Shown: positions 1 to 64,000 of the stretch, one piece after another
Layout: each line of letters opens with the position of its first letter
How positions within the stretch are numbered: the stretch's first letter is position 1
Source: Candidatus Kryptoniota bacterium
Lineage (GTDB): Bacteria > Bacteroidota > Ignavibacteria > Kryptoniales > JAKASW01
Assembly: GCA_036567965.1 (NCBI GenBank)
Contig: DATCTN010000017.1
Coordinates: forward strand, 1-64,000
Direction of reading: 5' to 3'
DNA: 64,000 nt
The notes under the pieces: generated by a model
What the model was told of the DNA's origin: nothing
What the model saw: the letters and a program-made list of their open reading frames with translations, nothing else
The model's database searches: none
Program-made: the position numbers and the translations under genes

Positions 1-59
1 CCTGCTTCAGCCTGCCGGAGGGCAAAGACGATCTGCTGTTCCGTGAATCGTTTCTTCAT
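1..59 (-). CDS. IS3-family transposase OrfA, N-terminal fragment (cut by window edge)
   Basis: The 19 visible codons after the ATG read MKKRFTEQQIVFALRQAEAG, the typical start of the helix-turn-helix protein OrfA of IS3-family elements. OrfA binds the inverted repeats and is normally joined to OrfB by programmed frameshifting. Only the start is visible, so it is not known whether the copy is intact. Confidence 0.8.
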   Translation of the reverse strand, partial: MKKRFTEQQIVFALRQAEA

Positions 60-135
60 GTCCTGTAGGCTCCATTTTGTTAGTGCAAATGTACCCTTTT
101 TTTCTCACTCAAAATGGACCAAGTTACGGGGGTCA
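1..135 (-). mobile_element. 5' end of an IS3-family insertion sequence, running off the left edge
   Basis: Read on the minus strand, the sequence starts at about 135 with TGACCCCCGTAACTTGGTCC, which has the TGA start and GTAACTTGGTCC style of IS3-family terminal inverted repeats. About 75 bases later the first transposase ORF (orfA) begins. The rest of the element lies outside the window. The terminus and the orfA start are seen directly; the exact insertion boundary is inferred, because the other end and any target duplication are not visible. Confidence 0.75.
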
Positions 136-152
136 CAACCATGACTCGTCTA

Positions 153-187
153 CGACCCTTCGGGTCGATAGACCCGTAGGGACTCGT
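153..187. repeat. short palindromic sequence between the two IS3 remnants
   Basis: CGACCC-ttc-GGGTCG forms a hairpin at 153-167, and the octamer GACTCGTC occurs on both sides of it (143-150 and 180-187). The CCTTCGGG style of palindrome recurs elsewhere in the window, for example inside the decayed tRNA copy at 10,703-10,810 and near 41,650. It is probably a member of a small extragenic palindrome family. Confidence 0.4.
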
Positions 188-201
188 CGAGTGGACTACA
201 G

Positions 202-945
202 GTGGACCAGGCAAAGTGTTACAAGGAACTCGAGCAGGAGAACCAGAGACTGCGGAAGGTTGTAGCGGATCTGACAGTAGACAACTCGATACTGTGCCGA
301 AGGCATCCCTTCGGGAAAGGAGGCACTCCGGGGAAACTTGTGAGCCCGGCAAAGAGGCGCCGGGCGGTTGAGGTCGTAATGGATAATCTTCAGGTATCGG
401 AACGAAGAGCTTGCGTGGTACTGGGGGGAACAAAAAAACACAGCCAAGGTCGACACAGAGGGCTGTGGCGAGGCTGGATACAGCAACAGAACGACTCACA
501 GAACGCATGACTCGCATGTCAGTACGGACGATACGGCTGCAGGAGAATGACTATCATGCTCCGAAGAGAAGGATGGAGAGTGAGCCACAAACGAGTAGAG
601 AGACTCTGGAAGATAGAAGGGCTCAAAGTGCCCCAAAAACAGCCCAAGCGTGGGAGGCTACGGTTCAACGACGGATCGTGTGTGAGACTTCGTCCTGAAT
701 ACAAAAACCACGCATGGAGCTACGACTTTGTCGCAGAGAGGACAAGCGACGGAAAACCACTACGAATGCTAAACATCATCGACCAGTATACAAGAGAATG
801 CCTGGCGATAAGAGTGAAGAGAAAGATAACTGCAAACGATGTTATCGATACACTGAAGGATCTGTTCATAACCCGCGGGACACCAAGGTTCATCCGGTCG
901 GGCAACGGGCCGGAGTTCACTCATTTTTATATTACGCATGAATGA
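202..945 (+). pseudogene. IS3-family transposase, frameshifted, truncated and catalytically dead
   Basis: The coding signal starts with the leucine-zipper tail of OrfA (KELEQENQRLRKVVADLTVD) and runs into OrfB (SPAKRRRAVE...VSERRACVVLG). It then moves to another frame at about 430 and back at about 530, continuing as TIMLRREGWRVSHKRVERLW and the rve integrase core. The first catalytic Asp is visible in WSYDFV. The second, normally in RSDNGPEF, is Gly here (RSGNGPEF). The ORF ends before the Glu of the DDE triad, and the right inverted repeat is missing. Two frameshifts, loss of a catalytic residue and truncation make this an old dead copy. It abuts the terminus of the other IS3 element and the 3' end of the receiver gene at 932. 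Confidence 0.9.
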
Positions 946-1273
946 TCCTGTTCAACTCATGCAGATTCTCTTTGCTGACAAATGCAACGGCGCCTGCATC
1001 TTCTGCCGCGATCCGAAAGTGCACTTCATCGTATTGCGTAACGATGATAACTCTGGCTTTCGAATCGACTCTCAACATCTCCCTCGTTGCGGTAATGCCG
1101 TCTGTTCCTTCCATTTCCACATCCATCAGCACCCAATCAGGTTGGAAGGTTTTGTATAGCGCGATTGCACTCCTGGCATTTTCGCATTCGCAGATCTCAT
1201 CTCCGCGTCGAGTCACGGTGCTTTTCATAACTTCACGGATATTTCTGTTGTCATCGACGATCATTATTTTCAT
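932..1273 (-). CDS. stand-alone response regulator receiver domain
   Basis: This 113-residue protein is a single CheY-like receiver domain with no output domain. The acidic pair is in MIVDDN, the phospho-acceptor Asp is in VLMDVEMEGTDG, the switch Thr is in VIIVTQYDE, and the conserved Lys is in FVSKENL. In this fold phosphorylation by a histidine kinase changes the alpha4-beta5-alpha5 face used for partner binding. No kinase is adjacent, so it is an orphan, possibly co-transcribed with the zinc-ribbon gene 42 bases upstream. The stop codon lies right at the junction with the IS remnant. The closing sequence LHELNRIIHA resembles full-length single-domain relatives, so it is probably complete, although loss of a short tail cannot be excluded. 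Confidence 0.85.
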   Translation of the reverse strand: MKIMIVDDNRNIREVMKSTVTRRGDEICECENARSAIALYKTFQPDWVLMDVEMEGTDGITATREMLRVDSKARVIIVTQYDEVHFRIAAEDAGAVAFVSKENLHELNRIIHA

Positions 1274-1315
1274 GCTTCACGCCGCATTAGCCGGATGTCC
1301 TCAGAACTACGGCCG

Positions 1316-1522
1316 CTACAAGAACAGCCTTCGCTTGGATCTTCCATTTTCGGATAACACCAGCCGGTAATCTCCGCAACACTTACATCGAATTACCGGA
1401 ACCACAAGGCTTAGGAGCTTGTCTTCCATCCTCCTGTGAACTCTTACCATACGAGCGCCGCACGAAGGACAGTTCCTGCCGTCGGTTAGGTGGAGAACTC
1501 TTGTCAACGCTTTTTGCAGCAT
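1316..1522 (-). CDS. small zinc-ribbon protein
   Basis: This 68-residue protein has two CxxC knuckles (CPSCG near residue 18 and CKCCG near residue 46) separated by a basic segment and a short hydrophobic strand. That is the arrangement of a rubredoxin-knuckle zinc ribbon. A GGGAG sequence sits about eight bases before the ATG. It lies just downstream of the large LamG protein and upstream of the receiver gene on the same strand. Function is unknown; binding to nucleic acid or protein is possible. The paired cysteines support a real gene despite the small size. Confidence 0.6.
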   Translation of the reverse strand: MLQKALTRVLHLTDGRNCPSCGARMVRVHRRMEDKLLSLVVPVIRCKCCGDYRLVLSENGRSKRRLFL

Positions 1523-1579
1523 CCTTCATCTCCCGGATTGCGGTGAGGCCGCCGCACAAATCGGGGGCCTCACTCGGAT

Positions 1580-4500
1580 TTATTTCAACAGAACCAGTTT
1601 CTTCAGCGAAACGAACTCCTCGCCATTTTGACCTTCGGCTACAATCCTGTAGAAGTACACACCGCTGGCTAATGCGCCCAGGTTCAAAGATTCGTTATAC
1701 CTTCCGGCGTTCATCGTTCCATAATTAAATTCTCCGACTCTTTGTCCGAGTGTATTGTAGAAATCGAGATGAACTACTGATTGCTGCTTCAGATCGAACC
1801 TGATCGTTGTACTCGGATTAAAAGGATTCGGATAGTTCTGATACAGTGCATACGTCTTCGGGACATCCACTGTCACGGAAAGTGTCGATAAGTCTTTTGT
1901 GATCCCGGAGGTTGACACACTTTGAATCTTATACTTGTAAGTTGATCCCGATATGACTTTGTTATCGGTGTAATCGTAGATCTTTCCGGTTGAATTAGTC
2001 CCGAGGCCTCTGAGACTATCGTTGCCTGTGTAAGTCGATACGACTTTGAACAAAGGAGTACCCGGATCTTCTCTCAGAATATTAAATCCCGCGTTGTCAA
2101 GTTCCGACTGAGTTTTCCATGAGAGGGTGACCGAACCGATGCCGGCAGTGGCGAGGAAATCTGAAGCCTGAACAGGAAGGGAATTATCCGTTCCTCCTCC
2201 GATGGAGAATTGGCCGAGTGAATGAGTGCCAGCCGCCGAGAAAGTGTGGTTCGCTACATTCTGAGTAAACCCCGATGTCACATCGAGCCATGGACTGTCG
2301 ACCTCAGCGCGCTCCAGGACTTTGAGCCCGGGTTCATTTTGGATTCCGGCAAGTCCGCTGTAATTCAGAGTTACATTTGCTGTATCGTTTCCTACCGCGA
2401 AGATTCCCCAAACGAGAGGTGAGCGCTTAGTGATCCCGACGGGGAAAGTTTCGTCGGTAACAGCTGTGTCATTGGGCGTGCCGTAGGAGTACAAACCGAG
2501 ATAGTTCAGACTGTCAACGGGAGAGATGATCGAAGCGGTGACCATATCACCCAACGGGCCTGTGCTGTCTGCTGAAGCGGACGCATCATAAGAACCGTAC
2601 CCGCCGACCGGTGCGCCTGAGGCAACCCATTCCAGCGAATAGGGATTCACCAGCGTACCTTGGAATCCGCTCACCGAATCTGTGGTTGTCGTGCCGGTCC
2701 CTTCATTGAATTGCCAATAGCTGACAAGGCCGATCTGCGGACCGCTAACGGTAGAGAACATGTCGTTCCGCACCTGCTGTTCGGTACGGGCGTTATCCCA
2801 GATTCGAATTTCATCGACCTCACCGGAGAATATCCTTCCCGTTGCCTCAAGGTTGTTGCCGATGGTGACATCGAAAGCATCCGTTCCGAGAGTGCCGGTT
2901 ACTCCTGACGCAGAGGCATCGAGTCTTCCATCGACATACAGATATTTATTGGATCCGTCATAAACCGCGGCGAAGAAGTGCCATTTCCCGTCATCGACCG
3001 TTGTGGAGCCCTGAAGATCCTGACTCGAAAGACCGCTGGTACCGAAATCCAGATTATCGGTGGAACTATAACGCTGGATTCTCCAGGCATTGTCGCCCTT
3101 GCACACTATCCCCGCCCACTGGGAGGTAAACGCTCCGTCTGTTTTGATCCATCCTTCAATTGTGAAGGAACTCTCGAGGCTGAATTGAGATGACGTTCCG
3201 GAATTTTGAATGGCGATGTAAGATGATGACCCGGAGGAGCAGTGAATTGCTTCGCCCGGATCAGAAGCGTACTTCGGAGTAGTCGTGGCCTGGGTTGTCT
3301 TGGCGGGAGATGTCGTTAAATATACAGGCGAGGACGGGTTGTTGAACTCAAACACCTCGGCAGTGAAATAATTGCCTGCTGTGAGGCCTGTGACGCTGAC
3401 GGAGTTACCTGAGCCGGAATAGACCACATATCCTCCCGTTCCGATTTCCGATCCGTTTCCGAACGTTGAGCTTGCTCCATAGATTGTCCCATTGCCGGGA
3501 TTATTGGTGCTGTCCATCATAGTATCGTTTCTCATCACCACAATACGGTCCGTGCCATTTCCATTTGTCCAGGTCAGTGTCGCCGAATTTCTGCCGATAT
3601 TGGAAAAAGTCAAATTTGAATCTTGAACTGACGGTGCACTGAAGGTGAACGTATTATCACCCCCGGCACCTATTGAAAATTGACCGAGTGCGCTAACTCC
3701 TGTTGCAGTGAATGTGTGGCTCGATGTGTTATGTGCAAAGCCAGAAGTAGCGTCCGTCCACGCGCTGTCACTTTCTTCACGTCTAAGCACCTTCAATGTG
3801 GATTCATTCTGGATTCCAGGGAAACTGCTGTAGTTCAAGGTAAGGTTTGCTGTATTTGTTCCCACACCGAATACTCCCCATATGACTGCCGAACGTTTGT
3901 TCACACCCGAAGGAAAGGTTTCGCTTGCGATGAAAATGTCATCTACCGAACCGAAAGAGTACAAGCCAAGGAGGTTAACACTATCGGGCGTGGAAGTGAT
4001 CGTTGCATTCAGGTTTGCTCCTGATACTCCGACGCTGTCCGCGGCGGTTGTCGCATCGTACTTTCCGTACTCTCCAACCGGTGCATTGGAAGTCTGCCAC
4101 GCGGGCGAACCCGTGAGTGTGCCATTAAGGCCGCTCACCGAGTCTGCAGTCGTACTACCGCTTCCCTCGCTGAATTGCCAGTAACTTACAAGTCCGTTTT
4201 GGGCACCGGTTGTCGTCGAAAACATATCGTTGTGTATTTGCTGCTGCGTGCGCGCCACATTGTAGATTCGCACTTCGTCGACGTTTCCGTTGAAGTATCC
4301 GTTAGATGCCCCGAGGTTATAGCCTATTGCAAGATCGTCGTTGTCGCTCGCGAGGCTGCCGCTTACCGACCCCGCTTCCGCATCTGCATTTCCGTCGACA
4401 TAAAGAAACTTTGTGGAGCTGCTCGCGTTGTATACGGCCGCAAAGAAATGCCACTTCCCGTCATCAATGGTTGTTGATCCCTCCAGATCTTGCTGGCTCA

Positions 4501-6175
4501 GACCGTTTGTACCGAAGTCAAGGTGATCGGTTGAGTTATACCTCTGAATTCTCCATGCACCGTTTCCTTTATTGACTATCGGAATCCACGACTGAGAACT
4601 GAACGGTCCGTTGGTCTTGAACCATCCCTCGATGGTGAAGGAGCCACGAAAGTTGAGTTCCGATGCTGACCCAGAGTTCTGGATATCGACGTACGACGAA
4701 GTGCCATTGAAATACAGAGCCGTTCCGGGAGATGTTGAATATGACGGCGTGATCGTCGCCTCTGTTGACTTTGCGGGTGATGCGGTGTCATAGACGGGAC
4801 TTGAAAGGTCATTCAACTCATACACAGCCGCCGCTATGTAGTTACCCTCTGGAAGATTTGTTATGCTGACCGTATTTCCTGATCCCACATAAACAACATA
4901 AGCACTGGTGCCAATTTCCGAGCCGATGCCCAAAGAGGAGTTTGCCGTGTATGATGTGTTATTGGTGGGAACGTTCGAGGTATCCAGCGAGGAATCGGCT
5001 CTGACGACCACGATTCGATCGGAACCATTACCGTTCGTCCAGGTCAACGTCGCGGAGTTCTTGCCGATGCTGGAGAATTCCAGATTGGACGTTTGGATCG
5101 ACGGAATTCCAATCGTTGTGAACACGGAATCGTTACCATTTGTGGTCCCCGCTGAGTTTGTCGCCGAAAGCCTGTAGTGGTATGTCGCCCCATTAGTCAG
5201 GCCTGTAATCGATGTCTCAAATGGCGCTGACCATCCCGATGTTGTCCAACTTGACCGCTGCAGACTTCCCGAGTCTCCGTGACCGCTGGAATCCCCGACT
5301 GTTGTACCACTTCCTTCGTTCATTATCCATTCGGCGAGGAGGCTCGAGTAATACGGGTGCGACGAAATCACATTTCGATTCATCCATTCTTGTATCGTGG
5401 TTGAGTCGAGCGCTGTTCCCCATATTCTGACCTGGCTTATTTCGCCGTTGAAATAGGATGTCGCATCATATGTATCTCTGCCAATAACAATCGGCGCATC
5501 AGTCTGATCGACAAGCTGATTGAAAGTGCTGGCGACCAGGTGTCCATCCTGGTACAGATACAAGTACTGTTTGCTGCCGTCCCACACACCGACCCATTGA
5601 TGCCATAATGTGTCGGTATACCCGACGGATGTTGTGACTGTGCGGAAGCTTTCAGTAGAAAACGTGAACTCAAAGACATTGCCATTGGAAGAGCTTTCAA
5701 ATCCGAAGTAGAGATCTTGCTGATCGGTCAATGACGATGCGCCTTGTCCCACAATGCAGTCGGCCGTCCCATTCGGATTTCGTTTTGCCCAAGCTTCGAT
5801 TGTAAATGATTGGTAACCCCCGTCACTGTACGCGAAATTTATTGAATTTGGAGTAGTGATCTCATTAGAATCTGCATCGTTGAATTTCACCGCATATCTG
5901 TGGTCATCCACCGTGTCAAATGACGAAACGGAGCCATAACCATTCGTGAGTCCATAAGCGAACCATGCGGCAGTACGTGCTCCGTTCGGTGTAACGTAGC
6001 CACTGACAGTGGCATCGTTCCCGTTGATATCCGTTGCACTACCGGTCGTCACGGACGGCGCTGTCTGTCCACGTGAGTTTGTGGTCCACAACGCTGTCAG
6101 AATCAAGACTGTGGCGAAAGAAGACGACAATCGCCTCTTTAAGTTCAATCCGGAAAAAAATCCCGTACAGTTCAT
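1580..6175 (-). CDS. giant exported protein with three LamG/concanavalin-like domains and a T9SS type A sorting domain
   Basis: The 1,531-residue protein starts after a strong ribosome site (GGAGGAGG) and has a signal peptide ending near GQTAPS. The first LamG-type jelly roll is at about 95-315 (SFTIEAWAKR...). Two further copies are at about 485-700 and 975-1,190 (SFTIEGWFKT, SFTIEGWIKT), each preceded by a fibronectin-like module with the motif NSATLTWTNGNG. The stretches at about 357-850 and 850-1,340 are a tandem duplication of a ~490-residue unit. A Fn3-like segment (IGSVTLSWKTQSELDNAGFN) leads into the C-terminal sorting domain (YPNPFNPSTTIRFDLKQ ... GVYFYRIV ... KKLVLLK). That domain directs passage through the type IX system and anchoring or release at the outer surface. 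LamG domains commonly bind glycans. It lies downstream of the kinase/regulator pair on the same strand and could be one of their targets (inference). Confidence 0.92.
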   Translation of the reverse strand: MNCTGFFSGLNLKRRLSSSFATVLILTALWTTNSRGQTAPSVTTGSATDINGNDATVSGYVTPNGARTAAWFAYGLTNGYGSVSSFDTVDDHRYAVKFNDADSNEITTPNSINFAYSDGGYQSFTIEAWAKRNPNGTADCIVGQGASSLTDQQDLYFGFESSSNGNVFEFTFSTESFRTVTTSVGYTDTLWHQWVGVWDGSKQYLYLYQDGHLVASTFNQLVDQTDAPIVIGRDTYDATSYFNGEISQVRIWGTALDSTTIQEWMNRNVISSHPYYSSLLAEWIMNEGSGTTVGDSSGHGDSGSLQRSSWTTSGWSAPFETSITGLTNGATYHYRLSATNSAGTTNGNDSVFTTIGIPSIQTSNLEFSSIGKNSATLTWTNGNGSDRIVVVRADSSLDTSNVPTNNTSYTANSSLGIGSEIGTSAYVVYVGSGNTVSITNLPEGNYIAAAVYELNDLSSPVYDTASPAKSTEATITPSYSTSPGTALYFNGTSSYVDIQNSGSASELNFRGSFTIEGWFKTNGPFSSQSWIPIVNKGNGAWRIQRYNSTDHLDFGTNGLSQQDLEGSTTIDDGKWHFFAAVYNASSSTKFLYVDGNADAEAGSVSGSLASDNDDLAIGYNLGASNGYFNGNVDEVRIYNVARTQQQIHNDMFSTTTGAQNGLVSYWQFSEGSGSTTADSVSGLNGTLTGSPAWQTSNAPVGEYGKYDATTAADSVGVSGANLNATITSTPDSVNLLGLYSFGSVDDIFIASETFPSGVNKRSAVIWGVFGVGTNTANLTLNYSSFPGIQNESTLKVLRREESDSAWTDATSGFAHNTSSHTFTATGVSALGQFSIGAGGDNTFTFSAPSVQDSNLTFSNIGRNSATLTWTNGNGTDRIVVMRNDTMMDSTNNPGNGTIYGASSTFGNGSEIGTGGYVVYSGSGNSVSVTGLTAGNYFTAEVFEFNNPSSPVYLTTSPAKTTQATTTPKYASDPGEAIHCSSGSSSYIAIQNSGTSSQFSLESSFTIEGWIKTDGAFTSQWAGIVCKGDNAWRIQRYSSTDNLDFGTSGLSSQDLQGSTTVDDGKWHFFAAVYDGSNKYLYVDGRLDASASGVTGTLGTDAFDVTIGNNLEATGRIFSGEVDEIRIWDNARTEQQVRNDMFSTVSGPQIGLVSYWQFNEGTGTTTTDSVSGFQGTLVNPYSLEWVASGAPVGGYGSYDASASADSTGPLGDMVTASIISPVDSLNYLGLYSYGTPNDTAVTDETFPVGITKRSPLVWGIFAVGNDTANVTLNYSGLAGIQNEPGLKVLERAEVDSPWLDVTSGFTQNVANHTFSAAGTHSLGQFSIGGGTDNSLPVQASDFLATAGIGSVTLSWKTQSELDNAGFNILREDPGTPLFKVVSTYTGNDSLRGLGTNSTGKIYDYTDNKVISGSTYKYKIQSVSTSGITKDLSTLSVTVDVPKTYALYQNYPNPFNPSTTIRFDLKQQSVVHLDFYNTLGQRVGEFNYGTMNAGRYNESLNLGALASGVYFYRIVAEGQNGEEFVSLKKLVLLK

Positions 6176-6409
6176 ATCGCTCTCCTCCTCCTTCGATCAT
6201 TGTTTCTGTAAGAGTCAACTGCTCTGCCGCACAAGTCGCTGGGGCGTCGCTGCGGCTCGACTCCAATTAAAGAGAAGCGAGAGCGAGGTGTTATAGGCGA
6301 TGAACGGTATTTAACTAGGTAATAGTACCTATCAATCCTCTAGCGAGCGCACTGAGGGTGCAATTCAAACCCGCTTTAGAAACTGCAGGAGGGTTTTTGC
6401 GATATTACA

Positions 6410-7111
6410 TCAATACATGTCTTTATGTTCGATAGCGAATTTCAGAAGGGCATTTGTCCCGTGAATGCCGAGCTTCGCGCATATGTTTGAACGGTGTGCT
6501 GACACTGTTTTCGGACTGACAAACATTTCGGCTGCGATTTCTCTAGTTGATTTGCTTTTCGAAATCATCTCCAGGACTTTTCTCTCCGTTGCAGTCAATG
6601 AGTCGATCCCAAGTCTCTTCTCGAGCCCTTTGACGAACTTCAAGCTTCGCTTCATCAAATGACCGGACAGCATCGGACTGATGTAACTCTTTCCGGCGAG
6701 GACAGACTTCAGGCACGCGACTACATCGGCGGCTGCGCTGTCCTTCAAGAGATATCCTGTGATGCCGGCATCCATGGCAAGCTCGAAATGCTCCGCGTCT
6801 TCGTACATCGTGAGAATCACGATCTCCGTTTTCATCTTTTGGCGAATGACTTCTTTTGCGACTGCGATTCCGTCCAGCCGCGGCATGTTAATATCAAGTA
6901 TGGCTGCCGCCGGTTGGAGCTGTTTTATCAGCCGCAAGGCCTCCTCGCCGTCGGAAGATTCTGCAACGACCTCGTATTCTCCTGATGAAGTGACGAAGTC
7001 TTTCAGACCTTTTCTGAAAAGCGGGTGATCATCTGCTATGATGACGGAGCGCCTGGGATACGGTTGTTTTCGCCGACTAGTTGATTTCATTGCGCTGATT
7101 TTGCGTTTCAT
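6410..7111 (-). CDS. NarL/FixJ-family response regulator
   Basis: The 233-residue protein has a receiver domain at about 20-140 (IIADDHPLF, phospho-acceptor in AILDINMPRLDG, switch Thr in VILTMYED, Lys in YLLKDSA). A LuxR-type helix-turn-helix follows at about 165-230 (LTATERKVLEMISKSKSTREIAAEMFVSPKTVSAHRSNI). The family binds promoter DNA as a dimer after phosphorylation. Its start overlaps the 3' end of the sensor kinase gene, so the two are translated from one message and almost certainly form a pair. The first ATG at 7,111 gives a 35-base overlap. The later ATG at 7,090 (MKSTSRRK) would shorten the basic leader and is equally possible. About 235 bases downstream begins the LamG T9SS gene. 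Confidence 0.95.
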   Translation of the reverse strand: MKRKISAMKSTSRRKQPYPRRSVIIADDHPLFRKGLKDFVTSSGEYEVVAESSDGEEALRLIKQLQPAAAILDINMPRLDGIAVAKEVIRQKMKTEIVILTMYEDAEHFELAMDAGITGYLLKDSAAADVVACLKSVLAGKSYISPMLSGHLMKRSLKFVKGLEKRLGIDSLTATERKVLEMISKSKSTREIAAEMFVSPKTVSAHRSNICAKLGIHGTNALLKFAIEHKDMY

Positions 7112-10100
7112 CTACAGGTACAACGAGCGTCACTGTAGTGCCTTTCCCAATACCGGACACCACAGTCAGACTTCCGCCCAAAATTCTGGTACGTTCTTTC
7201 ATCCCGGACAATCCGAAACCTGCTCTCTGCCTATTAATGAGTTCCGTATCGTAATCGAACCCTTTTCCGTCGTCATGTATCGTGGCAATAATCCGACCGG
7301 ACTCTCTCTTTACCGTCACCGATGCTGAGGCCGCACCGGAATGTTTCATTAAATTGTTCACCGACTCCTGTACGATTCTGAAGAAACTCATCTCTCTCTC
7401 CCTGGAATGGTCCGAGAGGAGACCGTCGATGTTCTCCAGCGATACTTCCAACTTGATGTAAGGAGAGTGTCCCGATTTTGTCGAGATCGAGGCGACCGAA
7501 TCGAGCATCGACTTCAGTGATCCCGTAAGGCCTATGCGTTCCAGCTGGTACGGGCGCAGGTTCCTTACAATCTCTCTGACATTTTGAAGCGATTGAGTAA
7601 CAGTCTCGGAGATTTTATCCAGCTGTTCTTTCACGCGCGGAGTGATCCGTTTTGATTGGTTAGCCAGATAGGCGCGGTTCTTTATGACCAATAAATCCTG
7701 ACCGATAGTATCATGGAGCTCTGCTGCGATGCGGCCTCGTTCACTCTCCTGGCTCTCGATGAGTCGCCCGGAGAACTCCCTCTGCAGTGCCGTCTCCTTT
7801 TTTAAAGCCGTGACCCGGCGATAATAAACCGCCGGACCAATTGAGAGGAACGTGAGAATGGCAGCAGCCCTGAACCACCATGTCATCCACCATGGCGGCG
7901 AAATATAGATCACGAGCGACCTCCCCTCATTGCTCCATACACCGTCGTTGTTCGAAGCTATCACTTGAAGCACATACTTGCCTGGATCCAGGTTTGTGTA
8001 CGTTACCTCCCGCTTGCTCCCCAAACTCTGCCAATTCTTATCGAATCCATCCAATTTGTATGCATATTTGTTCCTTTCAGGATCCGTGAACTCCAGCGCA
8101 GCAAAATCGAATGTGAGCACCGCGTCACTGTAATTCAAATCCACCGATCGAGCCGTCCAGATCGTTTGCTTGCGGCCTGAAGACGACGGCGCTGCTGACT
8201 TGTTGAATATTTTGAAATCAGTAAACACCACCTTAGGAACATTCGGATTATCATGGATGCTGTCGGGATAGAACGAATTGAAACCGTTAATGCCGCCGAA
8301 ATAGAATTTCCCGTCCGACGACTCGAATGCCGATCCCTGGTTGAATTCATTGCTCTGCAGACCGTCGCTCTCGGTGTAGTTCTTGATGACTCCAGTAGTG
8401 GGAGAATACCTGCACAATCCCATGTCGGTGGTCATCCAGAGATTTCCATAATGATCCTTCAAGATCGCGTAGATAACATTATTCGGCAGACCGTCCCTCA
8501 CTGTAACGACCCGAATCAGATTTCCGCTTCTCGCGAGATGGAGAAGTCCTCCGTAAGTGCCGACCCACAATGTGCCGTCGGAGCTCTCAGTCATGCTTAG
8601 AACGCTTTTAGCTGCAAGTGTCATCGTGAAGCCGCTGTCGGTGAAAACAGGAATGAAATTGTTCCTTTCGGGATCCAGCTTTTGCAAGGGTAACGAGTAC
8701 CCACCGATCCATATTGCCCCGTCACTATCCTGAAAAATGCAGTTCACGTTTGAAGGGAAAGGGAAAGGTCTCTCAATATAGCCAGGGCCGTTACGAATTA
8801 ATTCTGTAACACCGTAATCGTGGCCGGCCCAAATATTCCCGAAACGATCGTGATAAAGGGAGTTTATCACATTGCTGAATAGAGCCCTGTATTCCTGCGT
8901 TGATAATCGGAAGTTCTTCACGACGGGTCTGGTGTACGAACGATTCTTAGGAAAATGTAGAATGTCGATCCCGCCACCGTTAGTTCCCGCCCATACCGAT
9001 GTTCCTTTTGTCGTTTGGTCAACAATCACACTCCAGAACGTGTTCGAGGTGAGATGGTAAGGATTGCTATTAGTTTGCATGTAGTTCGCGAACCTGACGG
9101 ATTTCGGATCGAATCGGTCAAGCCCGCCTTGTGTTGCGATCCAAATCATTCCGTTCGCATCTTCGGCAAAGGAACGCACTCGTGGATTGCTCAGACTGTT
9201 AAGGTCTTTGGGATTGGGAGAGTAGTAGTCGAACTTCTTTTTGGTCGGGACAAACTTATTTATGCCAGCATAGGTTCCAACCCACAGAATTCCGGATCTG
9301 TCTTTGCAGAGAGAAAGAATACTGTTCTCTGAGAGACTTCCCGGATCGCTCGGGTTATTCCGGAATACAGCGACAGTGTCGGTTTTTGTTCCGATAAGTC
9401 CGAGTCCCTCATACGAACTGAGCCAGATCGTACCGTCTCCGTTCAACACGGCACCTTCGCTCCCGATATTTTTCTCGATCTCATCGGTGAAACGTTTCTT
9501 CCAGGGGATCAGCCGGTTCTGCGGAGAATCGTACGAGTAAACTCCTGCTCCTATAAAAAGGATTGTACCATCTTGCAGTTGAAGGATTTTGTTTATCACG
9601 ATATTGTCAGACCGTACTTTTATGAACGTCCCGTTATTCCTGTCCAGGATCCCCGCTCCGTCGAGACTTCCGATCCAGAACCGGTGATCCTTGTCCTCAA
9701 AGATGGAACTTATGTAGTTGGAGCGGATCGAGTCTGCGCCGGAGATATGGAAGAAAAACGATTTGAATGAACCCGTTTTTGGTTCAAAGAGATTGAGCCC
9801 TTCGACCGTGCCTATCCATATTTTACCTTCTGAATCCTGGTAGATAGCATGGATATCGTTGTTGCTCAAACTGGCCCGGTCATTACTCTTGTGCAGGTAC
9901 TGTGTGAATCTTCCGGTGACCTGGTCATACGATGAGAGGCCGTCGCCCGCAGTAGCGACCCAAAGGGTCCCGGCACGGTCCACCATCAACCTGATGACAT
10001 AATTCCCCGACAAGGAGGTGGAATCGACGGGGTCATTCCGGAATACATTGAACGAGTATCCATCATACCTGTCGAGCCCGTCTTGCGTTCCGAACCATAT

Positions 10101-10247
10101 GTATCCGAGCGAGTCCTGTGCGATCGCATATACAGAGGATTGGGATAAACCGTTGGAAAGGGAAAGGTGTTCGAACGTTACCTGTTGTGCGAATGCGGCA
10201 GTGCTCCACGCTGCGAGCAATAAAGGGACGAAGGATGTGATTCTCAT
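7077..10247 (-). CDS. hybrid-type sensor: two-component propeller, Y_Y_Y domain and HisKA_3 histidine kinase
   Basis: I start the gene at the ATG at 10,247, which follows TTGGAG and opens a clear signal peptide (MRITSFVPLLLAAWSTAAFA). An upstream in-frame start at 10,364 would spoil that signal. About 700 residues of propeller repeats follow (style GYIWFGTQDGLDRYDG), then a Y_Y_Y immunoglobulin-like domain (YAYKLDGFDKNWQSLG), one membrane segment (WFRAAAILTFLSIGPAVYY), a HisKA_3 dimerisation helix with the phospho-His in ERGRIAAELHDTIGQD (about residue 845), and a HATPase domain (GFGLSGMKERTRILGG). The layout is that of a periplasmic sensor of polymers or their breakdown products. Unlike the one-protein HTCS systems of Bacteroides, no AraC output is fused here; the NarL-type regulator downstream takes that role. 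Confidence 0.93.
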   Translation of the reverse strand: MRITSFVPLLLAAWSTAAFAQQVTFEHLSLSNGLSQSSVYAIAQDSLGYIWFGTQDGLDRYDGYSFNVFRNDPVDSTSLSGNYVIRLMVDRAGTLWVATAGDGLSSYDQVTGRFTQYLHKSNDRASLSNNDIHAIYQDSEGKIWIGTVEGLNLFEPKTGSFKSFFFHISGADSIRSNYISSIFEDKDHRFWIGSLDGAGILDRNNGTFIKVRSDNIVINKILQLQDGTILFIGAGVYSYDSPQNRLIPWKKRFTDEIEKNIGSEGAVLNGDGTIWLSSYEGLGLIGTKTDTVAVFRNNPSDPGSLSENSILSLCKDRSGILWVGTYAGINKFVPTKKKFDYYSPNPKDLNSLSNPRVRSFAEDANGMIWIATQGGLDRFDPKSVRFANYMQTNSNPYHLTSNTFWSVIVDQTTKGTSVWAGTNGGGIDILHFPKNRSYTRPVVKNFRLSTQEYRALFSNVINSLYHDRFGNIWAGHDYGVTELIRNGPGYIERPFPFPSNVNCIFQDSDGAIWIGGYSLPLQKLDPERNNFIPVFTDSGFTMTLAAKSVLSMTESSDGTLWVGTYGGLLHLARSGNLIRVVTVRDGLPNNVIYAILKDHYGNLWMTTDMGLCRYSPTTGVIKNYTESDGLQSNEFNQGSAFESSDGKFYFGGINGFNSFYPDSIHDNPNVPKVVFTDFKIFNKSAAPSSSGRKQTIWTARSVDLNYSDAVLTFDFAALEFTDPERNKYAYKLDGFDKNWQSLGSKREVTYTNLDPGKYVLQVIASNNDGVWSNEGRSLVIYISPPWWMTWWFRAAAILTFLSIGPAVYYRRVTALKKETALQREFSGRLIESQESERGRIAAELHDTIGQDLLVIKNRAYLANQSKRITPRVKEQLDKISETVTQSLQNVREIVRNLRPYQLERIGLTGSLKSMLDSVASISTKSGHSPYIKLEVSLENIDGLLSDHSREREMSFFRIVQESVNNLMKHSGAASASVTVKRESGRIIATIHDDGKGFDYDTELINRQRAGFGLSGMKERTRILGGSLTVVSGIGKGTTVTLVVPVDETQNQRNEIN

Positions 10248-10281
10248 GTTCTCCAATGGAAAACTCAACAAGGACAGGGCA

Positions 10282-10545
10282 TCAAAGATTCCGTGCACGC
10301 TGCTGACGGAGAAGCAATCTCGGACAGCACCGTAAGTGAGGTTGCCGATGCTTGACAGGACCACTTACTTCATAATGATACATCAAATGGCGGCAGGTCA
10401 GTGCCAAGAGCTCACTTTCAAATCTCGAGAGGAATTTTGTTGCATCCTGTTTTAATTTGCAATGAGTGCTTACCCGTCTAATTCTGTTTTCTGCTTCATC
10501 GAGATATTTGATGTAGTAGATCCCGCGTCTCCGAAAGAGAAACAT
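10282..10545 (-). pseudogene. N-terminal remnant of a tyrosine recombinase (phage-type integrase)
   Basis: The first ~46 residues (MFLFRRRGIYYIKYLDEAEN, then RIRRVSTHCKLKQDATKFLSRFESEL) look like the N-terminal strand-and-helix arm of integrases in this bacterial group, which usually reads as a short 'YYI.Y.D......R.STG.K.K.DA..FL..F' block. The reading then leaves the family and stops, and no catalytic RHRY domain follows. It lies 350 bases from a tRNA gene and 140 bases from a duplicated tRNA 3' end, as expected for the remains of an integrated element. The family assignment rests on a short region. Confidence 0.6.
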
Positions 10546-10683
10546 TTTTGGCTCCTTGTTTTGTGTTTCTCCGGAGCAAAGCTGCGAATATCATGGTACA
10601 GAAGACTGTACAGTAAAGTGTTCAGTAAGATGCTAAATTCTTCTGAAGGTTGCTGACAAGAAAGGCTGAAAAGAAGTAAATTA
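10546..10683. other. non-coding gap between integrase remnant and decayed tRNA copy
   Basis: No convincing reading frame or RNA is visible. The sequence contains AT-rich stretches and the short direct repeats gtacag and cagtaa(a/g). It is probably leftover sequence of the lost element. Confidence 0.4.
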
Positions 10684-10872
10684 TGTGGATCACCGGGGAC
10701 TCTTCGCCAGAGGCGGATCCTCCGATCCGAAGGATTCCGTCGGAAAGGAGTCTCCCGAAGGGATCCTCCGAAGGAGTCCTTCGGACCTTCGGGACTACGG
10801 ACCTTCGGGAGAACCCCGAACTCATCCGTCCGGATGGACGGATTGCTCTACCAATTGTTGGGAGAGATTCGA
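10684..10872 (-). pseudogene. decayed tRNA-Lys copy split by a palindromic insert
   Basis: Three blocks match the intact tRNA-Lys 200 bases away, in the same order. The 3' end and T-stem are represented by 19 identical bases at 10,684-10,702. The variable/T-arm block GAACCCCGAAC is at 10,811-10,821. The D-arm block TTGCTCTACCAATTG is at 10,843-10,857. Between the first two blocks, exactly where the T-loop should be, lie about 108 bases of nested palindromes of the type TCCTTCGGA and CCTTCGGGA. The anticodon arm has become a different perfect hairpin (TCCGTCC/GGACGGA), and the 5' acceptor strand no longer matches. It cannot make a working tRNA. It may be the outer att end of an integrated element or a tandem duplicate that decayed. 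Confidence 0.7.
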
Positions 10873-10899
10873 AATGGGATTGAGAGTAAATGAATAGTG

Positions 10900-10972
10900 T
10901 GGATCACCGGGGACTCGAACCCCGAACCCACTGATTAAGAGTCAGTTGCTCTACCAATTGAGCTAGTGATCC
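10900..10972 (-). tRNA. tRNA-Lys (anticodon CTT)
   Basis: A complete cloverleaf is present on the minus strand. The acceptor stem is GGATCAC/GTGATCC, the D-arm contains AGCTCAATTGGTAGAGC, the anticodon stem is ACTGA/TCAGT around the loop CTCTTAA (anticodon CTT), and the T-arm is CGGGG-TTCGAGT-CCCCG. The discriminator base is A. CCA is not encoded. Its last 19 bases are repeated exactly at 10,684-10,702, a pattern left by tRNA-targeted integration. Confidence 0.97.
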
Positions 10973-11030
10973 ATCATTGCAATATAAAATTCGGCAGCTC
11001 TAAAATCAATCCGAAAAAAGGAGACCACCG

Positions 11031-12374
11031 ATGAAGAAGACCAAGGCAAAACCGAAAGTCTCGGGCACCAGGCGAGTGCCGTCGGCAAATGAGTACAGCA
11101 CCGAAACACATCTCATCTATGGCAAGGCACATTCGGAGAAATGGGATTACTCTCACCATTTGGTCCCGCCTATCACGGCGAGTGCGACATTCAGACTCGA
11201 GTCCGCGCAGCGGGGAGCTCAGGGTTTCGTGGAGTTCGCGCACACCGTAGAAGGAAAGGAAATATCGAAAAAGGCGCCTATATACATTTACGACAGGCTT
11301 GGTGAGCCGAACAAAGATTTCCTTGAGGACAATCTCGCCCTCGCCGAATCCGGCGACGCATGCGTAAGTTTTGCAAGCGGGATGGGAGCCGTGGCGGCTT
11401 CGCTTGGGATACTGACGGCGCCTGGCGACCAGTTGATCGCGCATAAGATGCTTTACGGCTGCACCTATGAGCTCCTGACGCTCTGGTACCCCCGATACCA
11501 CATCGATGTGAAATTCGCTGACCTGACTTCGACAAAAAATCTCGAGCGCACAATAACTCCCGCGACACGGGTGATTTATTTCGAGACGCCTGTGAATCCG
11601 ACGCTCGACCTGATCGACATCGAAACAGTTTCAAAAATTGTCGCCGAAGAAAACAAGAAAAGAGGAAAACGAAACCGCATCAGCGTGGTGGTCGATAACA
11701 CCTTCGCCACTCCGTTCTGCCAACGCCCGATTGAAGTCGGAGCAGACTTCGTGGTTCACTCGCTCACGAAGAATATCGGGGGATTCGGTACAGACGTCGG
11801 CGGCGCCGTGATCGGCCCATCATGGAGCAGGGACAGATTACTGCTCTATCGCAAGGATTTCGGCGCGGTCCTCAGTACGCGGAACGCCTGGAACGCTCTC
11901 GTGTACGGGCTTCCGACACTTGCCACGCGATTGCGGCGGCAGCAGGAGACCGCCTCTGAAATCGCTCGTTTTCTTGCCGGCCATCAGAAGATCGAGAAGG
12001 TCAGTTACCCCGGCCTTGAGGATTTCAAGCAGCATTCACTTGCCAGAAAGCAAATGCGCGACTTCGACGGGAACTTTGCGCCCGGTTCAATGATTTACTT
12101 TGTGCTGAAAGGACATTCTCCGGAAGAAAGCAGGAGCCGGGGTGAGAAACTCATCAACCATCTTGCAAAAAATGCGTACACAATAACTCTCGCAGTGAGC
12201 TTGGGAAACATCAGGACCCTCGTCGAGCACCCCGGAAGCATGACACACGCTGCCATCCCGGCGGCCGAACAGATCAAGAAAGGAATTGACCCCGGCGGAA
12301 TGAGACTGTCAATCGGTCTCGAAAAAGTTGACGACATAATGAGAGATTTGCAGGAAGCGCTTAATTTGATTTGA
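11031..12374 (+). CDS. PLP-dependent trans-sulfuration enzyme (Cys/Met metabolism family)
   Basis: The 447-residue protein belongs to the cystathionine gamma-synthase / methionine gamma-lyase / O-acetylhomoserine sulfhydrylase family. These enzymes use PLP for gamma- or beta-elimination or replacement at the side chains of homoserine esters, cystathionine or methionine. Visible marks are CVSFASGMGAVAASL, IYFETPVNPTLDLIDI, VVVDNTFATPFCQRP and the PLP-binding Lys at about 247 in HSLTKNIGGFGTDVGG. It also has the C-terminal VSLGNIRTLVEHPGSMTHA, in which the Ser/Leu-Gly and Arg residues bind the substrate carboxylate. It is longer than usual (about 390) through a basic N-terminal leader and an insert near 80-95. 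Which reaction it performs cannot be settled from sequence. GAGG lies before the ATG. It is followed, with a one-base overlap, by pgeF. Confidence 0.93.
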   Translation: MKKTKAKPKVSGTRRVPSANEYSTETHLIYGKAHSEKWDYSHHLVPPITASATFRLESAQRGAQGFVEFAHTVEGKEISKKAPIYIYDRLGEPNKDFLEDNLALAESGDACVSFASGMGAVAASLGILTAPGDQLIAHKMLYGCTYELLTLWYPRYHIDVKFADLTSTKNLERTITPATRVIYFETPVNPTLDLIDIETVSKIVAEENKKRGKRNRISVVVDNTFATPFCQRPIEVGADFVVHSLTKNIGGFGTDVGGAVIGPSWSRDRLLLYRKDFGAVLSTRNAWNALVYGLPTLATRLRRQQETASEIARFLAGHQKIEKVSYPGLEDFKQHSLARKQMRDFDGNFAPGSMIYFVLKGHSPEESRSRGEKLINHLAKNAYTITLAVSLGNIRTLVEHPGSMTHAAIPAAEQIKKGIDPGGMRLSIGLEKVDDIMRDLQEALNLI

Positions 12375-13096
12375 TGAAAACATTCGTCAGCTCGGAGCTT
12401 CTCGCTAGTTATGGAGCAGTGAACGCGGTCAGTTTGCGTATCTCGGACATGCCCATGCTTTACAGCATGCGCCGAACCGGCCGTATCGGCGGTCCGGAAG
12501 AATCTAACAGAAAGAAATTCTTTAAAGATATCGGGTTCGAAGAATCAGCGGCAGCAAGGGTAGGCCAGATTCACAGTGACCACTTTGTGTTTGTGGAGAA
12601 GTCCGGCAACTATCCGAACGCAGATGCGCTCGTGACGACGAGAAAAGGTCTCCCTCTCGCTATATCCATTGCTGATTGCGTCCCCGTTTTCCTCTTCGAC
12701 AGGCGAAATCTTACGATCGCCGCAGTACATGCGGGATGGCGGGGCACCAGCTCTTCCATTGCCGGGAAGACGCTCGAATTCATGATCGGCAGAGGCGGAT
12801 GCAGGCCCGAGGATCTCCTCGCTTATATCGGACCCTCGGCTGGTCAATGCTGCTATGAAGTCGGCGAAGAAGTGGCGGCAAACTTCGATTCAAGTTTTTT
12901 AAAGCCGGGAAATGCCGCGGGCAAATCGATGCTCGACCTGAAGTCCGCTAACGCAGTCCAACTGACCGCGAGAGGAATTCCCTCTGGCAACATCGACGTT
13001 AATCAAAGTTGTACCATATGTAATCTTGAGTTTCATTCTTTCCGCCGCGAAGGGAACGCCAGCGGGAGAATGATCGCCGCGATCGGAATCAGATAG
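12374..13096 (+). CDS. pgeF: PgeF/YfiH (DUF152) family polyphenol oxidase / purine nucleoside phosphorylase-like protein
   Basis: The ATG at 12,374 overlaps the preceding stop as TGATG, so translation is coupled; a TTG one codon earlier is less likely. The 240-residue protein has the family's metal-site motifs: ALVTTRKGLPLAISIADCVP, AAVHAGWRGTSSSIAGK (His) and YIGPSAGQCCYEVGEEV (Cys). Members act on purine nucleosides in bacteria and humans (LACC1). In E. coli YfiH/PgeF removes mis-incorporated L-Ser peptides during cell-wall precursor synthesis. Its position directly before glmS, which makes the amino sugar for cell-wall precursors, fits a cell-wall quality-control role, though that is inference. 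Confidence 0.92.
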   Translation: MKTFVSSELLASYGAVNAVSLRISDMPMLYSMRRTGRIGGPEESNRKKFFKDIGFEESAAARVGQIHSDHFVFVEKSGNYPNADALVTTRKGLPLAISIADCVPVFLFDRRNLTIAAVHAGWRGTSSSIAGKTLEFMIGRGGCRPEDLLAYIGPSAGQCCYEVGEEVAANFDSSFLKPGNAAGKSMLDLKSANAVQLTARGIPSGNIDVNQSCTICNLEFHSFRREGNASGRMIAAIGIR

Positions 13097-13104
13097 GAGA
13101 AATC

Positions 13105-14937
13105 ATGTGTGGAATAGTAGGGTACATCGGGACCAAAGACGCAACTAAAATCCTGATTGAAGGACTGAAAAGGCTCGAGTATCGTGGCTACGATTCCGCC
13201 GGCGTGGCGCTATACCGCGACGGACGCATCGATGTGATTAAGACACCCGGCAAGGTGTCAAAACTCGAGAAGATGCTCTCTGGCTCGAATCCTTCCAACG
13301 TTGGGATAGGGCATACTCGCTGGGCGACTCACGGCGAGCCGAATACCGTAAACGCTCATCCGCATTTGGATTGCACCGGAAGAATCGCGCTCGTACACAA
13401 CGGAATAGTGGAGAACCACTCGGCTCTGAAGACCAAGCTCCTATCGCTCGGACATTCGTTCAAAAGCCAGACGGACACCGAAGTGCTTGCTCATCTCATC
13501 GAGGAATTTTATCCGAAGACTCGCAGCCTCGAGATTGCTGTCAGGCTTGCATTGAAAGAGGTGGACGGCACGTTCGGAATTGTGGTCATGTCCGCTGACG
13601 AGCCGGGCGTGCTGGTCGCTGCAAGACGAGGGAGTCCGCTTCTCGTCGGGCTGGGGGATTCGGAAAATCTCATCGCTTCAGACGCGTCGGCGCTGATCAA
13701 GCACACACGTGAAGTTGTTTATCTCCACGATAATGAAATTGCCGTGCTCACCAAAGAGGGCGTCACTCTCAAGAATCTCGATGATGAGACCGTTGAACGG
13801 GCGGCTGAGCGCCTGACTTTCGACCTCGAGCAGATCGAGAAAGGCGGCTATGCTCATTTCATGTTGAAGGAGATTAACGAGCAGCCCGAGACCGTCCTCA
13901 ATTCGATGCGCGGAAGACTCATCGACTCGGATGGCATTTCCAAAATGGGCGGACTGCGGGAAGTCGAGGACAAGATAGCAAAGGCGAAACGATTCGTGAT
14001 ACTCGCCTGCGGTACGTCATGGCACGCGGCTCTTGTGGGAAAATATATTCTGGAGCAAGTTTCAAAGATTCCTGTAGAAGTAGACTACGCTTCTGAGTTC
14101 CGATACAGGAACCCGGTCCTCCTCGAAGGTGACATAGTGTGGACGATAAGCCAGAGCGGGGAGACTCTTGACACTCTGGCAGCGCTTCGCGAAGCAAAAG
14201 GTAAAGGCGCCGCTGCGTACGGTATAGTAAACGTCGTCGGAAGCACAATCGCGAGAGAAAGCGACGCCGGAGTGTACATCCATGCGGGGCCTGAAATAGG
14301 TGTGGCCTCGACGAAGGCGTTTACCTCGCAGCTTGTTGTACTGAATCTAATAAATCTTTTCCTTGCCAGAAAAAGAAGAACCATAACTGTCGAGCAGGGA
14401 AAAGAGATTGTAAGGGAGATGCACCTCCTTCCGGCAAAGATTCAGCAGATACTCGGCAATACTAAGGAGATAGAGGCCATTGCTGATGAGTTCAAAGAAT
14501 CGAAGAACTTCCTCTATTTGGGTCGGGGCGTGAATTTCCCCGTTGCACTCGAAGGCGCACTGAAGCTCAAAGAAATTTCGTACATCCATGCTGAAGGTTA
14601 TCCCGCGGCGGAAATGAAACACGGACCCATTGCTCTCATAGACGAGAACATGCCCGCCGTTTTTATTGCTCTGAGAGACTCCACGTACGAAAAAATTCTG
14701 AGCAACATACAGGAAGTCCGCGCCCGAAAAGGAAACGTCATCGTAATTGCCAATGAGGCAGACGATCGATTGAAGGGAATTGCAGATCACATCATCGAAG
14801 TTCCGAAAACCCTTGAGTGCCTCAGCCCGATACTGTCCGTCATTCCGCTGCAGCTTCTTTCTTACTATATGGCGGTACGCCGCGGATGTAATGTCGATCA
14901 GCCCCGAAACCTTGCGAAAAGCGTGACGGTAGAATAA
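13105..14937 (+). CDS. glmS: glutamine--fructose-6-phosphate aminotransferase (isomerising)
   Basis: The 610-residue protein has the normal full length of GlmS, which makes glucosamine-6-phosphate from fructose-6-phosphate and glutamine, the first step to UDP-GlcNAc. The mature N-terminus is Cys (MCGIVGYIG), the nucleophile of the glutamine amidotransferase domain (1-230). GHTRWATHG and HNGIVENH are typical of that domain. Two SIS sugar-isomerase domains follow, with ACGTSWHAAL, TISQSGETLDT and HGPIALID, and the C-terminus ends with the family tail QPRNLAKSVTVE. AGGAG lies before the ATG, 8 bases after pgeF. No glmS ribozyme is possible at the usual place because pgeF ends there. Confidence 0.98.
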   Translation: MCGIVGYIGTKDATKILIEGLKRLEYRGYDSAGVALYRDGRIDVIKTPGKVSKLEKMLSGSNPSNVGIGHTRWATHGEPNTVNAHPHLDCTGRIALVHNGIVENHSALKTKLLSLGHSFKSQTDTEVLAHLIEEFYPKTRSLEIAVRLALKEVDGTFGIVVMSADEPGVLVAARRGSPLLVGLGDSENLIASDASALIKHTREVVYLHDNEIAVLTKEGVTLKNLDDETVERAAERLTFDLEQIEKGGYAHFMLKEINEQPETVLNSMRGRLIDSDGISKMGGLREVEDKIAKAKRFVILACGTSWHAALVGKYILEQVSKIPVEVDYASEFRYRNPVLLEGDIVWTISQSGETLDTLAALREAKGKGAAAYGIVNVVGSTIARESDAGVYIHAGPEIGVASTKAFTSQLVVLNLINLFLARKRRTITVEQGKEIVREMHLLPAKIQQILGNTKEIEAIADEFKESKNFLYLGRGVNFPVALEGALKLKEISYIHAEGYPAAEMKHGPIALIDENMPAVFIALRDSTYEKILSNIQEVRARKGNVIVIANEADDRLKGIADHIIEVPKTLECLSPILSVIPLQLLSYYMAVRRGCNVDQPRNLAKSVTVE

Positions 14938-15111
14938 TCAATCCGCGTTAAACTAATTCCCCCCAAAAGCTGTTTGTATCATTTGATGGTACCAATTGTC
15001 GGCATTATACCGGTGGAATTTTGTCTTTAGTCTCTCCGGTTGTTTCAACATCCCACTTGTCTTAAGAGTTAACGGCTTTTCACATATTTGCATTAAGGAA
15101 GGCAGACGCAA

Positions 15112-18100
15112 TTGCGAAAGAGATTCCAGTTCGTTCGACCAGATTTATTCGGTAATGCGCCCATGTACGGGTTAGCGGCTTTGTCCCTTGCGATAATCTT
15201 ATCGTCTGTCGTTTCGGCTCAATCGAATCGGACCCCGTTCTCCGCTATGCAGTGGCGATTGGTAGGTCCGTTCAGAGGCGGGCGCTCACTCGCAGCCACT
15301 GGAGTTTCGGGAAATCCCTATGTCTTTTACTTCGGTTCCGTCGATGGTGGAGTTTGGAAAACGGAAAATGCGGGCGTCACATGGCAGAATATGTCTACCG
15401 GCCTGACTAATTCATCTGTCGGAGCGCTGGTGGTTGCTCCGTCAGATCCGAAAATCCTGTATGTCGGCACGGGAGAATGTGACATGCGCTCCGATTTGAC
15501 TTACGGTGACGGTGTTTTTAAATCCACGGATGCCGGCTTGCATTGGGACCATTTAGGTCTTGACGATACGAGACACATCGGCAGGATTCTCGTCGATCCA
15601 CGCAATCCAAATCTCGTGCTTGTCGCGGCGCTGGGCCACGCGTATGGTCCGAACGAGGAACGCGGGATCTATAGATCAACTGACGGCGGCGAAACCTGGA
15701 CCAAGGTTCTTTACAAAAGTCCGGATGTCGGTGCCGTTGATCTCGGATGGGATCCTGAAAATACTCAACTTGTATACGCGGCCATGTGGCAAGCACGGCG
15801 CACACCCTGGAGTCAGTATCCACCTGATGAAGGTCCTGGTAGCGGCCTTTTCAAATCGACTGATGAAGGCCTCACATGGAGCGAGCTCAATTCACCGGGA
15901 TTGCCCGCGAAGCCATACGGAAGAATCGGCGTCTCCGTCGCGCGCGGCTCGCAGGGCAAAATCGTCTACGCACTTATGGAGGATCTCAAAAAAGGATCCG
16001 GCTTGTATCGCTCCGATGACGCGGGAGAAACGTGGCGGCTTGCCGGGAATGACAAGCGCATCGCCGCCAGGATGTGGTACTTTTCTCAAGTGTCCGTCGA
16101 CCCAGAGAATCCTGATGTGATCTATTGTCCTAACGTCGCGCTCATGCGAAGCGCGGACGCTGGAAAGACTTTTTCCCCTATCAAAGGTGCACCGGGCGGC
16201 GACGATTATCACTTTCTTTGGATTGATCCGACTAATCACGATCGCATGATTCTGGCAAGCGATCAGGGAACGGTAGTGAGCGTCGACGGCGCGAAGACAT
16301 GGAGCAGCTGGTACAATCAACCGACCGGCCAGTTTTACCATGTCGCCACGGACGATCAGTTTCCATACAGAATTTATGGCGCACAGCAGGACGCCGGTAC
16401 CGCTTCGATCGTCACTCGCAGCGATTATGGATCGATAACATACAGGGATTGGCATCCCGTTGGCTCGGGTGAAAGCGGATACATCGCGCCTGATCCCGCT
16501 GATCCTGATGTCGTTTATGGCGGCGATACTTACGGCGGTGTGTTCAGGTTCGACACCAGGACCGGTCAATCTCAAGTGATCTCGCCATCCCTGCTCGCGG
16601 AGTTCGGGAAGCCGATCAGTTCCAGAAAGCTCCGCTTTACGTGGACTTCACCGATCGTATTCGACAAGCACGACGCTCACGTTTTGTACTTCGGTTCGCA
16701 GAAACTGCTTCGATCAAATGACGGAGGATTGAGCTGGGATGAGATCAGTCCCGATTTGACCAGGAACACCGGTATAAGATCCGATTCCACGCACAGCGGC
16801 TGGGGCGTTATCTATTCCATTGCTCCATCGCCTGTGCAAAGAGAAATGATCTGGATCGGAACCGACGACGGATACATTCAACTCACGCGCGACGGAGGCA
16901 AGGACTGGGACAATGTTACACCCAAAGAGCTCAAAGCGTGGAACAAGATCGGGATGATTGACGCTTCACCGTTCGATGCCGGGGAGGCGTATGCAGCCGT
17001 CGACAAGCATCGGCTTGACGATCAGAAAGCCTGCATCTATCGCACGACCGATTTCGGAAAGAATTGGACGAGAGCGGATTCGGGAATTCCCGATGGCTCT
17101 TATGTGAACGTCGTTCGAAGTGATTTGACGCGTAAGGGTTTGTTGTATGCCGGGACGGAGACCGGAGTTTACATTTCCTTTAATGACGGTGACAATTGGC
17201 AGCCGCTTCAACTCAATCTGCCTATCGTGTCTGTCCGTGATCTTGCGGTCCATGATAATGATCTCATAGCGGCCACTCACGGGCGCGCGTTCTGGGCGCT
17301 TGATGACTTGTCACCGCTTCAACAAATGAGTGAGACAGTCCTTGACTCGAGTGCACATTTATTCGAACCTGAACGTGCTGTGCGAATAAGGAGAAGCGAG
17401 AACAGCGACACTCCTCTTCCGCCTGAGGAACCGCAGGGCACGAATCCGCCTAGCGGGGCTATAATCGATTATTATCTCCGAGAAAATGTGCGCGGACCGA
17501 TCGAACTCGAAATACTTGATAAGTCGGGAAATATCGTCTGTCGGTTCTCAAGTGATCAGGTTGTTCCAGCCGACACGGAACATCAGCCCGTTGCCAACTA
17601 CTGGCATCCGGAAAATGAAAAATTATCAAACGAGCCGGGGCTCAACCGATTTGTCTGGGATCTTTGTTACCCGCCGCCTCCGGGCGGAGGTGCAGAATAT
17701 GGTATGGCGGTCGCCAACGGTCGTTCAGTAATGGAACCGCAAGGCCCATTGGTTCTTCCCGGCAAATATCAGGTGAGACTTTCGGCAGCTGGCCGTGTTT
17801 ATGTTCAATCTCTTAACGTCGTGCTAGACCCGCGCGTGACAGTCGACTCGAAAGCGCTTGAAAGGCAGCTTGCGCTTGCCATCGAGATTTGGAATACAAC
17901 GTCTGACATTATTGTTCTCCGCTCGACACTCGATTCGACCTTCTCGCAACTCGACGAAGTTGAGAAAGTCGGCCGATCTAATCCGACATTGGAGTCGGCA
18001 TTTGACTCGCTCGTTTCAAATATTTCCAAGTTGAGGCGAGCGCTCGATGCAGGTGCAGCCGGCAATCTTGAAATGGCTGTAATGAGCGCCGACCGTCAGC

Positions 18101-18279
18101 CGACCCGCCAGATGTCGGAAGCATATGATGTAGTCAAGAAGGAACTACACGAATCGGATTCCCGATGGAACAAGCTGGCTGCTACTGATCTCCGATATCT
18201 CGATCGTTTACTGTTGAACGCGGGGTTGAATCCAATCCGGGTAGTTTTGATTAAGCCCGAACATTTGAGAATGCCTTGA
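15112..18279 (+). CDS. exported sortilin/VPS10-like BNR beta-propeller protein
   Basis: The 1,055-residue protein probably starts at a TTG preceded by AAGGAAGG; an ATG at 15,163 is the alternative. A signal peptide follows (GLAALSLAIILSSVVSAQS). At least eight Asp-box repeats of the type S.DGG.TW are visible (STDGGETWTKV, STDEGLTWSEL, SDDAGETWRLA, SADAGKTFSPI, SNDGGLSWDEI, TRDGGKDWDNV, TTDFGKNWTRA, NDGDNWQPL). They indicate one or two large propellers over residues 40-740. The last 300 residues contain a carbohydrate-binding-like segment (YLRENVRGPIELEILDKSG) and a helical end. No T9SS tail is present, so it is likely periplasmic or secreted by another signal. The family name in databases is often 'glycosyl hydrolase', but no catalytic residues can be pointed out. 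Confidence 0.88.
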   Translation: MRKRFQFVRPDLFGNAPMYGLAALSLAIILSSVVSAQSNRTPFSAMQWRLVGPFRGGRSLAATGVSGNPYVFYFGSVDGGVWKTENAGVTWQNMSTGLTNSSVGALVVAPSDPKILYVGTGECDMRSDLTYGDGVFKSTDAGLHWDHLGLDDTRHIGRILVDPRNPNLVLVAALGHAYGPNEERGIYRSTDGGETWTKVLYKSPDVGAVDLGWDPENTQLVYAAMWQARRTPWSQYPPDEGPGSGLFKSTDEGLTWSELNSPGLPAKPYGRIGVSVARGSQGKIVYALMEDLKKGSGLYRSDDAGETWRLAGNDKRIAARMWYFSQVSVDPENPDVIYCPNVALMRSADAGKTFSPIKGAPGGDDYHFLWIDPTNHDRMILASDQGTVVSVDGAKTWSSWYNQPTGQFYHVATDDQFPYRIYGAQQDAGTASIVTRSDYGSITYRDWHPVGSGESGYIAPDPADPDVVYGGDTYGGVFRFDTRTGQSQVISPSLLAEFGKPISSRKLRFTWTSPIVFDKHDAHVLYFGSQKLLRSNDGGLSWDEISPDLTRNTGIRSDSTHSGWGVIYSIAPSPVQREMIWIGTDDGYIQLTRDGGKDWDNVTPKELKAWNKIGMIDASPFDAGEAYAAVDKHRLDDQKACIYRTTDFGKNWTRADSGIPDGSYVNVVRSDLTRKGLLYAGTETGVYISFNDGDNWQPLQLNLPIVSVRDLAVHDNDLIAATHGRAFWALDDLSPLQQMSETVLDSSAHLFEPERAVRIRRSENSDTPLPPEEPQGTNPPSGAIIDYYLRENVRGPIELEILDKSGNIVCRFSSDQVVPADTEHQPVANYWHPENEKLSNEPGLNRFVWDLCYPPPPGGGAEYGMAVANGRSVMEPQGPLVLPGKYQVRLSAAGRVYVQSLNVVLDPRVTVDSKALERQLALAIEIWNTTSDIIVLRSTLDSTFSQLDEVEKVGRSNPTLESAFDSLVSNISKLRRALDAGAAGNLEMAVMSADRQPTRQMSEAYDVVKKELHESDSRWNKLAATDLRYLDRLLLNAGLNPIRVVLIKPEHLRMP

Positions 18280-18441
18280 TTTATTATGACCGAAGCTCTC
18301 GCGAATCCGAACCTTCGAATCTACTTTTTTACGATTACGACAAGGACTATTTGCGAATAGGTCGACGATTTAGTTATTATTGGACTGCTGGTACAGGTGC
18401 TGCAAGTCATTCATCAGATAATTCCAAAAGAGGAGGAAAAC

Positions 18442-19002
18442 ATGACACCGATTCACACACTCTGGCTGCCGATCCTGCTTTCGTCGGTTGGAGTCTTCAT
18501 ATTAAGTTCGATTGTTCATATGTTCCTGCCATGGCACAAGAACGATTATCCAAAGGTGCCGGACGAGGACAAAGTCAGGAACGCGCTTAAGCCGCTTAAT
18601 ATTCCACCGGGAGAATATATGGTCCCGAGAACTTACAGCATGAAGGAGCTGAAGACTCCCGAGTTTCAGCAGAAGATGAATGACGGTCCGGTCCTTGTTA
18701 TGACAGTAAGAAAGAACGGCATGATTCCGATGGCTCCCAGTCTCATTAAGTGGTTCATCTACGTTGTCGTGGTCGGGATCCTCGTCTCGTACGTTGCGGG
18801 GCGGGCGCTTCCGCCGGGAGCAACTTATCTGCACGTCTTCCGTTTCGCGGGCGTGACCGCATTTATTGCCTACGTCGTGGCGCATTGGGAGATGCCGATA
18901 TGGTGGTTCCGTTCACTCAGCCTCACGATCAAGTCGACCGTCGACGGCTTGATCTACGCCCTCGTGACGGCGGGCTTCTTCGGCTGGCTCTGGCCAAGAT
19001 AG
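18442..19002 (+). CDS. membrane protein of unknown function with two to four transmembrane segments
   Basis: The start at 18,442 has a strong GAGGAGG eight bases upstream, and the longer frame back to 18,397 lacks one. The 186-residue protein has an N-terminal membrane helix (LWLPILLSSVGVFILSSIVHMFL). A ~70-residue soluble loop follows (PGEYMVPRTYSMKELKTPEF), then helices at about 108-130, 138-158 and 165-183 ending GFFGWLWPR. I recognise no named family. The hairpin at 19,024 probably terminates the transcript. Confidence 0.8.
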   Translation: MTPIHTLWLPILLSSVGVFILSSIVHMFLPWHKNDYPKVPDEDKVRNALKPLNIPPGEYMVPRTYSMKELKTPEFQQKMNDGPVLVMTVRKNGMIPMAPSLIKWFIYVVVVGILVSYVAGRALPPGATYLHVFRFAGVTAFIAYVVAHWEMPIWWFRSLSLTIKSTVDGLIYALVTAGFFGWLWPR

Positions 19003-19023
19003 AGTCGACTCTTCGGGCGTCAG

Positions 19024-19057
19024 GCAGATTCCCGGGACGCAAGCCCGGGAGATCTGC
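19024..19057 (+). terminator. hairpin after the membrane-protein gene, probable terminator
   Basis: A stem of GCAGAT-TCCCGGG against CCCGGGA-GATCTGC with a 7-base loop is nearly perfect and GC-rich. It is followed by a T-containing but interrupted run (TTTGCTCATCTACTCGTTCTTT). The position 20 bases after a stop codon and before a new gene fits termination; the weak U-tract keeps confidence moderate. Confidence 0.5.
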
Positions 19058-19129
19058 TTTGCTCATCTACTCGTTCTTTATCATAACTTCGGGGCAGGCT
19101 GTCTCATAAACACGGTGAAAGGTGATGGT

Positions 19130-21109
19130 ATGAAGTATTTCGTTCCGAGTTGTTCAGTGGTCGTCCAATTTTTGATAGCGAGCGTGAGTTTGCCTCAGTC
19201 CGCACAGAGTCCCTTCCAGCTGGTTGATCTTCGTAATCTTGTTGGCCTGTCCGATCCGCGGATCTCTCCCGATGGATCAACGATAGCAGTGACCGTTTCG
19301 AAATCGGATTGGGAAAAAGACAAAGCGAAACAGGAGATAGACCTAGTGTCTGTGGCGGACGGGTCCATTCGTCCCCTGACATTTGAGCGTGAAGGAATCT
19401 CGAATGTCCGGTGGTCGCCGGACGGTTCCAGGCTGGCATTCAGCGCGAAAGATCCTGAATCCAAAGAGTCGCAGATTTTTGTGATGCCTATGAATGGTGG
19501 TGATGCCATTAGGGTCACCGATTGTAAGACCGGCGTGGCAGAATTTTCGTGGAGCCCAGATGGTTCGAAGATCGCCTTCGTCGCGCAGGATACCGTTCCT
19601 AATCCGAAAGCAGTCGAACACCACGAAGACGCATTTCAGGTGACCGACAACAACTACACAGTCCGCGCGCCGCTTCAGCCCTGGCACGTTTGGATTGTCT
19701 CATCGAAAGGTGGAGAGGCAATGCGCCTCACGAGCGGCTCATGGAGCCTCGAGACGGACCAGGAATCGATCTCTCCCCTCGTATGGACCAATAACGGAAC
19801 CTCAATCGCCTTCCAGTGGTTTCCGGATGTGTGGGAAGGAAATAGCTGGCATTGCACGATCACGCAAATCGACACGTCGGGTGGAGAAATAAGAACCGTG
19901 GTCAAGGACGAAGGGGCAGCGAAGCCTCAATACTCGGGAGAGACGCTTGCTTTTATGCGCCCGCGGAATGGAGATCTCAATAACGGAAACGGAGTGTACG
20001 TCGACTCTCGAGGAAATATTTCGGACGTCACACGCGATTTGGCGAGAAACTTTTATGGCTTTGTCTGGCTTCCGGACGGCGATTTGCTCCTCGCGGGAGA
20101 AGATGGAACACATGCCACCTTCTGGCGCCTGGCGTTAAACGGACGCGCCGAAGAGCTGAATCTCGGCGACGTTGATGCGAACGCCGAAAGTGCGACCGTG
20201 TCTAAGAATGGTGCTATTTGCTTTCTCGGCAGTACGTCTGCTCATCCGGTGGAGCTCTATTATCTCGATGCAATCACTGGAAAACCGAAACGCTTGACGA
20301 ATCTGAATGCCTTTGCGGACACTTTGAAACTCGGTAGAAGTGAAAGCGTAAACTGGAGAAGCACTGATGGGTTCGATGAAGATGGCGTTCTGACTTATCC
20401 GGTCGATTATAAAAGCGGGAAGAAGTATCCGATCGTTATCCTGATACATGGCGGCCCCGAGGCGGCATCGACTACATCGTTCTCGCCGCTGGCCCAGCTT
20501 CTTTCGGCAAAAGGTTTCTTCGTTCTCCAGCCGAACTACCGGGGCAGCACAAACCTTGGAGACGCTTACCAACACGCAATATTCCGCGACACAGGCGAAG
20601 GACCCGGAAAGGACATCCTGGCAGGCCTTGCTAAGACTGAAGAGACCGGCGCCATTGATACCAGCCGCATCGGGATTTCCGGTTGGTCGTACGGCGGCTA
20701 CATGACGTCGTGGCTCAACGGCTTTTATCCTGACAGGTGGAAGGCCGCGGTTGAAGGCGCGGCGCTTAACGACTGGGTGATGGACTATACAATTGCTTAT
20801 TACCAGACCTTCGATCTTTATTTCTTCGGCAGCTCGCCATGGACTAAAGAGTCCTGGAATATCTGGCGCGAACAGTCGCCGATTGAACTCTCGCGCAACG
20901 TCAAAGCGCCGACTTTGATCATGGGCGACGCAGGTGATCCGAACGTGCCGATAATAAACAGCTACGAAATGTACCACGCACTGCGCGACAACGGAGTTCA
21001 TACCGAGTTTTATACGTACCCGGTCGATACTCACTTTCCGGGCGGAATTGTCAGAAGGACTGACGTTTATAAACGTTGGGTCGAATGGATGGAGAAGTAT
21101 CTCAAATAA
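19130..21109 (+). CDS. S9-family prolyl oligopeptidase-like peptidase with signal peptide
   Basis: I use the ATG at 19,130 (AAGGTGATGGT upstream) rather than the earlier GTG at 19,115. The 659-residue product starts with a signal peptide (YFVPSCSVVVQFLIASVSLPQS). It then has a WD40/TolB-like propeller with repeats such as DPRISPDGSTIAVTVS, VRWSPDGSRLAFSA and FSWSPDGSKIAFVA. The alpha/beta-hydrolase domain carries the triad Ser520 (GWSYGGYM), Asp603 (GDAGDPNVP) and His635 (VDTHFPGG). The oxyanion region is HGGPEA. Such enzymes cut small peptides, often after Pro or as acylaminoacyl- or dipeptidyl-peptidases, and here act outside the cytoplasm. The exact specificity cannot be told. Confidence 0.94.
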   Translation: MKYFVPSCSVVVQFLIASVSLPQSAQSPFQLVDLRNLVGLSDPRISPDGSTIAVTVSKSDWEKDKAKQEIDLVSVADGSIRPLTFEREGISNVRWSPDGSRLAFSAKDPESKESQIFVMPMNGGDAIRVTDCKTGVAEFSWSPDGSKIAFVAQDTVPNPKAVEHHEDAFQVTDNNYTVRAPLQPWHVWIVSSKGGEAMRLTSGSWSLETDQESISPLVWTNNGTSIAFQWFPDVWEGNSWHCTITQIDTSGGEIRTVVKDEGAAKPQYSGETLAFMRPRNGDLNNGNGVYVDSRGNISDVTRDLARNFYGFVWLPDGDLLLAGEDGTHATFWRLALNGRAEELNLGDVDANAESATVSKNGAICFLGSTSAHPVELYYLDAITGKPKRLTNLNAFADTLKLGRSESVNWRSTDGFDEDGVLTYPVDYKSGKKYPIVILIHGGPEAASTTSFSPLAQLLSAKGFFVLQPNYRGSTNLGDAYQHAIFRDTGEGPGKDILAGLAKTEETGAIDTSRIGISGWSYGGYMTSWLNGFYPDRWKAAVEGAALNDWVMDYTIAYYQTFDLYFFGSSPWTKESWNIWREQSPIELSRNVKAPTLIMGDAGDPNVPIINSYEMYHALRDNGVHTEFYTYPVDTHFPGGIVRRTDVYKRWVEWMEKYLK

Positions 21110-21306
21110 TGAATCTGTTCATTTGCCTTGACGGCTGTACCATGGGATGCCCGATCATCTCGAGGCGGTTCTACCGGGATTGATTTTTTTCTTCGTGTTT
21201 CTAAATCTCATATTGGTTAGAATCACGTTCGATACATTGCTGCCCTGGTACGTTCCAGGGTTGCATGGTCCACAATGCTAAACTAATTCTCAGGGAGGAC
21301 ATAGAT
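21110..21306. other. intergenic region before the DUF1761 gene
   Basis: No gene is visible. A small hairpin CCCTGG-tacgtt-CCAGGG lies at 21,243-21,260 and a run of seven T at 21,184-21,190 could end the peptidase transcript, but no strong stem precedes it. Confidence 0.4.
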
Positions 21307-21711
21307 ATGGAAGTACACATGAATTATCTCGCGGTTGTCGTCGCGGCGGTGGCAAGTTATGTCATAGCTACAATCTGGTACGCTGTGATATTCGGAAAGG
21401 TCTGGCAAAAACTGACCGGAATAACGGACATGAAACCAAAACCGATAAACATAATCCTGCCGCTCATCGGTTCGTTCGTAATGAGCTTCGTACTTTTTCA
21501 CTCGATAGCGTTCGGCGATTACTTTACCAAAATGTCTGGCGTCGGCGGCGGCTTAATGGGCGGATTCTTCGGCTGGCTCGGTTACGTTGCCCCAGTTACC
21601 CTGATGACAAAATTGTATGAGAAGAAGCCGTGGGGACTCTGGCTGCTTGACAACGGTTTCTGGTTGATAGCTCTTCTCGTGATGGGTTCGATTCTCTCCT
21701 CATGGATGTGA
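21307..21711 (+). CDS. DUF1761 family membrane protein
   Basis: The ATG at 21,307 has GGGAGG eight bases upstream; a longer frame from 21,265 is less likely. The 134-residue protein has four predicted membrane segments and the family's opening pattern MNYLAVVVAAVASYVIATIWYA. A conserved FGKVWQKLTG follows, then GFFGWLGYVAPVTLMTKLYEKKPWGLWLLDNGFW. The function of DUF1761 is unknown. Its last codons overlap the frame of the next gene. Confidence 0.85.
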   Translation: MEVHMNYLAVVVAAVASYVIATIWYAVIFGKVWQKLTGITDMKPKPINIILPLIGSFVMSFVLFHSIAFGDYFTKMSGVGGGLMGGFFGWLGYVAPVTLMTKLYEKKPWGLWLLDNGFWLIALLVMGSILSSWM

Positions 21712-21743
21712 CATCGGATCCTCAAAGTGCGATTGGAGATCTT

Positions 21744-22634
21744 GTGTCCAAAGTGTCGATAGCGTTAGCTTTTGCAGCGTGCGTCTCAACGAGCGATGCC
21801 TTCTGCCAGAAGCTGTATTTTCAAAGAGGCTCTACGATCCTCGAATGGATGCCTGGCTCCAATTCTCCTCTGACAATCTGGTCCGCGCCGTTCGACATCT
21901 TTGACGTCAGTATTGGTCATGATGGAAAATACATTTGCTTTACGCGATGGGAAGACTCAGTTTCCAATGATAAGGAAATTCACGATCCGCGAAGACAGGT
22001 GGGGATGTATTCAGTTGAGGAGCGGAAGATATCTATTATTCCTTCCGCTTCCCATTACAATTATGGAGCGGTCATGTCTCCCGACACAAGGGTAGTCGCA
22101 TTCAATTGTCTCCACCGTCCCGGAGATTGGGAAACAGCAATATACGATCGCTCGACGAAGAGGGTGGTCTATGATATCGACCGGTCCAGCGTTTACGCGT
22201 GGAATTCCGATTCGACGATTATGTCGACGACACCTGATGGCATTAGTGAAATCAGGATTACAGATCGGAGCACGAAGAGATATCAGCTGCCCGATACATC
22301 GATGATGGATATCTCGGTCCCCGGAACCGAAATGATTCGCGTGAGCGACTCAGTTTCCGTTTTCGTCTGCGAGGATATGGTGGTCTCCAATCCGGATTTC
22401 GATGGCCCGATTCAGAACGTCTTCGTTACCCGGAATCACGATACTTCGAGGATCCTTGGTGGAATTGTCGATGTGACTGCCTGTTACTTCCGGGAGGGCT
22501 ATCTCTATGTCGATTTTGCGGATTACAATCAAGAGAAGAATGGGAAGCACCGGTTGCTCAAGTATGACATGAGCACTGGAAGGCATGACGATTTAGATCC
22601 GATCGGCACTCTCGTCGGCGTCGGCGGAAATTAA
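21744..22634 (+). CDS. exported propeller-like protein of unknown function
   Basis: Two starts are possible. The ATG at 21,702 lies inside the DUF1761 gene, and a GTG at 21,744 has GGAG five bases upstream and opens directly into a signal peptide (VSKVSIALAFAACVSTSDAFC). I prefer the GTG. The ~296-residue product contains short repeats of the TolB/WD40 type (DVSIGHDGKYICFTRWED, GAVMSPDTRVVAFNC, VYAWNSDSTIMSTTPDG), which suggests a six-bladed propeller. No enzyme motif is visible. It converges with the MEMO gene, with 38 bases between the stops. Confidence 0.78.
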   Translation: MSKVSIALAFAACVSTSDAFCQKLYFQRGSTILEWMPGSNSPLTIWSAPFDIFDVSIGHDGKYICFTRWEDSVSNDKEIHDPRRQVGMYSVEERKISIIPSASHYNYGAVMSPDTRVVAFNCLHRPGDWETAIYDRSTKRVVYDIDRSSVYAWNSDSTIMSTTPDGISEIRITDRSTKRYQLPDTSMMDISVPGTEMIRVSDSVSVFVCEDMVVSNPDFDGPIQNVFVTRNHDTSRILGGIVDVTACYFREGYLYVDFADYNQEKNGKHRLLKYDMSTGRHDDLDPIGTLVGVGGN

Positions 22635-22672
22635 ATTTACGTCAGTCCGGGGATTGTCGATTGACTATCGCT

Positions 22673-23707
22673 TCACTTTAAGTAAAAAGCTTCCGAAAGC
22701 CATCCGCACCAGTGCTTATACGAGGCAGGGGCGGTGGTTCCCATACCGGTTCCTTTCAAAGGGATAACTCCTTCCGAGTAGGAGTCAGAATATCTGATTA
22801 ATTTTCCGTCTAGCTCTTTACCGTTTGTTTTCATTACAACTTTCTCCGAAGTCAGCAATCCGAATGGCACCGAAAATTTTCCGCACCAGAGTGTGTTCTT
22901 CATTTCGTTGGTGAGGTCATACACCTTCTCTGACGTGAGAACACCGTCCAGGTCCTTGTGTGCGATTCGCCTGTCGTTTGCCGTCGCCTCCGCGTGCGCC
23001 TTCTCGTCTTCTCCGTAAGGACTATTGTTGAAGTCTGGTCCATAGTGATCCGCATCCGACGAAACAAGAAACGCGATATCCTTACCCGGAACCAGATGAT
23101 TTACTTTGATGTAATCAGAAATTATTGATGAAAGATGATCGGAAATCGTATCCATCCTGCCGAACGGCATCTGTGTAACCATTATAGGGACAATCTTCGC
23201 ATCTGGATTGAAGTACTGGATAAACGGCACGAGCGCTTCAATGGAATGTTCGAGCGCGTGCGCTTTGTAGCTGACTATGAAGTATGAGGTGTCCAGGTGC
23301 GCCTTGATGTACTCACGCAAAGGAGAAATGCCGACATCCTTGACGAGTCCCGGCCACTCCTTGTAGTTGTCGAGAATAAGAATGTTGTGCGGGTCACCGA
23401 TTTCAGACCTTACATCGCCGTGGGTGACACCGAATATCACTACTTCTTTGGCACGCAGCGTCCGATAAAGCGGATAATAGACTCTGGCTGCATACAAATA
23501 ATCGTCATGGGGTGAAATAGCCGCGACAATTTTCGCTGGCATCGGATGTTCCTTCTCAATCTTTTTCAGGTAATCAATCAGCCGGGTCATCTGGACCGGG
23601 TCCCAGCAAAACCCGACATTGTCTCGAATTGGTTTTATGTCCTGGGCGTACACTACTGAGACTAACTGAAATAGAACGGCGGCACTCACTACCGAGAAGC
23701 GATTCAT
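22673..23707 (-). CDS. MEMO-family protein (AmmeMemoRadiSam protein B-like) with signal peptide
   Basis: The 344-residue protein has a cleavable signal peptide (MNRFSVVSAAVLFQLVSVVYAQ) followed by the MEMO fold, which is related to extradiol dioxygenases. The metal-site residues recognisable in the family are in ISPHDDYLYAA, AHALEHSIEALVPFIQYF and VSSDADHYG. A Cys in NTLWCGKFSVPFGLL matches the conserved C-terminal Cys of MEMO. Cytoplasmic relatives occur with AMMECR1 and a radical-SAM protein; neither is present here. The export signal sets this one apart. GGAGG lies before the ATG. Function is unknown. Confidence 0.88.
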   Translation of the reverse strand: MNRFSVVSAAVLFQLVSVVYAQDIKPIRDNVGFCWDPVQMTRLIDYLKKIEKEHPMPAKIVAAISPHDDYLYAARVYYPLYRTLRAKEVVIFGVTHGDVRSEIGDPHNILILDNYKEWPGLVKDVGISPLREYIKAHLDTSYFIVSYKAHALEHSIEALVPFIQYFNPDAKIVPIMVTQMPFGRMDTISDHLSSIISDYIKVNHLVPGKDIAFLVSSDADHYGPDFNNSPYGEDEKAHAEATANDRRIAHKDLDGVLTSEKVYDLTNEMKNTLWCGKFSVPFGLLTSEKVVMKTNGKELDGKLIRYSDSYSEGVIPLKGTGMGTTAPASYKHWCGWLSEAFYLK

Positions 23708-23874
23708 ATTTCCTCCGGTTTATGTATAAATCTAATGCTCTGAGAGAAAACGTGCATCATGCTAGAGACGATGGGAGTTGGGTCAACTTCAGAATCACGG
23801 AGAGGCCCTGCGAGCTCACCCCAGAGGCGGAATTGGCGATCCTTCCGTAGATCCTATCGGGATTGCGAATGCAC
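23708..23874. other. intergenic region, no feature seen
   Basis: This short stretch separates two minus-strand genes. It should hold the promoter of the MEMO gene and the end of the long transporter transcript, but I see no clear motif. Confidence 0.3.
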
Positions 23875-24621
23875 CTAGGCTTGAATCCTCTCGAACAAGA
23901 AACTTCCGAGCGCGAGGAGCAGTCCGGTGAGGATTAATAATACCGCGAAATCCGTGGCCATCCCGAAGTTCGTAATCGACGAGAACGAGTACCTGAGCAC
24001 ATCGACTCCGTAGCTGAGCGGATCGATAGTTGCGATAATGCCCAACGCCTTGGGAATTCCCTGGAGAGGGAAGAGAGCGCCGGAGAGAAAGAAGATGGGC
24101 ATGACTAGAAAATTTATGATAAGCTGAAATCCCTGCATGTCTTCCATCGTCGACGCAAGTCCGATTCCAACTGAAGTAAAAAGGAGGGCGACAAGGAAGA
24201 CGACGATCGCGGCGACCGGCAGCATGTAAATGCTTTGCGGTCTGAAGCCGACCAGGAGTGTAAGTATGAACACGATTATTCCCTGAATTGTCGCGACAGT
24301 CGCACCGCCAAGTGTTTTCCCGAACATGATCTGAAACCTCGAGACAGGAGCGACCATGGTCTCTTTTAGAAATCCAAACTGCCTGTCCCATATCAAGTCA
24401 ATGCCGGAAAATATAGCGGTGAACAAAACGCTCATGAGTATGATACCCGGAGCAAGAAACTGCATGTAGTTACCATCGCCCGCACGCTTGTATATCGATC
24501 CGAACCCGAAACCGAAAGCCAACAAGAACAGCAAAGGCTGTCCAAGCGATCCGACGATCCTCGACTTTGACCTGAAATACTTCTTGACCTGTCTCAGCCA
24601 CATTATGTAGATCACACTCAT
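23875..24621 (-). CDS. ABC-2 type transporter permease
   Basis: I start at the ATG at 24,621, two bases after the ATPase stop and nine after GGAG; a longer frame from 24,645 exists. The 248-residue protein has six membrane helices with the ABC-2 signature region in the C-terminal half (IINFLVMPIFFLSGALFPLQGIPKAL, then TIDPLSYGVDVLRY). It resembles the DrrB/NodJ group of export permeases. It forms a transporter with the ATPase encoded just upstream. The substrate is unknown. It is the last gene of the long minus-strand block. Confidence 0.94.
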   Translation of the reverse strand: MSVIYIMWLRQVKKYFRSKSRIVGSLGQPLLFLLAFGFGFGSIYKRAGDGNYMQFLAPGIILMSVLFTAIFSGIDLIWDRQFGFLKETMVAPVSRFQIMFGKTLGGATVATIQGIIVFILTLLVGFRPQSIYMLPVAAIVVFLVALLFTSVGIGLASTMEDMQGFQLIINFLVMPIFFLSGALFPLQGIPKALGIIATIDPLSYGVDVLRYSFSSITNFGMATDFAVLLILTGLLLALGSFLFERIQA

Positions 24622-24623
24622 TT

Positions 24624-25445
24624 CTATCTTCTCCTCCCCGCCCACATTTGTCTCATCCTTCTCATCCTGTCGAGTCCGCTCGCTTCCTCCTCGCGGATCT
24701 TGTGTCCTGTAAGGTTGAGGAATGCGTCTTCCAGTGTCTCCGCTCTCGTTTGAGACTTCAGTTCGTCCGCGGTTCCTACGGCGACAATCTTGCCATGGTC
24801 GATTATAGCGATCCGGTCCGCTATTCTATCGGCTTCTTCCATATAATGTGTGGTGAAGAATACCGTCATGTTTTCCCGTTGGTTTATGTCCCTCACGTAA
24901 CTCCACATATGGTTCCTTGTTTGCGGATCGAGTCCGAGCGTCGGCTCGTCAAGAAACAGAATCGTCGGATGATGGAGCAACCCTCTCGCAATCTCAAGTC
25001 TTCTCTTCATTCCCCCGGAAAAAGTCTTCACCAGGTCGCCGCGCCTGTCCCAGAGCTCGACAAACTCAAGAAGCTCCTTGATACTCGCGTCGCGAACATC
25101 CTTCGGAATCTTGTAGCACACCGCGTGGAACTGCATGTTCTCCAGCGCGGTCAGATCCTCGTCAATGCTCGGATCCTGGAAGACTATCCCAAGCGACTTT
25201 CTGACGCCATCTTTGCTGTGCGCCGGGTCGTAACCGTTCAACATTATCTTCCCGCTTGTCGGATGGAGAAGTGTTGTTAGCATCTTGATCGTCGTCGATT
25301 TCCCGGCACCGTTCGGTCCGAGAAAAGCGAAGATCTCACCTTTATGCACTTCGAACGAGATATTGTCGACCGCGGTCAAATCGCCGAATTTCTTTACAAG
25401 ATTCGTTACGGCTATGATCTTGGTTTCCACATTTGTAAGCGTCAA
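24624..25445 (-). CDS. ABC transporter ATP-binding protein (DrrA-like)
   Basis: The 273-residue protein has Walker A GPNGAGKST, Q-loop VFQDPSIDEDLTALEN, signature FSGGMKRRLEIARGL, Walker B ILFLDEPTLGLDPQT and the switch His in FFTTHYMEEADRIADRI. The combination with a single ABC-2 permease is typical of DrrAB-type exporters for drugs, lipids or polysaccharides. The C-terminal tail is basic (MRRMRQMWAGRRR). Eighty-six bases separate it from the upstream permease gene, so a promoter between them is possible. Confidence 0.96.
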   Translation of the reverse strand: MTLTNVETKIIAVTNLVKKFGDLTAVDNISFEVHKGEIFAFLGPNGAGKSTTIKMLTTLLHPTSGKIMLNGYDPAHSKDGVRKSLGIVFQDPSIDEDLTALENMQFHAVCYKIPKDVRDASIKELLEFVELWDRRGDLVKTFSGGMKRRLEIARGLLHHPTILFLDEPTLGLDPQTRNHMWSYVRDINQRENMTVFFTTHYMEEADRIADRIAIIDHGKIVAVGTADELKSQTRAETLEDAFLNLTGHKIREEEASGLDRMRRMRQMWAGRRR

Positions 25446-25531
25446 TTTGTAATCCCCTGGAGTATTCTTTTTGTTTTAAAAACTCCTGACCATTCTCGTC
25501 AGTTGACGAAGCAAATTACCCGTCGATTCCA

Positions 25532-26701
25532 TCATCCTCCGCGAAGTGCATTTACGATGTTCATCCTTGCGGCTCGTGCCGAAGGGAGGAAACCCCCGAT
25601 GACACCCATGAACACCGCGAATATTATCGAAAGCACCACGGCGAAAGGAGTGAGAGCGAAATTGAACGTGAGCTCCGAAAAAGTATCGAAGTTCAACGTG
25701 GAAACCGATAGAAACTGAAGCAGAGAGGCGAGAATGATTCCGAGCGCGCCACCTGCTATCGAGATGAGTATCGATTCGCAAAGAAAAACTGTCAGCACGC
25801 TGCTGCGACTGAACCCCAGCGCCCGTAGGGTTCCTATCTCGGTAGTCCTGTTGGCGACTTCGGCGTACATCGTTATCATGGCACCGATAGCGGCTCCGAT
25901 GCTGAATATGATAGTCACAATCGTCCCGAGAATGCTTATGAATGCCGCAAGAGTTTCGGATTGCTCTGAGAAGTATGCCTGTTCTCCCTTCGGTTCAAAT
26001 TGCTGAAGTCGCTTGTCGGACGCGAATGCGGATTTGAAAACGTCGAAGTCAGACGGCTTGTCCAGCTTCAATGTCACCGTGGACACGGTGCTTCCCCGAT
26101 GAAACGCGTCTTGTATCTGATGACTGTCGCACCATATTTCGGAATCGAATCCGCTCCCGTTATCCGAAAAGGTCCCGACCACCTTCCAGTAGTCGCCGGC
26201 AAGTTTGATTTCTCCGCCGATCTTCGCGTTCTGGAATCTTCTCGCGACTGCCTCTCCCACGATCGCTTCATGAAGCGAGGGGTTGAAATTCCTTCCCGAG
26301 ACGATCTTCACTTCAGGATGGATATAGAATGTCTGTTGGGATACGCCGCGGACGGATACGTTCGTCATCCCGCCGTCGGGAGTCGTAAGGTTTATCACGA
26401 CGACCGGCTGGTACGAAATTGCGGGCGTCCCATCAGGAGATTTTGCTACGCCGGGTAGTGTTGCAATTATATTTTGCGTTTCCACATCGATGATGCTCGA
26501 TATCTCGCCGTTCGATCCTTTTCTCGAGACGACGACATTGTCGGGCGATCCGGTCGTGACCAGCGTCTTCTTGACACCGTTCGCCATCATCAGGACCGCG
26601 GTGAAGACGAAAATGACGAGCGCTATTCCCGCGAGCGTAACGATTGTGGACAACCTTCTTGTCCTGAAGTTCTTCACCATGTATTTGAATGGAATTGCCA
26701 T
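25532..26701 (-). CDS. MacB/FtsX-type ABC permease (second of two)
   Basis: The 389-residue protein has the MacB layout: one N-terminal membrane helix (LSTIVTLAGIALVIFVFTAVLMM), a ~230-residue periplasmic domain (MacB_PCD) and three C-terminal helices of the FtsX domain. That domain contains EIGTLRALGFSRSSVL and the closing FLPSARAARMNIVNALRG. AAGGAG precedes the ATG, 12 bases after the first permease gene. Unlike classical MacB, no ATPase is fused. With the ATPase and adaptor encoded upstream it should form a tripartite-type exporter or lipoprotein/peptide mechanotransmitter in the inner membrane. Confidence 0.94.
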   Translation of the reverse strand: MAIPFKYMVKNFRTRRLSTIVTLAGIALVIFVFTAVLMMANGVKKTLVTTGSPDNVVVSRKGSNGEISSIIDVETQNIIATLPGVAKSPDGTPAISYQPVVVINLTTPDGGMTNVSVRGVSQQTFYIHPEVKIVSGRNFNPSLHEAIVGEAVARRFQNAKIGGEIKLAGDYWKVVGTFSDNGSGFDSEIWCDSHQIQDAFHRGSTVSTVTLKLDKPSDFDVFKSAFASDKRLQQFEPKGEQAYFSEQSETLAAFISILGTIVTIIFSIGAAIGAMITMYAEVANRTTEIGTLRALGFSRSSVLTVFLCESILISIAGGALGIILASLLQFLSVSTLNFDTFSELTFNFALTPFAVVLSIIFAVFMGVIGGFLPSARAARMNIVNALRGG

Positions 26702-26713
26702 TAGTCAGTCTCC

Positions 26714-27874
26714 TTATCCGGCAAACCTGAAACCATCCGAGATCCTCGTCGTCAGCGCACGGTTAATCGGGAAAATGGAAGCGACGATTCCTACAAGCAT
26801 GACCGCCGCGAGCGCAAGTATGAGATTACTCGGCAAGACTTCGAGCACAGGAAAGAAGCTTCGGGGTACACTCTCCGACATGCCGTTGACCGCACCGAAG
26901 GTCAAGAATACTCCCAGTGCCCCGCCGATAGCCGAAATGAAAATAGATTCGCCCATTATCAGCCCCACGAGATGCTTTGCCGAGAAGCCGAGTGCTTTCA
27001 ATACCGCGTACTCGCGGGTTCGCTCCCGCGCAGACATTATCATGGTGTTGCCGAGGACGAGCATGATTATCCCGATTATGACGAACGACATGTACTGCAT
27101 ACCGGTGATGATGGCGCTTGAGGCGGACACGAACGACTGCTGGAACGCGCGTTCCGTCTCCGTCTTTGTCTCGTAAGGCGAATTCTTGAACATGTCGTCG
27201 ATCTTCGTCGACACCGCGTTTGCGTCGGCGGCGTTATCGACCCGCTCGATGAACCAGCCTACCAGGTCTCCTCTTGCCGGAAAATCCTGCTTCATTTTTT
27301 CGTTGAGATAATTCCAGTGGAAAAACATTTGCGTCGCGTCTGTGGACTTCAGCTTGGGCTGGTAAATCCCGCGCACGACGAACTCCCACGTACCGGGATA
27401 GATATCGCCTTCGATCGTCATTATGTCGCCAAGCTTGAGGTTATACTGTTTGGCGAGCGCATTTCCGATGACGCATGCATTTCCTTCTTTCTTGAAATCG
27501 GCCATCTGATCCGGCGGCAGAATATATTCCGGGTAAACCTGAAATAGTGTATTCTCGTCGACGGCCATACGCGCGAAGAAGTTTTTCTTATCGATGTATG
27601 TGCCCCCGAACCAGTTCATGTATGTCACTTCCTTCACGCCCGTCACCTGCTTAATCTTGTCCAGGTAGGCGTAGGGAAGTGGATTGATAATCGTGACCGC
27701 GTCGCGAGTAACAAGCCTGTCAACTTCGGATGACGCCACGCCTGAGTTCCAGCTGGCCACCATCGCCTGTATGAGCCCGAATGCCATAACTGCTATCGCC
27801 ATCCCGAGGACGGTGAGGGTTGTCCTCAACTTATGTCTGAACACGTTCTTTACGATAAGTTTCAGTACTCTCAT
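26714..27874 (-). CDS. MacB/FtsX-type ABC permease (first of two)
   Basis: The 386-residue protein has the same layout as its neighbour: N-terminal helix (TTLTVLGMAIAVMAFGLIQAMVA), periplasmic core and three FtsX helices with REYAVLKALGFSAKHLVGLIMGESI and VASIFPINRALTTRISDG. The two permeases are only distantly alike, so they probably form a heterodimer around one ATPase. GGGAGG lies before the ATG, and the stop of the ATPase gene is three bases upstream, showing translational linkage. Confidence 0.94.
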   Translation of the reverse strand: MRVLKLIVKNVFRHKLRTTLTVLGMAIAVMAFGLIQAMVASWNSGVASSEVDRLVTRDAVTIINPLPYAYLDKIKQVTGVKEVTYMNWFGGTYIDKKNFFARMAVDENTLFQVYPEYILPPDQMADFKKEGNACVIGNALAKQYNLKLGDIMTIEGDIYPGTWEFVVRGIYQPKLKSTDATQMFFHWNYLNEKMKQDFPARGDLVGWFIERVDNAADANAVSTKIDDMFKNSPYETKTETERAFQQSFVSASSAIITGMQYMSFVIIGIIMLVLGNTMIMSARERTREYAVLKALGFSAKHLVGLIMGESIFISAIGGALGVFLTFGAVNGMSESVPRSFFPVLEVLPSNLILALAAVMLVGIVASIFPINRALTTRISDGFRFAG

Positions 27875-27876
27875 CG

Positions 27877-28572
27877 TCAGGCTCCTCCCTTTGAGCCGTT
27901 CGCTAGGATGTCGCCTTTCTCCAGGTGAATGAGGACCTTTGCTCGCTGAGCGACGTGCGGGTCGTGTGTCACCATGACGATGGTTTTCCCAAACTCGGAA
28001 TTGAGTCTCTGCATGAGCGTCATGATCTCCTCGGCCGAATTCTTGTCGAGGTCCCCGGTAGGCTCGTCAGCGATAAGGAGGACAGGATCTGTTACAATCG
28101 CGCGGGCGATGGCGACTCTCTGCTCCTGGCCACCAGAAAGCTGTTTCGGGTAATGGTCGATTCTGTCCGCAAGCCCCACGATAGAAAGCGCATTTATCAC
28201 GTGCTCTTTCCGTTCCGCTTTCGAGAGGTGGGTGAGAAGAAGGGGGAGCTCGACGTTTTCGTAAGCGGAGAGGACAGGTATCAAATTATAAAACTGAAAT
28301 ATGAACCCAATGTTCGTAGAGCGCCACTTCGCCAGAGCTGACTCACTGAGCTTTGCTATGTCAGTGCCCTTTACAACCACCTCGCCCTTACTCGGCTTGT
28401 CTATCCCAGCAATCATGTTGAGCAGAGTCGTCTTGCCGGAACCTGAGGGACCCATCAGTGCGAGGAATTCTCCCTCGGTCACCGAAATATTTATGTTGTT
28501 GAGAACCGGTATCTCGATACTGTCGCGCCAGTAAGACTTCGACACGTTGGATATCTCGATAAGATTTGGCAT
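27877..28572 (-). CDS. LolD/MacB-type ABC transporter ATP-binding protein
   Basis: The 231-residue protein shows Walker [19 protein letters not shown]-loop [17 protein letters not shown], signature [15 protein letters not shown], Walker [13 protein letters not shown] and switch His in [13 protein letters not shown]. The sequence [18 protein letters not shown] is typical of the LolD/MacB group, which powers FtsX-fold permeases. It sits between the adaptor and the two permeases and drives them. Confidence 0.96.
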
Positions 28573-28599
28573 TTCTTCTCCTCGTTAGATATTTGACTG

Positions 28600-29784
28600 C
28601 TACTCTTCGGTCACTTTTAATCCGTTCGTGATCTGATCGCCCGGAGAATCTATTACTTTGTCCCCGTTCGAAAGACCTGCGGCTATCCCGACGTAGTTTC
28701 CGAAAGAACGGCCGAGCGTCACTGTCGTCTCGACGGCCTTATCGTTGACAATCATGTATACTATGCTTTTGCCATTCTTGTTTAAGACCGCGGTGGACGG
28801 GATCATCAACACGCTCGAGTCGCCCTTCGTGGTATCCTTGAGCCCGAGGAACGTGACCTTTGCACTCATCTCGGGGAGAACACGGCTGTCGTAATTCCTG
28901 AACGCCACCTTTACGGTGACCGTAGCTTTTCCTCTGTCTGCGGTGGGAACGATCTTCGCGACGTAAGCATCGTACTGGACGTTCGGATACGCGTCGAGGG
29001 TGATCTCGCACGGCTGGTCGATCCGCACTTTCTCTATATTCGACTCCGACACATCTGCTTCTACCTGGAGCGAGCCCATGTCCGCGATCGTCACCACGGT
29101 CCCTCGTGTGTTGACACTTCCTGCCATCGGTGCGACAATCTCTCCGACGTCGGCATTCTTCGTGAGGACGGTCCCGTCGAAGGGCGCGCGGACAACAGTG
29201 TTCTCGACCGCGACTTCAGCCGCCTCAACATTCGCTTTCGCCACATCAACGGACGCCTGAGCTTTCTTGTATTGGGTCTCTGCAGTCTGGAACGTGGACT
29301 GGGTAATGGAGCCCGACTTCAACAAGTCCTTGTCTCGGTCGTAGTTCCATTTGGCGTCGGCGAGAGAAGCCTGGTACAATTCAAGATTCGCATTCGCTTC
29401 GTCGAGCTGAGCTTTCACGTCGCTGTCTTCAAGTCGCCCGATAACCTGGCCTTTCTTAACCTTGTCCCCTTCAACAACGCCGAGATAAACCAATCTTCCG
29501 GTGGCCTTGGAGGCAATCGCGGCCTTCCGCTGAGCGACGACGTAACCGCTCGCCGTAAGTAGGGCCTGAGATTGTGACGGGGACTCTTGAACTACCGTAA
29601 TCGCTTTCACCTGCATTGGTGAGCCCGACATGGTCCTTGAAACTGCGATCGCCGCGGCGACGATAACAATTGCGGGTATTGCGATGGTGAATATTTTCTT
29701 TGCGGACGATCCGGACTGCTGTCCCGGGTCGCGTTTTGATCGATCAATTCTTAATGACGATAAGTCGGCGTTCTTTGCTTCCAC
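28600..29784 (-). CDS. RND/MacA-type periplasmic adaptor (HlyD family)
   Basis: The 394-residue protein starts at a GTG after GAGG; an ATG one base earlier is out of frame and closes after 12 codons. It has one N-terminal membrane anchor (IFTIAIPAIVIVAAAIAVSRT). Two lipoyl half-motifs follow (ASKATGRLVYLGVVEGDKVKKGQVIGRLED and VVRAPFDGTVLTKNADVGEIVAP), flanking a coiled-coil hairpin at about 115-185. A beta-barrel and a membrane-proximal domain complete it. Such adaptors bridge MacB-type permeases to an outer-membrane channel. No TolC-like gene is in the window, so the channel must be encoded elsewhere. Confidence 0.95.
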   Translation of the reverse strand: MEAKNADLSSLRIDRSKRDPGQQSGSSAKKIFTIAIPAIVIVAAAIAVSRTMSGSPMQVKAITVVQESPSQSQALLTASGYVVAQRKAAIASKATGRLVYLGVVEGDKVKKGQVIGRLEDSDVKAQLDEANANLELYQASLADAKWNYDRDKDLLKSGSITQSTFQTAETQYKKAQASVDVAKANVEAAEVAVENTVVRAPFDGTVLTKNADVGEIVAPMAGSVNTRGTVVTIADMGSLQVEADVSESNIEKVRIDQPCEITLDAYPNVQYDAYVAKIVPTADRGKATVTVKVAFRNYDSRVLPEMSAKVTFLGLKDTTKGDSSVLMIPSTAVLNKNGKSIVYMIVNDKAVETTVTLGRSFGNYVGIAAGLSNGDKVIDSPGDQITNGLKVTEE

Positions 29785-29817
29785 ATTTTCCTCGTTAGGG
29801 TTTTGAAAATTTCGTTA

Positions 29818-30045
29818 TCAGTCCTCGAGCTCTTCGCAAAAGAACCCGTGACTGACAACCTTATCAACAATAATGCTAATATTCCGGTTCTCCGTTTCGA
29901 CCCGAAGAACCTTATCGCGGTCTTCAAGATCGATGGTGCATTCAAGAACCCCCGCTACCCGTTGAAGGTCCTTCCGCACGCATGCGAAATCAGACAATGT
30001 CTCGATATTTGTGCGAAAAATGAATAATTCGGGCGTTTTTGGCAT
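29818..30045 (-). CDS. small protein resembling a heavy-metal-associated (HMA) fold without the metal-binding cysteines
   Basis: I start at the ATG at 30,045, which follows GAGAGGAAAGC; a longer frame from 30,087 lacks a good site. The 75-residue protein (MPKTPELFIFRTNIETLSDF...) has an alternating strand-helix pattern. It includes VRKDLQRVAGVLECTIDLEDRDKVLRVE and ends IIVDKVVSHGFFCEELED. This fits the beta-alpha-beta-beta-alpha-beta HMA/ferredoxin-like fold, with 'DLEDRDKVLRVE' as the central strand pair. The CxxC copper site is absent. The gene lies between the bactofilins and the efflux adaptor, 33 bases before the latter. Function is unknown. Confidence 0.7.
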   Translation of the reverse strand: MPKTPELFIFRTNIETLSDFACVRKDLQRVAGVLECTIDLEDRDKVLRVETENRNISIIVDKVVSHGFFCEELED

Positions 30046-30248
30046 GCTTTCCTCTCGATTCTCGATTACGGAATTACCGATTATCATGACGTGTAAGGGT
30101 AGCTGTTTGTTGTGACGTTAATCTTTCGCTAAGAAACCGTTACTTCGCGTTTTGATGTGGCGCTGCGTTTTCATCATGTCGTCTATCCTCTATCTCAAGC
30201 CGATTAGATTGCTTTATGGTCGACTGAATCTCCAATGAAATTGAACGC
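30046..30248. other. gap inside the minus-strand block, may hold a second promoter
   Basis: About 200 bases separate the second bactofilin from the HMA-like gene. No gene is visible. The sequence is AT-richer than its surroundings, and a separate promoter for the transporter half of the block is plausible but not recognised. Confidence 0.35.
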
Positions 30249-30989
30249 TCACGAAATCCTCTTTTTGTCTTTGATGCTCGATCTCCCGAACACCCGGCAT
30301 TCGTCCTTGTACTCTATGAGGTCAACCTCGCAGCCGTCACCGATGATCACTTTCTTTCCTCTTACGACCTTCGCTTTTGTGTATTCAAGTTGAATCTCGT
30401 CTCCTTCGATGCTGTCGCAGATGAGCTTCCCGCTGTAGAAATCGGGTGCGATGAAAAGCGACTTAAGTAAGTGCGCGATAGTCGAGCCGTGCCCGCGTCT
30501 GGCGCGTATCTTGTGGCCGCCTATCTCCGAAACCTTGCACGAGCTGTGGATTTTGATATCGATATCGTCGGCACTTAGAAGTCCACTGACTGTGAGCGGT
30601 CCTTCGGAACAGAATTTGTCTGCCCCGCAGTCTCTGCGAATGTTGACATAGCCTTTCAGCGAGACGTCGTCCGCGCTGACGCTTCCTCTCACATCCGCGC
30701 CGCCTCTCACGACAAACGTTCCGCCCTTGATATCGCCCTGGACGTCGACATTGCCCGCGATACGGATGTCGTCGGACTTAAGCGTGCCGGTCACCGATGA
30801 CGAACCTGCTACTTTTAGCGAATGAGTATTGATGCTCCCGTTGATCGTCGCGGTTCCAGCGCATCTGAAATGATTGCATTCGAAGTCGCCGTTTATCACT
30901 CCATCGCCAATGACTTTTACATCGTTGTAGTAACCACCGGTGGCGCTCCCGTTTCCTATGATCCTCAGGTCCCGTTTGTGTTCGTTCAT
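30249..30989 (-). CDS. bactofilin-like polymer-forming protein (YhbF-type)
   Basis: I start at the ATG at 30,989 (GGAGAAG upstream). The 246-residue protein consists of short repeats of the right-handed beta-helix kind with Gly and Ile/Val at fixed spacing (GDFECNHFRCAGTATINGSI, VKVIGDGVINGD, DDIRIAGNVDVQGDIKGG). Bactofilins polymerise through such helices into cytoskeletal filaments. Like its upstream neighbour it ends with a second block IEGDEIQLEYTKAKVVRGKKVIIGDGCEVDLIEYKDE. This two-part layout matches the YhbE/YhbF proteins of Bacillus more than the short BacA proteins of Proteobacteria. Confidence 0.88.
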   Translation of the reverse strand: MNEHKRDLRIIGNGSATGGYYNDVKVIGDGVINGDFECNHFRCAGTATINGSINTHSLKVAGSSSVTGTLKSDDIRIAGNVDVQGDIKGGTFVVRGGADVRGSVSADDVSLKGYVNIRRDCGADKFCSEGPLTVSGLLSADDIDIKIHSSCKVSEIGGHKIRARRGHGSTIAHLLKSLFIAPDFYSGKLICDSIEGDEIQLEYTKAKVVRGKKVIIGDGCEVDLIEYKDECRVFGRSSIKDKKRIS

Positions 30990-31002
30990 GGATCTTCTCC
31001 GT

Positions 31003-31689
31003 TCAGATTTTCTTGCTTTCCTTGATGATAGAATCACTAGCGCGTTCAAGAGTGCTTCTGTACTCGACCAGGTCGATTTGACAACCCGGTCCCAGCCTCA
31101 CATTGTCGCCGCGGACAACTTTAGCGGTGGTACTCTCTAAATAGATGTCGTCTCCCTCAACCGTTTCAGCGGACAAACCGCGGTTCCATCCCAGACCGGG
31201 GAACAGCGAATCAAGAAATTTCTTGAACCCAAACGCGTCACCTTTTCTTATATTGATTTTCTCTCCGCCAATCTCACGTGCAGTACAGGAAGTATAAATT
31301 TCGACGTCGATCTTTCCGGAGTTGAGCAGCCCGCCGATCGAGAATCCGCCCCTGGATTTGAAACTCTCGGCCCCGCAGTCGCGGGCGATCTGCATTGTTC
31401 CGCGATTTTCGATGTGCTCCGCAGAGATTCCGCCGTTGACTTCGATCATGCCGTCGACAGTCAGTTCACCGCCCGTGATGTTACCGGCGATCTCCGATTT
31501 GCCCGCGATCCGGGCAGTCTCCATCTTCAGGTTGCCCCCGATTGAACCGAAACCATTAATTTGCAGCTGGACACATTCCACATCGCCGCTTATGTCCCCT
31601 TTGCCGTTGATCTGGACGAAATTATATTTTCCTCCGGCAGCAGTCCCCAGCCCGTTTATTCTTAAATCGGATCTTTCATTGTCTTCCAT
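31003..31689 (-). CDS. bactofilin-like polymer-forming protein (YhbE-type)
   Basis: The 228-residue protein is a paralogue of the following gene: same opening (DLRINGLGTAAGGKYNFVQI versus DLRIIGNGSATGGYYNDVKV), same beta-helix repeats and same closing block (VEGDDIYLESTTAKVVRGDN, then VRLGPGCQIDLVEYRST). It overlaps the YhbD-type gene by 14 bases and lies 13 bases before its paralogue. The pair was therefore made by tandem duplication and is translated in one operon. Co-polymerisation is likely but inferred. Confidence 0.9.
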   Translation of the reverse strand: MEDNERSDLRINGLGTAAGGKYNFVQINGKGDISGDVECVQLQINGFGSIGGNLKMETARIAGKSEIAGNITGGELTVDGMIEVNGGISAEHIENRGTMQIARDCGAESFKSRGGFSIGGLLNSGKIDVEIYTSCTAREIGGEKINIRKGDAFGFKKFLDSLFPGLGWNRGLSAETVEGDDIYLESTTAKVVRGDNVRLGPGCQIDLVEYRSTLERASDSIIKESKKI

Positions 31690-32344
31690 TTGATTTACCT
31701 CCCTCTGAATTGTTGCCGCTGCTTGTCACGCGGGGTTTCAGTTCTTCGACACAATTAACGAGATTAAGTCTGACGACCGGTTTCGATCCTGAATCAAGAA
31801 CGATCTGGTTGGGCGCTCCCAGTAAGATGCAATTTGAGACTCCGAGTTTTCGGATGAGTAACAGGTCACAATTCTTCCCTTGGAATTCGCCGTAGTGATC
31901 GCTCAGAATTTTCAAAAGCGATTTGCCTTCATCGCTGCTGATCTCGCCCGATTGGAGAAGCTTGTCGAGCACGTACACGGCGAGTAGTTTTTCGAAATCC
32001 AATACGTCCGTATGGCCGAGTGTCTCCTCGAACAGCTGCATTGCCTGTTCGGATGCAATCTTTTCATTCACGATCCGATTTCGATCCATAAAGACGTCAG
32101 CGGGTTCGGGTGACAAGATGTCTGCGAGGTCATCCAGAGACGACTCCGTCTTCATATTCTTAATCTTCTGGATTCGAGAAAGAATCTTGTCGCGGGGGAA
32201 GAAAGTTTCCTGGCCCGTAAATGTCGACTTTCTCACAAACCAATCTTCAGGAATCAGCATCTTGCGCTTCCATCTGTAAAGCTGGCCGTATGATATACCG
32301 GCCAATTCGAGTAAGTCCTTCTTTGAAATCAGTTCATTTTCCAT
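31676..32344 (-). CDS. yhbD: YhbD family (DUF4004) MerR-like protein
   Basis: The ATG at 32,344 is preceded by GAGGAATTGAT; a longer frame from 32,371 overlaps the promoter. The 222-residue protein begins ENELISKKDLLELAGISYGQLYRWKRKMLIPEDWFVRKSTFTGQETFFPRDKI, which is the diagnostic winged-helix start of the YhbD family. YhbD sits in front of two bactofilin genes (yhbE, yhbF) in Bacillus, and the same order is found here. The N-terminus can bind DNA like MerR regulators. The C-terminal half (EKLLAVYVLDKLLQSGEISSDEGKSLLKIL) is helical and of unknown role. Autoregulation through the palindrome in its promoter is plausible. Confidence 0.9.
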   Translation of the reverse strand: MENELISKKDLLELAGISYGQLYRWKRKMLIPEDWFVRKSTFTGQETFFPRDKILSRIQKIKNMKTESSLDDLADILSPEPADVFMDRNRIVNEKIASEQAMQLFEETLGHTDVLDFEKLLAVYVLDKLLQSGEISSDEGKSLLKILSDHYGEFQGKNCDLLLIRKLGVSNCILLGAPNQIVLDSGSKPVVRLNLVNCVEELKPRVTSSGNNSEGGKSNGRQ

Positions 32345-32361
32345 ATCAATTCCTCTTACGT

Positions 32362-32390
32362 AATATAGCATAACAATGTTACGTTGTCAA
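32362..32390 (-). promoter_or_regulatory. sigma70-type promoter of the yhbD-bactofilin block with a palindrome in the spacer
   Basis: On the minus strand TTGACA (32,390-32,385) is followed after 17 bases by TATATT (32,367-32,362), a near-perfect housekeeping promoter. The spacer contains the palindrome TAACATTGTTA, and a wider dyad ACGTAA-N15-TTACGT spans 32,358-32,384. MerR-fold regulators bind dyads placed between -35 and -10, so this is a good candidate operator for the YhbD protein encoded 18 bases downstream. The leader would be only about ten bases long. Confidence 0.75.
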
Positions 32391-32810
32391 CCCGCGATTA
32401 TGTGCTGTTTAAGCGCTTTATGACAAACGCCGAAAGACGACACAACAAACCTCCATAATATGTCCACGACGATTGGCTTCTTCGTCAACGCGATCAGCGT
32501 AAGTGTTTCTGGTGACGTCGGATCCACGACAGGCTCAGTTGCGCCTGCTGTTCTTTCTGGCTAAATACGAGCGTTGAGAGCGCAGATTCAATGTAGTCAT
32601 AAGCGAGAAGGGGCAGCTCATTTCCGGCTGAAGTGTCTCAGGAGAGAAGTCGCGCGACTCAGTCGACAAGCGTTGGTATCAGCTCTACCTGGACGGACGA
32701 GAGCGTGCCTCATGCATGTGTGCCGAATGCCTACCAAAAACAGAAAACCTTTTCGACTTGGCTGCGTCCAAAAATGTAGGAAGGCAAATGAGTCGAAAGG
32801 AGGTAACGCG
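32391..32810. other. 420-base intergenic region between divergent genes
   Basis: It separates the yhbD promoter from the lipoprotein gene. A long open frame from 32,574 continues into the lipoprotein, but it has no ribosome site and would bury the signal peptide, so I read it as non-coding. No RNA or strong hairpin stood out. Confidence 0.45.
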
Positions 32811-33836
32811 ATGAGAGCTTCTCTTCTTATGATAGTGTCGGGATTGGTTCTGGCTGGCTGCTACACCTTTGGTACGCCATCGACTGACTACCAGGTCACA
32901 ACCGATGAGATCGGTCAACGCGGCCCGACGGCGGATTCGCAAAGCGTGCTCCTCTTTTCTGCTTACAGGTCCGGATCGAAGGACACTCTTGACAGCTTTT
33001 TTCGTGCATGGGCGAATGAAACAGCGCGCGCGCCCTCGCCGGATATGAGTTCACCTGTCGTTCGTGCGGCTTCATCGCTCTTGAGTTTTCTGCAGAGCCA
33101 GGATTTCAATTACCCGGCCTACGGCTACAAGTACGCCATGGTACAGAACGGGGTGAGCGTGTCTATCGAGACTACAGACGGAAGCGGACCTCTCACGTCG
33201 AATATTACGGGCCTTCTTCTTGAATTTCAGAATACGAAACATGCGATACCATTGGGACTTGATAACAAACACGCCGTGATGCTGAATGACTTTCTCGGTT
33301 CAAGGACAGACGACAAAGCCGCGGCTGCGCGGTCGTTCTTCGGTGCACTTGTTCCGATCGGAAACGATGTCGATCCTTCTAACGCTGGCGCGTGGGTATT
33401 TGTCGAGCATTGGTATTCGTTCGACTTTTCGAGCGGCCTCGATGTTGCATACGTTCAGGACGAGTCGCCTCTTGGATCCGATGATTTCATGTGTGAGCTC
33501 GACGAAAACGGAAACTGGATGATTGTGATGCAGGCCCCCGCTTCGCCTCCGCCGCCTGTTCCATCACCCGAGCCTCCGCCTGTGCCGCCGGTTATAGGCG
33601 ATCCGATCCCGCCTCCGTGGTGGCCTCCTGAAGTGCCGATCCCTGTTGGAACGCCAGTATCGCCAGAGCCGTCGTCCCCGCCTGCAGAACCCGCACGCCC
33701 GCGACCCGTCGCGCCGCCAACTCATAATCCGTCACCGCCTGATCAACCAACTCAGCCCCGTCCGCGTCCAATCCCGCCTCCGGAGCATAACCCGTCTCCG
33801 CCGGCAGATACTTCGAGCACGTCAAGGCGTAGGTGA
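32811..33836 (+). CDS. lipoprotein with a proline-rich C-terminal region
   Basis: AAAGGAGG lies ten bases before the ATG at 32,811. The 341-residue product starts with a lipoprotein signal (MRASLLMIVSGLVLAGC, lipobox VLAGC). A globular part of about 220 residues follows (SAYRSGSKDTLDSFFRAWAN...FVEHWYSFDFSSGLDVAYVQDE). The last ~100 residues are dominated by Pro with repeats such as PPPVPSPEPPPVPPV and two near-identical RPRP(V/I)(A/P)PP(T/E)HNPSPP units. The Pro-rich tail may span the periplasm or bind peptidoglycan or partners. I do not recognise the globular part. Confidence 0.82.
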   Translation: MRASLLMIVSGLVLAGCYTFGTPSTDYQVTTDEIGQRGPTADSQSVLLFSAYRSGSKDTLDSFFRAWANETARAPSPDMSSPVVRAASSLLSFLQSQDFNYPAYGYKYAMVQNGVSVSIETTDGSGPLTSNITGLLLEFQNTKHAIPLGLDNKHAVMLNDFLGSRTDDKAAAARSFFGALVPIGNDVDPSNAGAWVFVEHWYSFDFSSGLDVAYVQDESPLGSDDFMCELDENGNWMIVMQAPASPPPPVPSPEPPPVPPVIGDPIPPPWWPPEVPIPVGTPVSPEPSSPPAEPARPRPVAPPTHNPSPPDQPTQPRPRPIPPPEHNPSPPADTSSTSRRR

Positions 33837-33901
33837 ACCAGAACCTGAAATTAATTCGGGACGACGGAGAACGGCAAGCAATTCATCCCCAGCCAGCCCT
33901 G

Positions 33902-34300
33902 TCACCTTAGAAAAAGCGAATAGGTCAGTATACAAAACACAATCGCCGTGAAACAGGTGTACTTCAGGTTCTTTTCCGTGAACGCGAAAAAAAACATCGA
34001 CGCCGCGACCCGCACATAGGGAGTGAGAAGAAGTGTCACAAACCCGAGGTTCACGAACAGCTCTGGGCGGAGTTTGAGCTCGCCCGCGTGCCGGAGTTCC
34101 ACCGCCGCGAATTGGAAGAGATTCATTCCCGCGATGGAGTATTTCAATCCCAGATATCCTGTGTCAATAAAGTTCCAGATAACTCCGGTCGTGATAAGCA
34201 CGATGCTTGCGAGGACACCAATCAGTAAAATGTATCCGATGAGCGAGTCCATTTCGTGTTCAACCTCTCTGCTTCTCAATTCCTTGTCGGAATTATCCAT
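33902..34300 (-). CDS. DUF1634 family membrane protein
   Basis: The ATG at 34,300 overlaps the TauE/SafE stop as TGATG, so the two are translationally coupled; a GTG one codon earlier is possible. The 132-residue protein has three membrane segments (LIGYILLIGVLASIVLITTGVIW, ELFVNLGFVTLLLTPYVRVAASMFFFAF, FTAIVFCILTYSLFL). The LTPYVRV motif is typical of DUF1634. The family is almost always encoded next to TauE/SafE permeases and probably is an accessory subunit. Confidence 0.9.
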   Translation of the reverse strand: MDNSDKELRSREVEHEMDSLIGYILLIGVLASIVLITTGVIWNFIDTGYLGLKYSIAGMNLFQFAAVELRHAGELKLRPELFVNLGFVTLLLTPYVRVAASMFFFAFTEKNLKYTCFTAIVFCILTYSLFLR

Positions 34301-35130
34301 CACGCTATCGCTCCTATTCCGCGGATGATCATCTCAATGCCGAGGACCGCGAGTATGACGAGGAAGAAAAGCCGCACCATCCGATTCGTAAGCCGGACGA
34401 GCACACGAGTACCTATGAACGCGCCCGCAACGATGCCGAGTATTACAGGCGCAGCAAGAGCGGGATCGATCAGTCCGGCCGCGAGATAGACGCTCGTTCC
34501 CGCGAGCGCGGTTACACCGATAATCAAATTGCTTGTCGTGGTGGAGACTTTCGGCGGAAGTCCCATTACCAGATCATGTATCAGCACCTTAAGCGCGCCC
34601 GCTCCGATTCCAAGGAGTCCTGCGATGAATCCTGCACCAAACATGAGTGGACCGCCATAGTATGCCTTCTGTCCTTTGTATGATATCGTCTCATTGGATG
34701 CGTAATCGAAATATTCGCCCTTCAATTCCAACCAGCCCGAGAACCTGTCCTGGTGATCGACGTGGTGATAGGTCTCGTGTTTCTGCATGAACAACACGAC
34801 CCAGGAGCCAAGAAGGACGATTCCGAAAAGTATAAAGAGGGGTGCCCGGGATGCAGAAAGGGTAATTGTGGCGCCGACGAGCGCGCCCACAATTGTAAAC
34901 ATTTCGAGGAACATACCCACCTTGAGGTTCGTGATCCGGTCCCTGACGTAAGCAGACGCCGACCCCGACGATGTAGCGATAACCGAGACTATACTGATGG
35001 CGATCGCGTGTTTGATGTCCATGCCGAAAAGTGTGAGTAGAGGTATGAGTATCACACCTCCTCCCATCCCGCTCATCGCACCGACGAATCCGGCGACGAG
35101 GGACACCACCATCAATTCTCCGAACGACAT
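34300..35130 (-). CDS. TauE/SafE family sulfite/organosulfonate exporter-like permease
   Basis: The ATG at 35,130 follows GAGGAGGG. The 276-residue protein has the eight-helix layout of the family with the two internal repeats: GFVGAMSGMGGGVILIPLLTLFGMDIKHAIAISIVSVIATS in the first half and GFIAGLLGIGAGALKVLIHDLVMGLPPKVSTTTSNLIIGVTA in the second. A soluble insert near 120-150 is His-rich (KHETYHHVDHQDRFSG). Relatives export sulfite, sulfoacetate or similar anions; the substrate here is unknown. Confidence 0.93.
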   Translation of the reverse strand: MSFGELMVVSLVAGFVGAMSGMGGGVILIPLLTLFGMDIKHAIAISIVSVIATSSGSASAYVRDRITNLKVGMFLEMFTIVGALVGATITLSASRAPLFILFGIVLLGSWVVLFMQKHETYHHVDHQDRFSGWLELKGEYFDYASNETISYKGQKAYYGGPLMFGAGFIAGLLGIGAGALKVLIHDLVMGLPPKVSTTTSNLIIGVTALAGTSVYLAAGLIDPALAAPVILGIVAGAFIGTRVLVRLTNRMVRLFFLVILAVLGIEMIIRGIGAIA

Positions 35131-35237
35131 CAAGGACCCTCCTCTTTCATTTCAATTTTGTGCTCGGGGCGGGAACAATCTAATGAGAACGTGCCTGCCA
35201 TGCCACATTCTGGTGGTGAGTCATTTCCATTACTCTC

Positions 35238-35298
35238 TGTCACCCCGAACTCGTTTCGGGGTCTAGGAATAGATGCTGAACCGAGTTCAGCATGACGA
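35238..35298. repeat. short interspersed element made of two palindromes
   Basis: The element begins TGTCACCCCGAAC and ends GTTCAGCATGACG. It contains the palindromes ACCCCGAAC-tc-GTTTCGGGGT and TGCTGAAC-cga-GTTCAGCA. Such 60-base units with TGTCA/TGACG ends are typical dispersed repeats of environmental genomes. It lies in a non-coding gap. Confidence 0.65.
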
Positions 35299-35577
35299 GG
35301 CTTCGCAATTTGAATCACCACATCTTACATCCCTATTTTCTCACCGCTCCATGGCACTCTCCGCTCCATGGTGGGAACTATTTACTCACCCACCACGTTG
35401 GCGCAATATATGGAGGAGGAGAGCACCATATAGGTTCTTGCTGGATTCCCGCCGGGCACTTCAATTCCATTTTGCTTCATGTACCAGGATTTACGCGAGG
35501 TAGGTTCTAATGTACCGGATAATCGCAGAAAATCCCGCGCTTACGTATTGCAACGCATTGTAAACCTTGGAGGTGAA
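35299..35577. other. intergenic region upstream of the beta-helix T9SS gene
   Basis: Nothing coding is supported. The tract CTCCATGG-cactctcc-gctCCATGG at 35,346-35,370 carries a short CCATGG repeat. The promoter of the downstream gene should lie here but is not recognisable. Confidence 0.35.
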
Positions 35578-38500
35578 ATGAAGAAGTTGGCGTTACAGTT
35601 TTGCCTTGCAGCCATCGTGGCTGTGACGGTACAATTCGTCTCCGTCCCGACAGGGAACGGAGGTCAGAAGAAGGTTACGACTCCCACACGAGCAGCACAT
35701 CCTACGCTCCAATCTATAAAGAACAGACACACGTCATCAAAGAAGTCGGGGAATGTCCTCGCATCGATCAGGGGGAAGCGCACATCTTCATTCCGCCGTG
35801 TTTACTTCCCGCACTCGGTGGGCGCGATAACGGTCAACTCCATCGTAGACGAGCCCGCAGTCGACCCGACGCTTGCCGACACCGCGTCGAATGGATTTGT
35901 TACCCTCAGGTCTGCGATCCAGTTTACAAATGCCGCAGCAGGACAGGATACCATCATCGTACCACCCGGTTTGTACAATCTGACGTGGGCGGGACCCGAT
36001 GAAGACACTGCAGCCGCAGGCGACCTCGACATAAACGACAGCCTCGTCATATTGGGGGCGGGAGAAAGTCAGACTGTTATCAACGGAAATACATCGGACA
36101 GGGATTTCGACATCGGGCCTGCCAACTCGAACATTTCGGTGAAAATCACCTCGCTCACGGTGGACGGCGGCTACCCGACCGGAGAGAGCGGGGGAGGAAT
36201 ACAGATGTATGGTGGTACAGTCGAGCTTGACAGCGTGGATGTGGTTCAGAATACCGCCGATCAAAATGGCGGCGGCATCGAGGTCATTTCGGGAACGCTG
36301 ACGATGAATTACGGGATGCTCAGCTCGAACTTCGCGGACTTCAGCGGCAGCAGCTACCAGGGTGGAGGAGCTGACTTCCAGGCAGGGACCGCATCGTTCT
36401 TCAACGTCCATATAGACAGCAACATCGCCGCCAACGGAGGCGGCATCCAGAACGGGGGATCAGGCGCCAATATTTCCTGCAGCTACTGCACTTTCATCGG
36501 CGACAGCACTATTGCAGGCTTTGGATCTGGAGGAGGCGGATTCGATAACGACGACGGCAATTTCACGATGGACCACTGTATCCTCAAACATAACTACGGC
36601 GACTTGTACTCCGGCGCCATCGATATCGACGGAGGCGATTGCTCCGTAATGAACTGCATCATCGACAGCAATTACACGGCGGCATATGTCGGCGGCGTGT
36701 ATACCGGAGGAAACAGCGTCACGATGATGAATGACAGCGTGAGATGGAATTCCGCGGCATTTGACGGCGGAGGAATCGCAGCCAGCGACTCTCTCAGGAT
36801 CTACAACTCTGATGTCAGCTTCAATAGCGTTGGAAACCGCGGCGCAGGAATATTCTTCTACGGAATACCTGTTTATGACACTCTATCGAATGTCAGGATC
36901 TGCGGCAACTCAGCCGCATTAAGCGGAGGCGGAGTCTATCTGAGCGGTCCAGTTTATTTCACCAATGTGGAAGTAGACAGCAACACATCGCTGAGCACAG
37001 GCGGCGGCGTCGAAGACGACATTGGTTTTCTTATATGGTCAGGTGGAACACTGCGAAAGAACACAAGCTCCGGTCCTTCTTCGGCATTTTATTTCAATGG
37101 GTCGTTCGCCGATTCCATAGTCAATGTCGACGCATCAGGCAACGGTTCGAACTTCTTCACAAACAGTTCCAGTCCCGTCTACGTCTCCAGGAACGGTTCA
37201 GTCGCCGCGACTCTCGCTCTGTCATCCGAGACATCTCAGACCGCCGGAGTCAATGGACAGGTTAACGCTAACGGCGCGACTACGACGGTGCGGTTCCTTT
37301 ACGGCACATCGCCCGACTCATTGAAGGACAGCGTCCTCGCGAGCCCCGGCAGTGTGGGCGGCAACTCGGATACTCCCGTCTCCGCCGTCTTGTCCGGATT
37401 ATCGGCGGCTACAACATATTACACGGCTGTCGCAACCACGAGCTCGAACGGATACATAGTCGGCGCGATAGAACAATTCAACACACTCCCGCCCTATTCC
37501 GGTTCGCCGGGGAACGCGCTTAAGTTCGATGGCAGTTCGGACTACGTCAGCGCGCCCGTGCCCACGACCGCCACCTCAGGATTCACCATGGAAGGATGGG
37601 TCAAATGGAACGGCGGCACTCCGAGCAACCAGGTTCTCTTCTACAGCGGTAATACGTCCTCAACCGGGTACGGAATTTTTCTGGACCAGGGCGCGTCGAA
37701 TGCGGCCAGCCTCCTCGCTGGAGGGAATTTCATTCAAGATTCATATTTCACGCTGCCGGTCGGAGCGTGGACACATGTCGCCCTTACGAGAGACGGTTCC
37801 GGTTTGTGGACGCTGTACCTGAACGGGGTGAGTCAAGCTCTTGGAAGCGGCGGACCCAATGTGCCGGCGGGCAATCTCTTTATCGGCGGACACAGCGGCT
37901 TCTCAACTGAGACATTCAACGGGACGATCGACGAGGTTCGCTTCTGGAGCGTCAGCAAAGATTCAAATCAGATCAGGGAAGACATGCACCTCGCGGTGCC
38001 CCCCACCACTTCAAACCTGATCACAGAGTATCAGTTTAACGATTCAACAGGGACCACCGCCTTCGATGTCGTGAGTGGTCAAAACGGCACTTTGTCGAAC
38101 TTCAGTTTCAATACGAGCGATGGATGGGTCACTTCGACCGCGCCTGAGGGAAGCGGCACAAGCGGAGACAGCACCGGCTTCGAGAGCGGGACGGCGAACC
38201 TTGGTCACGTGTCGCTTGCGACGACCGACGCGTTCGATACCACCATCGAGATAACCGCAACTGAAATCGACGAAGTCCCCGATTCACTTCCTCCCAACCC
38301 CGGCGCACTTCTGACCAACCGGTACTGGGTGATAACGCCGTTCGGCATCGCTGGAACGTATTCGACCAACGTTACTTTCACAGTGCCGTCATATTTCACG
38401 GCGAACGGGTCGGAGGCGACTTCAAGCTACACTCTCTTCCATCGAGGTGATGAAGACGACGGAAGCTGGACAACGGCTGTGAGCGGAGCTGCATCGGTAA

Positions 38501-39171
38501 CCGCCACAACAATCACGTTTAACGGGCTAACTTCGTTCAGCCAGTTCATGATAGGTTCATCCGACGTCTCGCTTGCCGTCTCGGTAACGGACTTCATTGC
38601 AAGCACCGACATCGGAAGTGTCACGCTGTCATGGAAGACACGGAGTGAAGTGGGCAACGCCGGGTTCAATTTGATGAGACAGAAGTTAGGTGCCAGCAGT
38701 TGGCAACTGGTAGGAAGCTATACTTCAAACAAGAGCCTCGTCGGTCTCGGGACAAGCAGCACCGGGAAGGACTACCAGTTCACCGACTCCCACGTCTCGT
38801 CAGGCACGACATACATCTACAAGCTGCAGAGTGCGTCGACGAGCGGCACGACGAAAGATATGAACACACTTCAGGTGACAGTCGGCGTTCCGAAGGCTTA
38901 CGCGCTTTATCAGAATTATCCGAACCCATTCAATCCAAGCACGACGATAAGGTTCGATCTCAAACAGACATCGACTGTGACGATCACGGTGTATAATGTT
39001 CTTGGACAGAAAGTGATGGAACAGGATTACGGGACAATGGACGCCGGGAGATACAACGAGACATTCAGCATGAACCGATTCGCAAGCGGCGTGTACTACT
39101 ACAGGATAAGCGCGGTCGGTGTCAACGGCGAAAAGTTCGAGTCGATCAAGAAGCTCGTGCTGATGAAATAA
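35578..39171 (+). CDS. exported beta-helix / LamG protein with T9SS type A sorting domain
   Basis: TTGGAGGTGAA precedes the ATG at 35,578; earlier in-frame starts lack a site. The 1,197-residue protein has a signal peptide (KKLALQFCLAAIVAVTVQFVSV). A CSLREA-like entry segment follows (TLRSAIQFTNAAAGQDTIIV), then a right-handed beta-helix of about 400 residues with Gly-rich turns (GGGIQMYGG, GGGIEVISG, GGGVYLSG). Next come a Fn3-like module, a LamG domain (GFTMEGWVKWNGG ... WTHVALTRDGSGLWTLYLNG) and a C-terminal Fn3 plus sorting domain nearly the same as in the protein at 1,580-6,175 (YALYQNYPNPFNPSTTIRFD). It is probably a surface adhesin or polysaccharide-binding protein. Confidence 0.92.
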   Translation: MKKLALQFCLAAIVAVTVQFVSVPTGNGGQKKVTTPTRAAHPTLQSIKNRHTSSKKSGNVLASIRGKRTSSFRRVYFPHSVGAITVNSIVDEPAVDPTLADTASNGFVTLRSAIQFTNAAAGQDTIIVPPGLYNLTWAGPDEDTAAAGDLDINDSLVILGAGESQTVINGNTSDRDFDIGPANSNISVKITSLTVDGGYPTGESGGGIQMYGGTVELDSVDVVQNTADQNGGGIEVISGTLTMNYGMLSSNFADFSGSSYQGGGADFQAGTASFFNVHIDSNIAANGGGIQNGGSGANISCSYCTFIGDSTIAGFGSGGGGFDNDDGNFTMDHCILKHNYGDLYSGAIDIDGGDCSVMNCIIDSNYTAAYVGGVYTGGNSVTMMNDSVRWNSAAFDGGGIAASDSLRIYNSDVSFNSVGNRGAGIFFYGIPVYDTLSNVRICGNSAALSGGGVYLSGPVYFTNVEVDSNTSLSTGGGVEDDIGFLIWSGGTLRKNTSSGPSSAFYFNGSFADSIVNVDASGNGSNFFTNSSSPVYVSRNGSVAATLALSSETSQTAGVNGQVNANGATTTVRFLYGTSPDSLKDSVLASPGSVGGNSDTPVSAVLSGLSAATTYYTAVATTSSNGYIVGAIEQFNTLPPYSGSPGNALKFDGSSDYVSAPVPTTATSGFTMEGWVKWNGGTPSNQVLFYSGNTSSTGYGIFLDQGASNAASLLAGGNFIQDSYFTLPVGAWTHVALTRDGSGLWTLYLNGVSQALGSGGPNVPAGNLFIGGHSGFSTETFNGTIDEVRFWSVSKDSNQIREDMHLAVPPTTSNLITEYQFNDSTGTTAFDVVSGQNGTLSNFSFNTSDGWVTSTAPEGSGTSGDSTGFESGTANLGHVSLATTDAFDTTIEITATEIDEVPDSLPPNPGALLTNRYWVITPFGIAGTYSTNVTFTVPSYFTANGSEATSSYTLFHRGDEDDGSWTTAVSGAASVTATTITFNGLTSFSQFMIGSSDVSLAVSVTDFIASTDIGSVTLSWKTRSEVGNAGFNLMRQKLGASSWQLVGSYTSNKSLVGLGTSSTGKDYQFTDSHVSSGTTYIYKLQSASTSGTTKDMNTLQVTVGVPKAYALYQNYPNPFNPSTTIRFDLKQTSTVTITVYNVLGQKVMEQDYGTMDAGRYNETFSMNRFASGVYYYRISAVGVNGEKFESIKKLVLMK

Positions 39172-39240
39172 AATCGCCGACCCGGAAAAAGAGCAGAACG
39201 CGGCTCGGAGAGACGGTGCTGGCTTATAAGTCCGATCGCT

Positions 39241-39368
39241 CTGTCTTTCCAACAGAATGAGTCCGTCCGAGTAATCGGACGTATGAACGAGTGGAGGAAG
39301 CTTTCGCATGACTCCACAGTGGTATTATTGGTGAGCAGTTCAAAGGATTACGCATCGTCGGTCGATCC
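39241..39368 (+). repeat. ~160 bp repeat element, copy C (diverged, 3' truncated)
   Basis: The sequence follows copies A and B with GAATGAGTCCGTCCGAGTAA, GAGTGGAGGAA, GACTCCACAGTGGTATTATT and GATTACGCATCGTCG. Its last 21 bases overlap the 3' end of the GIY-YIG gene, so the stop codon of that gene is supplied by the repeat. The terminal ATGACAAA is not reached. Confidence 0.7.
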
Positions 39369-39674
39369 ATGCTCCTCCTCCCCGCATGTTTCATAGTACA
39401 GGTCCCTCCATGCAGCGTTCTCCTTTTCGATTAAATTTATCTTCTTTTGCCTCCGCCAACGTTTCAGTTGCTTTTCTCTTTGGATTGCCGACCAAACATC
39501 CTCTGTCTCCTCGTAATAAACCAGCCGGTCGACGTTGTACCGCTTCGTAAACCCTTCCAGTTTCTTGTGCTCATGTTCGGAGACCCTATGGCACAAGTCC
39601 CCCGTCATGCCGACATACAGGACTCGCGAATCACTTGCCATAATGTATACAAAGTAGGATCGCCCTCTGAACAT
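39348..39674 (-). CDS. GIY-YIG endonuclease family protein (COG2827 type)
   Basis: The ATG at 39,674 has AGGAGG four bases upstream. The 108-residue protein contains the nuclease core: the GIY/YIG pair appears as YFVYIMASDSRVLYVGMTG. The catalytic Arg follows in DLCHRVSEHEHKKLEGFTKRY, and the Glu in AIQREKQLKRWRRQKKINLI. Stand-alone proteins of this type are common in genomes rich in dispersed repeats, but their job is not established. The usual end near WRDLYYE is extended by about 12 residues (CGEEEHGSTDDA) that are partly encoded by repeat copy C. Further copies of the same repeat lie 100 bases upstream of its start. Confidence 0.92.
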   Translation of the reverse strand: MFRGRSYFVYIMASDSRVLYVGMTGDLCHRVSEHEHKKLEGFTKRYNVDRLVYYEETEDVWSAIQREKQLKRWRRQKKINLIEKENAAWRDLYYETCGEEEHGSTDDA

Positions 39675-39770
39675 AAAACCTCCTGAGGACAGCAAAATAA
39701 TGATCGGCATTCCAAATGTCTACTTGATCAGGAGAACCCATCAACGAATTACTTGCCTTTGCGTTTCCGC

Positions 39771-39930
39771 TTTGTCATTCCGACCGAATGAATCCGTCCG
39801 AGTATATCGGACGGATGAGTGAGTGGAGGAATCTTTTATGGGACTCCATAATGGTATTATTGAAGAGTACTCTGGAAGATTTCTCGTCGTCACTTATCGA
39901 ATCCTCATCTGACTCCTCGAAATGACAAAG
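39771..39930 (+). repeat. ~160 bp repeat element, copy A, with terminal inverted repeats
   Basis: It opens with TTTGTCATTCCGACCGA and closes with TCCTCGAAATGACAAAG, giving about 17-base imperfect inverted termini. Inside lie the palindrome TCCGTCCGAGTATATCGGACGGA in part (ends TCCGTCCGA/TCGGACGGA) and the block GAGTACTCTGGAAGATTT. It has no coding capacity. Size and ends resemble a miniature inverted-repeat element. Confidence 0.85.
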
Positions 39931-39940
39931 ATAGTTTTGA

Positions 39941-40099
39941 TTTGTCATTCCGACCGAATGAGTCGGCCCGAGTAATCGGACAGATGAATGAGTGGAGGAA
40001 TCCTCTGCATGACTCTACAAAAGTATCACTGAGGAGTACTCTGGAAGATTTTTCGTCGTCACTGATCCAATCCTCATCCGACTCCTCGAAATGACAAGG
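39941..40099 (+). repeat. ~160 bp repeat element, copy B, tandem to copy A
   Basis: It is about 80-85% identical to copy A by eye over the full length, with the same termini (TTTGTCATTCCGACCGA and TCCTCGAAATGACAAG). Ten bases separate it from copy A. The central palindrome has lost symmetry (GTCGGCCCGAGTAATCGGACAG), and differences between the copies are spread evenly, which points to an old duplication. Confidence 0.85.
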
Positions 40100-41024
40100 G
40101 GCGTTTTATTATTCCAATGAATCTTCATCAAGCCTTGCTGAAGTATCACTGATGATTACTGGAGCAGATTCCATGTAATCACTGCAGCAATGCACTTTAT
40201 CTTTTCTCCAAGCCTGCATCTGAACATCAACATAAACTAGCTCTGTACCATGATTCACGGGGCGTAGTCCCTACACCAAAAGGGATTCTCGCACTCATCT
40301 GCATCGTTACAACCATGTCCGGGCAGCCGGACTTGCGATAGAGGCAGAGCGGTAGACCGTATCGGCCAGTCGTTCCACGGCACAGGGAAATGCCGGAACG
40401 TTAAATCTGCGCCACAGAGTATCGATGCGACATGTCAGGAACACAAAACAGCGTGCCTGCAGGGCCAAATCATCATGCCTTAGCCACATTGCGGCTTTGC
40501 GCGATGTCTCCGTTCCGTGCCGCGGCGGCGCTGCAACGCGCCCGAACGTCAATTCAGCGTGCCACGACCACGATGCAGCTTGGCGCGCCGTCAATCATCC
40601 TGGACGGACCGCGACGCAGCGAGCCTGGAACTGGTTGCATCCTGTCTCAGGTCCGATGTCATATGTCCTGACCCCGTCAGCTCGCATGCGTGCGCAGAAG
40701 AAAGCGCCGTTGAAAGCTGCGGTGACGCGGAAGTCGATGAAGAATCCACCGAAAGATCAATAAGCAGTATGGCATGGAAGGCTGTCCGTCAAAAGCGGGG
40801 AGCCTTCAGATTGATTGACAATGGCGAAGAGTGCAGTTAAATTTCACGCAGAAGCATTAGGGAAAATGCAGCGATGGGTTCCATAAAGAAAATAAACGCC
40901 ATATAGCGTATTTCATCCTATACGGGCAGCATAAACGGCGTTTGTCGTGATTGAAGTAGTTAGCTGCCACGCGGCGTCAGGAGAACTCGGATGATTTATC
41001 CCTTATCTAAGGAGGCATGATAAT
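40100..41024. other. 925-base region without a recognised gene
   Basis: The first part (40,125-40,180) echoes the repeat block AAGTATCACTGA...GATTACT...GCAGATT, perhaps a fourth worn copy. From about 40,310 to 40,700 the sequence is GC-rich, with open frames on both strands that look like composition artefacts. A hairpin with arms AAACGCC and GGCGTTT lies at about 40,892-40,953 and is followed by GTTAGCTGCC. I see no RNA or protein I can name. Confidence 0.4.
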
Positions 41025-41438
41025 ATGAAAGGTATATGTGTCACTGTCATCCTCGCTGTCACATCCTTTGCGTGTTCGAAGGATGCAACTGTGAATGTTA
41101 AGCCCGGGTATGATTACTCGATTGACCAGACTCGGCTTTGCTTCTGCCCCGGGAGTGGCGATTCAGCTCGGATCTACGTTGTCGCGGACACAATTTTCGG
41201 CGCGATCTCCTTATCCGACAATACACCCCTGACAATTTCGCAAAGGACCAGATTCCGAACAATAAAGGGTTTGCTCGATGAAATGGCTCGCTGCGACACA
41301 TCAATTTTTAATATCGAGGTTAGATACGATTCAGTGTATGGTTTCCCTGCATGGTTGTCGATCTATCCAAAACTTTCAAGCGGTCTATACGACGCGAGCT
41401 TAGCTTACTCGACTCACAACTACGCGAAGTACAAGTAA
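41025..41438 (+). CDS. DUF6174-like lipoprotein
   Basis: AAGGAGG precedes the ATG. The 137-residue product has a lipoprotein signal (MKGICVTVILAVTSFAC). It shows a pattern known from DUF6174 proteins: a Cys-x-Cys segment (YSIDQTRLCFCPGSGDSARIYVV), a middle helix region (TIKGLLDEMARCDTSIFNIEVRYDSVYGFPAWLSI) where VRYD...YGFP is the signature, and a short acidic/aromatic end. Function is unknown. It starts about 65 bases after a GTTAGCTGCC sequence, which matters for the cassette hypothesis. Confidence 0.75.
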   Translation: MKGICVTVILAVTSFACSKDATVNVKPGYDYSIDQTRLCFCPGSGDSARIYVVADTIFGAISLSDNTPLTISQRTRFRTIKGLLDEMARCDTSIFNIEVRYDSVYGFPAWLSIYPKLSSGLYDASLAYSTHNYAKYK

Positions 41439-41764
41439 TGCTCCACGTTGCTGGAAGTGCACTCTCTCCCCGTGGACGCCGCGCGGCGACTGACACGCGG
41501 GACAAAGACGCCGACCTGCGTCGCGATGGAGAGCATCGCGATTTCGGTCGAGAAGCTCCCCGACCAAGAGCGTGTCCCGTCCAAATTATTTATATGTCGG
41601 GATGCCGTGAAGCGGCATCGGGACAGGCTATTTATGTATCGCTTCCCCGAAGGGGTCCTTCGGACATGCCGCGCACATAATATAAAGAAGGAGCGCGGCA
41701 CGGACATAGTTCTCGCGGACGTTAGTTGCAATTGCCTTTCGGAGTCAATGAAAGGAGGCTTATT
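41439..41764. other. intergenic region with three strong palindromes
   Basis: No gene is present. Hairpins are a 31-base palindrome at 41,595-41,625 (arms TGTCGGGATGCCG and CGGCATCGGGACA), CCCCGAAGGGG next to GTCCTTCGGAC at 41,646-41,664, and GCCGCGC/GCGCGGC around 41,668-41,699. GTCCTTCGGAC also occurs in the insert within the decayed tRNA copy. The sequence CGCGGACGTTAG at 41,714-41,725 matches the right end of the hairpin at 43,919-44,046. Confidence 0.6.
41595..41664. repeat. cluster of extragenic palindromes
   Basis: The 31-base palindrome at 41,595-41,625 has 13-base arms around TGAAG. Twenty bases later come CCCCGAAGGGG and GTCCTTCGGAC. The latter units match those in the decayed tRNA copy at 10,703-10,810. 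They act as a shared repeat family of this genome; one of them may also end transcription of the upstream lipoprotein gene. Confidence 0.6.
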
Positions 41765-43900
41765 ATGACCTGGTTTGGAAAAATGTTTATCTTCTTATCA
41801 TTCGTTTTGGCATCATTGACCCCCGAGTCGAAAGCTCAATGGGTTCAGACTAATGGCCCTACTGGCGGTTCAGTGAACGCACTTGCGCTCTGTGGGAACA
41901 AACTCTTTGCGTCGACTGCTTATGGCATGTATGTTTCAACGGACAAGGGCAAAATGTGGACGATCGTAAATGGCAGCCCAACGGGCGTGGAAAAGAGCGC
42001 AATTGTTGTCAGTGGATCCGACATCTATACAGGTACCTCTAACCAGGGTGTAGCCATTTCGACCGATGCCGGGTTGACTTGGACAAGTGGTGACAGCGGT
42101 CTGTCTGGCGGCTGGGGGGTGCTCTCTCTCGCAGTGCTTGGAGAAAAAATCTTTGCAGGCACGTACACAGCCGGAGCATTTGTTTCAACGGACAAGGGAG
42201 CAACGTGGAATCATCTTCCTATATCGGCTATGGACATCCGTTCTTTTGCCGTTGTCGGTAAAGAGATTTATGCTGGAACAGCAGATGGCGGCATATTCGG
42301 TTCAACTGACAGTGGTGCGACTTGGGTAGCCATGAACAACGGGTTGACTTATTTGACAGTCTTGTCTATTGCCGTGGAAGGAGACAGCCTATTTGCCGGA
42401 ACAGGTTGCAACGCCGACGGAACTGGGGGCGGAGTGTTCCTTTCTGAAGATGCTGGCATGAGCTGGAAGGCTTTCGGCACAAACCCATCTGAGGAGGGTA
42501 TTTGGGTACTCGCTGTTCTTGGCCAAAACCTCTTTGCAGGCGGATGGGACGGCGGATTGTATCTTTCAAAGAATTCCGATACGTCCTGGACTCCCGTGAA
42601 TTCCGGGCTCACGAATGTCAACATCCATTCATTTGCCATAGACAATGGCGAAATCTTCGTTGCCACGGACGGGGGAGTTTTTGTCTCATCGGACAGTGGG
42701 GTGCAATGGCGACCCGCTAATGCTGGATTGGATTATTCCAGCGTGCAGTCTCTCGTCGCGAATAAAGGTAATCTCTTTGCGGGGACGGAAAACGACGGAG
42801 TCTTTTCTACTACCGACAAAGGCGCCGATTGGATGCCTGTTAACAACGGTCTGGCTACTGGCAGCATCCAATGTCTTGCGGCTGACAGTTCGGATCTATT
42901 TGCAGGAACTCCGTCCGGGGCTTTTCTCTCGACTGATAACGGTGCATCATGGAGCGCCATAGAGAGCGGGCTTCTCAACACAAGTATTCTCGCACTTGCG
43001 ATTAAAGACAGTCAGATTTTTGCCGGAACAGTCGGTGGAATCATTTTATCCACTGACAGGGGGATGAGTTGGAGTCGCGTCAACATAGGTATTTCAAGGA
43101 CTTTTGTCTATTGCGTTCTCTTAAGCGATTCCTATATGCTTGCAGGCACAGACAGCGGCATAGTTCGTTCCACCGACGCCGGCAAAACTTGGATGCCCGT
43201 CGATAGCGGGCTTGACCAATTCAAGGTCCATTGCCTGGCAGGAAATGGGGATGATGTGTTTGCGGCTGCCTGGCACACTGAAGGCGTCCTAGGGGATGAT
43301 GGCGGCACCGTGATCATGCCCGGATCTGGCGTTTACTTCTCCAGGAACGGCGGCGTATCGTGGACTTTTTCGGATAGCGGGCTGACAAATGTGATTGTGA
43401 ATTCTATCGCTGTAAGCGGAATGGACGTATTTGCAGGAACAAACGGCGGCGGAATCTTCGTTTCCAAAAACGCCGGCGTCAGTTGGTGCGCTGTCAATGC
43501 CGGGTTGACGAACCTGAATATTGGAGCACTTGCAATTGTCGGAGATAGTCTTGCTGCGGGTACAGAGGGCAATGGGGTCTGGCTGCGCCCTGTCCCTGAG
43601 ATGACACCGGTGAAAGAAAACCCCTCTCGCATATCTAGAAGCTTCTCACTTCTGCAAAACTATCCTAACCCCTTTAATCCGTCAACTTCAATCAGATACG
43701 AATTGCCAGTGAACAGCTTCGTGACGGTGAAGGTCTATGACGTACTCGGAAGAGAAGTGAAAATATTGATTAATGAACGTCAGAATGCAGGCGACCATTA
43801 CGTGCAATTCAATGCCATGAACTTACCAAGTGGAGTTTACTTCTATCGCCTGCAGGCTGGTACATTCGCAGAAACAAAGAAGCTGATAGTACTCAAATGA
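41765..43900 (+). CDS. exported BNR beta-propeller protein with T9SS type A sorting domain
   Basis: AAAGGAGG precedes the ATG at 41,765. The 711-residue protein has a signal peptide (MFIFLSFVLASLTPESKAQ). It carries about thirteen ~45-residue repeats built around S.D.G..W and ..G..LFAGT, e.g. STDKGATWNHLP, SSDSGVQWRPANAGL and STDAGKTWMPVDSGL. The tail is a T9SS sorting domain (LLQNYPNPFNPSTSIRYELP ... SGVYFYRLQAGTFAETKKLIVLK). The repeat design is that of photosystem-assembly/sortilin-like propellers. A large surface-exposed binding platform is likely; no catalytic residues are evident. Seventeen bases after the stop begins an attC-like hairpin. Confidence 0.92.
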   Translation: MTWFGKMFIFLSFVLASLTPESKAQWVQTNGPTGGSVNALALCGNKLFASTAYGMYVSTDKGKMWTIVNGSPTGVEKSAIVVSGSDIYTGTSNQGVAISTDAGLTWTSGDSGLSGGWGVLSLAVLGEKIFAGTYTAGAFVSTDKGATWNHLPISAMDIRSFAVVGKEIYAGTADGGIFGSTDSGATWVAMNNGLTYLTVLSIAVEGDSLFAGTGCNADGTGGGVFLSEDAGMSWKAFGTNPSEEGIWVLAVLGQNLFAGGWDGGLYLSKNSDTSWTPVNSGLTNVNIHSFAIDNGEIFVATDGGVFVSSDSGVQWRPANAGLDYSSVQSLVANKGNLFAGTENDGVFSTTDKGADWMPVNNGLATGSIQCLAADSSDLFAGTPSGAFLSTDNGASWSAIESGLLNTSILALAIKDSQIFAGTVGGIILSTDRGMSWSRVNIGISRTFVYCVLLSDSYMLAGTDSGIVRSTDAGKTWMPVDSGLDQFKVHCLAGNGDDVFAAAWHTEGVLGDDGGTVIMPGSGVYFSRNGGVSWTFSDSGLTNVIVNSIAVSGMDVFAGTNGGGIFVSKNAGVSWCAVNAGLTNLNIGALAIVGDSLAAGTEGNGVWLRPVPEMTPVKENPSRISRSFSLLQNYPNPFNPSTSIRYELPVNSFVTVKVYDVLGREVKILINERQNAGDHYVQFNAMNLPSGVYFYRLQAGTFAETKKLIVLK

Positions 43901-43918
43901 CGGAACGGGGAACTGCAA

Positions 43919-44046
43919 CTAACATCAGCAACAATGACGCGGATTAAGAGCAGATCGGGGCAGGCTGTCCACAAATAACATATTGACCAAAGGAGTTCGC
44001 TCAATCCGCCTATCGGCGGACTGCATTGTTGCCGCGGACGTTGGCA
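43919..44046 (+). other. attC-like hairpin (integron recombination site candidate), left bracket
   Basis: Outer box CTAAC (43,919-43,923), a 4-base spacer, arm GCAACAATG (43,928-43,936) and a second arm GCGGATT (43,939-43,945) are matched on the other side. The matches are AATCCGC (44,003-44,009), CATTGTTGC (44,024-44,032), a 7-base spacer and GTTGG (44,040-44,044). This AAC...GTT frame with paired inner arms and unequal unpaired spacers is the layout of attC sites. Length (about 125 bases) and position just after a stop codon also fit. The R boxes are not perfect consensus, so the call is provisional. Confidence 0.5.
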
Positions 44047-44272
44047 GCAAGGCTAAACGACCGCACAACCCGACACTTGTAAAGTCATCAGTGGACTGTC
44101 CGCTGACAGTTCACTATTCGGCAGACACAACCGAACTTCCACAGCACAACATCTCTCAGCCAACTTTCGTGAGACAGTCCTTCGTTGACTCATAGAAAAA
44201 TAACGGCTGACGATCATTCGGACTTACAGCCAACCACACATAAAACCTTTCGACAAAAAAATTTGCGAAAAA
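44047..44272. other. non-coding stretch before the arsR promoter
   Basis: The composition is rich in AC dinucleotides (CCGCACAACCCGACACTTG, CACAACCGAACTTCCACAGC). The short reading frames crossing it are not convincing. It looks like flanking sequence brought in with the operon that follows. Confidence 0.4.
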
Positions 44273-44320
44273 TTTGCGTAGTTAGATAACTATACATATA
44301 TTTGTAGTCAAATAGCTACG
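44273..44320 (+). promoter_or_regulatory. Bacteroidota-type promoter with ArsR operator palindromes
   Basis: TTTG (44,273-44,276) and TATATTTG (44,297-44,304) are spaced by 20 bases, close to the Bacteroidota consensus TTTG-N19-TAnnTTTG. The perfect dyad TAGTTAGATAACTA (44,279-44,292) lies between them. A wider inverted repeat GCGTAG ... CTACGC frames 44,276-44,320. Binding of the encoded ArsR-type protein here would block its own operon. The start codon follows within about 12 bases of the likely transcript start. Confidence 0.72.
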
Positions 44321-44322
44321 CA

Positions 44323-44649
44323 ATGAATTTAAGACGAGACGTATTCCAAGCCATAGCAGACCCGACAAGAAGGGCTATACTTCTGTTGGTAGCCTCACAA
44401 TCTATGACAGCAGGTGCGATAGCCTCAAACTTTGACACCGCAAGACCGACAGTTTCAAAACACTTGCAAATACTCACCGAGTGCGAATTGCTTGAACAAG
44501 AGCAGAACGGCAGAGAAATCTACTATCACTTCAATCCCAAAAAGATAAAGGAACTAGCAGACTTTATTGAACCATTCCGCAAAATGTGGGATGACAGGTT
44601 TAAAAAATTGGAAAGCACAATGAAAAAATACAAATCAAAAAAGGGGTAA
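44323..44649 (+). CDS. ArsR-family winged-helix transcription regulator
   Basis: The 108-residue protein is a small winged helix: [73 protein letters not shown]. It lacks the ELxVCDL metal site of arsenic sensors. It belongs to the subgroup that travels with AHSA1 (SRPBCC) proteins and probably senses something other than metal. Its GC content is clearly below that of the flanking genes. It is the first gene of an operon of four or five. Confidence 0.95.
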
Positions 44650-44653
44650 TAGG

Positions 44654-45121
44654 ATGGAACAAAAAACAAATATCAATGTCGAAGACGGCAAACAGGAATT
44701 AACGATTACAAGGGAGTTTGATTTGCCGTTGGAATTACTTTTTAAAGCGTACATAGAGCCCGACATTGTTGCGCAATGGATGGGAACGAAAGTGCTAAAG
44801 CTTGAAAATAAAAAGCATGGCAGTTATCAATTTGAAACGACCGATGCTCAGGGAAAAGTGGTATTTCAGGCCAATGGGGTAATCCATGAATTTACCCCGA
44901 ACCGGAAAATCACACGGACATTTGAAATGGAGAATACGCCTTTTGGCGTCCAGCTTGAGTTCTATGAATTTGAACGTCTGACTGACGACACCAGCAAACT
45001 CAATATGCACGTGATATATGAATCGGTTGCACAAAGAGACCAGGTGCTAAAAATAGGGATGCCGCAGGGCTTAAACATGGCACATAACCGAATACAAGAG
45101 ATCGCAAACAAATTGAGGTGA
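44654..45121 (+). CDS. SRPBCC / AHSA1-domain protein
   Basis: The 155-residue protein has the START-like fold typical of Aha1 C-terminal relatives: LTITREFDLPLELLFKAYIEPDIVAQWMGTKV at the start, GSYQFETTDAQGKVVFQANGVIHEFTPNRKITRTFEME in the middle and a C-terminal helix (GMPQGLNMAHNRIQEIANKL). The fold encloses a hydrophobic ligand pocket. It starts four bases after arsR. Members paired with ArsR and DoxX are common in Bacteroidota, with no defined substrate. Confidence 0.93.
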   Translation: MEQKTNINVEDGKQELTITREFDLPLELLFKAYIEPDIVAQWMGTKVLKLENKKHGSYQFETTDAQGKVVFQANGVIHEFTPNRKITRTFEMENTPFGVQLEFYEFERLTDDTSKLNMHVIYESVAQRDQVLKIGMPQGLNMAHNRIQEIANKLR

Positions 45122-45127
45122 CAAACC

Positions 45128-45520
45128 ATGACAAAGAGAAATAAAATTATCTATTGGGTCTTCACCCTTTGGCTTGCCTTAGGAATGGTATCAACCGGAG
45201 CGGGGCAGCTATTGAGGATGAAAACGGGACAAGGCGCTGTAGATATGATGACGCATTTGGGATATCCCGTCTATCTTCTGACAATACTAGGTGTCTGGAA
45301 AATGTTGGGGGTGGTAGCGGTTCTCATTCCCAGATTTCCTCTATTGAAGGAATGGGCTTATGCAGGCTTTTTCTTTGCCATGTCGGGAGCGGTGTTTTCA
45401 CATATCGCATCAGGTGATTCCGTGAATGCAATATTTCCCTCGTTGGGACTTCTAATCCTGACTGTGGCATCATGGTATTTCAGACCCGCGAATAGAAAAA
45501 TCATTTCAATTAATCAATAG
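45128..45520 (+). CDS. DoxX-like family membrane protein
   Basis: The 130-residue protein has four membrane helices (IIYWVFTLWLALGMVSTGAGQLL, HLGYPVYLLTILGVWKMLGVVAVLIP, LLKEWAYAGFFFAMSGAVFSHIASGD, AIFPSLGLLILTVASWYF). The DoxX-like pattern ...GHLGYP..... KMLG.....P..P..KEW.YAG.FF is clear. It follows the AHSA1 gene by six bases. Quinone- or thiosulfate-linked roles known for other DoxX proteins cannot be assumed. Confidence 0.93.
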   Translation: MTKRNKIIYWVFTLWLALGMVSTGAGQLLRMKTGQGAVDMMTHLGYPVYLLTILGVWKMLGVVAVLIPRFPLLKEWAYAGFFFAMSGAVFSHIASGDSVNAIFPSLGLLILTVASWYFRPANRKIISINQ

Positions 45521-46393
45521 ATGAACAGATTGATTCACAAGATGGAACAAAACAATAAAATAAAAGGACCTGATAACACAGCAGTAAGAACAGCTTTATG
45601 GAGAGCTTTGCACATGCAAGTAGACACAAAGCCTTATGTACTTGAAGATGAAATTGGCTTGAAATTGATAGCTCCGCCCGATGATTGGCAGCAGCGTCCT
45701 GATATGAAATTTACAAAACGCCTTAGGGCATCTATTGTAGCCCGTGGTCGTTTTACAGAAGATCTAATTATTGAACAAAGCAAAGAAGGAATTAGTCAGT
45801 ATGTTATTCTTGGTGCAGGACTTGACACGTTTGCTCAACGCAGACCCGACATTGCTTCCAAATTTCAGATATATGAAATTGACCAACCCGGTACATTGGC
45901 CTGGAAACAACAACGATTAATTGAAATTGGTTTTGGTGTTCCGGAATACCTGCGTTTTGTTCCTGTTAATTTTGAAACTACTTCCTGGTGGGAACAGTTA
46001 TTAATAGCAGGATTTGACACCGGCAAACCTGCTGTTGTTGCCTGTGCTGGAGTTAGTCTGTACCTCACAAGAGAAGCAATTACTTCTACGCTAAAGCAAA
46101 TTGCGACACTTGTGACAAGTTCAAAACTTGCTATGACATTTTACTTGCCAATGGAACTTCTTGATGAAGAAGACAAACCTATGCAGGAAATAGCAGAGAA
46201 AGGCGCTCGTGCAGCAGGAACTCCGATGGTAAGTTTTTTTACGCCTGATGATATATTGACTTTAGCTAGTGGAGCGGGTTTTAAAGAAGCAAAAACGATA
46301 TCAACAAAAGATATGGAACAATATTATTTTACGAATAGAACCGACAATCTTTTGCCTGCAAGTGGAGAAGTATTCTTATTGGCAACGACGTAG
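45521..46393 (+). CDS. class I SAM-dependent methyltransferase (leucine carboxyl methyltransferase-like)
   Basis: The ATG directly follows the DoxX stop; a second ATG at 45,542 (MEQNNKIKGPD) may be the true start. The ~290-residue protein shows the TIGR00027/LCMT pattern: DNTAVRTALWRALH, RARGRFTEDLI-type motif (ASIVARGRFTEDLIIEQ) and the glycine loop QYVILGAGLDTFAQRRPD. It also has the acidic EIDQPGTLAWKQQRL that binds the ribose of SAM and VACAGVSLYLTREAI. Substrates of these proteins are mostly small carboxylates or polyketides and are unknown here. Confidence 0.92.
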   Translation: MNRLIHKMEQNNKIKGPDNTAVRTALWRALHMQVDTKPYVLEDEIGLKLIAPPDDWQQRPDMKFTKRLRASIVARGRFTEDLIIEQSKEGISQYVILGAGLDTFAQRRPDIASKFQIYEIDQPGTLAWKQQRLIEIGFGVPEYLRFVPVNFETTSWWEQLLIAGFDTGKPAVVACAGVSLYLTREAITSTLKQIATLVTSSKLAMTFYLPMELLDEEDKPMQEIAEKGARAAGTPMVSFFTPDDILTLASGAGFKEAKTISTKDMEQYYFTNRTDNLLPASGEVFLLATT

Positions 46394-46417
46394 ACAACAA
46401 ATTTGACCCACATACAA

Positions 46418-47014
46418 ATGAATCCCAAGGTTGATTTCTTTTTTAATAAAGCCAAAAAGTGGAAAGAAGAATTTGAGAAATTAAGAATGATCGTTCTCGA
46501 CTGCGGGCTGACCGAAGAATTGAAGTGGGGTTGTCCTTGTTACACGTTTCCCGCCTCAGCGGGCAGGCAGAAAAGTAACATAGTTTTAATACATGGCTTT
46601 AAAGAATACTGTGCGGTTTTGTTTTTCAAGGGTGCCTTGTTACATGATGCCAAGAGTATTCTCATCCAACAAACTGAGAATGTGCAGGCGGCGCGCCAGG
46701 TTCGGTTCACCAATCTTAGGGATATTTTTGAGATGGAGACCATCTTGAAAACCTATATTCATGAAGCCATTGAAGTGGAAAAAGCCGGTTTGAAAGTGAA
46801 CTATAAAAAGACTTCAGAGTTCATAATTCCTGAAGAATTTCTAAATAAATTAAATAGAATCCCAGCCTTGAAAACTGCCTTTTATGCTTTGACGCCGGGA
46901 CGGCAAAGAGCATACATTTTTTATTTTTCTGCACCAAAACAATCCAAAACCCGGGAGTCAAGGGTTGAAAAATGTATGCAGCAAATTCTCAATGGAAAGG
47001 GATTAGATGATTAG
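46418..47014 (+). CDS. YdeI/OmpD-associated family protein (DUF1801 core) with an in-frame palindrome insert
   Basis: I take the ATG at 46,418 (MNPKVDFFFNKAKKW); the TTG at 46,403 has no ribosome site. The 198-residue protein has the DUF1801 start (FEKLRMIVLDCGLTEELKWGCPCYTF). It continues NIVLIHGFKEYCAVLFFKGALLHD and ends with the YdeI part (PEEFLNKLNRIPALKTAFYALTPGRQRAYIFYFSAPKQSKTRESRVEKC). Between CYTF and NIVLIHG lie the residues PASAGRQKS. Their DNA (CCCGCCTCAGCGGGCAGGCAG) resembles the perfect palindrome just after the gene, so a palindromic repeat seems to have inserted in frame. Function of the family is unknown. Confidence 0.9.
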   Translation: MNPKVDFFFNKAKKWKEEFEKLRMIVLDCGLTEELKWGCPCYTFPASAGRQKSNIVLIHGFKEYCAVLFFKGALLHDAKSILIQQTENVQAARQVRFTNLRDIFEMETILKTYIHEAIEVEKAGLKVNYKKTSEFIIPEEFLNKLNRIPALKTAFYALTPGRQRAYIFYFSAPKQSKTRESRVEKCMQQILNGKGLDD

Positions 47015-47020
47015 TACATT

Positions 47021-47042
47021 CCCTGCCTGCCGGCAGGCAGGG
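47021..47042. repeat. perfect 22-base palindrome built of CCTGCCTG/CAGGCAGG
   Basis: The sequence is a perfect inverted repeat centred on CCGG, seven bases after the YdeI stop. It can form an 11-bp stem without loop bases beyond the centre, so it may stop transcription. The same kind of sequence is seen in many Bacteroidota as a dispersed palindrome, which agrees with an imported origin of the operon. Confidence 0.75.
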
Positions 47043-47396
47043 ATGGGAAAATGGATTAATCAAACTTCAAGTTACTACCTGACTTTGCATTCATTCGATC
47101 TCCTTTTTGGATCGCAGGTAACACTCAATCAGATAATCTAAAAAATGGAGACATAGAACTTGAACGAACAGAATCGACCACAACAGGCGAGATCACAAGC
47201 CTACACTTTCGTATTAAAAGGTAATTTTTGAAAAATAATATTCACCCCTAACCCCTCTTTCATTTTTCAAAGCGGAAAAAATCAAAATTATAAGTAATAG
47301 TGATATCCTATTATTGGATATATGAACGCAAAATACTTTTTGAACTTTCTCCGATTCGCTCCGAGCCACGTTGCACTGTCGGCTTTGCCGTGGGCC
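47043..47396. other. AT-rich non-coding sequence after the imported operon
   Basis: No gene is supported. The segment at 47,222-47,290 is A/T-rich with runs of T and A. It then passes into TCCGATTCGCTCCGAGCC before the attC-like hairpin. Confidence 0.4.
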
Positions 47397-47482
47397 GTTT
47401 AACAGCGATTATACGGAAAGCTTGTTGCACTTCGCTTTCCCAGATTGGCTTCGCCAACTTCGTATAGTCGCAAACGTTAGCC
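47397..47482 (+). other. attC-like hairpin (integron recombination site candidate), right bracket
   Basis: GTTTAAC (47,397-47,403) fits the R'' consensus RYYYAAC. After one base comes the arm GCGATTATACG (47,405-47,415). The opposing arm CGTATAGTCGC (47,461-47,471) is complementary except for one G-T pair, then a 4-base spacer, then GTTAGCC (47,476-47,482), one base off the R' consensus GTTRRRY. Two inner stems (GGAAAGC/GCTTTCC and TTGGC/GCCAA) fill the middle. The 86-base length is typical of attC. No integrase gene is in the window. Confidence 0.6.
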
Positions 47483-47772
47483 GCCGTAGCCGCTCGCTGA
47501 ATCCGTCCGAAGAACAAGGACGGACTGTGTGGCGCGGCGATAAGTTTACCTCGTTGCTAGTTGAAGGGATCGAGCTATAAGCGTACCTGTTAACGGTTGC
47601 TAGAATTTAAATAAGCGGTTGACTTGTTGAGGTTTATAGGGAAAGTTAAACTACAGTCGTAATATCAGGATGAAGATGGTGAAAAAAACCGTAAGCACTG
47701 TAGTGGATGTGGGTCTGAGAGAACAAAGAGGAATGGGTCTCGTGTCGTTCGAAGCCTTGGGATGCGGAGCGA
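47483..47772. other. non-coding region between attC-like site and pilin-like remnant
   Basis: It contains an imperfect palindrome GTCCG-aagaacaagGACGGAC-like at 47,505-47,524 and no supported gene. A short hydrophobic N-terminus normally expected for the following remnant is not readable, so the 5' part of that gene is probably lost here. Confidence 0.4.
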
Positions 47773-48114
47773 GCGGTGAGTGCGGACCGGAATCAGGTCA
47801 TTAACGACTTGAACAATATAGCAGCTCAGGCACGACAATATTTCCGCAGACCCACCTCGATGGGCGGAGGAGGATTATCTTTCGAGGGCTTCAGGCTGTC
47901 TGATGCCAACGCCGCCTATTCGAACTGATACTTTCAGATTACACAAACAACACCCTCTATAAGCGATTACGATGGCTTTCCTAGTGAACCTGCGTCTGAT
48001 CCATATTCTGTCATAATCGTCGGCTGGGGAAATGAAATTGGGATTGATGGTACCCATAAAGTGCAGGCATACATCTTGAAAATTACATGCGCTTTGGAAA
48101 TACGACATCGGTAA
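47773..48114 (+). pseudogene. remnant of a small pilin-like exported protein
   Basis: In one frame the DNA reads AVSADRNQVINDLNNIAAQA, RQYFRRPTSMGGGGLSFEGF, RLSDANAAYSN, a TGA stop at 47,926, and then YFQITQTTPSISDYDGFPSE, VIIVGWGNEIGIDGTHKVQA. The DRNQVINDLNN...YF.RP..MGGGG..F.GF block is typical of a short protein seen often in Ignavibacteria-like genomes. There it follows a hydrophobic N-terminal helix (prepilin-like). Here the hydrophobic start is gone and a stop interrupts the frame, so it is a decayed copy. The family link is from memory of such proteins and not verified. Confidence 0.7.
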
Positions 48115-48284
48115 TCGACTTCAGAGTTGGAGACCTTGTTGAATAGGTTTTTCAGAAGTACGGGAAGAATGAGGATAGCAGCGGCACTGTGGAGTATCTC
48201 GAAGAAAGCATCGCCAGAGGGATTTGGTTCGAAACATATCAGGGGAGAGTAACTCAGGTGACGATGGGATGGTATACTCCATGA
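48084..48284 (+). pseudogene. second decayed coding fragment, out of frame with the first
   Basis: The frame reads YMRFGNTTSVIDFRVGDLVE, a TAG at 48,144, then VFQKYGKNEDSSGTVEYLEE and SIARGIWFETYQGRVTQVTM before TGA. The pattern ...VGD..E.V...YG......T.EYL.....GI.F......RV..VTM has the feel of a conserved small exported protein with one internal stop. It starts inside the end of the pilin-like remnant, so two unrelated gene pieces were fused or deleted together. The identity is unknown. Confidence 0.5.
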
Positions 48285-48647
48285 TGGGTAAGCAAAGAAA
48301 CATCCCTTTCCAGGAGTTTCAGCCTCGACCGCACCTGATCTGGAAAATAGTTTCGGCTTTCACTGAGAGTCATCAAATACTCCGAGACCTGACGGACTCT
48401 GCGGTCATTTCGCAAAATATTTATTGACAATCGCTCCCGATTCATAAAACGCATGGACGGGGCATGCTGCGATTAGCGACCGTCGAACGATCTTTGAACG
48501 GCCAGCGAAGACGAGCAACCCGAGGTATCACATTATGCATTGCTATGATTATGCGGCCTGCTAATCTTTGCTTGTCGTGCAAATGTATCTGGAGTGCTGG
48601 CCCGCGTCGAAGATGGAGGAACATCCGAGTAGGAAGTCTCGATCCAT
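48285..48647. other. non-coding region, no gene recognised
   Basis: Short frames on both strands do not show a family pattern. The promoter of the downstream outer-membrane protein gene should lie near its right end; AGGAAGTC upstream of 48,648 is a weak ribosome site. Confidence 0.4.
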
Positions 48648-49340
48648 ATGAGGATTTATCTCCTCACTCTGTGCATTTCAATTCTGCTGGTGGAGTCAGC
48701 GTTCACCCAGGTTGCTCATCTGCAGAGTGAAGAAAACGGATGGGGCGCGGTCGCGGGTCTAATATCAAATACTGATGGTTCAGGAATCGGCGGCTCCGTA
48801 GATTATTGTTGCGGTGGAAATGTGGACGCAGCATTGTCCCTCGCTCAAATGAATGTCATGCGTTCATATCCATACACTTCCTTCCATGACCGCACGCTGA
48901 CCGGCGGCGCGTACTCGCTTGGGTTTCTAATGCATGTCGTCAAGGAAATTTCCATGTCAGTCCCTTTTTCTGTCTCGTTATCATCGGGGTTCGCTTTCGG
49001 ATCTTATTCTGCGGCCTTGAGCGGTTACCAATCGCGGCTGGCGTTCCGTGACGGACATTTTTATTACGGAGTTTCGTTCCGTCGTAACTTCAATATTTCT
49101 TCAGTGGTATATGTCCAACCATCAATTGAAATAGATTATTTGGAGGGCTTTCTGGCTAGCGAGGGAGTCAATGTAGAAGGAGAATATGAAAATCTCCATA
49201 TGTATACGGCTACACTTGCTTTTCCGCTGGCGATCAGGACTTCTGGAACGGGAAGCATGGTGATTGATCCGTCCATCTCAGTCGACAAGAATCGCGTTAG
49301 GCTGACGCTCGTTGCCGGATTCCTGTTTGGAAGTAACTGA
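48648..49340 (+). CDS. outer-membrane beta-barrel-like protein of unknown family
   Basis: The 230-residue protein has a signal peptide (MRIYLLTLCISILLVESAFTQ). Alternating hydrophobic/polar strands rich in Gly, Ser, Tyr and Phe follow (SVPFSVSLSSGFAFGSYSAA, GHFYYGVSFRRNFNISSVVYVQPSIEI, MVIDPSISVDKNRVRLTLVAGFLFG). It ends near a Phe-Gly-Ser-Asn. This suggests an eight- to ten-stranded barrel in the outer membrane. No family is recognised. It is flanked by non-coding DNA on both sides. Confidence 0.72.
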   Translation: MRIYLLTLCISILLVESAFTQVAHLQSEENGWGAVAGLISNTDGSGIGGSVDYCCGGNVDAALSLAQMNVMRSYPYTSFHDRTLTGGAYSLGFLMHVVKEISMSVPFSVSLSSGFAFGSYSAALSGYQSRLAFRDGHFYYGVSFRRNFNISSVVYVQPSIEIDYLEGFLASEGVNVEGEYENLHMYTATLAFPLAIRTSGTGSMVIDPSISVDKNRVRLTLVAGFLFGSN

Positions 49341-49587
49341 TAGTAGCAGAGATCCTTGGAGTCGTCCGCACGTAGGCGCCTGCAATCCATGATCCTTTAC
49401 TCAGCTGCTCGTGATGATACTACGTCTTCCATCGGAGTGGCAAAGAAATAACTCGTTCTCACTTCATGACGCACAGATAAAACTCATCATAAAAAGCTCA
49501 AACCATATGACCAACAACCAATAATCTGTACCGGGAATTGCTTTCGGATTAATCGGTCCCGCTCCTTTATACCTCCTTTAGCACTTC
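49341..49587. other. intergenic region between the barrel protein and the P-II gene
   Basis: No gene is visible. The right end carries TTTATACCTCCTTTAGCAC (49,566-49,584), which resembles the E. coli KdpE target upstream of kdpFABC, followed by the 29-base box described in the next entry. Confidence 0.5.
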
Positions 49588-49616
49588 GACTCTCCTTTTT
49601 ACACTTCCTTGATTGC
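49588..49616 (+). promoter_or_regulatory. candidate KdpE-type box upstream of the P-II/porin pair
   Basis: About 22 of 29 bases match the sequence at 51,195-51,223 upstream of kdpC, including CTTTTTAC and CTT(G/A)ATTGC. The core CTCCTTTTTACACTTCC, with TTTATAC 20 bases to the left, resembles the pyrimidine-rich TTTATAC...TTTACAC target of KdpE in E. coli. It is therefore a candidate site for the KdpE encoded at 60,481. The similarity between the two boxes is seen; the binding protein is inferred. Confidence 0.5.
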
Positions 49617-49642
49617 GGCGCGCGGCACGCGCCCATCATATT

Positions 49643-50002
49643 ATGTCCGCTATGAAAAAAGTAGAGTTTATTGTCGATGCCGATCTGGTAGACAAAATCT
49701 GCAGATCGTTGATCGAAGTCGGCATAAGGGGAATAATCGCGACCGACATCAAAGTAGATGAAAGCGAAAGACCTATCAGAGAGACCTATAGGGGGATGGA
49801 ATATGAAATTGGATTCGTCCCGAAAGTAAAGCTTGAAGTGAAGATTATTGACTCAATGGTCATTCCGGTTGTCCTAGCGATATCTGAAGGAGCTAGTACT
49901 AATCGAGGTGATAATGTTACACTTGTCATATCACGAATCGAAAAAGCAATTCGAATCGGTACGGACGAGATAGAAACTGAAGTCTCACACTGGCTTCATT
50001 AA
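49643..50002 (+). CDS. divergent P-II family signalling protein
   Basis: The ~119-residue protein has the P-II fold marks: MKKVEFIVDADLVDKICRSLIEVGIRGIIATDIKV, the T-loop end YRGMEYEIGFVPKVKLEVKI with both Tyr residues (46 and 51 in GlnB numbering), and AIRIGTDE near the end. The B-loop, normally TGKIGDGKIFV, reads STNRGDNVTLV, so the two Lys that hold ATP phosphates are missing. The start could be the ATG at 49,643 or 49,652; neither has a strong ribosome site. P-II proteins bind transporters and enzymes to report nitrogen or energy state. Here it leads a porin gene and the kdp operon, not amtB or glnA, so a link with K+ uptake is suggested. Confidence 0.85.
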   Translation: MSAMKKVEFIVDADLVDKICRSLIEVGIRGIIATDIKVDESERPIRETYRGMEYEIGFVPKVKLEVKIIDSMVIPVVLAISEGASTNRGDNVTLVISRIEKAIRIGTDEIETEVSHWLH

Positions 50003-50021
50003 TCTAAGAAAGGACCTATTT

Positions 50022-51134
50022 GTGAGAACGAGAATTTTAGCAGCAGCACTTTTCGTCGACGTTTTGTTGGCGACACGAGTATTCGCAGGTGACTCGACCT
50101 TAACCCAGTCGAAGATCTCATGGTCGGGCTTCGTCGATGTTTATTACAGCAAGAATTTCAACAGCCCGTCTAATCAGCTTAACCAACTTAGGAACTTCGA
50201 TATTTACGAGAACCAATTTGGCTTCAACCTTGCAAAACTGACAGTTCAGGAGCAAGCCCAGCCCGTGGGATTCAGATTGGATCTCGGATTCGGTACAGGC
50301 AACGACATAGTCCAGGGTCTGCTCAATCCGCTTACGGGAACGACAACTGCCTCAGCAAGCACACTTAATATGCTGGAGCAGGCATACCTTACCGCGGTAG
50401 TTCCGGTCGGATCGGGATTGACAGTTGATGTCGGGAAGTTCGCGACCATGATGGGCTACGAAGTGATTGAATCGAACGGAAATTGGAATTATAGCCGTTC
50501 ACTCCTCTTCGCGTGGGCTATACCATATTATCACATGGGAATGAGGCTGACTTACCCGGTCGCGAGCAATTTTACGGTCGCCGTCCACATTGTCAACAGC
50601 TGGAACACCGTCATCGACAACAATAAATCGAAATCCGTGGGACTTGCCCTGAACTATTCGCCTTCTTCTACAACGACATTGACTTTGAACGGAATGAGCG
50701 GTTTCGAGCAGACAATCGGCGTTCCGTACGGAAAGAAGGATGTCGCGGAGTTGATCGTCACGCAGCAATTGGGTGACAATCTGTCTTTGGCGTGCGACGC
50801 TACCTACGGGAGAGAACGTGTATTCGGCTTTTTGAATATGTGGAAGGGGATTGCCCTTTACGGAAAGTACAATCTAGATTCCAAATCAGATGTGGCGCTG
50901 CGCGGTGAAGTGTATTATGATCCCTATGACTACACGATACCTGCGGCGTTTCCAAAGGCGACCTTCAAAGAGATTACCGCCACTTACGAATATCGACCGT
51001 GGGATCCCCTGATCGTCCGGCTGGAAGCACGTGACGATTTCTCAAACGGGAATTCGTTTATATCCGCGAGCACTCCCTTTCCGACGAGGAATTCACAACC
51101 GACACTTCTAGCCTGTGTCATAGTCGTGTTTTGA
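50022..51134 (+). CDS. BBP2-type (OmpL-like) outer-membrane porin
   Basis: The start is a GTG with AAGGA eight bases upstream, 19 bases after the P-II stop. The 370-residue protein has a signal peptide (RTRILAAALFVDVLLATRVFA). It then shows the BBP2 porin-2 pattern: SWSGFVDVYYSKNFNSPSNQ, FGFNLAKLTVQEQAQPVGFRLDLGFG, LEQAYLTAVVPVGSGLTVDVGKF, followed by paired strands of a 16- to 18-stranded barrel. Porins of this group often neighbour kdp genes in Bacteroidota and Acidobacteriota and probably let potassium or other small solutes through the outer membrane. Confidence 0.88.
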   Translation: MRTRILAAALFVDVLLATRVFAGDSTLTQSKISWSGFVDVYYSKNFNSPSNQLNQLRNFDIYENQFGFNLAKLTVQEQAQPVGFRLDLGFGTGNDIVQGLLNPLTGTTTASASTLNMLEQAYLTAVVPVGSGLTVDVGKFATMMGYEVIESNGNWNYSRSLLFAWAIPYYHMGMRLTYPVASNFTVAVHIVNSWNTVIDNNKSKSVGLALNYSPSSTTTLTLNGMSGFEQTIGVPYGKKDVAELIVTQQLGDNLSLACDATYGRERVFGFLNMWKGIALYGKYNLDSKSDVALRGEVYYDPYDYTIPAAFPKATFKEITATYEYRPWDPLIVRLEARDDFSNGNSFISASTPFPTRNSQPTLLACVIVVF

Positions 51135-51194
51135 ACGGAAGCAATATGGAAATCGCCTTCTCGCGCGGCATTTTTATGAATTCTTTATGTCCTT

Positions 51195-51223
51195 CACGCT
51201 TCTTTTTACTTTCCCTTAATTGC
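51195..51223 (+). promoter_or_regulatory. candidate KdpE-type box upstream of kdpC
   Basis: The sequence CTTCTTTTTACTTTCCC and its surroundings match the box upstream of the P-II gene (49,588-49,616). To its left are TTTATG (51,173) and TTTATG (51,184), 11 bases apart, resembling a direct-repeat OmpR-family site. The distance to the kdpC start is about 90 bases. It is likely the control region of the kdp operon. Confidence 0.5.
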
Positions 51224-51310
51224 CCGGCGTACCGGTCGTTGGCAATATTGACGGCGAGAAAATCAAATCATGGAAATGGAATCAAGGCTCAATAATCAGG
51301 AGCACAAAAA

Positions 51311-51898
51311 ATGTTTTTGAAACATCTTCGAACGGCGGCAATAAGTATCGTGCTGTTCAGCGTTCTTACGGGACTCCTTTACCCGTTGGCAATTACGGGG
51401 ATCGCGCAGTTGATCTTCCCGTCGCAGGCGAATGGAAGTCTTATTAAAAGTGATGGGAAGGTTGTTGGCTCGTCATTGATCGGTCAGCCATTCAGCGATC
51501 AGAAATATTTTTGGAGCCGCATCTCACCAACCAGTCCATATCCGTACAACGCAGCTGCATCCACAGGATCAAACATTGGTCCTACAAATCCGGCGTTATC
51601 AAGTGAGGTGACTCAGAGGATCAGTGATCTGAATAAGGTCGACTCCCTGAATACTCAGCCGGTCCCGGTTGACCTGGTCACTTCATCCGGCAGCGGACTC
51701 GATCCGCATATCAGCATCGCCGCAGCACTGTACCAGCTTCCAAGAGTCGCGAAAGTTCGCGGCTTAAGTCCGGACTTACTCCGCAGTCTCGTGGACAAAT
51801 TTACCGACGGGAGGTTCCTCGGATTTATTGGCGAGCCCGGTGTCAATGTCCTGAGGTTAAACCTGGCTCTGGACGAAATTCAAAAGAAGGAGAAATGA
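51311..51898 (+). CDS. kdpC: potassium-transporting ATPase subunit C
   Basis: The 195-residue protein has the full KdpC length: one membrane helix (AAISIVLFSVLTGLLYPLAITGIAQLIF), the LIGQPFSDQKYFWSRISPT motif, GSNIGPTNP, and the end motif SSGSGLDPHISIAAALYQLPRVAKVRGL. KdpC stabilises the KdpFABC complex and increases ATP affinity. AGGAG lies eight bases before the ATG. Placing kdpC first in the operon is unusual, since the common order is kdpFABC. Confidence 0.97.
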   Translation: MFLKHLRTAAISIVLFSVLTGLLYPLAITGIAQLIFPSQANGSLIKSDGKVVGSSLIGQPFSDQKYFWSRISPTSPYPYNAAASTGSNIGPTNPALSSEVTQRISDLNKVDSLNTQPVPVDLVTSSGSGLDPHISIAAALYQLPRVAKVRGLSPDLLRSLVDKFTDGRFLGFIGEPGVNVLRLNLALDEIQKKEK

Positions 51899-51900
51899 AT

Positions 51901-52035
51901 ATGGATCTCCTTTATGTCGGCATCACTGCTGCGCTGCTTCTCTTCACATGGGGCCTGATGAAAGTATGTGAGGTCCCTCCCGACAACTCGAAGTCGTCTC
52001 CGGCAGAGGAACAGAAGAGCGGAGGGAAATCATGA
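51901..52035 (+). CDS. 44-residue single-span membrane protein in the kdp operon
   Basis: The frame MDLLYVGITAALLLFTWGLMKVCE, then VPPDNSKSSPAEEQKSGGKS, starts two bases after kdpC and overlaps the kdpF start by four bases (ATGA), which supports real translation. AAGGAG lies nine bases upstream. It has one membrane helix and a charged cytoplasmic tail. Short proteins with an LxxxTWGLxxxCE pattern occur in front of kdpA in several lineages. It may be a second KdpF-like stabilising subunit; this is inference. Confidence 0.75.
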   Translation: MDLLYVGITAALLLFTWGLMKVCEVPPDNSKSSPAEEQKSGGKS

Positions 52036-52124
52036 GTTGGCTTTATCTAGTCGCAGGCATTATTTCATTTGCCTTATTGATCTATTTATTCGTCGCATTA
52101 CTTAGGCCGGAGAAATTCGAATGA
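52032..52124 (+). CDS. kdpF: potassium-transporting ATPase subunit F (30 residues)
   Basis: The peptide MSWLYLVAGIISFALLIYLF, then VALLRPEKFE, is a single membrane helix ending in the KdpF-like LLRPEKF. It is preceded by GGAGGG and overlaps both neighbours (ATGA with the small protein and with kdpA). KdpF is a lipid-like stabiliser of the KdpABC complex. Confidence 0.9.
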   Translation: MSWLYLVAGIISFALLIYLFVALLRPEKFE

Positions 52125-53863
52125 CATTAAATGGAATTATTCAGATCGTATTCTACCTGGTTGTACTGGTGCTTCTTGCCAAACCGCTTGGAACTTTTAT
52201 GGCGAGAATATTCCAGGGAGAAAAAACTTTCCTCCATCCCATATTTGGGCCGATAGAGAAGTTCATCTATCGCCTCTGCGGTATCGATCCCGAAGAGGAA
52301 ATGGACTGGAAGCAGAATGCAATCGCGATGATGATTTTCAATGTGTTGGGCATTCTCATCGTGTATGGGCTGCAAAGGCTTCAACAGCTTCTCCCTTTAA
52401 ACCCCCAGCACTTCGGTGCAGTATCTCCCGATTCGTCATTCAATACCGCCGTCAGTTTTGCGACTAATACGAACTGGCAGGGATACGGCGGTGAGACAAC
52501 GATGAGCTACTTGACACAAATGCTTGCTTTGACTACTCAGAATTTTCTTTCCGCGGCAACAGGAATTGCTGTGCTCGTCCTGTTTATTCGCGGACTCGTC
52601 CGGCATTCCTCAAAAGTGCTTGGTAATTTCTGGGTCGACTTGACGAGAAGCGTGTTATATGTGTTGTTGCCACTTTCGATAATTCTTGCGCTGCTTCTTG
52701 TGTCACAAGGCACAGTGCAAACGTTTTCCTCATACGCGACCGCGAATTTCGTACAGCCAGCGGCGGACACGAGTGGAGCAAAGGTCGCCGAACAGGTTAT
52801 CGCGGTTGGTCCTGCAGCTTCACAGATTGCAATCAAGCAGCTCGGCACGAATGGCGGAGGTTTCTTCAATGTAAATTCCGCGCATCCTTATGAGAATCCT
52901 ACTCCGTTTTCAGATTTTCTGGAAGTGCTTGCAATCCTACTCATCGGAGCTGCGCTCTGTTTCACATTCGGTAAAATGATCGGGGACATGCGCCAGGGCT
53001 GGTCTTTGATTGCAGCAATGATGATAATCCTCGTGGCGATGCTTGCCGTTTGTTATTGGTCGGAGCAGAAGGGAATTCCGCTCCTTACAAAATTGAATGT
53101 CGATCAAATAGCGAGCTCGACACAATCCGGTGGCAACATGGAAGGGAAGGAAGTCCGATTCGGAATAGCTAACTCGGCTCTTTGGGCGACGTCAACGACG
53201 TCCGCCTCCAATGGCTCTGTCAATTCGATGCACGATTCCTTCACGCCGCTCGGCGGATTGATTCCATTGATCGCGATGCATCTCGGCGAAGTTGTCTTCG
53301 GAGGCGTCGGCTCCGGGCTTTATGGAATGCTTGTGTTTGTAATTGTCGCCGTGTTTGTCGCGGGGCTTCTTGTCGGAAGAACGCCCGAATATTTGGGCCA
53401 CAAGATAGAAGCTTACGATATGAAAATGGCATCTCTTCTGATACTCATAATGCCGATCGTCGTCCTGGTCTTCACTGCTCTGGCAGTTGTGGTTCCGGCG
53501 GGAATAGCTATCATGGACAATCCGGGTCCACACGGCTTTAGTGAAATTCTATACACATATACTTCACAGGCCAACAACAATGGAAGTGCCTTCGCAGGTG
53601 TGAATGCCAATGCGCCTTTCCCTAATATCACAGGCGCAATTGCCATGTTTATCTGCCGCTATTGGCTTGCAATACCCACACTTGCGCTCGCAGGCTCGCT
53701 CGTGCGCAAAAAGAAAATTCCACCGAGCGAAGGTACTTTGCCGACTCACACACCTCTTTTCATTTTCTGGTTGATCGCCGTGATACTCATCGTCGGCGCT
53801 CTCAACTTCTTTCCTGCGCTTGCGCTGGGTCCGGTTGTCGAGCACCTCATGATGGTACATTGA
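52121..53863 (+). CDS. kdpA: potassium-transporting ATPase subunit A
   Basis: The 580-residue protein is the channel-like K+-binding subunit. The four selectivity-filter-type loops are visible: TNTNWQGYGGETTMSYLTQM, QLGTNGGGFFNVNSAHPYEN, HDSFTPLGGLIPLIAMHLGE and NNNGSAFAGVNANAPFPN. It has about ten membrane helices and the family start IQIVFYLVVLVLLAKPLG. It overlaps kdpF by four bases. It accepts K+ from the outside and passes it to the pump subunit KdpB. Confidence 0.98.
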   Translation: MTLNGIIQIVFYLVVLVLLAKPLGTFMARIFQGEKTFLHPIFGPIEKFIYRLCGIDPEEEMDWKQNAIAMMIFNVLGILIVYGLQRLQQLLPLNPQHFGAVSPDSSFNTAVSFATNTNWQGYGGETTMSYLTQMLALTTQNFLSAATGIAVLVLFIRGLVRHSSKVLGNFWVDLTRSVLYVLLPLSIILALLLVSQGTVQTFSSYATANFVQPAADTSGAKVAEQVIAVGPAASQIAIKQLGTNGGGFFNVNSAHPYENPTPFSDFLEVLAILLIGAALCFTFGKMIGDMRQGWSLIAAMMIILVAMLAVCYWSEQKGIPLLTKLNVDQIASSTQSGGNMEGKEVRFGIANSALWATSTTSASNGSVNSMHDSFTPLGGLIPLIAMHLGEVVFGGVGSGLYGMLVFVIVAVFVAGLLVGRTPEYLGHKIEAYDMKMASLLILIMPIVVLVFTALAVVVPAGIAIMDNPGPHGFSEILYTYTSQANNNGSAFAGVNANAPFPNITGAIAMFICRYWLAIPTLALAGSLVRKKKIPPSEGTLPTHTPLFIFWLIAVILIVGALNFFPALALGPVVEHLMMVH

Positions 53864-53910
53864 AGAAGTGAAAAGAGAATAATGAAAAGCGAAAAAGGTT
53901 AATTGACATT

Positions 53911-56010
53911 ATGAATACCGAAACTTCACAGCATAAAAGGCCATTAGGTCTTACGGGAGAAATTTTTAGGCGTGCTCTTCTGGATTCGTTCATGAAATTG
54001 AATCCTCTCAACATGATGCGTAATCCGGTCATGTTCGTGGTGGAAGTAGGAAGCGTACTCACAACGGGGTTGTGGATCCAGGCGCTCGTCGGTCACGGGG
54101 AAGCACCTGCATGGTACATCGGGACGGTTTCGCTGTGGCTTTGGTTCACCGTGCTTTTCGCGAACTTCTCCGAGGCGCTTGCCGAAGGACGAGGAAAGGC
54201 GCAGGCGGAAGGATTGCGGAAGGCGCGCCGGGAAACCATGGCAAAAATTCTCGATGACCCCCGGCATGGATCAAAATTTAATCCCGTTCCATCGACCGCG
54301 CTGCATAAGGGTGACTGTTTCATCGCGGAGGCAGGAGATGTCATAGCAGCCGACGGCGAAGTCATCGAAGGGATCGCGTCGGTCGACGAGAGCGCCATAA
54401 CAGGAGAGAGTGCGCCGGTCATACGTGAGTCGGGCGGCGACCGGAGTGCGGTCACCGGTGGCACACGCGTCCTGTCGGACTGGCTCATTATCCGCATGAC
54501 ATCCGATCCAGGAGCAGGATTCCTAGATAAGATGATTCATTTGATCGAAGGCGCGAAGAGGCAGAAGACTCCCAATGAAATTGCTCTGAATATTTTGCTG
54601 GCGGCATTCACAATTATTTTCCTGATGGTTTGCGTGTCGCTCCTTCCGTTTTCTCTCTTCAGCGTGCAGGCGGCCGGACAGGGAACGCCGGTCACCGTCA
54701 CTGTTCTCGTCGCGCTTCTTGTGTGTCTGATTCCGACTACGATCGGAGGACTCCTGTCCGCAATAGGAATCGCTGGGATGGACAGGATGATCCGTCACAA
54801 CGTTATCGCGACCTCGGGACGTGCGATCGAAGCTGCCGGCGACGTAGATGTCTTGCTTCTCGACAAGACCGGCACGGTAACGCTTGGCAACCGGATGGCG
54901 ACAGAATTTGTTCCTGCTCCCGGAATATCGCAGGATCGATTGGTTGATGCTGCTCAGTTGGCTTCCCTGGCGGATGAAACGCCTGAAGGAAGATCGATCG
55001 TAGTTCTCGCGAAGGAAAAGTATGGTCTTCGGGGTCGTGACATCCGTCAGATCTCAGCGCAGTTCGTTCCTTTCAGCGCACAGACCAGGATGAGCGGAGT
55101 TGATATTCAAACTGATGGCAAATCTTTATTCAGGAGTATTCGTAAAGGAGCTGCCGATTCAATTCGCAAATTCGTCGAGCAACAGGGCGGCAAATACCCG
55201 ATCCCTGTCGAACAGCTGGTCCAGGATATCGGGCGCAAAGGCGGGACACCGCTCGTGGTCTCCGAAAACGGAGAGGTGCTGGGCGTAATCCAGTTGAAGG
55301 ACATCGTCAAAGGCGGAATAAAGGAGAGATTCGCACAGTTGAGGACGATGGGAATCAAAACCGTGATGATAACGGGAGACAACCAGCTTACCGCAACTGC
55401 AATTGCCGCTGAAGCAGGCGTCGACGATTTTCTCGCAGAAGCGAAACCTGAAGACAAACTGAAACTTATCCGCCAGTATCAAAGCGGCGGACGGCTTGTG
55501 GCAATGACGGGTGACGGCACTAACGATGCACCGGCTCTCGCTCAGGCAGATGTTGCGGTCGCTATGAATACAGGTACCCAGCCAGCCCGCGAAGCTGCCA
55601 ACATGATCGATCTCGACAGCAATCCAACTAAGCTCATGGAGATAGTCGAGATCGGGAAACAACTCCTTATGACGCGCGGAACACTCACAACATTTAGCAT
55701 AGCGAATGACGTGGCGAAATATTTCGCGATAATACCCGCTGCATTCGCAACGACGTATCCGGTTCTGAACGCACTAAACATCATGAAACTTGCAACGCCG
55801 GAAAGTGCAATTCTCTCAGCGGTCATCTTTAATGCGCTGATCATTGTTGCCCTGATACCACTTGCATTGAAGGGCGTTAAGTACAGAGCCGTGAGCGCGG
55901 TTCATCTGCTGAGAAGACACCTGCTCATCTACGGTGTAGGCGGAGTGATCGCACCTTTCATCGGCATCAAGCTCATAGACATGCTTCTCGCAGCTTTGAG
56001 GATAGTGTAA
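53911..56010 (+). CDS. kdpB: potassium-transporting ATPase subunit B (P-type ATPase)
   Basis: The 699-residue protein carries all catalytic parts: actuator motif [19 protein letters not shown], the phosphorylated Asp at about residue 318 in [12 protein letters not shown], a complete N domain of about 200 residues, and the hinge [20 protein letters not shown]. The membrane motif [14 protein letters not shown] is also present. It pumps K+ delivered by KdpA at the cost of ATP. Length is usual. Forty-seven bases separate it from kdpA, and only seven from the paralogue that follows. Confidence 0.98.
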
Positions 56011-56016
56011 AAGATC

Positions 56017-57603
56017 TTGAGAACGAACGAATCTATTATCCAGGGTTTACATCAATTGAAGACACCCGTGATGCCTGCCAGAACATTTCGCGGTGAATCC
56101 TTCGCTAGATGGAATACTGAGGTGGAAGTGTTCACAAGAAAATTCGATTTTCGGATGATTACGAAGAGACCACTTGTTCTTGTTCCCACATTTTGCGCAT
56201 TGATTGTCACGCTCCTTGTTGTTAGCGGACCTGTCATGGGAAATTTTTCCTGGTTTAATTTTCAACTGATGACGGTGCTCTGGTTGACTGTGGTGCTCAT
56301 GAATCTTGTCGAGTCATTTACAGGTATTGCATATAACGAACCACGAGGAAATACCGCTCGCAAACTTGTTGAGGGAGATGAAACGTTAATCTCTGCGTAC
56401 GCACTTCGCAAGAACAATTTGGTCGTTTGCAAAGCCGGGGACCTGATACCTGCAGACGGAATCGTCATCCAGGGATTTGCAAATGTAGATGAATCTGCCA
56501 TGACCGGCGAATCGGTGTCCGCGATTCGCGAAAGTGGCAAAGATCGAAACAGGGTCATCGCCGGGACGCGCGTCCTTACCGGACGGATTGTCGTGCGTGT
56601 TACAAAGCGACCTACTGACGGTGTGCTTGATCGCGTCGCTTCACTCATTCAAAGCCCATCGCGCGGATTAAGCGGAGATGAGATCTCGATGGCGATGCCG
56701 ATGTGGTTTGTCATAATAAGCTTCTCGCTCTTTTTCATCAGCATTCCATTCCTGCCATCGTCCGCCGGGAGAACACCCTCTGCGTTTTCCGGTGAGATGG
56801 GACTCCTGCCGGCATTTATTTCACTCTGGCTATGTCTTGTTCCGGTCACCGTGGGAAGATCTATGGATTCGTCAGAGACATCAGAAATGAATCGGCTGAT
56901 TAGAAAAGAAATCTTCCCGCCGAATGTCAGTGTGTTAGAGAAGGCAGGCGAAATCGATACGCTCATAGCTGACAAGACCATTGACTCATCTGCGATTGAG
57001 AGAATTAGCCCGAGTCGCACTCTCGTCGAGACTGATCCCGGTAAGAGGCTCTTGCATATTCTGCAGGGGAAGGCATTGGGGCAATTCGTTGGAGTTGTAG
57101 GAAGCGCATCCAATAATGGAGCTGCTTTTGCACAGGCCGACATCGGCTTCTCGGTGCAGTTGAACGGTCATCCTGACTCGAATCTGAAAAGCGTTGTGAA
57201 GATCGGTGAAGACTATTCAAATCTCACGGAAGTCGTTCAAAGCGGAAGGCGATTAAGTGCAGTCAAGCGCGCTTTGACAACATTTGGCATTGCAAGCATA
57301 GTAGCCGGATCGATCATCCTCGTGCCTGCTGCGATCGCGCTCCTTCGCCATGTCGGGATGCAAGGCCCGGAAATTGGACCACTGAATTTCTTGAAGCTGG
57401 GTTCTCCGCAGAGCGCCATCCTGGGAGCTCTCGTCTTCAACTTATTCGAGTATCCGCTTCTCCTTCATGTTACTTCTGAAAGATCGAGCAGGCTTTCACT
57501 CAATGGGGGCATCATTCTGAACCCGAAGTTCGCGGGGGTAGTGGGATTGATCGCGCCAATCATCGGAATAAAAATCCTGGATGTCCTCATTAACGCTCTT
57601 TAA
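56017..57603 (+). CDS. KdpB paralogue lacking the N domain and catalytic motifs (pseudo-P-type ATPase)
   Basis: This uninterrupted frame of 528 codons follows kdpB by seven bases, starting at a TTG (an ATG at 56,071 is the alternative). Membrane helices, actuator domain and MTGES (about 162-166, VDESAMTGESVSAIRESGKDR) are kept. The phosphorylation motif is DKTID instead of DKTGT (Asp at about 319). About 160 residues that would form the nucleotide-binding domain are missing: only about 52 residues separate DKT from the hinge, against about 215 in KdpB. The hinge itself reads GSASNNGAAFAQADIGFSV instead of [19 protein letters not shown]. It therefore cannot work as a pump. A clean frame and operon position argue for a retained structural or regulatory role, for example replacing or modulating KdpB. 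I know of no described protein of this kind in Kdp systems. Confidence 0.88.
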   Translation: MRTNESIIQGLHQLKTPVMPARTFRGESFARWNTEVEVFTRKFDFRMITKRPLVLVPTFCALIVTLLVVSGPVMGNFSWFNFQLMTVLWLTVVLMNLVESFTGIAYNEPRGNTARKLVEGDETLISAYALRKNNLVVCKAGDLIPADGIVIQGFANVDESAMTGESVSAIRESGKDRNRVIAGTRVLTGRIVVRVTKRPTDGVLDRVASLIQSPSRGLSGDEISMAMPMWFVIISFSLFFISIPFLPSSAGRTPSAFSGEMGLLPAFISLWLCLVPVTVGRSMDSSETSEMNRLIRKEIFPPNVSVLEKAGEIDTLIADKTIDSSAIERISPSRTLVETDPGKRLLHILQGKALGQFVGVVGSASNNGAAFAQADIGFSVQLNGHPDSNLKSVVKIGEDYSNLTEVVQSGRRLSAVKRALTTFGIASIVAGSIILVPAAIALLRHVGMQGPEIGPLNFLKLGSPQSAILGALVFNLFEYPLLLHVTSERSSRLSLNGGIILNPKFAGVVGLIAPIIGIKILDVLINAL

Positions 57604-57805
57604 CCTGTTCGGTTCGCCGATTTCGACCACCTGCCACGATACGTTTTGAATTATCTTGCCACCATAGGTGTTTTTCTCGCCGCATCGGTTTTGGAAGTCG
57701 GGAGCGACGCTCTCGTGCGGAAGGGATTGCGTCGAACGGGACGGGGTTTATTGTCGTCAGTGTGTTCGCTTGTGAGAATCTGGCCAAATAATCCTATATT
57801 TCACA
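57604..57805. other. gap between the KdpB paralogue and kdpD
   Basis: The gap is about 200 bases and no gene is seen. It is long enough for a separate promoter of kdpDE; AATAATCCTATATTTCAC just before the kdpD start could include a -10 element (TATATT at 57,792-57,797). Confidence 0.4.
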
Positions 57806-60484
57806 ATGCCTGATGCAGATCATAGCCGCCCGGACCCTGATACACTTCTCAATCTGATCAAGAAGGAAGAGGAGCGTGGGGAAAAAGGAAAGCTTAAGAT
57901 TTTTTTCGGGATGTGCGCCGGAGTTGGGAAGACGTACACAATGCTGAGCGAGGCGAGGGAAGTAGTTGCAAAGGGGATAGATGCGGTCGTGGGGTATGTC
58001 GAGACACATAATCGTCTGGAGACCGCCGAGCTTGTACTGGGTCTCGAGGTGATACCAAGAAGGAAAGTTGAATATCGTGGTACACTCCTCGAAGAGATGG
58101 ATATCGATGCCATTTTATTGAGAAAGCCTAAACTTGTTCTCGTCGACGAGCTGGCCCACACGAACGCGCCGGGTAGTCGTCATGCCAAGAGGTTTCAGGA
58201 TGTTCTGGAATTATTGGATGCAGGCGTCGATGTATTCACCACGCTAAATGTGCAGCATCTTGAGAGCCGCGCCGATTCGGTCGCTCAAATTACCGGCACC
58301 ACCGTCAGGGAGACGGTTCCGGACTCAATTTTTGAGTCGGCGGATGAAATCAAGATAATCGACATATCTCCTGACGATTTGCTCAAGCGTCTCAGCGAGG
58401 GTAAAGTTTACACTCCGGATCGGTCGCGGCAGGCGATTACGAATTTCTTTCGGGAAGGCAACCTGGCAGCACTTAGAGAGATGTCGCTACGCCTTACCGC
58501 TGAGCGAGTAGATCGTGAGCTCCGTGAATACATGCGCGGACAGCGCATCGCCGGCCCCTGGAAATCGGGTCAGCGGCTTATAGCCGCGATTAGTCCGAGC
58601 CCTCATTCGGTTTCCGTCATTCGCTGGGCGCGGAGAGTTTCTTACACGATGGACGCAACATGGGTAGTGGTCTACGTTGAGCACTCCGGGAAATTGAGCG
58701 CTGATGAAAAGAACCAGCTTGCAAAGAACATGAAACTTGCAAAGGAACTCGGTGCAGAGGTTGTGACGACTTCCGACGACAACATTGCCGATGCCCTGAT
58801 GCGCGTCGCACACGAACAAAATGCCGGCCTCATGCTCGTGGGGAAACCGGACCGGACTGTTTTCTCCAGGGCAGCGCGTCTTATCGACGAGCTCATCCAG
58901 AAGAGCAGGGATCTTGACATATACATTGTCGGTCAGGAAGAGGGCCAGCGCACGAGAGTTTCCCGACTCCTTTTCCCCGGACTGCAATCGAGCCTGGCGC
59001 AATATGTGCTCGCAGGAGCTGCAGTATTACTGACTGCTCTGCTCTGTTATCCTATCACGCCTTATATAGGATACCGGACTGTGTCGTTTATAATACTCCT
59101 GATCGTGTCGCTGCTTCCGCTGAGAATGGGACCGGGTCCGACAATCTTGGGTGCGGCAACGGGAGCGCTGGCCTGGGATTTTCTGTTCATTCCTCCCAAA
59201 TTCACCTTCACGATCGGCAATCTCGAAGATATGCTGTTGGTCGGGTTTTATTTCGTGGTGGCATCTGTGACGGGCGTCCTCTCAGCACGCGTACGAAAAA
59301 GAGAGAAGACTCTGCGCCAGCGGGAACAGAGAACCTCGGCTCTGTTTTCTCTTACAAAAGATCTTTCATCGGCACATTCTCAGGACGAGGTCATACAGGC
59401 GGCAGTTTCAAACATAAAGAAGTACTTCGATGCTGATGTCCTGGTGGTCCTTGGCGAAGCCGATGGTGAAGTATCTTCTACCCCGCACAAGATGAGCAGC
59501 TTTGCACCCGATGTGAAGGAAATGGGTGTGGCAGCGTGGTCATACTGGAACGAGCGACGCGCCGGAAGATCAACCGACACCCTGCCGTCGGCTCAGGCAA
59601 CATACTTCCCTATGTCCGGACCGAGATATCCTCTCGGCGTAATAGGAGTTCGCCTCGGTGATGAGGTTAACCTCTCTCAGGAACAGGAGTCGCTCCTGGA
59701 GAATTTCATTTCGCAAATCACGTCCGCGATCGAGAGAGAACTTTTGAACGAAGTTAACAAGAGATCTGTCGTAATGGCGGAATCGGAAAGATTGTATAAG
59801 ACCCTCTTTAATTCCATCTCGCACGAGTTTCGCACGCCGATCGCCACGATAATGGGGACGTCCGAAAATCTTATTCAACAGGGTGGAAGTGCTACGAAAG
59901 AGGTGAATCAGGAAAACCTGAAAGAGATTCATATCGCGGCAGAAAGGTTGAACAGGCTGGTGGCTAACCTGCTTGACATGACTCGCCTCGAATCAGGAAT
60001 GATTCAGCCGAAACTTGACTGGTGTGACATCCGGGATGTCATAAACCAATCTCTGAAGGGATTGGAACGCGAGCTCAGCCAGCATGAGGTCGAGGTCGCT
60101 GTCGAGCAAAACGTCCCACTCCTGAAACTGGATTTCATACTGATCGAACAGGCGTTGACGAATCTGATTCACAATGCGGCGCTTTACACTCCCGCAGGGA
60201 CGAAGATCGAAGTGAAGGCTTATGCTGAGGATGACGCGTGCGCGATTTCGGTCTCCGACGGTGGACCCGGTCTTCCTGAAACCGACACCGACAGGGTCTT
60301 CGAAAAGTTTTATCGTGCGTCCGAAGCAAGGGCGGGAGGGACGGGTTTAGGACTTACCATTGCGAGAGGTTTCGTCGAGGCACATCACGGGAAGATCACA
60401 GCTTCAAACAAGTCGACCGGCGGCGCGGAATTCGTTATTCATCTTCCGATGAGTCACAAGAACTTTACGAGAGGGGAGGATTGA
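57806..60484 (+). CDS. kdpD: sensor histidine kinase KdpD
   Basis: The 892-residue protein has the complete KdpD layout. The N-terminal KdpD domain contains Walker-type GMCAGVGKTYTML (about 35-47) and LVDELAHTNAPGSRHAKRFQDV. A Usp-like domain follows at about 255-375 (RLIAAISPSPHSVSVIRWARR). Next come four short membrane helices (DUF4118, about 395-500), a GAF-like domain, HisKA with the phospho-His at about 673 (SISHEFRTPIATIMG), and HATPase (DGGPGLPETDTDRVFEKFYR, GTGLGLTIARGF). KdpD senses K+ limitation and ionic strength and controls KdpE. In some bacteria its Usp domain binds c-di-AMP, which cannot be judged here. Confidence 0.97.
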   Translation: MPDADHSRPDPDTLLNLIKKEEERGEKGKLKIFFGMCAGVGKTYTMLSEAREVVAKGIDAVVGYVETHNRLETAELVLGLEVIPRRKVEYRGTLLEEMDIDAILLRKPKLVLVDELAHTNAPGSRHAKRFQDVLELLDAGVDVFTTLNVQHLESRADSVAQITGTTVRETVPDSIFESADEIKIIDISPDDLLKRLSEGKVYTPDRSRQAITNFFREGNLAALREMSLRLTAERVDRELREYMRGQRIAGPWKSGQRLIAAISPSPHSVSVIRWARRVSYTMDATWVVVYVEHSGKLSADEKNQLAKNMKLAKELGAEVVTTSDDNIADALMRVAHEQNAGLMLVGKPDRTVFSRAARLIDELIQKSRDLDIYIVGQEEGQRTRVSRLLFPGLQSSLAQYVLAGAAVLLTALLCYPITPYIGYRTVSFIILLIVSLLPLRMGPGPTILGAATGALAWDFLFIPPKFTFTIGNLEDMLLVGFYFVVASVTGVLSARVRKREKTLRQREQRTSALFSLTKDLSSAHSQDEVIQAAVSNIKKYFDADVLVVLGEADGEVSSTPHKMSSFAPDVKEMGVAAWSYWNERRAGRSTDTLPSAQATYFPMSGPRYPLGVIGVRLGDEVNLSQEQESLLENFISQITSAIERELLNEVNKRSVVMAESERLYKTLFNSISHEFRTPIATIMGTSENLIQQGGSATKEVNQENLKEIHIAAERLNRLVANLLDMTRLESGMIQPKLDWCDIRDVINQSLKGLERELSQHEVEVAVEQNVPLLKLDFILIEQALTNLIHNAALYTPAGTKIEVKAYAEDDACAISVSDGGPGLPETDTDRVFEKFYRASEARAGGTGLGLTIARGFVEAHHGKITASNKSTGGAEFVIHLPMSHKNFTRGED

Positions 60485-61167
60485 GCGACAAGCCGGTAAT
60501 TCTCGTGATCGATGACGAGGTGCAGATTCGCCGCCTTCTACAGCTGACACTTGAATCAAACGGATATGACGTCCGTGAATGTGCGAAAGCGAGCGAGGGA
60601 TTGGCAAAGACGGCTTCGGAGCGACCGGAGCTGGTCATTCTGGATCTTGGACTCCCGGATATGGATGGATTGGAAGTCCTGAAGAAGATACGCGAGTGGT
60701 CTGAAGTCCCCGTCCTCGTTCTGTCCGTCCGAAGTTCCGAAAACGATATCATATCCTGCCTCGATGCGGGTGCCGATGATTATTTGGTGAAGCCGTTCAG
60801 AACAGGAGAGCTGCTTGCCCGTGTCAGGACGGCCGTCAGGCACAGACAGGGCGACGAGTATAAATCGGTTTTTTCTGTTGCGGATCTCCAGGTGGATCTG
60901 TCTTCGCGGATCGTGAAGAAGAAGGATCAGATCCTCAAGCTGACTCCGACTGAATACTCCCTCCTCGCTCTGTTCGTCCGGAACGCCGGCAGAGTCCTGA
61001 CGCACAAATATATCCTTGAACAGGTGTGGGGTCCCAATCTTTCAGACGAGACGCAATATTCGCGGGTGTATGTAGGACAGCTGCGCAAAAAGATCGAAAG
61101 TAACCCGGCGGACCCGAAAATTATAATTACCGAATCAGGGATCGGTTATCGCCTCAGTACCGAATAA
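60481..61167 (+). CDS. kdpE: OmpR-family response regulator KdpE
   Basis: The start is a TTG that overlaps the kdpD stop (TTGA) and follows GGGGAGGA closely. The 228-residue protein has a receiver domain with acidic pair DD at 11-12 and phospho-acceptor Asp55 in LVILDLGLPDMDG, switch Ser in VLVLSVRSSE and Lys in DYLVKPFRTGEL. The OmpR/PhoB winged helix follows (LTPTEYSLLALFVRNAGRVLTHKYILEQVWG ... YVGQLRKKIE). It should activate kdp transcription. Likely targets are the boxes at 49,588 and 51,195. Confidence 0.97.
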   Translation: MSDKPVILVIDDEVQIRRLLQLTLESNGYDVRECAKASEGLAKTASERPELVILDLGLPDMDGLEVLKKIREWSEVPVLVLSVRSSENDIISCLDAGADDYLVKPFRTGELLARVRTAVRHRQGDEYKSVFSVADLQVDLSSRIVKKKDQILKLTPTEYSLLALFVRNAGRVLTHKYILEQVWGPNLSDETQYSRVYVGQLRKKIESNPADPKIIITESGIGYRLSTE

Positions 61168-61215
61168 TCTGTAAATGTAGATTGCTCCCAGTCCACCTCA
61201 CAACACGGAGAAGGA

Positions 61216-61989
61216 ATGGATTCGCTGACTCTGCTTTTGACGGTAGCTATGTCGATCTTTTTAAGAGGGCAAACCCCCGACAAAACCGATCTTTCCAGGT
61301 TGTTCAAGGGGCACGACGGATGCTTTGTCATGTTCGATAGGAACAAGAATGAGTATTTCAGATACGACAGTTCAAGATGCGCGAAGAGATTTCTTCCCGC
61401 CTCGACGTTCAAGATCCCTCACGCGGTGATAGCTCTCGAGACGGGCGTGATTCCGGATACGAACTACGTGATAAAGTGGGACGGGACGAACTACGACATC
61501 AAAGAATGGATGAGAGATCAGAATCTTGCCTCGGCAATCAGATATTCTGTGGTTTGGTTCTTCCAGGACATCGCCAGGAAAATTGGAAGGGCCGGCGAGC
61601 AGCACTTTCTCGATACATTATGCTATGGCAACAAGACGATCGGCAAGGAGGTCGATAGGTTCTGGCTCGACAACAGCCTCAAGATTTCAGCCGACGAACA
61701 AATTGAATTGCTAAGGAAGCTTTATTCAGATAGTCTTTCGGTATCGAAGCGCTCAATGGAAACCGTAAAGGCGATCCTGCCGGCAGAGGTGCACGGAAAG
61801 GCGATTATGAAATTCAAAACCGGCATGGGGCACTCGGATCGTTTTACAGGCTGGCTCGTCGGATTTGTCGAAAGAGAAAGCGATGTTTATCTCTTCGCGT
61901 TCAATATTGACGGAGAGAATTTTGAAGAGACTTCTGCCTTAAGAGATTCAGTCCCGCGCGAGATTATGTCAAAAATCGGAATTCTCTGA
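61216..61989 (+). CDS. class D (OXA-type) beta-lactamase
   Basis: The 257-residue protein has all class D motifs. The active-site PASTFKIPHAVIALETGVI holds Ser63 and Lys66, YSVVWFFQDIARKIG the second motif (Ser-x-Val), YGN is present, and FWLDNSLKISADEQIELL and FKTGMG (KTG box) follow. The N-terminal hydrophobic stretch LTLLLTVAMSIFL is a short export signal. GGAGAAGGA precedes the ATG. Enzymes of this class hydrolyse penicillins and oxacillin by a carbamylated-Lys mechanism. The gene lies 48 bases after kdpE, so read-through from the kdp operon is possible. Environmental OXA-like genes may be intrinsic rather than acquired; no mobile element touches it. Confidence 0.93.
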   Translation: MDSLTLLLTVAMSIFLRGQTPDKTDLSRLFKGHDGCFVMFDRNKNEYFRYDSSRCAKRFLPASTFKIPHAVIALETGVIPDTNYVIKWDGTNYDIKEWMRDQNLASAIRYSVVWFFQDIARKIGRAGEQHFLDTLCYGNKTIGKEVDRFWLDNSLKISADEQIELLRKLYSDSLSVSKRSMETVKAILPAEVHGKAIMKFKTGMGHSDRFTGWLVGFVERESDVYLFAFNIDGENFEETSALRDSVPREIMSKIGIL

Positions 61990-62032
61990 TTCTCGCCCTG
62001 CTTGCTTTACTAGGAAAACTGATATCCTTATT

Positions 62033-64000
62033 TCAGAATCTGACGATCTCCTGGCTGCCGGTATATTTTATTTTCCTGTTCGGCTTCGTCTGGCTGTTCA
62101 ATCCTTTCGGGGTTTGAGGTGACACGAGAACCACGTTGATCGATAACTCCGCGCGCATTCCAGGGAATTCGCCATTTCTCTTTTCAATTGTAAATGTCCT
62201 GTTGCGATCATTCCACTGGAACTCTACTGTCGAGTATTCACCTTTCAAATAGTCGTTGTTCTCATTTTCATCTTCGTAAAATGTGAATCGTCCGTCCTTA
62301 CCGGCGTAGATAAATATCGTGATCGCGCCGTCTGTCTTTTCTTCGGCGTATTGAATATCCGGGCCGACCGGTATTATCGATCCTTCTCTGACGAAGAGTG
62401 GGATTTTGTCGAGAGGAGCCTGCACGTTCAAAGTTCTTCCGCCCTTGTGATGCTTTCCGGTGTACAGATCGTACCACCCGCAGGATGAGGGCAGGTAAAC
62501 CTGCTTCGTCCGGGCTTCGTAATCCGTTACCGGCGCAACCAGTATCGACGGCCCGAACAAATATTCATTCGAAAGATTTGTGACATTCTTGTCGTTGGGG
62601 AAATCCATCACGAGTCCGCGCATGATTGTATAATCGTCGAAGTAAACCATCCCGGCGAGAGAATAAATATAAGGCATAAGTTGATACCGCATCTTTGTCA
62701 CGTTCACCATTGCGTCGTAATACCGACTTCCGGCAGGCGCGACATTAAATATTTCCCTGAACGGATATTGTCCATGAGACCGGTAGAGCGGACAGAACGC
62801 TCCGAACTCGTACCACCTTGTCAGAAGCTCACGCCATTCGTCGAGCGCCGCTCCTTTCGCATTTATAAACTTGCTCTCGACGGCGAATCCTCCTATATCA
62901 AATGTCCAATAGGGTAGACCCGACATTGCGAGGTTGAGTCCTGCGGGAATCTGTCCCTTCATGTCCTGCCATGTAGTACCAATATCACCGCTCCAGACGG
63001 CAACATTGTACCTCTGCGAGCCGGCATATGCGGATCGGCTGAGTATGAAGACGCGTTTGTCCGGGTTCTCCGACATCAACCCGTCATAAACTCCCCTGCA
63101 ATGCTCGAGGGCGTAAGCGTTGAAATACTCCGCACCGGGACCAAGTGCCGTGGGATCCATGAGATACTTCCTCGTCTCCATCGGGAGATTAGACTGCATG
63201 TCGGGTTCGTCCGAGTCTATCCACCACGCGTCAAATCCGAACGGGTACAATTTTTCGTCAATCATTTTCCAAAATAATTTTCGGGCGTCGGGATTGAGCG
63301 CGTCGTAAAAAGTGGAAAGATATCCTTTTCCGACCCAATCGCGATTGTTCAGATCGAGATTTCCTTTGTACAGGTATCCCTTGTCCATCATTCTGTCGAA
63401 ATTCGCGATTCCCTTGTAGAACTTCGCCCACACCGAGACCATGATGTGCTCGTGAAGCGCGCGGATTGAATCTACCATCGCAAGTGGATTCGGATATCGC
63501 GCGGAGTCGAATTCCATGCTGCCCCATTGATCTTCGCGCCAGTAAAACCAATCCTGTACAATATTGTCGAATGGTATTTTCAATTTTCGATACTCGTTCG
63601 CGACCTGGAGGAGTTGGTCCTGTGTCTGGTACCGTTCACGACTTTGCCAGAAGCCGAGCGACCATTTTGGCGCGAGGAACGCTTTACCAGTAAGCCTGCG
63701 ATACCCGCTCACAACATCGTCAAGGTTCGATCCCCTTATGAAATAGTAATCCAGCTGGCTTCCATATTCCGAATAAAGTGAAAGTTCATTCTGTTCCTCA
63801 GGCAGTAACGGTGTCTTTACCTTCAGTGAGATGTAGGCTTCGCCGCCGTCAGGAATCCATTCAATGCGAATCGGATACCTGTGTCCAGCCTGCAGATTGA
63901 GGTCGAACAACTGCACGAAGGCATTCCACGACTGACGCCATCTGTCTGTTATGAGCTTGTTGTCAATCCACAACTTGCTGTAGCCCGACGAGTAAAGACG
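62033..64000 (-). CDS. GH31 family glycosidase with PA14 domain (5' end outside the window)
   Basis: The frame stays open to the right edge, so at least 655 residues are visible and the N-terminus is missing. The first visible part is the end of a PA14 domain (RLYSSGYSKLWIDNKLITDRWRQSW...YPIRIEWIPDGGEAYISLKV). The GH31 barrel follows: GFWQSRERYQTQDQLLQVAN, VQDWFYWREDQWGSMEFD, nucleophile Asp in AWWIDSDEPDM, and acid/base Asp in VAVWSGDIGTTWQDMK. PYWTFDIGGF and a C-terminal beta-sandwich complete it. PA14-carrying GH31 enzymes include alpha-xylosidases acting on xyloglucan oligosaccharides; alpha-glucosidase activity is the alternative. Seen residues support an active enzyme. Confidence 0.94.
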   Translation of the reverse strand, partial: RLYSSGYSKLWIDNKLITDRWRQSWNAFVQLFDLNLQAGHRYPIRIEWIPDGGEAYISLKVKTPLLPEEQNELSLYSEYGSQLDYYFIRGSNLDDVVSGYRRLTGKAFLAPKWSLGFWQSRERYQTQDQLLQVANEYRKLKIPFDNIVQDWFYWREDQWGSMEFDSARYPNPLAMVDSIRALHEHIMVSVWAKFYKGIANFDRMMDKGYLYKGNLDLNNRDWVGKGYLSTFYDALNPDARKLFWKMIDEKLYPFGFDAWWIDSDEPDMQSNLPMETRKYLMDPTALGPGAEYFNAYALEHCRGVYDGLMSENPDKRVFILSRSAYAGSQRYNVAVWSGDIGTTWQDMKGQIPAGLNLAMSGLPYWTFDIGGFAVESKFINAKGAALDEWRELLTRWYEFGAFCPLYRSHGQYPFREIFNVAPAGSRYYDAMVNVTKMRYQLMPYIYSLAGMVYFDDYTIMRGLVMDFPNDKNVTNLSNEYLFGPSILVAPVTDYEARTKQVYLPSSCGWYDLYTGKHHKGGRTLNVQAPLDKIPLFVREGSIIPVGPDIQYAEEKTDGAITIFIYAGKDGRFTFYEDENENNDYLKGEYSTVEFQWNDRNRTFTIEKRNGEFPGMRAELSINVVLVSPQTPKGLNSQTKPNRKIKYTGSQEIVRF

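Follow-up and report, generated by a model that had tools for sequence, protein, structure and literature searches.

Features of the locus

The window analysed here is a stretch of 64,000 nt from a Candidatus Kryptoniota genome, and its features of interest, all on the + strand, are collected in Table 1. An earlier note on this DNA described two hairpins with AAC/GTT outer boxes and spacers unequal by 3 nt, and both are real, with spacers of 1 and 4 nt in the right hairpin and 4 and 7 nt in the left. The right hairpin (86 nt) has precisely the R'' (GTTTAAC), R' (GTTAGCC) and length described, and its stem of 13 positions has no bulge. The left hairpin (130 nt; R'' AACTAAC, R' GTTGGCA; a bulge-free stem of 9 bp) ends where it had been placed, at 44046, but starts at 43917, two bases before the reported 43,919. 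As had also been noticed, the five genes between the hairpins are co-directional, the upstream gene stops 17 nt before the left hairpin, and GTTAG motifs (at 40959 and 41721) lie ahead of the genes at 41025 and 41765.

Table 1. Features of the region around the two hairpins.
Feature	Position	Strand	Basis or remarks
attI-like remnant, 82 nt	40882..40965	+	Ends in core GTTAGCT (40959-40965); likeness to array head at C17:118111
DUF6174 gene, carried by presumed cassette 1 (40960-41721)	41025..41438	+	Pfam PF19671, 6.9e-11
Degenerate attC-like site of the genus family	41488..41727	+	R' GTTAGTT 41721-41727; R2 25.3 bits, E=0.002 over 396 kb
BNR/Asp-box protein with type IX secretion (T9SS) C-terminal domain, carried by cassette 2 (41722-44040)	41765..43900	+	PF15902, PF02012, PF18962
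Left hairpin, attC-like, ends cassette 2	43917..44046	+	R'' 43917-43923, R' 44040-44046; rank 2 in window by family scorer
Operon: ArsR, AHSA1, DoxX-like, LCM methyltransferase, DUF1801/OmdA	44323..47014	+	Pfam
Right hairpin, attC-like, family geometry	47397..47482	+	R'' 47397-47403, R' 47476-47482; top site of window by both scorers

Each hairpin is present in a single copy in the genome, and a scan of the collection genome_contigs for the exact pattern of the right one gave 0 matches. DNA folding z-scores are -3.0 (+) and -2.4 (-) for the right hairpin, -0.3 and -1.3 for the left. By a scorer trained on 20 IntI-linked attC sites of the class, the right hairpin is the top site of the window (33.8, within the attC range of the class; 0 of 100 shuffles as high, maximum 32.2), while the left, at 23.3, is background (about 7 expected). 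The covariance model R1, built from 8 IntI-type attC sites, matched neither hairpin, but R1 is weak for long loops: it misses true long-loop attC and failed on several of the sites used to build it, so its silence proves little. A second scorer, trained on 144 members of the genus family described below, none of them from the window, ranks the right hairpin first (37.6) and the left second (27.3) over the whole 64 kb. Among 1000 shuffles of 40800-47600, 37.5 was reached by 1 and 27.2 by 63, and two matches of at least 27.2 occurred together in 1. The right hairpin has no match to the family's covariance model, R2, whose loop differs from its own. Both hairpins are attC-like sites, probably of a type other than that known from IntI.

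The operon between the hairpins, suggested earlier as a possible multi-gene cassette, is not supported as one: it fails the cassette-end test, the left R' (GTTGGCA) lacking complementarity to the right R'' (GTTTAAC). Its GC content is about 0.41 in surroundings of about 0.50, and close homologues exist in other families of the class; in one such genome (G059), 79% identical in DNA over 44221-45541 and 46417-47021, the operon stands without hairpins. Searches found no operon-wide match within the genus and none in plasmids.

The DNA to the left of the operon gives a different picture. The attI-like remnant is 90% identical over 82 nt, up to GTTAG, to C17:118111-118192, the head of a second array in the same genome, directly preceding R2 sites that start at C17:118651; tblastn found no coding remnant of a recombinase of the kind described below (IntX) near 40882-40965. 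The weak site at 41488 is a long form with an insertion and a decayed R''. The left hairpin's R'' with its flank, TGCAACTAAC, is the exact complement (10 nt) of GTTAGTTGCA at 41721, the R' of the weak site, and the BNR/T9SS gene with the left hairpin (41722-44040) passes the cassette test. The same type of protein is also cassette cargo in an array on contig C31 of this genome (L174:13997-16024), and window positions 43851-43924 are 82% identical to a locus of a congener (L204). From these sequence relations, the orphan array would comprise the attI-like remnant, the DUF6174 gene, the weak site, the BNR/T9SS gene and the left hairpin.

TauE (80-85% aa) and P-II/BBP2 lie next to each other in G006 and close together in G002, which makes 35.1-49.6 kb a variable insertion region. 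The synteny comparison did not reveal an empty site bearing an R' footprint. A match in G008 at 47577-47693 runs into an assembly gap and is uninformative.

A family of sites in the genus

At E<=1, R2 yields 284 matches spread over 12 of the 13 genomes of the genus, with 29 in the source genome. The sites combine a fixed geometry, with spacers differing by 3, and stems that vary but remain complementary (compensatory changes at 12 of 23 pairs among 8 sites), and many share a conserved loop. The best stem is bulge-free in 126 of 144 sites, as compared to 0 of 20 IntI-linked attC, the other 18 fitting better with a bulge; the 144 are the distinct sites with both AAC and GTT boxes among 190 rows, the window row excluded. 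The family was first found by those boxes, which are thus partly selected for; no such selection bears on the arrays, on the cassette-end test or on the linkage to IntX.

The layout is that of integrons, tandem one-directional cassettes each with a site. Neighbouring sites are co-oriented in 149 of 151 pairs (median gap 918 bp; loci L095 and L196 overlap, so that one site is counted twice), 131 of 136 intervals have their longest open reading frame on the strand of the sites, and sites begin shortly after genes (median 36 nt past the stop), at about one gene per site.

In integrons, the start of a cassette is complementary to the R'' of its own site, the crossover being G|TT. The same is seen here: the R' of one site is the perfect complement of the next site's R'' in 71 of 105 pairs, when 14.5 are expected (2000 shuffles; mean 14.5, maximum 26), whereas pairing of R' and R'' inside a single site is no better than shuffled. 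The 105 pairs are of sites no more than 4 kb apart that have AAC/GTT boxes, and come from loci other than L095 and L098.

Species also share cassettes cut near R'. A stretch of 3093 bp, with ends +3/-24 nt from R', is 99.7% identical between G004 and G011, and one of 561 bp, with ends -3/+7 nt from R', is 93.8% identical between G009 and G011. Counting hits between loci of at least 300 bp and 80%, 28 of 107 shared-block ends fall within 30 nt of R' (2.8% at random), and the remaining 79 lie away from R', many of them elsewhere inside sites. Two of 28 shared blocks are, or start at, IntX genes.

A recombinase at the array heads

The earlier description of the region as one without an integrase holds for the window, and no protein of the genome matches TIGR02249 (IntI) over its cut-off; it does not hold for the genome, where the array on C31 has the tyrosine recombinase IntX at its head. 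In nine of the 12 IntX loci of the genus, the recombinase gene is followed downstream by sites of its own strand, the first 622-2162 bp away, with none on the opposite strand; in the other three the contig ends within about 210 nt. IntX thus directly heads an array in 9 of 9 testable loci, transcribed in the direction of its cassettes, and also heads one at L189, L190 and L192, which belong to another family. Shortly past the IntX stop, most of 13 loci have a GTTAG/GTTAT motif, a candidate attI.

IntX is about 300 aa long, with 2-3 residues where IntI has its specific insertion of 29, and so lacks the additional domain (I2). It scores 223.6 against TIGR02249, under the cut-off of 265, and 222.5 bits against NCBIfam NF040815, passing the cut-off of 220. 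In a first tree (52 rows, 4 of them host Xer), IntI forms one clade at 100/100 and IntX one at only 84/73; in a second (58 rows, 36 named relatives), IntI again has 100/100, and the insertion-free relatives do not form one clade. Because of this split and two long Xer rows, which leave the rooting unsettled, I do not call IntX the sister of IntI.

Across the class, by genome content, the presence of sites follows IntX, not IntI. IntX (at 1e-65; stricter filters in the genome table lose weak matches) and R2 occur in 52 genomes each of 391 and together in 34 (odds 33.7, p 7e-23, uncorrected for phylogenetic non-independence). Outside the genus they occur in 43 and 40 and together in 25 (odds 29.6, kinship uncorrected). 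IntI (70 genomes at E<=1e-60, one below the curated cut-off) and R2 (52) coincide in 13 of 391 (p 0.17).

Interpretation

Very probably, then, 40.9-47.5 kb is an orphan array of an integron-like system. The reading of the region as integron cassettes (CALIN) stands as to its attC-like sites, cassette layout and lack of an integrase in the window, and is not borne out as to the IntI type. As far as the evidence goes, all of it drawn from comparison of sequences, the hairpins are cassette recombination sites run by a recombinase without a part thought essential to integrons.

A CALIN, by the IntegronFinder definition, has two or more attC and no IntI. An ordinary CALIN, in which IntI-type attC sites either outlasted a lost intI or are acted on by the IntI of relatives, is the foremost alternative, yet an improbable one. 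True IntI integrons do occur in the class (matches over cut-off in 69 of 391 genomes) and in the genus, where G004, with a canonical array (G004:C4), and G002 carry IntI; the right hairpin scores as class attC do; and 15 of the 40 genomes with R2 outside the genus have no IntX at 1e-65, 6 of these having IntI, which may use the sites there in trans. The lack of bulges in most sites, the association of sites with IntX rather than IntI, the place of IntX at the array head in every testable IntX locus of the genus and, for what it is worth given long loops, the silence of R1 all speak against it.

It is less likely still that IntX is a bystander and that host XerC/D or another tyrosine recombinase acts on the sites. 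The source genome does have several other such recombinases, and R2 sites occur without IntX (at 1e-65) in G007, G012 and G008; against this stand the same-strand head position in nine genus loci and three of another family, and the odds ratio of 30-34 across genomes. That the sites are dispersed palindromic repeats or transcription terminators, as the conserved loop and the position after stops might suggest, is scarcely credible given their common strand and the pairing of R' with the next site's R'' but not with its own, for which a repeat family has no cause.

On the preferred reading, of arrays run by IntX, the enzyme would cleave after the G of R' (G|TT), excise a gene and its site as a circle, and insert circles at the attI-like site beside its own gene, which would make the array grow there. 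Integrons recombine the folded bottom strand of their sites, and the analogy makes a folded single strand the probable substrate at the hairpin too. With no I2-type insertion in IntX and no extrahelical bases in most sites, strand choice would need another cue, possibly the 3-nt spacer difference or the loop. The array in the window has either lost its own IntX or never had one, and could be served in trans by that of C31.

Relation to known systems

IntX arrays share with chromosomal integrons and CALINs a recombinase at the head, same-strand cassettes, hairpins with RYYYAAC/GTTRRRY boxes, cassette-end complementarity, apparently precise exchange and, as a candidate, an attI-like site. Unlike IntI integrons, they have a recombinase without the IntI-specific domain, co-directional with the cassettes in the genus, and sites with spacers differing by 3 and mostly without the extrahelical bases typical of attC (126 of 144, and both hairpins of the window). 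XerA and the simple tyrosine recombinases (NF040815, "site-specific tyrosine recombinase/integron integrase") resemble IntX in length and in having no IntI insertion, but IntX genes, unlike XerA, head arrays of hairpin cassettes. XerA resolves dimers at dif, and Xer/dif (pdif) modules place genes between 28-bp dif-like sites.

An "integron-like subgroup" of tyrosine recombinases has been named, and the available part of that account (PMC8138268) describes no arrays or sites for its members. In PMC7790495, IntI is defined by its additional domain, the I2 helix of which is said to dock the extrahelical bases of attC, to be necessary for cassette capture and to be absent from all other proteins; the domain serves as a survey filter (PMC9668308, PMC2426708). 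A literature search outside preprints found no description of such IntX-headed arrays, which surveys would overlook or take for orphan CALINs. Should IntX prove functional, cassette capture requires neither I2 nor extrahelical bases, and how integrons arose could be tested in a natural system, not only by backward evolution. If the sites are indeed run by a recombinase lacking a part thought essential to integrons, bacteria may have a second, overlooked route of collecting genes.

I lean, by a modest margin of confidence, toward regarding IntX arrays as a second kind of integron, occurring beyond the class, with bulge-free hairpins and a recombinase that never had the I2 helix or split off before it arose. 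If this is true, the system would be a living relative of the missing step from Xer to IntI. Like sites lie beside insertion-free relatives of IntX in Flavobacterium, Arundinibacter, Rufibacter, a Spirochaetota MAG and a Peregrinibacteria MAG. The named loci scanned are of far relatives (51% identity or less), and R2 gave 4 weak matches over 32 such loci. A box-stem scorer, at a threshold of at least 30 that I chose, found over 44 such loci 17 matches downstream (147 kb) on the recombinase strand and 0 on the other, and upstream (213 kb) 0 on the recombinase strand and 7 on the other, of which the Peregrinibacteria locus (L261) accounts for 6.

The hairpins and their family

Inspection of the sequence bore out both of the attC-like hairpins reported in the earlier note, the left one beginning at 43917. 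With a scorer trained on IntI-linked sites, the right hairpin is exceptional (33.8, with true attC of the class at 23.9-41.2 and a shuffle maximum of 32.2) and the left one, taken alone, is unexceptional (23.3). A covariance model (R1) built on eight IntI-linked attC of a congener matches neither window hairpin. The same scorer, run over 480 kb of the same genome and over congener loci, brought out more high-scoring sites, whose common form is unlike that of IntI attC: an R'' ending in TAAC, 1-2 bases, a sequence-variable stem of about 10-12 bp, a loop, the matching stem, GGAC, and GTTRG. The loop is conserved, containing GACGCT and GCGGCACGACT, and an alignment of eight such sites has compensatory changes in 12 of 23 pairs. 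When a scorer is trained on the family with the window left out, the two hairpins come out as the top two of the 64 kb; among 1000 shuffles of 40800-47600, one contained two scores this high. The weights of the scoring scripts were set by hand.

A second covariance model (R2), built from those eight aligned sites, matches 12 of the 13 genomes of the genus at E ≤ 1, with 284 hits in all and 29 in the source genome; at E ≤ 1e-6, it matches 52 of the 391 genomes that represent the class. The unequal spacers first noticed in the window recur, the difference being exactly three bases in 111 of 144 family sites. The best stem is free of bulges in 126 of the 144, as compared to none of 20 IntI-linked attC. 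A few named loci, scored with a box-stem scorer, suggest a wider distribution of family-like sites.

Organization of the arrays

Adjacent sites lie on one strand in 149 of 151 cases, separated by a median of 918 bp. Of 136 intervals between sites, 131 have their longest ORF in the orientation of the sites; the ORF begins 54 nt past R' and stops 36 nt ahead of the next site (medians). The bases that follow the crossover G at the head of an integron cassette are complementary to the R'' of its closing site. Here, the R' of one site and the R'' of the next are perfect complements in 71 of 105 pairs; the mean pairing is 3.48 of 4 variable positions. Shuffled partners average 2.34 (at most 2.62 in 2000), and R' and R'' within one site likewise give 2.34. 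This complementarity, independent of any functional model, is the strongest test. Blocks shared between species have 28 of 107 ends near R' (2.8% by chance); the best examples are a block of 3093 bp (99.7%) shared by the congener G004 and genome G011, with ends at most 24 nt from R', and one of 561 bp (93.8%) shared by genomes G009 and G011, with ends at most 7 nt away. The evidence pointing to a cassette system is comparative, and I infer both the folding of the sites to a single strand and the direction of array growth.

The recombinase

Contig C31 of the source genome encodes IntX, a tyrosine recombinase of 297 aa, with a family site 928 nt downstream, among the first sites found, and an attI-like GTTAG between the two. 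The first cassette cargo after IntX is a defence-type gene, encoding a CAP12/Pycsar TIR-domain protein (L002:302-1093). At E ≤ 1e-65, 52 of the 391 genomes from the class encode a homologue, as do 9 of the 13 from the genus. Within the genus the gene occurs at 12 places. Nine of these carry family sites downstream in its own orientation and none in the opposite one; at the remaining three, no more than about 210 nt of contig follow the gene. In many MAGs, contigs with IntX or IntI often stop shortly 3' of the recombinase gene, as they should where assembly breaks at repeated sites. The layout of the genus recurs at three loci of another family. At L261 (Candidatus Peregrinibacteria), an insertion-free recombinase has six family-like sites upstream of it on the other strand, a divergent layout like that of classical integrons.

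Of 391 genomes, 34 have both IntX and R2 sites, 18 have only IntX, 18 only sites and 321 neither (p = 7e-23, kinship ignored), and outside the genus the odds ratio, again ignoring kinship, is still 29.6. R2 sites are present in 13 of the 70 genomes with IntI (p = 0.17; 391 genomes, kinship ignored). Site occurrence thus counted appears to go with IntX rather than IntI. In the congener G004, a canonical IntI array (L071, G004:C4:66000-82000) comprises at least eight cassettes, with intI in cassette direction, so two cassette systems stand side by side in one genus. Within the class, IntX and IntI arrays alike carry cargo for BNR or other proteins that have a type IX secretion C-terminal domain (L174:13997-16024, L078, L083).

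Where IntI carries a 29-residue insertion, IntX has 2-3 residues. Of two NCBIfam models, it falls short of that for integron integrase (223.6; cut-off 265) and passes a XerA-like one (222.5; cut-off 220); it is a possible sister of IntI. The additional helix of IntI, I2, docks extrahelical bases, according to PMC7790495, and the bulge-free family stems agree with an IntX lacking I2. PMC8138268 describes the insertion as incompletely conserved in an integron-like subgroup, and so IntX-like proteins may have been seen before. Searches of open papers turned up no description of arrays of this kind.

The window

Features of the array in the window
Feature	Position	Evidence
attI-like remnant	40882-40963	90% identity to head of source genome's second array, C17:118111
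Decayed family site	41488-41727	R2, E 0.002
Putative cassette (BNR/T9SS gene and left hairpin)	41722-44040	Exact complementarity of ends
Left hairpin	43917-44046	
Operon (+)	44323-47014	
Right hairpin	47397-47482	

The R' at 41721 (GTTAGTTGCA) is the exact complement of the left hairpin's R'' and flank (TGCAACTAAC), so the left hairpin would form a cassette with the BNR/T9SS gene before it. The segment taken as an attI remnant has no recombinase left beside it, and IntX would act on this array in trans.

The operon between the hairpins (ArsR, AHSA1, DoxX-like, LCM methyltransferase and DUF1801/OmdA genes) had been proposed as the cassette. Its composition and its relatives mark it as foreign, but there is no match between its two ends, and hairpins are absent from its closest relative, in a genome of another family (G059); the operon may represent two fused cassettes or a later insertion. 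The surroundings, from TauE to P-II/BBP2 (35134-49612), are a variable region, 14 kb here versus about 170 nt in genome G006. Near a GIY-YIG gene lie three copies of a non-coding repeat, GAATGA.TC.G.CCGAGTA.TCGGAC..ATGA..GAGTGGAGGAA (39260-40080).

What the first reader, a model, noticed from the sequence alone, without database searches (positions are those of the whole stretch)
56017..57603. KdpB-like pseudo-ATPase without N domain, encoded inside an otherwise complete kdp operon
A second P-type ATPase gene follows kdpB by seven bases. It keeps membrane helices and the TGES actuator motif, but DKTGT has become DKTID, the GDGTNDAP hinge reads GSASNNGA, and about 160 residues of the nucleotide-binding domain are missing. 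The frame is intact over 528 codons, which is unlikely for a decaying duplicate with such deep change. It may be a regulatory or scaffold partner of KdpFABC, for example forming an alternative complex with KdpA/KdpC or acting as an ion-sensing brake.
Basis: partly seen in the sequence, partly recalled or inferred. Interest (0 to 1): 0.88.

Follow-up and report, generated by a model that had tools for sequence, protein, structure and literature searches.

The report
Dead KdpB paralogue in kdp operon
Next to the genes for a bacterial potassium pump sits a selected, catalytically dead copy of the pump's ATPase that has lost its engine but kept the one loop by which the pump's sensor kinase is known to switch the pump off, so it may be a decoy or regulator for that kinase.

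Summary
An intact 528-codon KdpB-derived frame (56017-57603) lies between a normal kdpB and kdpD. It lacks the nucleotide-binding domain, the phosphorylation motif DKTGT, the GDGTND hinge and both M5 ion-coupling residues (D583, K586). It is not a private pseudogene. Four congeneric genomes carry a similar dead, N-domain-less KdpB directly before kdpD. Among those four, dN/dS is 0.23-0.34 (kdpB itself 0.013-0.031). No other genome among 391 of the class and 395 of the phylum carries one. A small YnfA-like gene between it and kdpD has decayed in the window while it stayed intact.

Constraint is concentrated in the A domain, most of all around TG(E/Q)S. The serine is invariant in all five copies, while the catalytic glutamate is glutamine in three. 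In E. coli that serine (KdpB S162) is the site that KdpD's N-terminal serine kinase phosphorylates to shut the pump off; a catalytically dead KdpB is still phosphorylated there. The window's pump genes belong to a different lineage from its relatives', whereas kdpDE are native.

Best reading: a membrane-anchored A-domain mimic that engages KdpD as decoy or pseudosubstrate. Dead and maintained: shown. Acting through KdpD: inferred (about 40%). A non-pumping KdpFA(B2)C complex is the main rival.

The parts
56017..57603 (+). B2: KdpB-derived pseudo-ATPase, 528 aa, intact, TTG start 6 bases after kdpB
   Evidence: relatives in four congeneric genomes
56350..56655 (+). B2 actuator (A) domain, residues 112-213; the most constrained domain
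   Evidence: Pfam PF00122; omega 0.177 vs 0.312 for the rest; AF2 pLDDT mostly 88-97 for residues 111-200 apart from the 161-170 loop
56449..56550 (+). TGES block (residues 145-178) with DESAMTGESVSAIRESG; Ser166 (codon 56512-56514) = E. coli KdpB S162, the site phosphorylated by KdpD
   Evidence: omega 0.097; densest run of residues invariant in all five B2 (13 of 20, permutation P 0.0025)
56971..56979 (+). Degenerate phosphorylation site: DKT followed by IDS (DKTGT lost); junction of the N-domain deletion
57100..57123 (+). Degenerate hinge GSASNNGA (GDGTNDAP in KdpB)
53911..56010 (+). kdpB, canonical ([17 protein letters not shown]), 699 aa
   Evidence: NCBIfam TIGR01497 1073 bits; groups with G006/G031/L076, not with the genus-type KdpB
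52121..53863 (+). kdpA
   Evidence: TIGR00680 770.8 bits
52032..52124 (+). kdpF-like 30-aa ORF overlapping the kdpA start
   Evidence: read from sequence; size and position typical of kdpF
51311..51898 (+). kdpC
   Evidence: NF001454 250.6 bits
57646..57791 (+). Decayed remnant (frameshift and deletion) of a YnfA/UPF0060-like gene that is intact at this place in G002, G012 and G006: a local control for what decay looks like
57806..60484 (+). kdpD, full length, with the Walker A (GMCAGVGKT) and Walker B (LVLVDE) motifs of the serine kinase domain and a normal histidine-kinase H-box
60481..61167 (+). kdpE

Best explanation
B2 is a duplicated KdpB that selection has turned into a non-catalytic, membrane-anchored A-domain mimic. 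Shown: it cannot run the P-type cycle (no N domain, no DKTGT, no hinge, no M5 ion-coupling pair); it is kept by purifying selection; and the constraint is concentrated on the A domain and its TG(E/Q)S loop. Inferred: it works by presenting the serine equivalent to KdpB S162 to the N-terminal serine kinase domain of KdpD, encoded just downstream. As a decoy substrate, or where Glu161 has become Gln a slow pseudosubstrate, it would occupy that kinase. It would then raise the K+ threshold at which KdpB is phosphorylated and the pump is irreversibly shut down, or make the switch sharper.
For: Catalytic residues lost, S162 kept in 5 of 5 while E161 is E/Q/Q/E/Q. Omega: TGES block 0.097, A domain 0.177, rest 0.312; the A/rest ratio is 0.56 (95% 0.37-0.84) in B2 but 1.24 (0.60-2.40) in KdpB of the same four species, so constraint has shifted to the A domain. 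The densest invariant stretch of all five B2 is residues 145-164 (P 0.0025). All five B2 lie directly upstream of kdpD, with only a YnfA-like gene or its remnant between in some. Genus KdpDs keep Walker A and B. The window's pump is of another lineage (KdpA 56%, KdpC 47% to the other carriers; order C-A-B, not A-B-C) while KdpD/KdpE are native (70-75%), so B2 stayed with kdpDE and not with one pump type. Literature: KdpD phosphorylates KdpB S162; E161Q only cuts it by 64%; KdpD was earlier reported to interact with KdpB (PMC11018627); catalytically dead D307A KdpB is still highly phosphorylated on S162 (PMC7535926).
Against: No direct evidence of contact with KdpD. The TGES loop is also the most conserved block of ordinary KdpB (block/rest 0.35), so part of the pattern may be inherited A-domain fold constraint. 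A-domain sites specific to KdpB are kept less (35/70) than sites shared with metal ATPases (85/110); T177, S184 and D185 are lost in all five, so a KdpD-specific surface need not be intact. A pure decoy would not need seven transmembrane helices and a folded P remnant, yet both persist. Five of 11 kdp-bearing genomes in the genus have B2, so it is dispensable, and the window's sister G006 lacks it.
Confidence: 0.4

Rival explanations
1. B2 replaces KdpB in an alternative KdpFA(B2)C complex that cannot pump: a brake, a K+ sensor or a sealed form of the channel subunit KdpA.
For: B2 keeps the KdpB order of helices (seven transmembrane-like helices in the model), M4 Pro264 in 5/5, best structural matches are KdpB chains of KdpFABC (TM-score about 0.6), and the window copy keeps about half of the KdpB-conserved M6-M7 sites (20/39).
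Against: Membrane segments are the least constrained (omega M1-M2 0.415, M3-M4 0.38, windows to 0.55); D583/K586 lost in all; M5 keeps 2-4 of 20 KdpB-conserved sites in four of five copies. KdpA differs in lineage between the window (56% identity) and the other carriers.
Confidence: 0.22
2. B2 is a membrane co-sensor or scaffold for KdpD that acts on its histidine-kinase/phosphatase balance or localisation, independent of serine phosphorylation.
For: Constant linkage to kdpD; conserved A domain and folded P remnant; KdpB-KdpD interaction is reported (cited in PMC11018627).
Against: Does not explain why the TGES serine block is the tightest part; no KdpD variant specific to carriers was seen in the motifs checked.
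Confidence: 0.15
3. B2 is a duplicate in slow decay with no present function.
For: Evolves about ten times faster than kdpB by omega (0.23-0.34 vs 0.013-0.031); patchy distribution; absent from sister G006; the window copy is the most reduced.
Against: Five intact frames; under neutrality 0.4 substitutions per site gives about 14 stops and none of 300 simulated genes stayed open, against pairwise dS of 0.45-1.25; the neighbouring YnfA-like gene decayed in the window while B2 did not; omega 0.08-0.10 in the TGES block.
Confidence: 0.1
4. B2 does something unrelated to Kdp (for instance a chaperone or lipid-linked role) and is only transcribed with kdp.
For: A low G002-G009 B2 dS (0.45) beside kdpB/kdpC/kdpD dS of 1.5-2.3 suggests that B2 moves between species on its own.
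Against: In all five genomes it sits in the kdp locus and nowhere else.
Confidence: 0.08

Closest known systems
KdpB (TIGR01497), ATPase subunit of KdpFABC
   Same: Homologous over A domain, membrane helices and P-domain parts; same operon; TGES with the regulatory serine
   Different: No N domain, no DKTGT, no GDGTND, no D583/K586; 209 bits against a 527.9-bit cut-off
KdpB S162 / KdpD atypical serine kinase regulation (PMC11018627, PMC7535926)
   Same: Serine and surrounding DESAxTGxS...RESG block kept; KdpD Walker A/B intact next door
   Different: Known targets are active pump subunits; no dead paralogue that could compete for KdpD was found described in the papers searched
TMEM94/ERMA, animal P-type-ATPase-like protein of disputed activity (PMC12134183)
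   Same: P-type architecture argued to lack catalytic cycling
   Different: TMEM94 is reported to lack TGES; B2 lost the rest and kept TG(E/Q)S; no sequence relation tested here
Short KdpD-only serine kinase systems (e.g. Deinococcus geothermalis KdpD, PMC11018627)
   Same: Post-translational control of KdpB through S162 is conserved across species
   Different: They change the kinase; here the apparent innovation is an extra, dead substrate-like protein

Membership tests
KdpB (functional equivalog TIGR01497) | Score above curated cut-off | tested here: not met
   209.2 vs 527.9 bits
KdpB (functional equivalog TIGR01497) | Phosphorylation motif DKTGT (D307) | tested here: not met
   DKTID in the window; DEKEV, DEEEV, DEKEA, EEKEV in the others
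KdpB (functional equivalog TIGR01497) | Nucleotide-binding domain | tested here: not met
   128 of 130 columns absent in the window, 101 in the others
KdpB (functional equivalog TIGR01497) | M5 D583 and K586 | tested here: not met
   I/T and G/M in all five
KdpB (functional equivalog TIGR01497) | Membership of a KdpFABC complex | not testable with these tools
   no complex prediction available
P-type ATPase superfamily by descent | A-domain/E1-E2_ATPase homology | tested here: met
   PF00122 81.6 bits vs cut-off 28.1; KdpB chains are the best PDB matches by sequence and fold
P-type ATPase superfamily by descent | Haloacid-dehalogenase hydrolase domain PF00702 | tested here: not met
   no match in B2, though the model shows a folded P remnant
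Works like: KdpD serine-kinase substrate or pseudosubstrate | Serine equivalent to S162 in TG(E/Q)S | tested here: met
   5 of 5
Works like: KdpD serine-kinase substrate or pseudosubstrate | E161 supporting phosphotransfer | tested here: met
   Glu in the window copy and G012; Gln in the other three
Works like: KdpD serine-kinase substrate or pseudosubstrate | Cognate KdpD with Walker A and B | tested here: met
Works like: KdpD serine-kinase substrate or pseudosubstrate | Physical binding or phosphorylation | not testable with these tools
   needs biochemistry or complex modelling
Pseudogene | Broken frame or dN/dS near 1 | tested here: not met
   five intact frames; omega 0.23-0.34 within the four-genome clade; the window copy's dS to the others is saturated

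The most novel reading that the evidence does not exclude
A P-type ATPase has been converted into a dedicated decoy or pseudosubstrate for a two-component sensor's serine kinase. This would be a previously undescribed regulatory layer in which a dead paralogue buffers the irreversible shut-off of its active sister pump.
Probability: 0.35. Interest if true: 0.85.

Novelty: new variant of a known kind. Interest (0 to 1): 0.64.

Why it matters
In the papers searched, no selected pseudoenzyme form of KdpB was found. That KdpD phosphorylates KdpB S162 was reported in 2024, and how its threshold is set is open. A natural dead paralogue that keeps just that loop is a ready-made tool: it can be added to or removed from a standard KdpFABC/KdpD assay. 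It also shows that a P-type ATPase can lose its N domain and catalytic site and still be retained, with the constraint moving to the A domain.

Tried and rejected
Assembly or frameshift error: rejected, with the same arrangement in four independent MAGs. Private decaying duplicate: rejected by relatives and omega, with the YnfA-like remnant as a local control. Recent duplicate of the adjacent kdpB: rejected; B2 is nearer to the genus-type KdpBs (37% over the tree columns) than to its neighbour (32%). Wider distribution: class (391 genomes) and phylum (395) HMM searches and a pattern scan of 84,980 species found no further copies; short KdpB-like frames elsewhere that I checked were contig edges or frameshifts, and all but one edge-cut fragment kept DKTGT. 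First AlphaFold model (8 sequences) was too poor (pLDDT 51); a 38-sequence alignment gave 75. Tree attachment of B2 to the KdpB tree is unresolved: branches are very long and AU tests do not reject a genus-type origin; clustering of the window copy with the other four (92/96 and 100/100) could include long-branch attraction, although a MAxPxW motif after the A domain that the aligned KdpBs lack supports one origin. A viral-contig scan gave nothing.

Full report
Observation. The frame 56017-57603 encodes 528 residues without a stop. It lies 6 bases after kdpB in an otherwise complete kdp locus: kdpC, kdpF-like, kdpA, kdpB, B2, kdpD, kdpE. Against its neighbour KdpB (33% identity) it has TGES, but DKTID for DKTGT, GSASNNGA for GDGTNDAP, and almost the whole N domain missing. 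TIGR01497 gives 209 bits, far below the 527.9 cut-off; Pfam finds the A-domain family only.

Relatives. Of 12 congeneric genomes, four (G002, G009, G012, G003; MAGs WY2.bin60, SKS5.bin54, MAS4.bin38, DX1.bin11) have a second, dead KdpB of about 583 aa directly after kdpC and upstream of kdpD. Motifs there read DEKEV/DEEEV/DEKEA/EEKEV, and TGQS in three, TGES in one. Six further congeneric genomes have kdp without B2 and two have no KdpB. HMM searches of 391 genomes of the class and 395 of the phylum found no more; the short KdpB-like frames of other genomes that I checked are contig edges or frameshifts, and all but one edge-cut fragment keep DKTGT.

Descent. The five B2 form one side of a branch against 38 KdpBs (92/96 with a mixture model, 100/100 with LG+G4), but on very long branches; where they attach is not resolved. 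They share a MAxPxW stretch after the A domain that the aligned KdpBs lack. The window's own kdpB groups with G006, G031 and a betaproteobacterial MAG rather than with the genus-type kdpB, and its gene order (C before A and B) agrees with G006 and G031; kdpD and kdpE are of the native genus type. The simplest account is that a foreign kdpCFAB cassette replaced the native pump genes while B2-kdpD-kdpE stayed; this is inference, and later acquisition of B2 is not excluded. Carriers are not one clade on the KdpD tree, and the G002-G009 B2 pair has dS 0.45 where kdpB, kdpC and kdpD have 1.5-2.3, so loss and exchange between species are both likely.

Selection. Among the four relatives dN/dS is 0.23-0.34 for B2, against 0.013-0.031 for kdpB and about 0.04-0.06 for kdpD and kdpE. 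Neutral simulation at 0.4 substitutions per site leaves about 14 stops and none of 300 frames open. In the window a YnfA-like gene that is intact at this place in three relatives survives only as a frameshifted, deleted remnant (57646-57791) beside the intact B2. For the window copy itself dS is saturated, so its own dN/dS is not measured; its intact frame and shared conserved block are the evidence there.

Where the constraint lies. By region omega is 0.415 (M1-M2), 0.177 (A domain), 0.38 (M3-M4), 0.20-0.24 (P remnants) and 0.28 (M5-M7). The TGES block 145-178 has 0.097. The A/rest ratio is 0.56 (95% 0.37-0.84) in B2 but 1.24 (0.60-2.40) in KdpB of the same genomes, so the relative weight of constraint moved to the A domain. 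The densest invariant stretch across all five copies is 145-164, 13 of 20 (permutation P 0.0025). S162 is serine in 5/5, while catalytic E161 is Gln in 3/5, D583 is I/T and K586 is G/M. The A domain keeps 27-30 of 44 KdpB-conserved sites in every copy, against 20-27 of 86 in the P2 part.

Structure. With 38 sequences AlphaFold2 gives mean pLDDT 75, mostly 88-97 in the A domain apart from the loop at 161-170, and mostly above 80 in the residual P domain, with seven transmembrane-like helices and the N domain cleanly removed. The best PDB matches are KdpB chains of KdpFABC (TM-score about 0.6). Helices M6-M7 and the N-terminus are poorly modelled.

Mechanism. In E. coli, KdpD's N-terminal Walker A/B domain phosphorylates KdpB S162 at high K+ and shuts the pump irreversibly; E161Q lowers this by 64% only (PMC11018627), and catalytically dead D307A KdpB is still highly phosphorylated at S162 (PMC7535926). 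B2 is thus what a dedicated substrate mimic would look like: anchored, dead, A domain and serine kept, encoded beside kdpD whose kinase motifs are intact. I commit to a decoy/pseudosubstrate of KdpD at about 40%. Caveats: the TGES loop is also the most conserved block in ordinary KdpB, KdpB-specific A-domain sites are kept only half the time (35/70 against 85/110 for generic ones), and no interaction was tested.

Rivals. An alternative KdpFA(B2)C complex (22%) is weakened by the loose membrane segments and by the change of KdpA lineage. A KdpD co-sensor or scaffold without phosphorylation (15%), residual decay (10%) and an unrelated role (8%) remain.

Novelty. The paper searches found no dead KdpB paralogue. 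TMEM94, a disputed animal P-type-like protein, is reported to lack TGES (PMC12134183); B2 lost the other catalytic parts instead. I call it a new variant of a known kind: a pseudoenzyme derived from KdpB. The distribution is narrow (five MAG-level genomes of one genus) and the function inferred, hence interest 0.64.

Noticed in passing
57646-57791 (window); L039, L041, L043 just before kdpD: A YnfA/UPF0060-like gene of about 107 codons stands before kdpD in G002, G012 and G006; in the window only a frameshifted and deleted remnant is left; absent in G009 and G003.
   Followed up: partly
51311-56010: The window's kdpC-F-A-B cassette is of another lineage and gene order than the pump genes of most congeners (shared with G006 and G031), while kdpD/kdpE are native: apparent replacement of the pump by a foreign one.
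   Followed up: partly
49613-51134: A PII-like signalling protein and a BBP2/OmpL-like porin gene precede the kdp genes; the porin also precedes kdp in G002, G009, G012, G011 and G006, and a PII-like gene in G002 and G006.
   Followed up: no
61216-61989: An intact class D beta-lactamase-like gene (246 bits, just under the 250-bit family cut-off) follows kdpE, with STFK and KTG motifs.
   Followed up: no
L182 and L183 (G133, G364, one family): kdpB is split in both genomes after 577 codons; in L183 the rest (GDGxND and M5 motif) lies in an overlapping frame: a shared frameshift, perhaps programmed or an old lesion.
   Followed up: no
L043:3492-9530 (G006): G006 carries a second, divergent kdp-like cluster with a kdpA-like fragment, kdpB, a 344-aa protein with KdpC similarity and another kdpA.
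   Followed up: no
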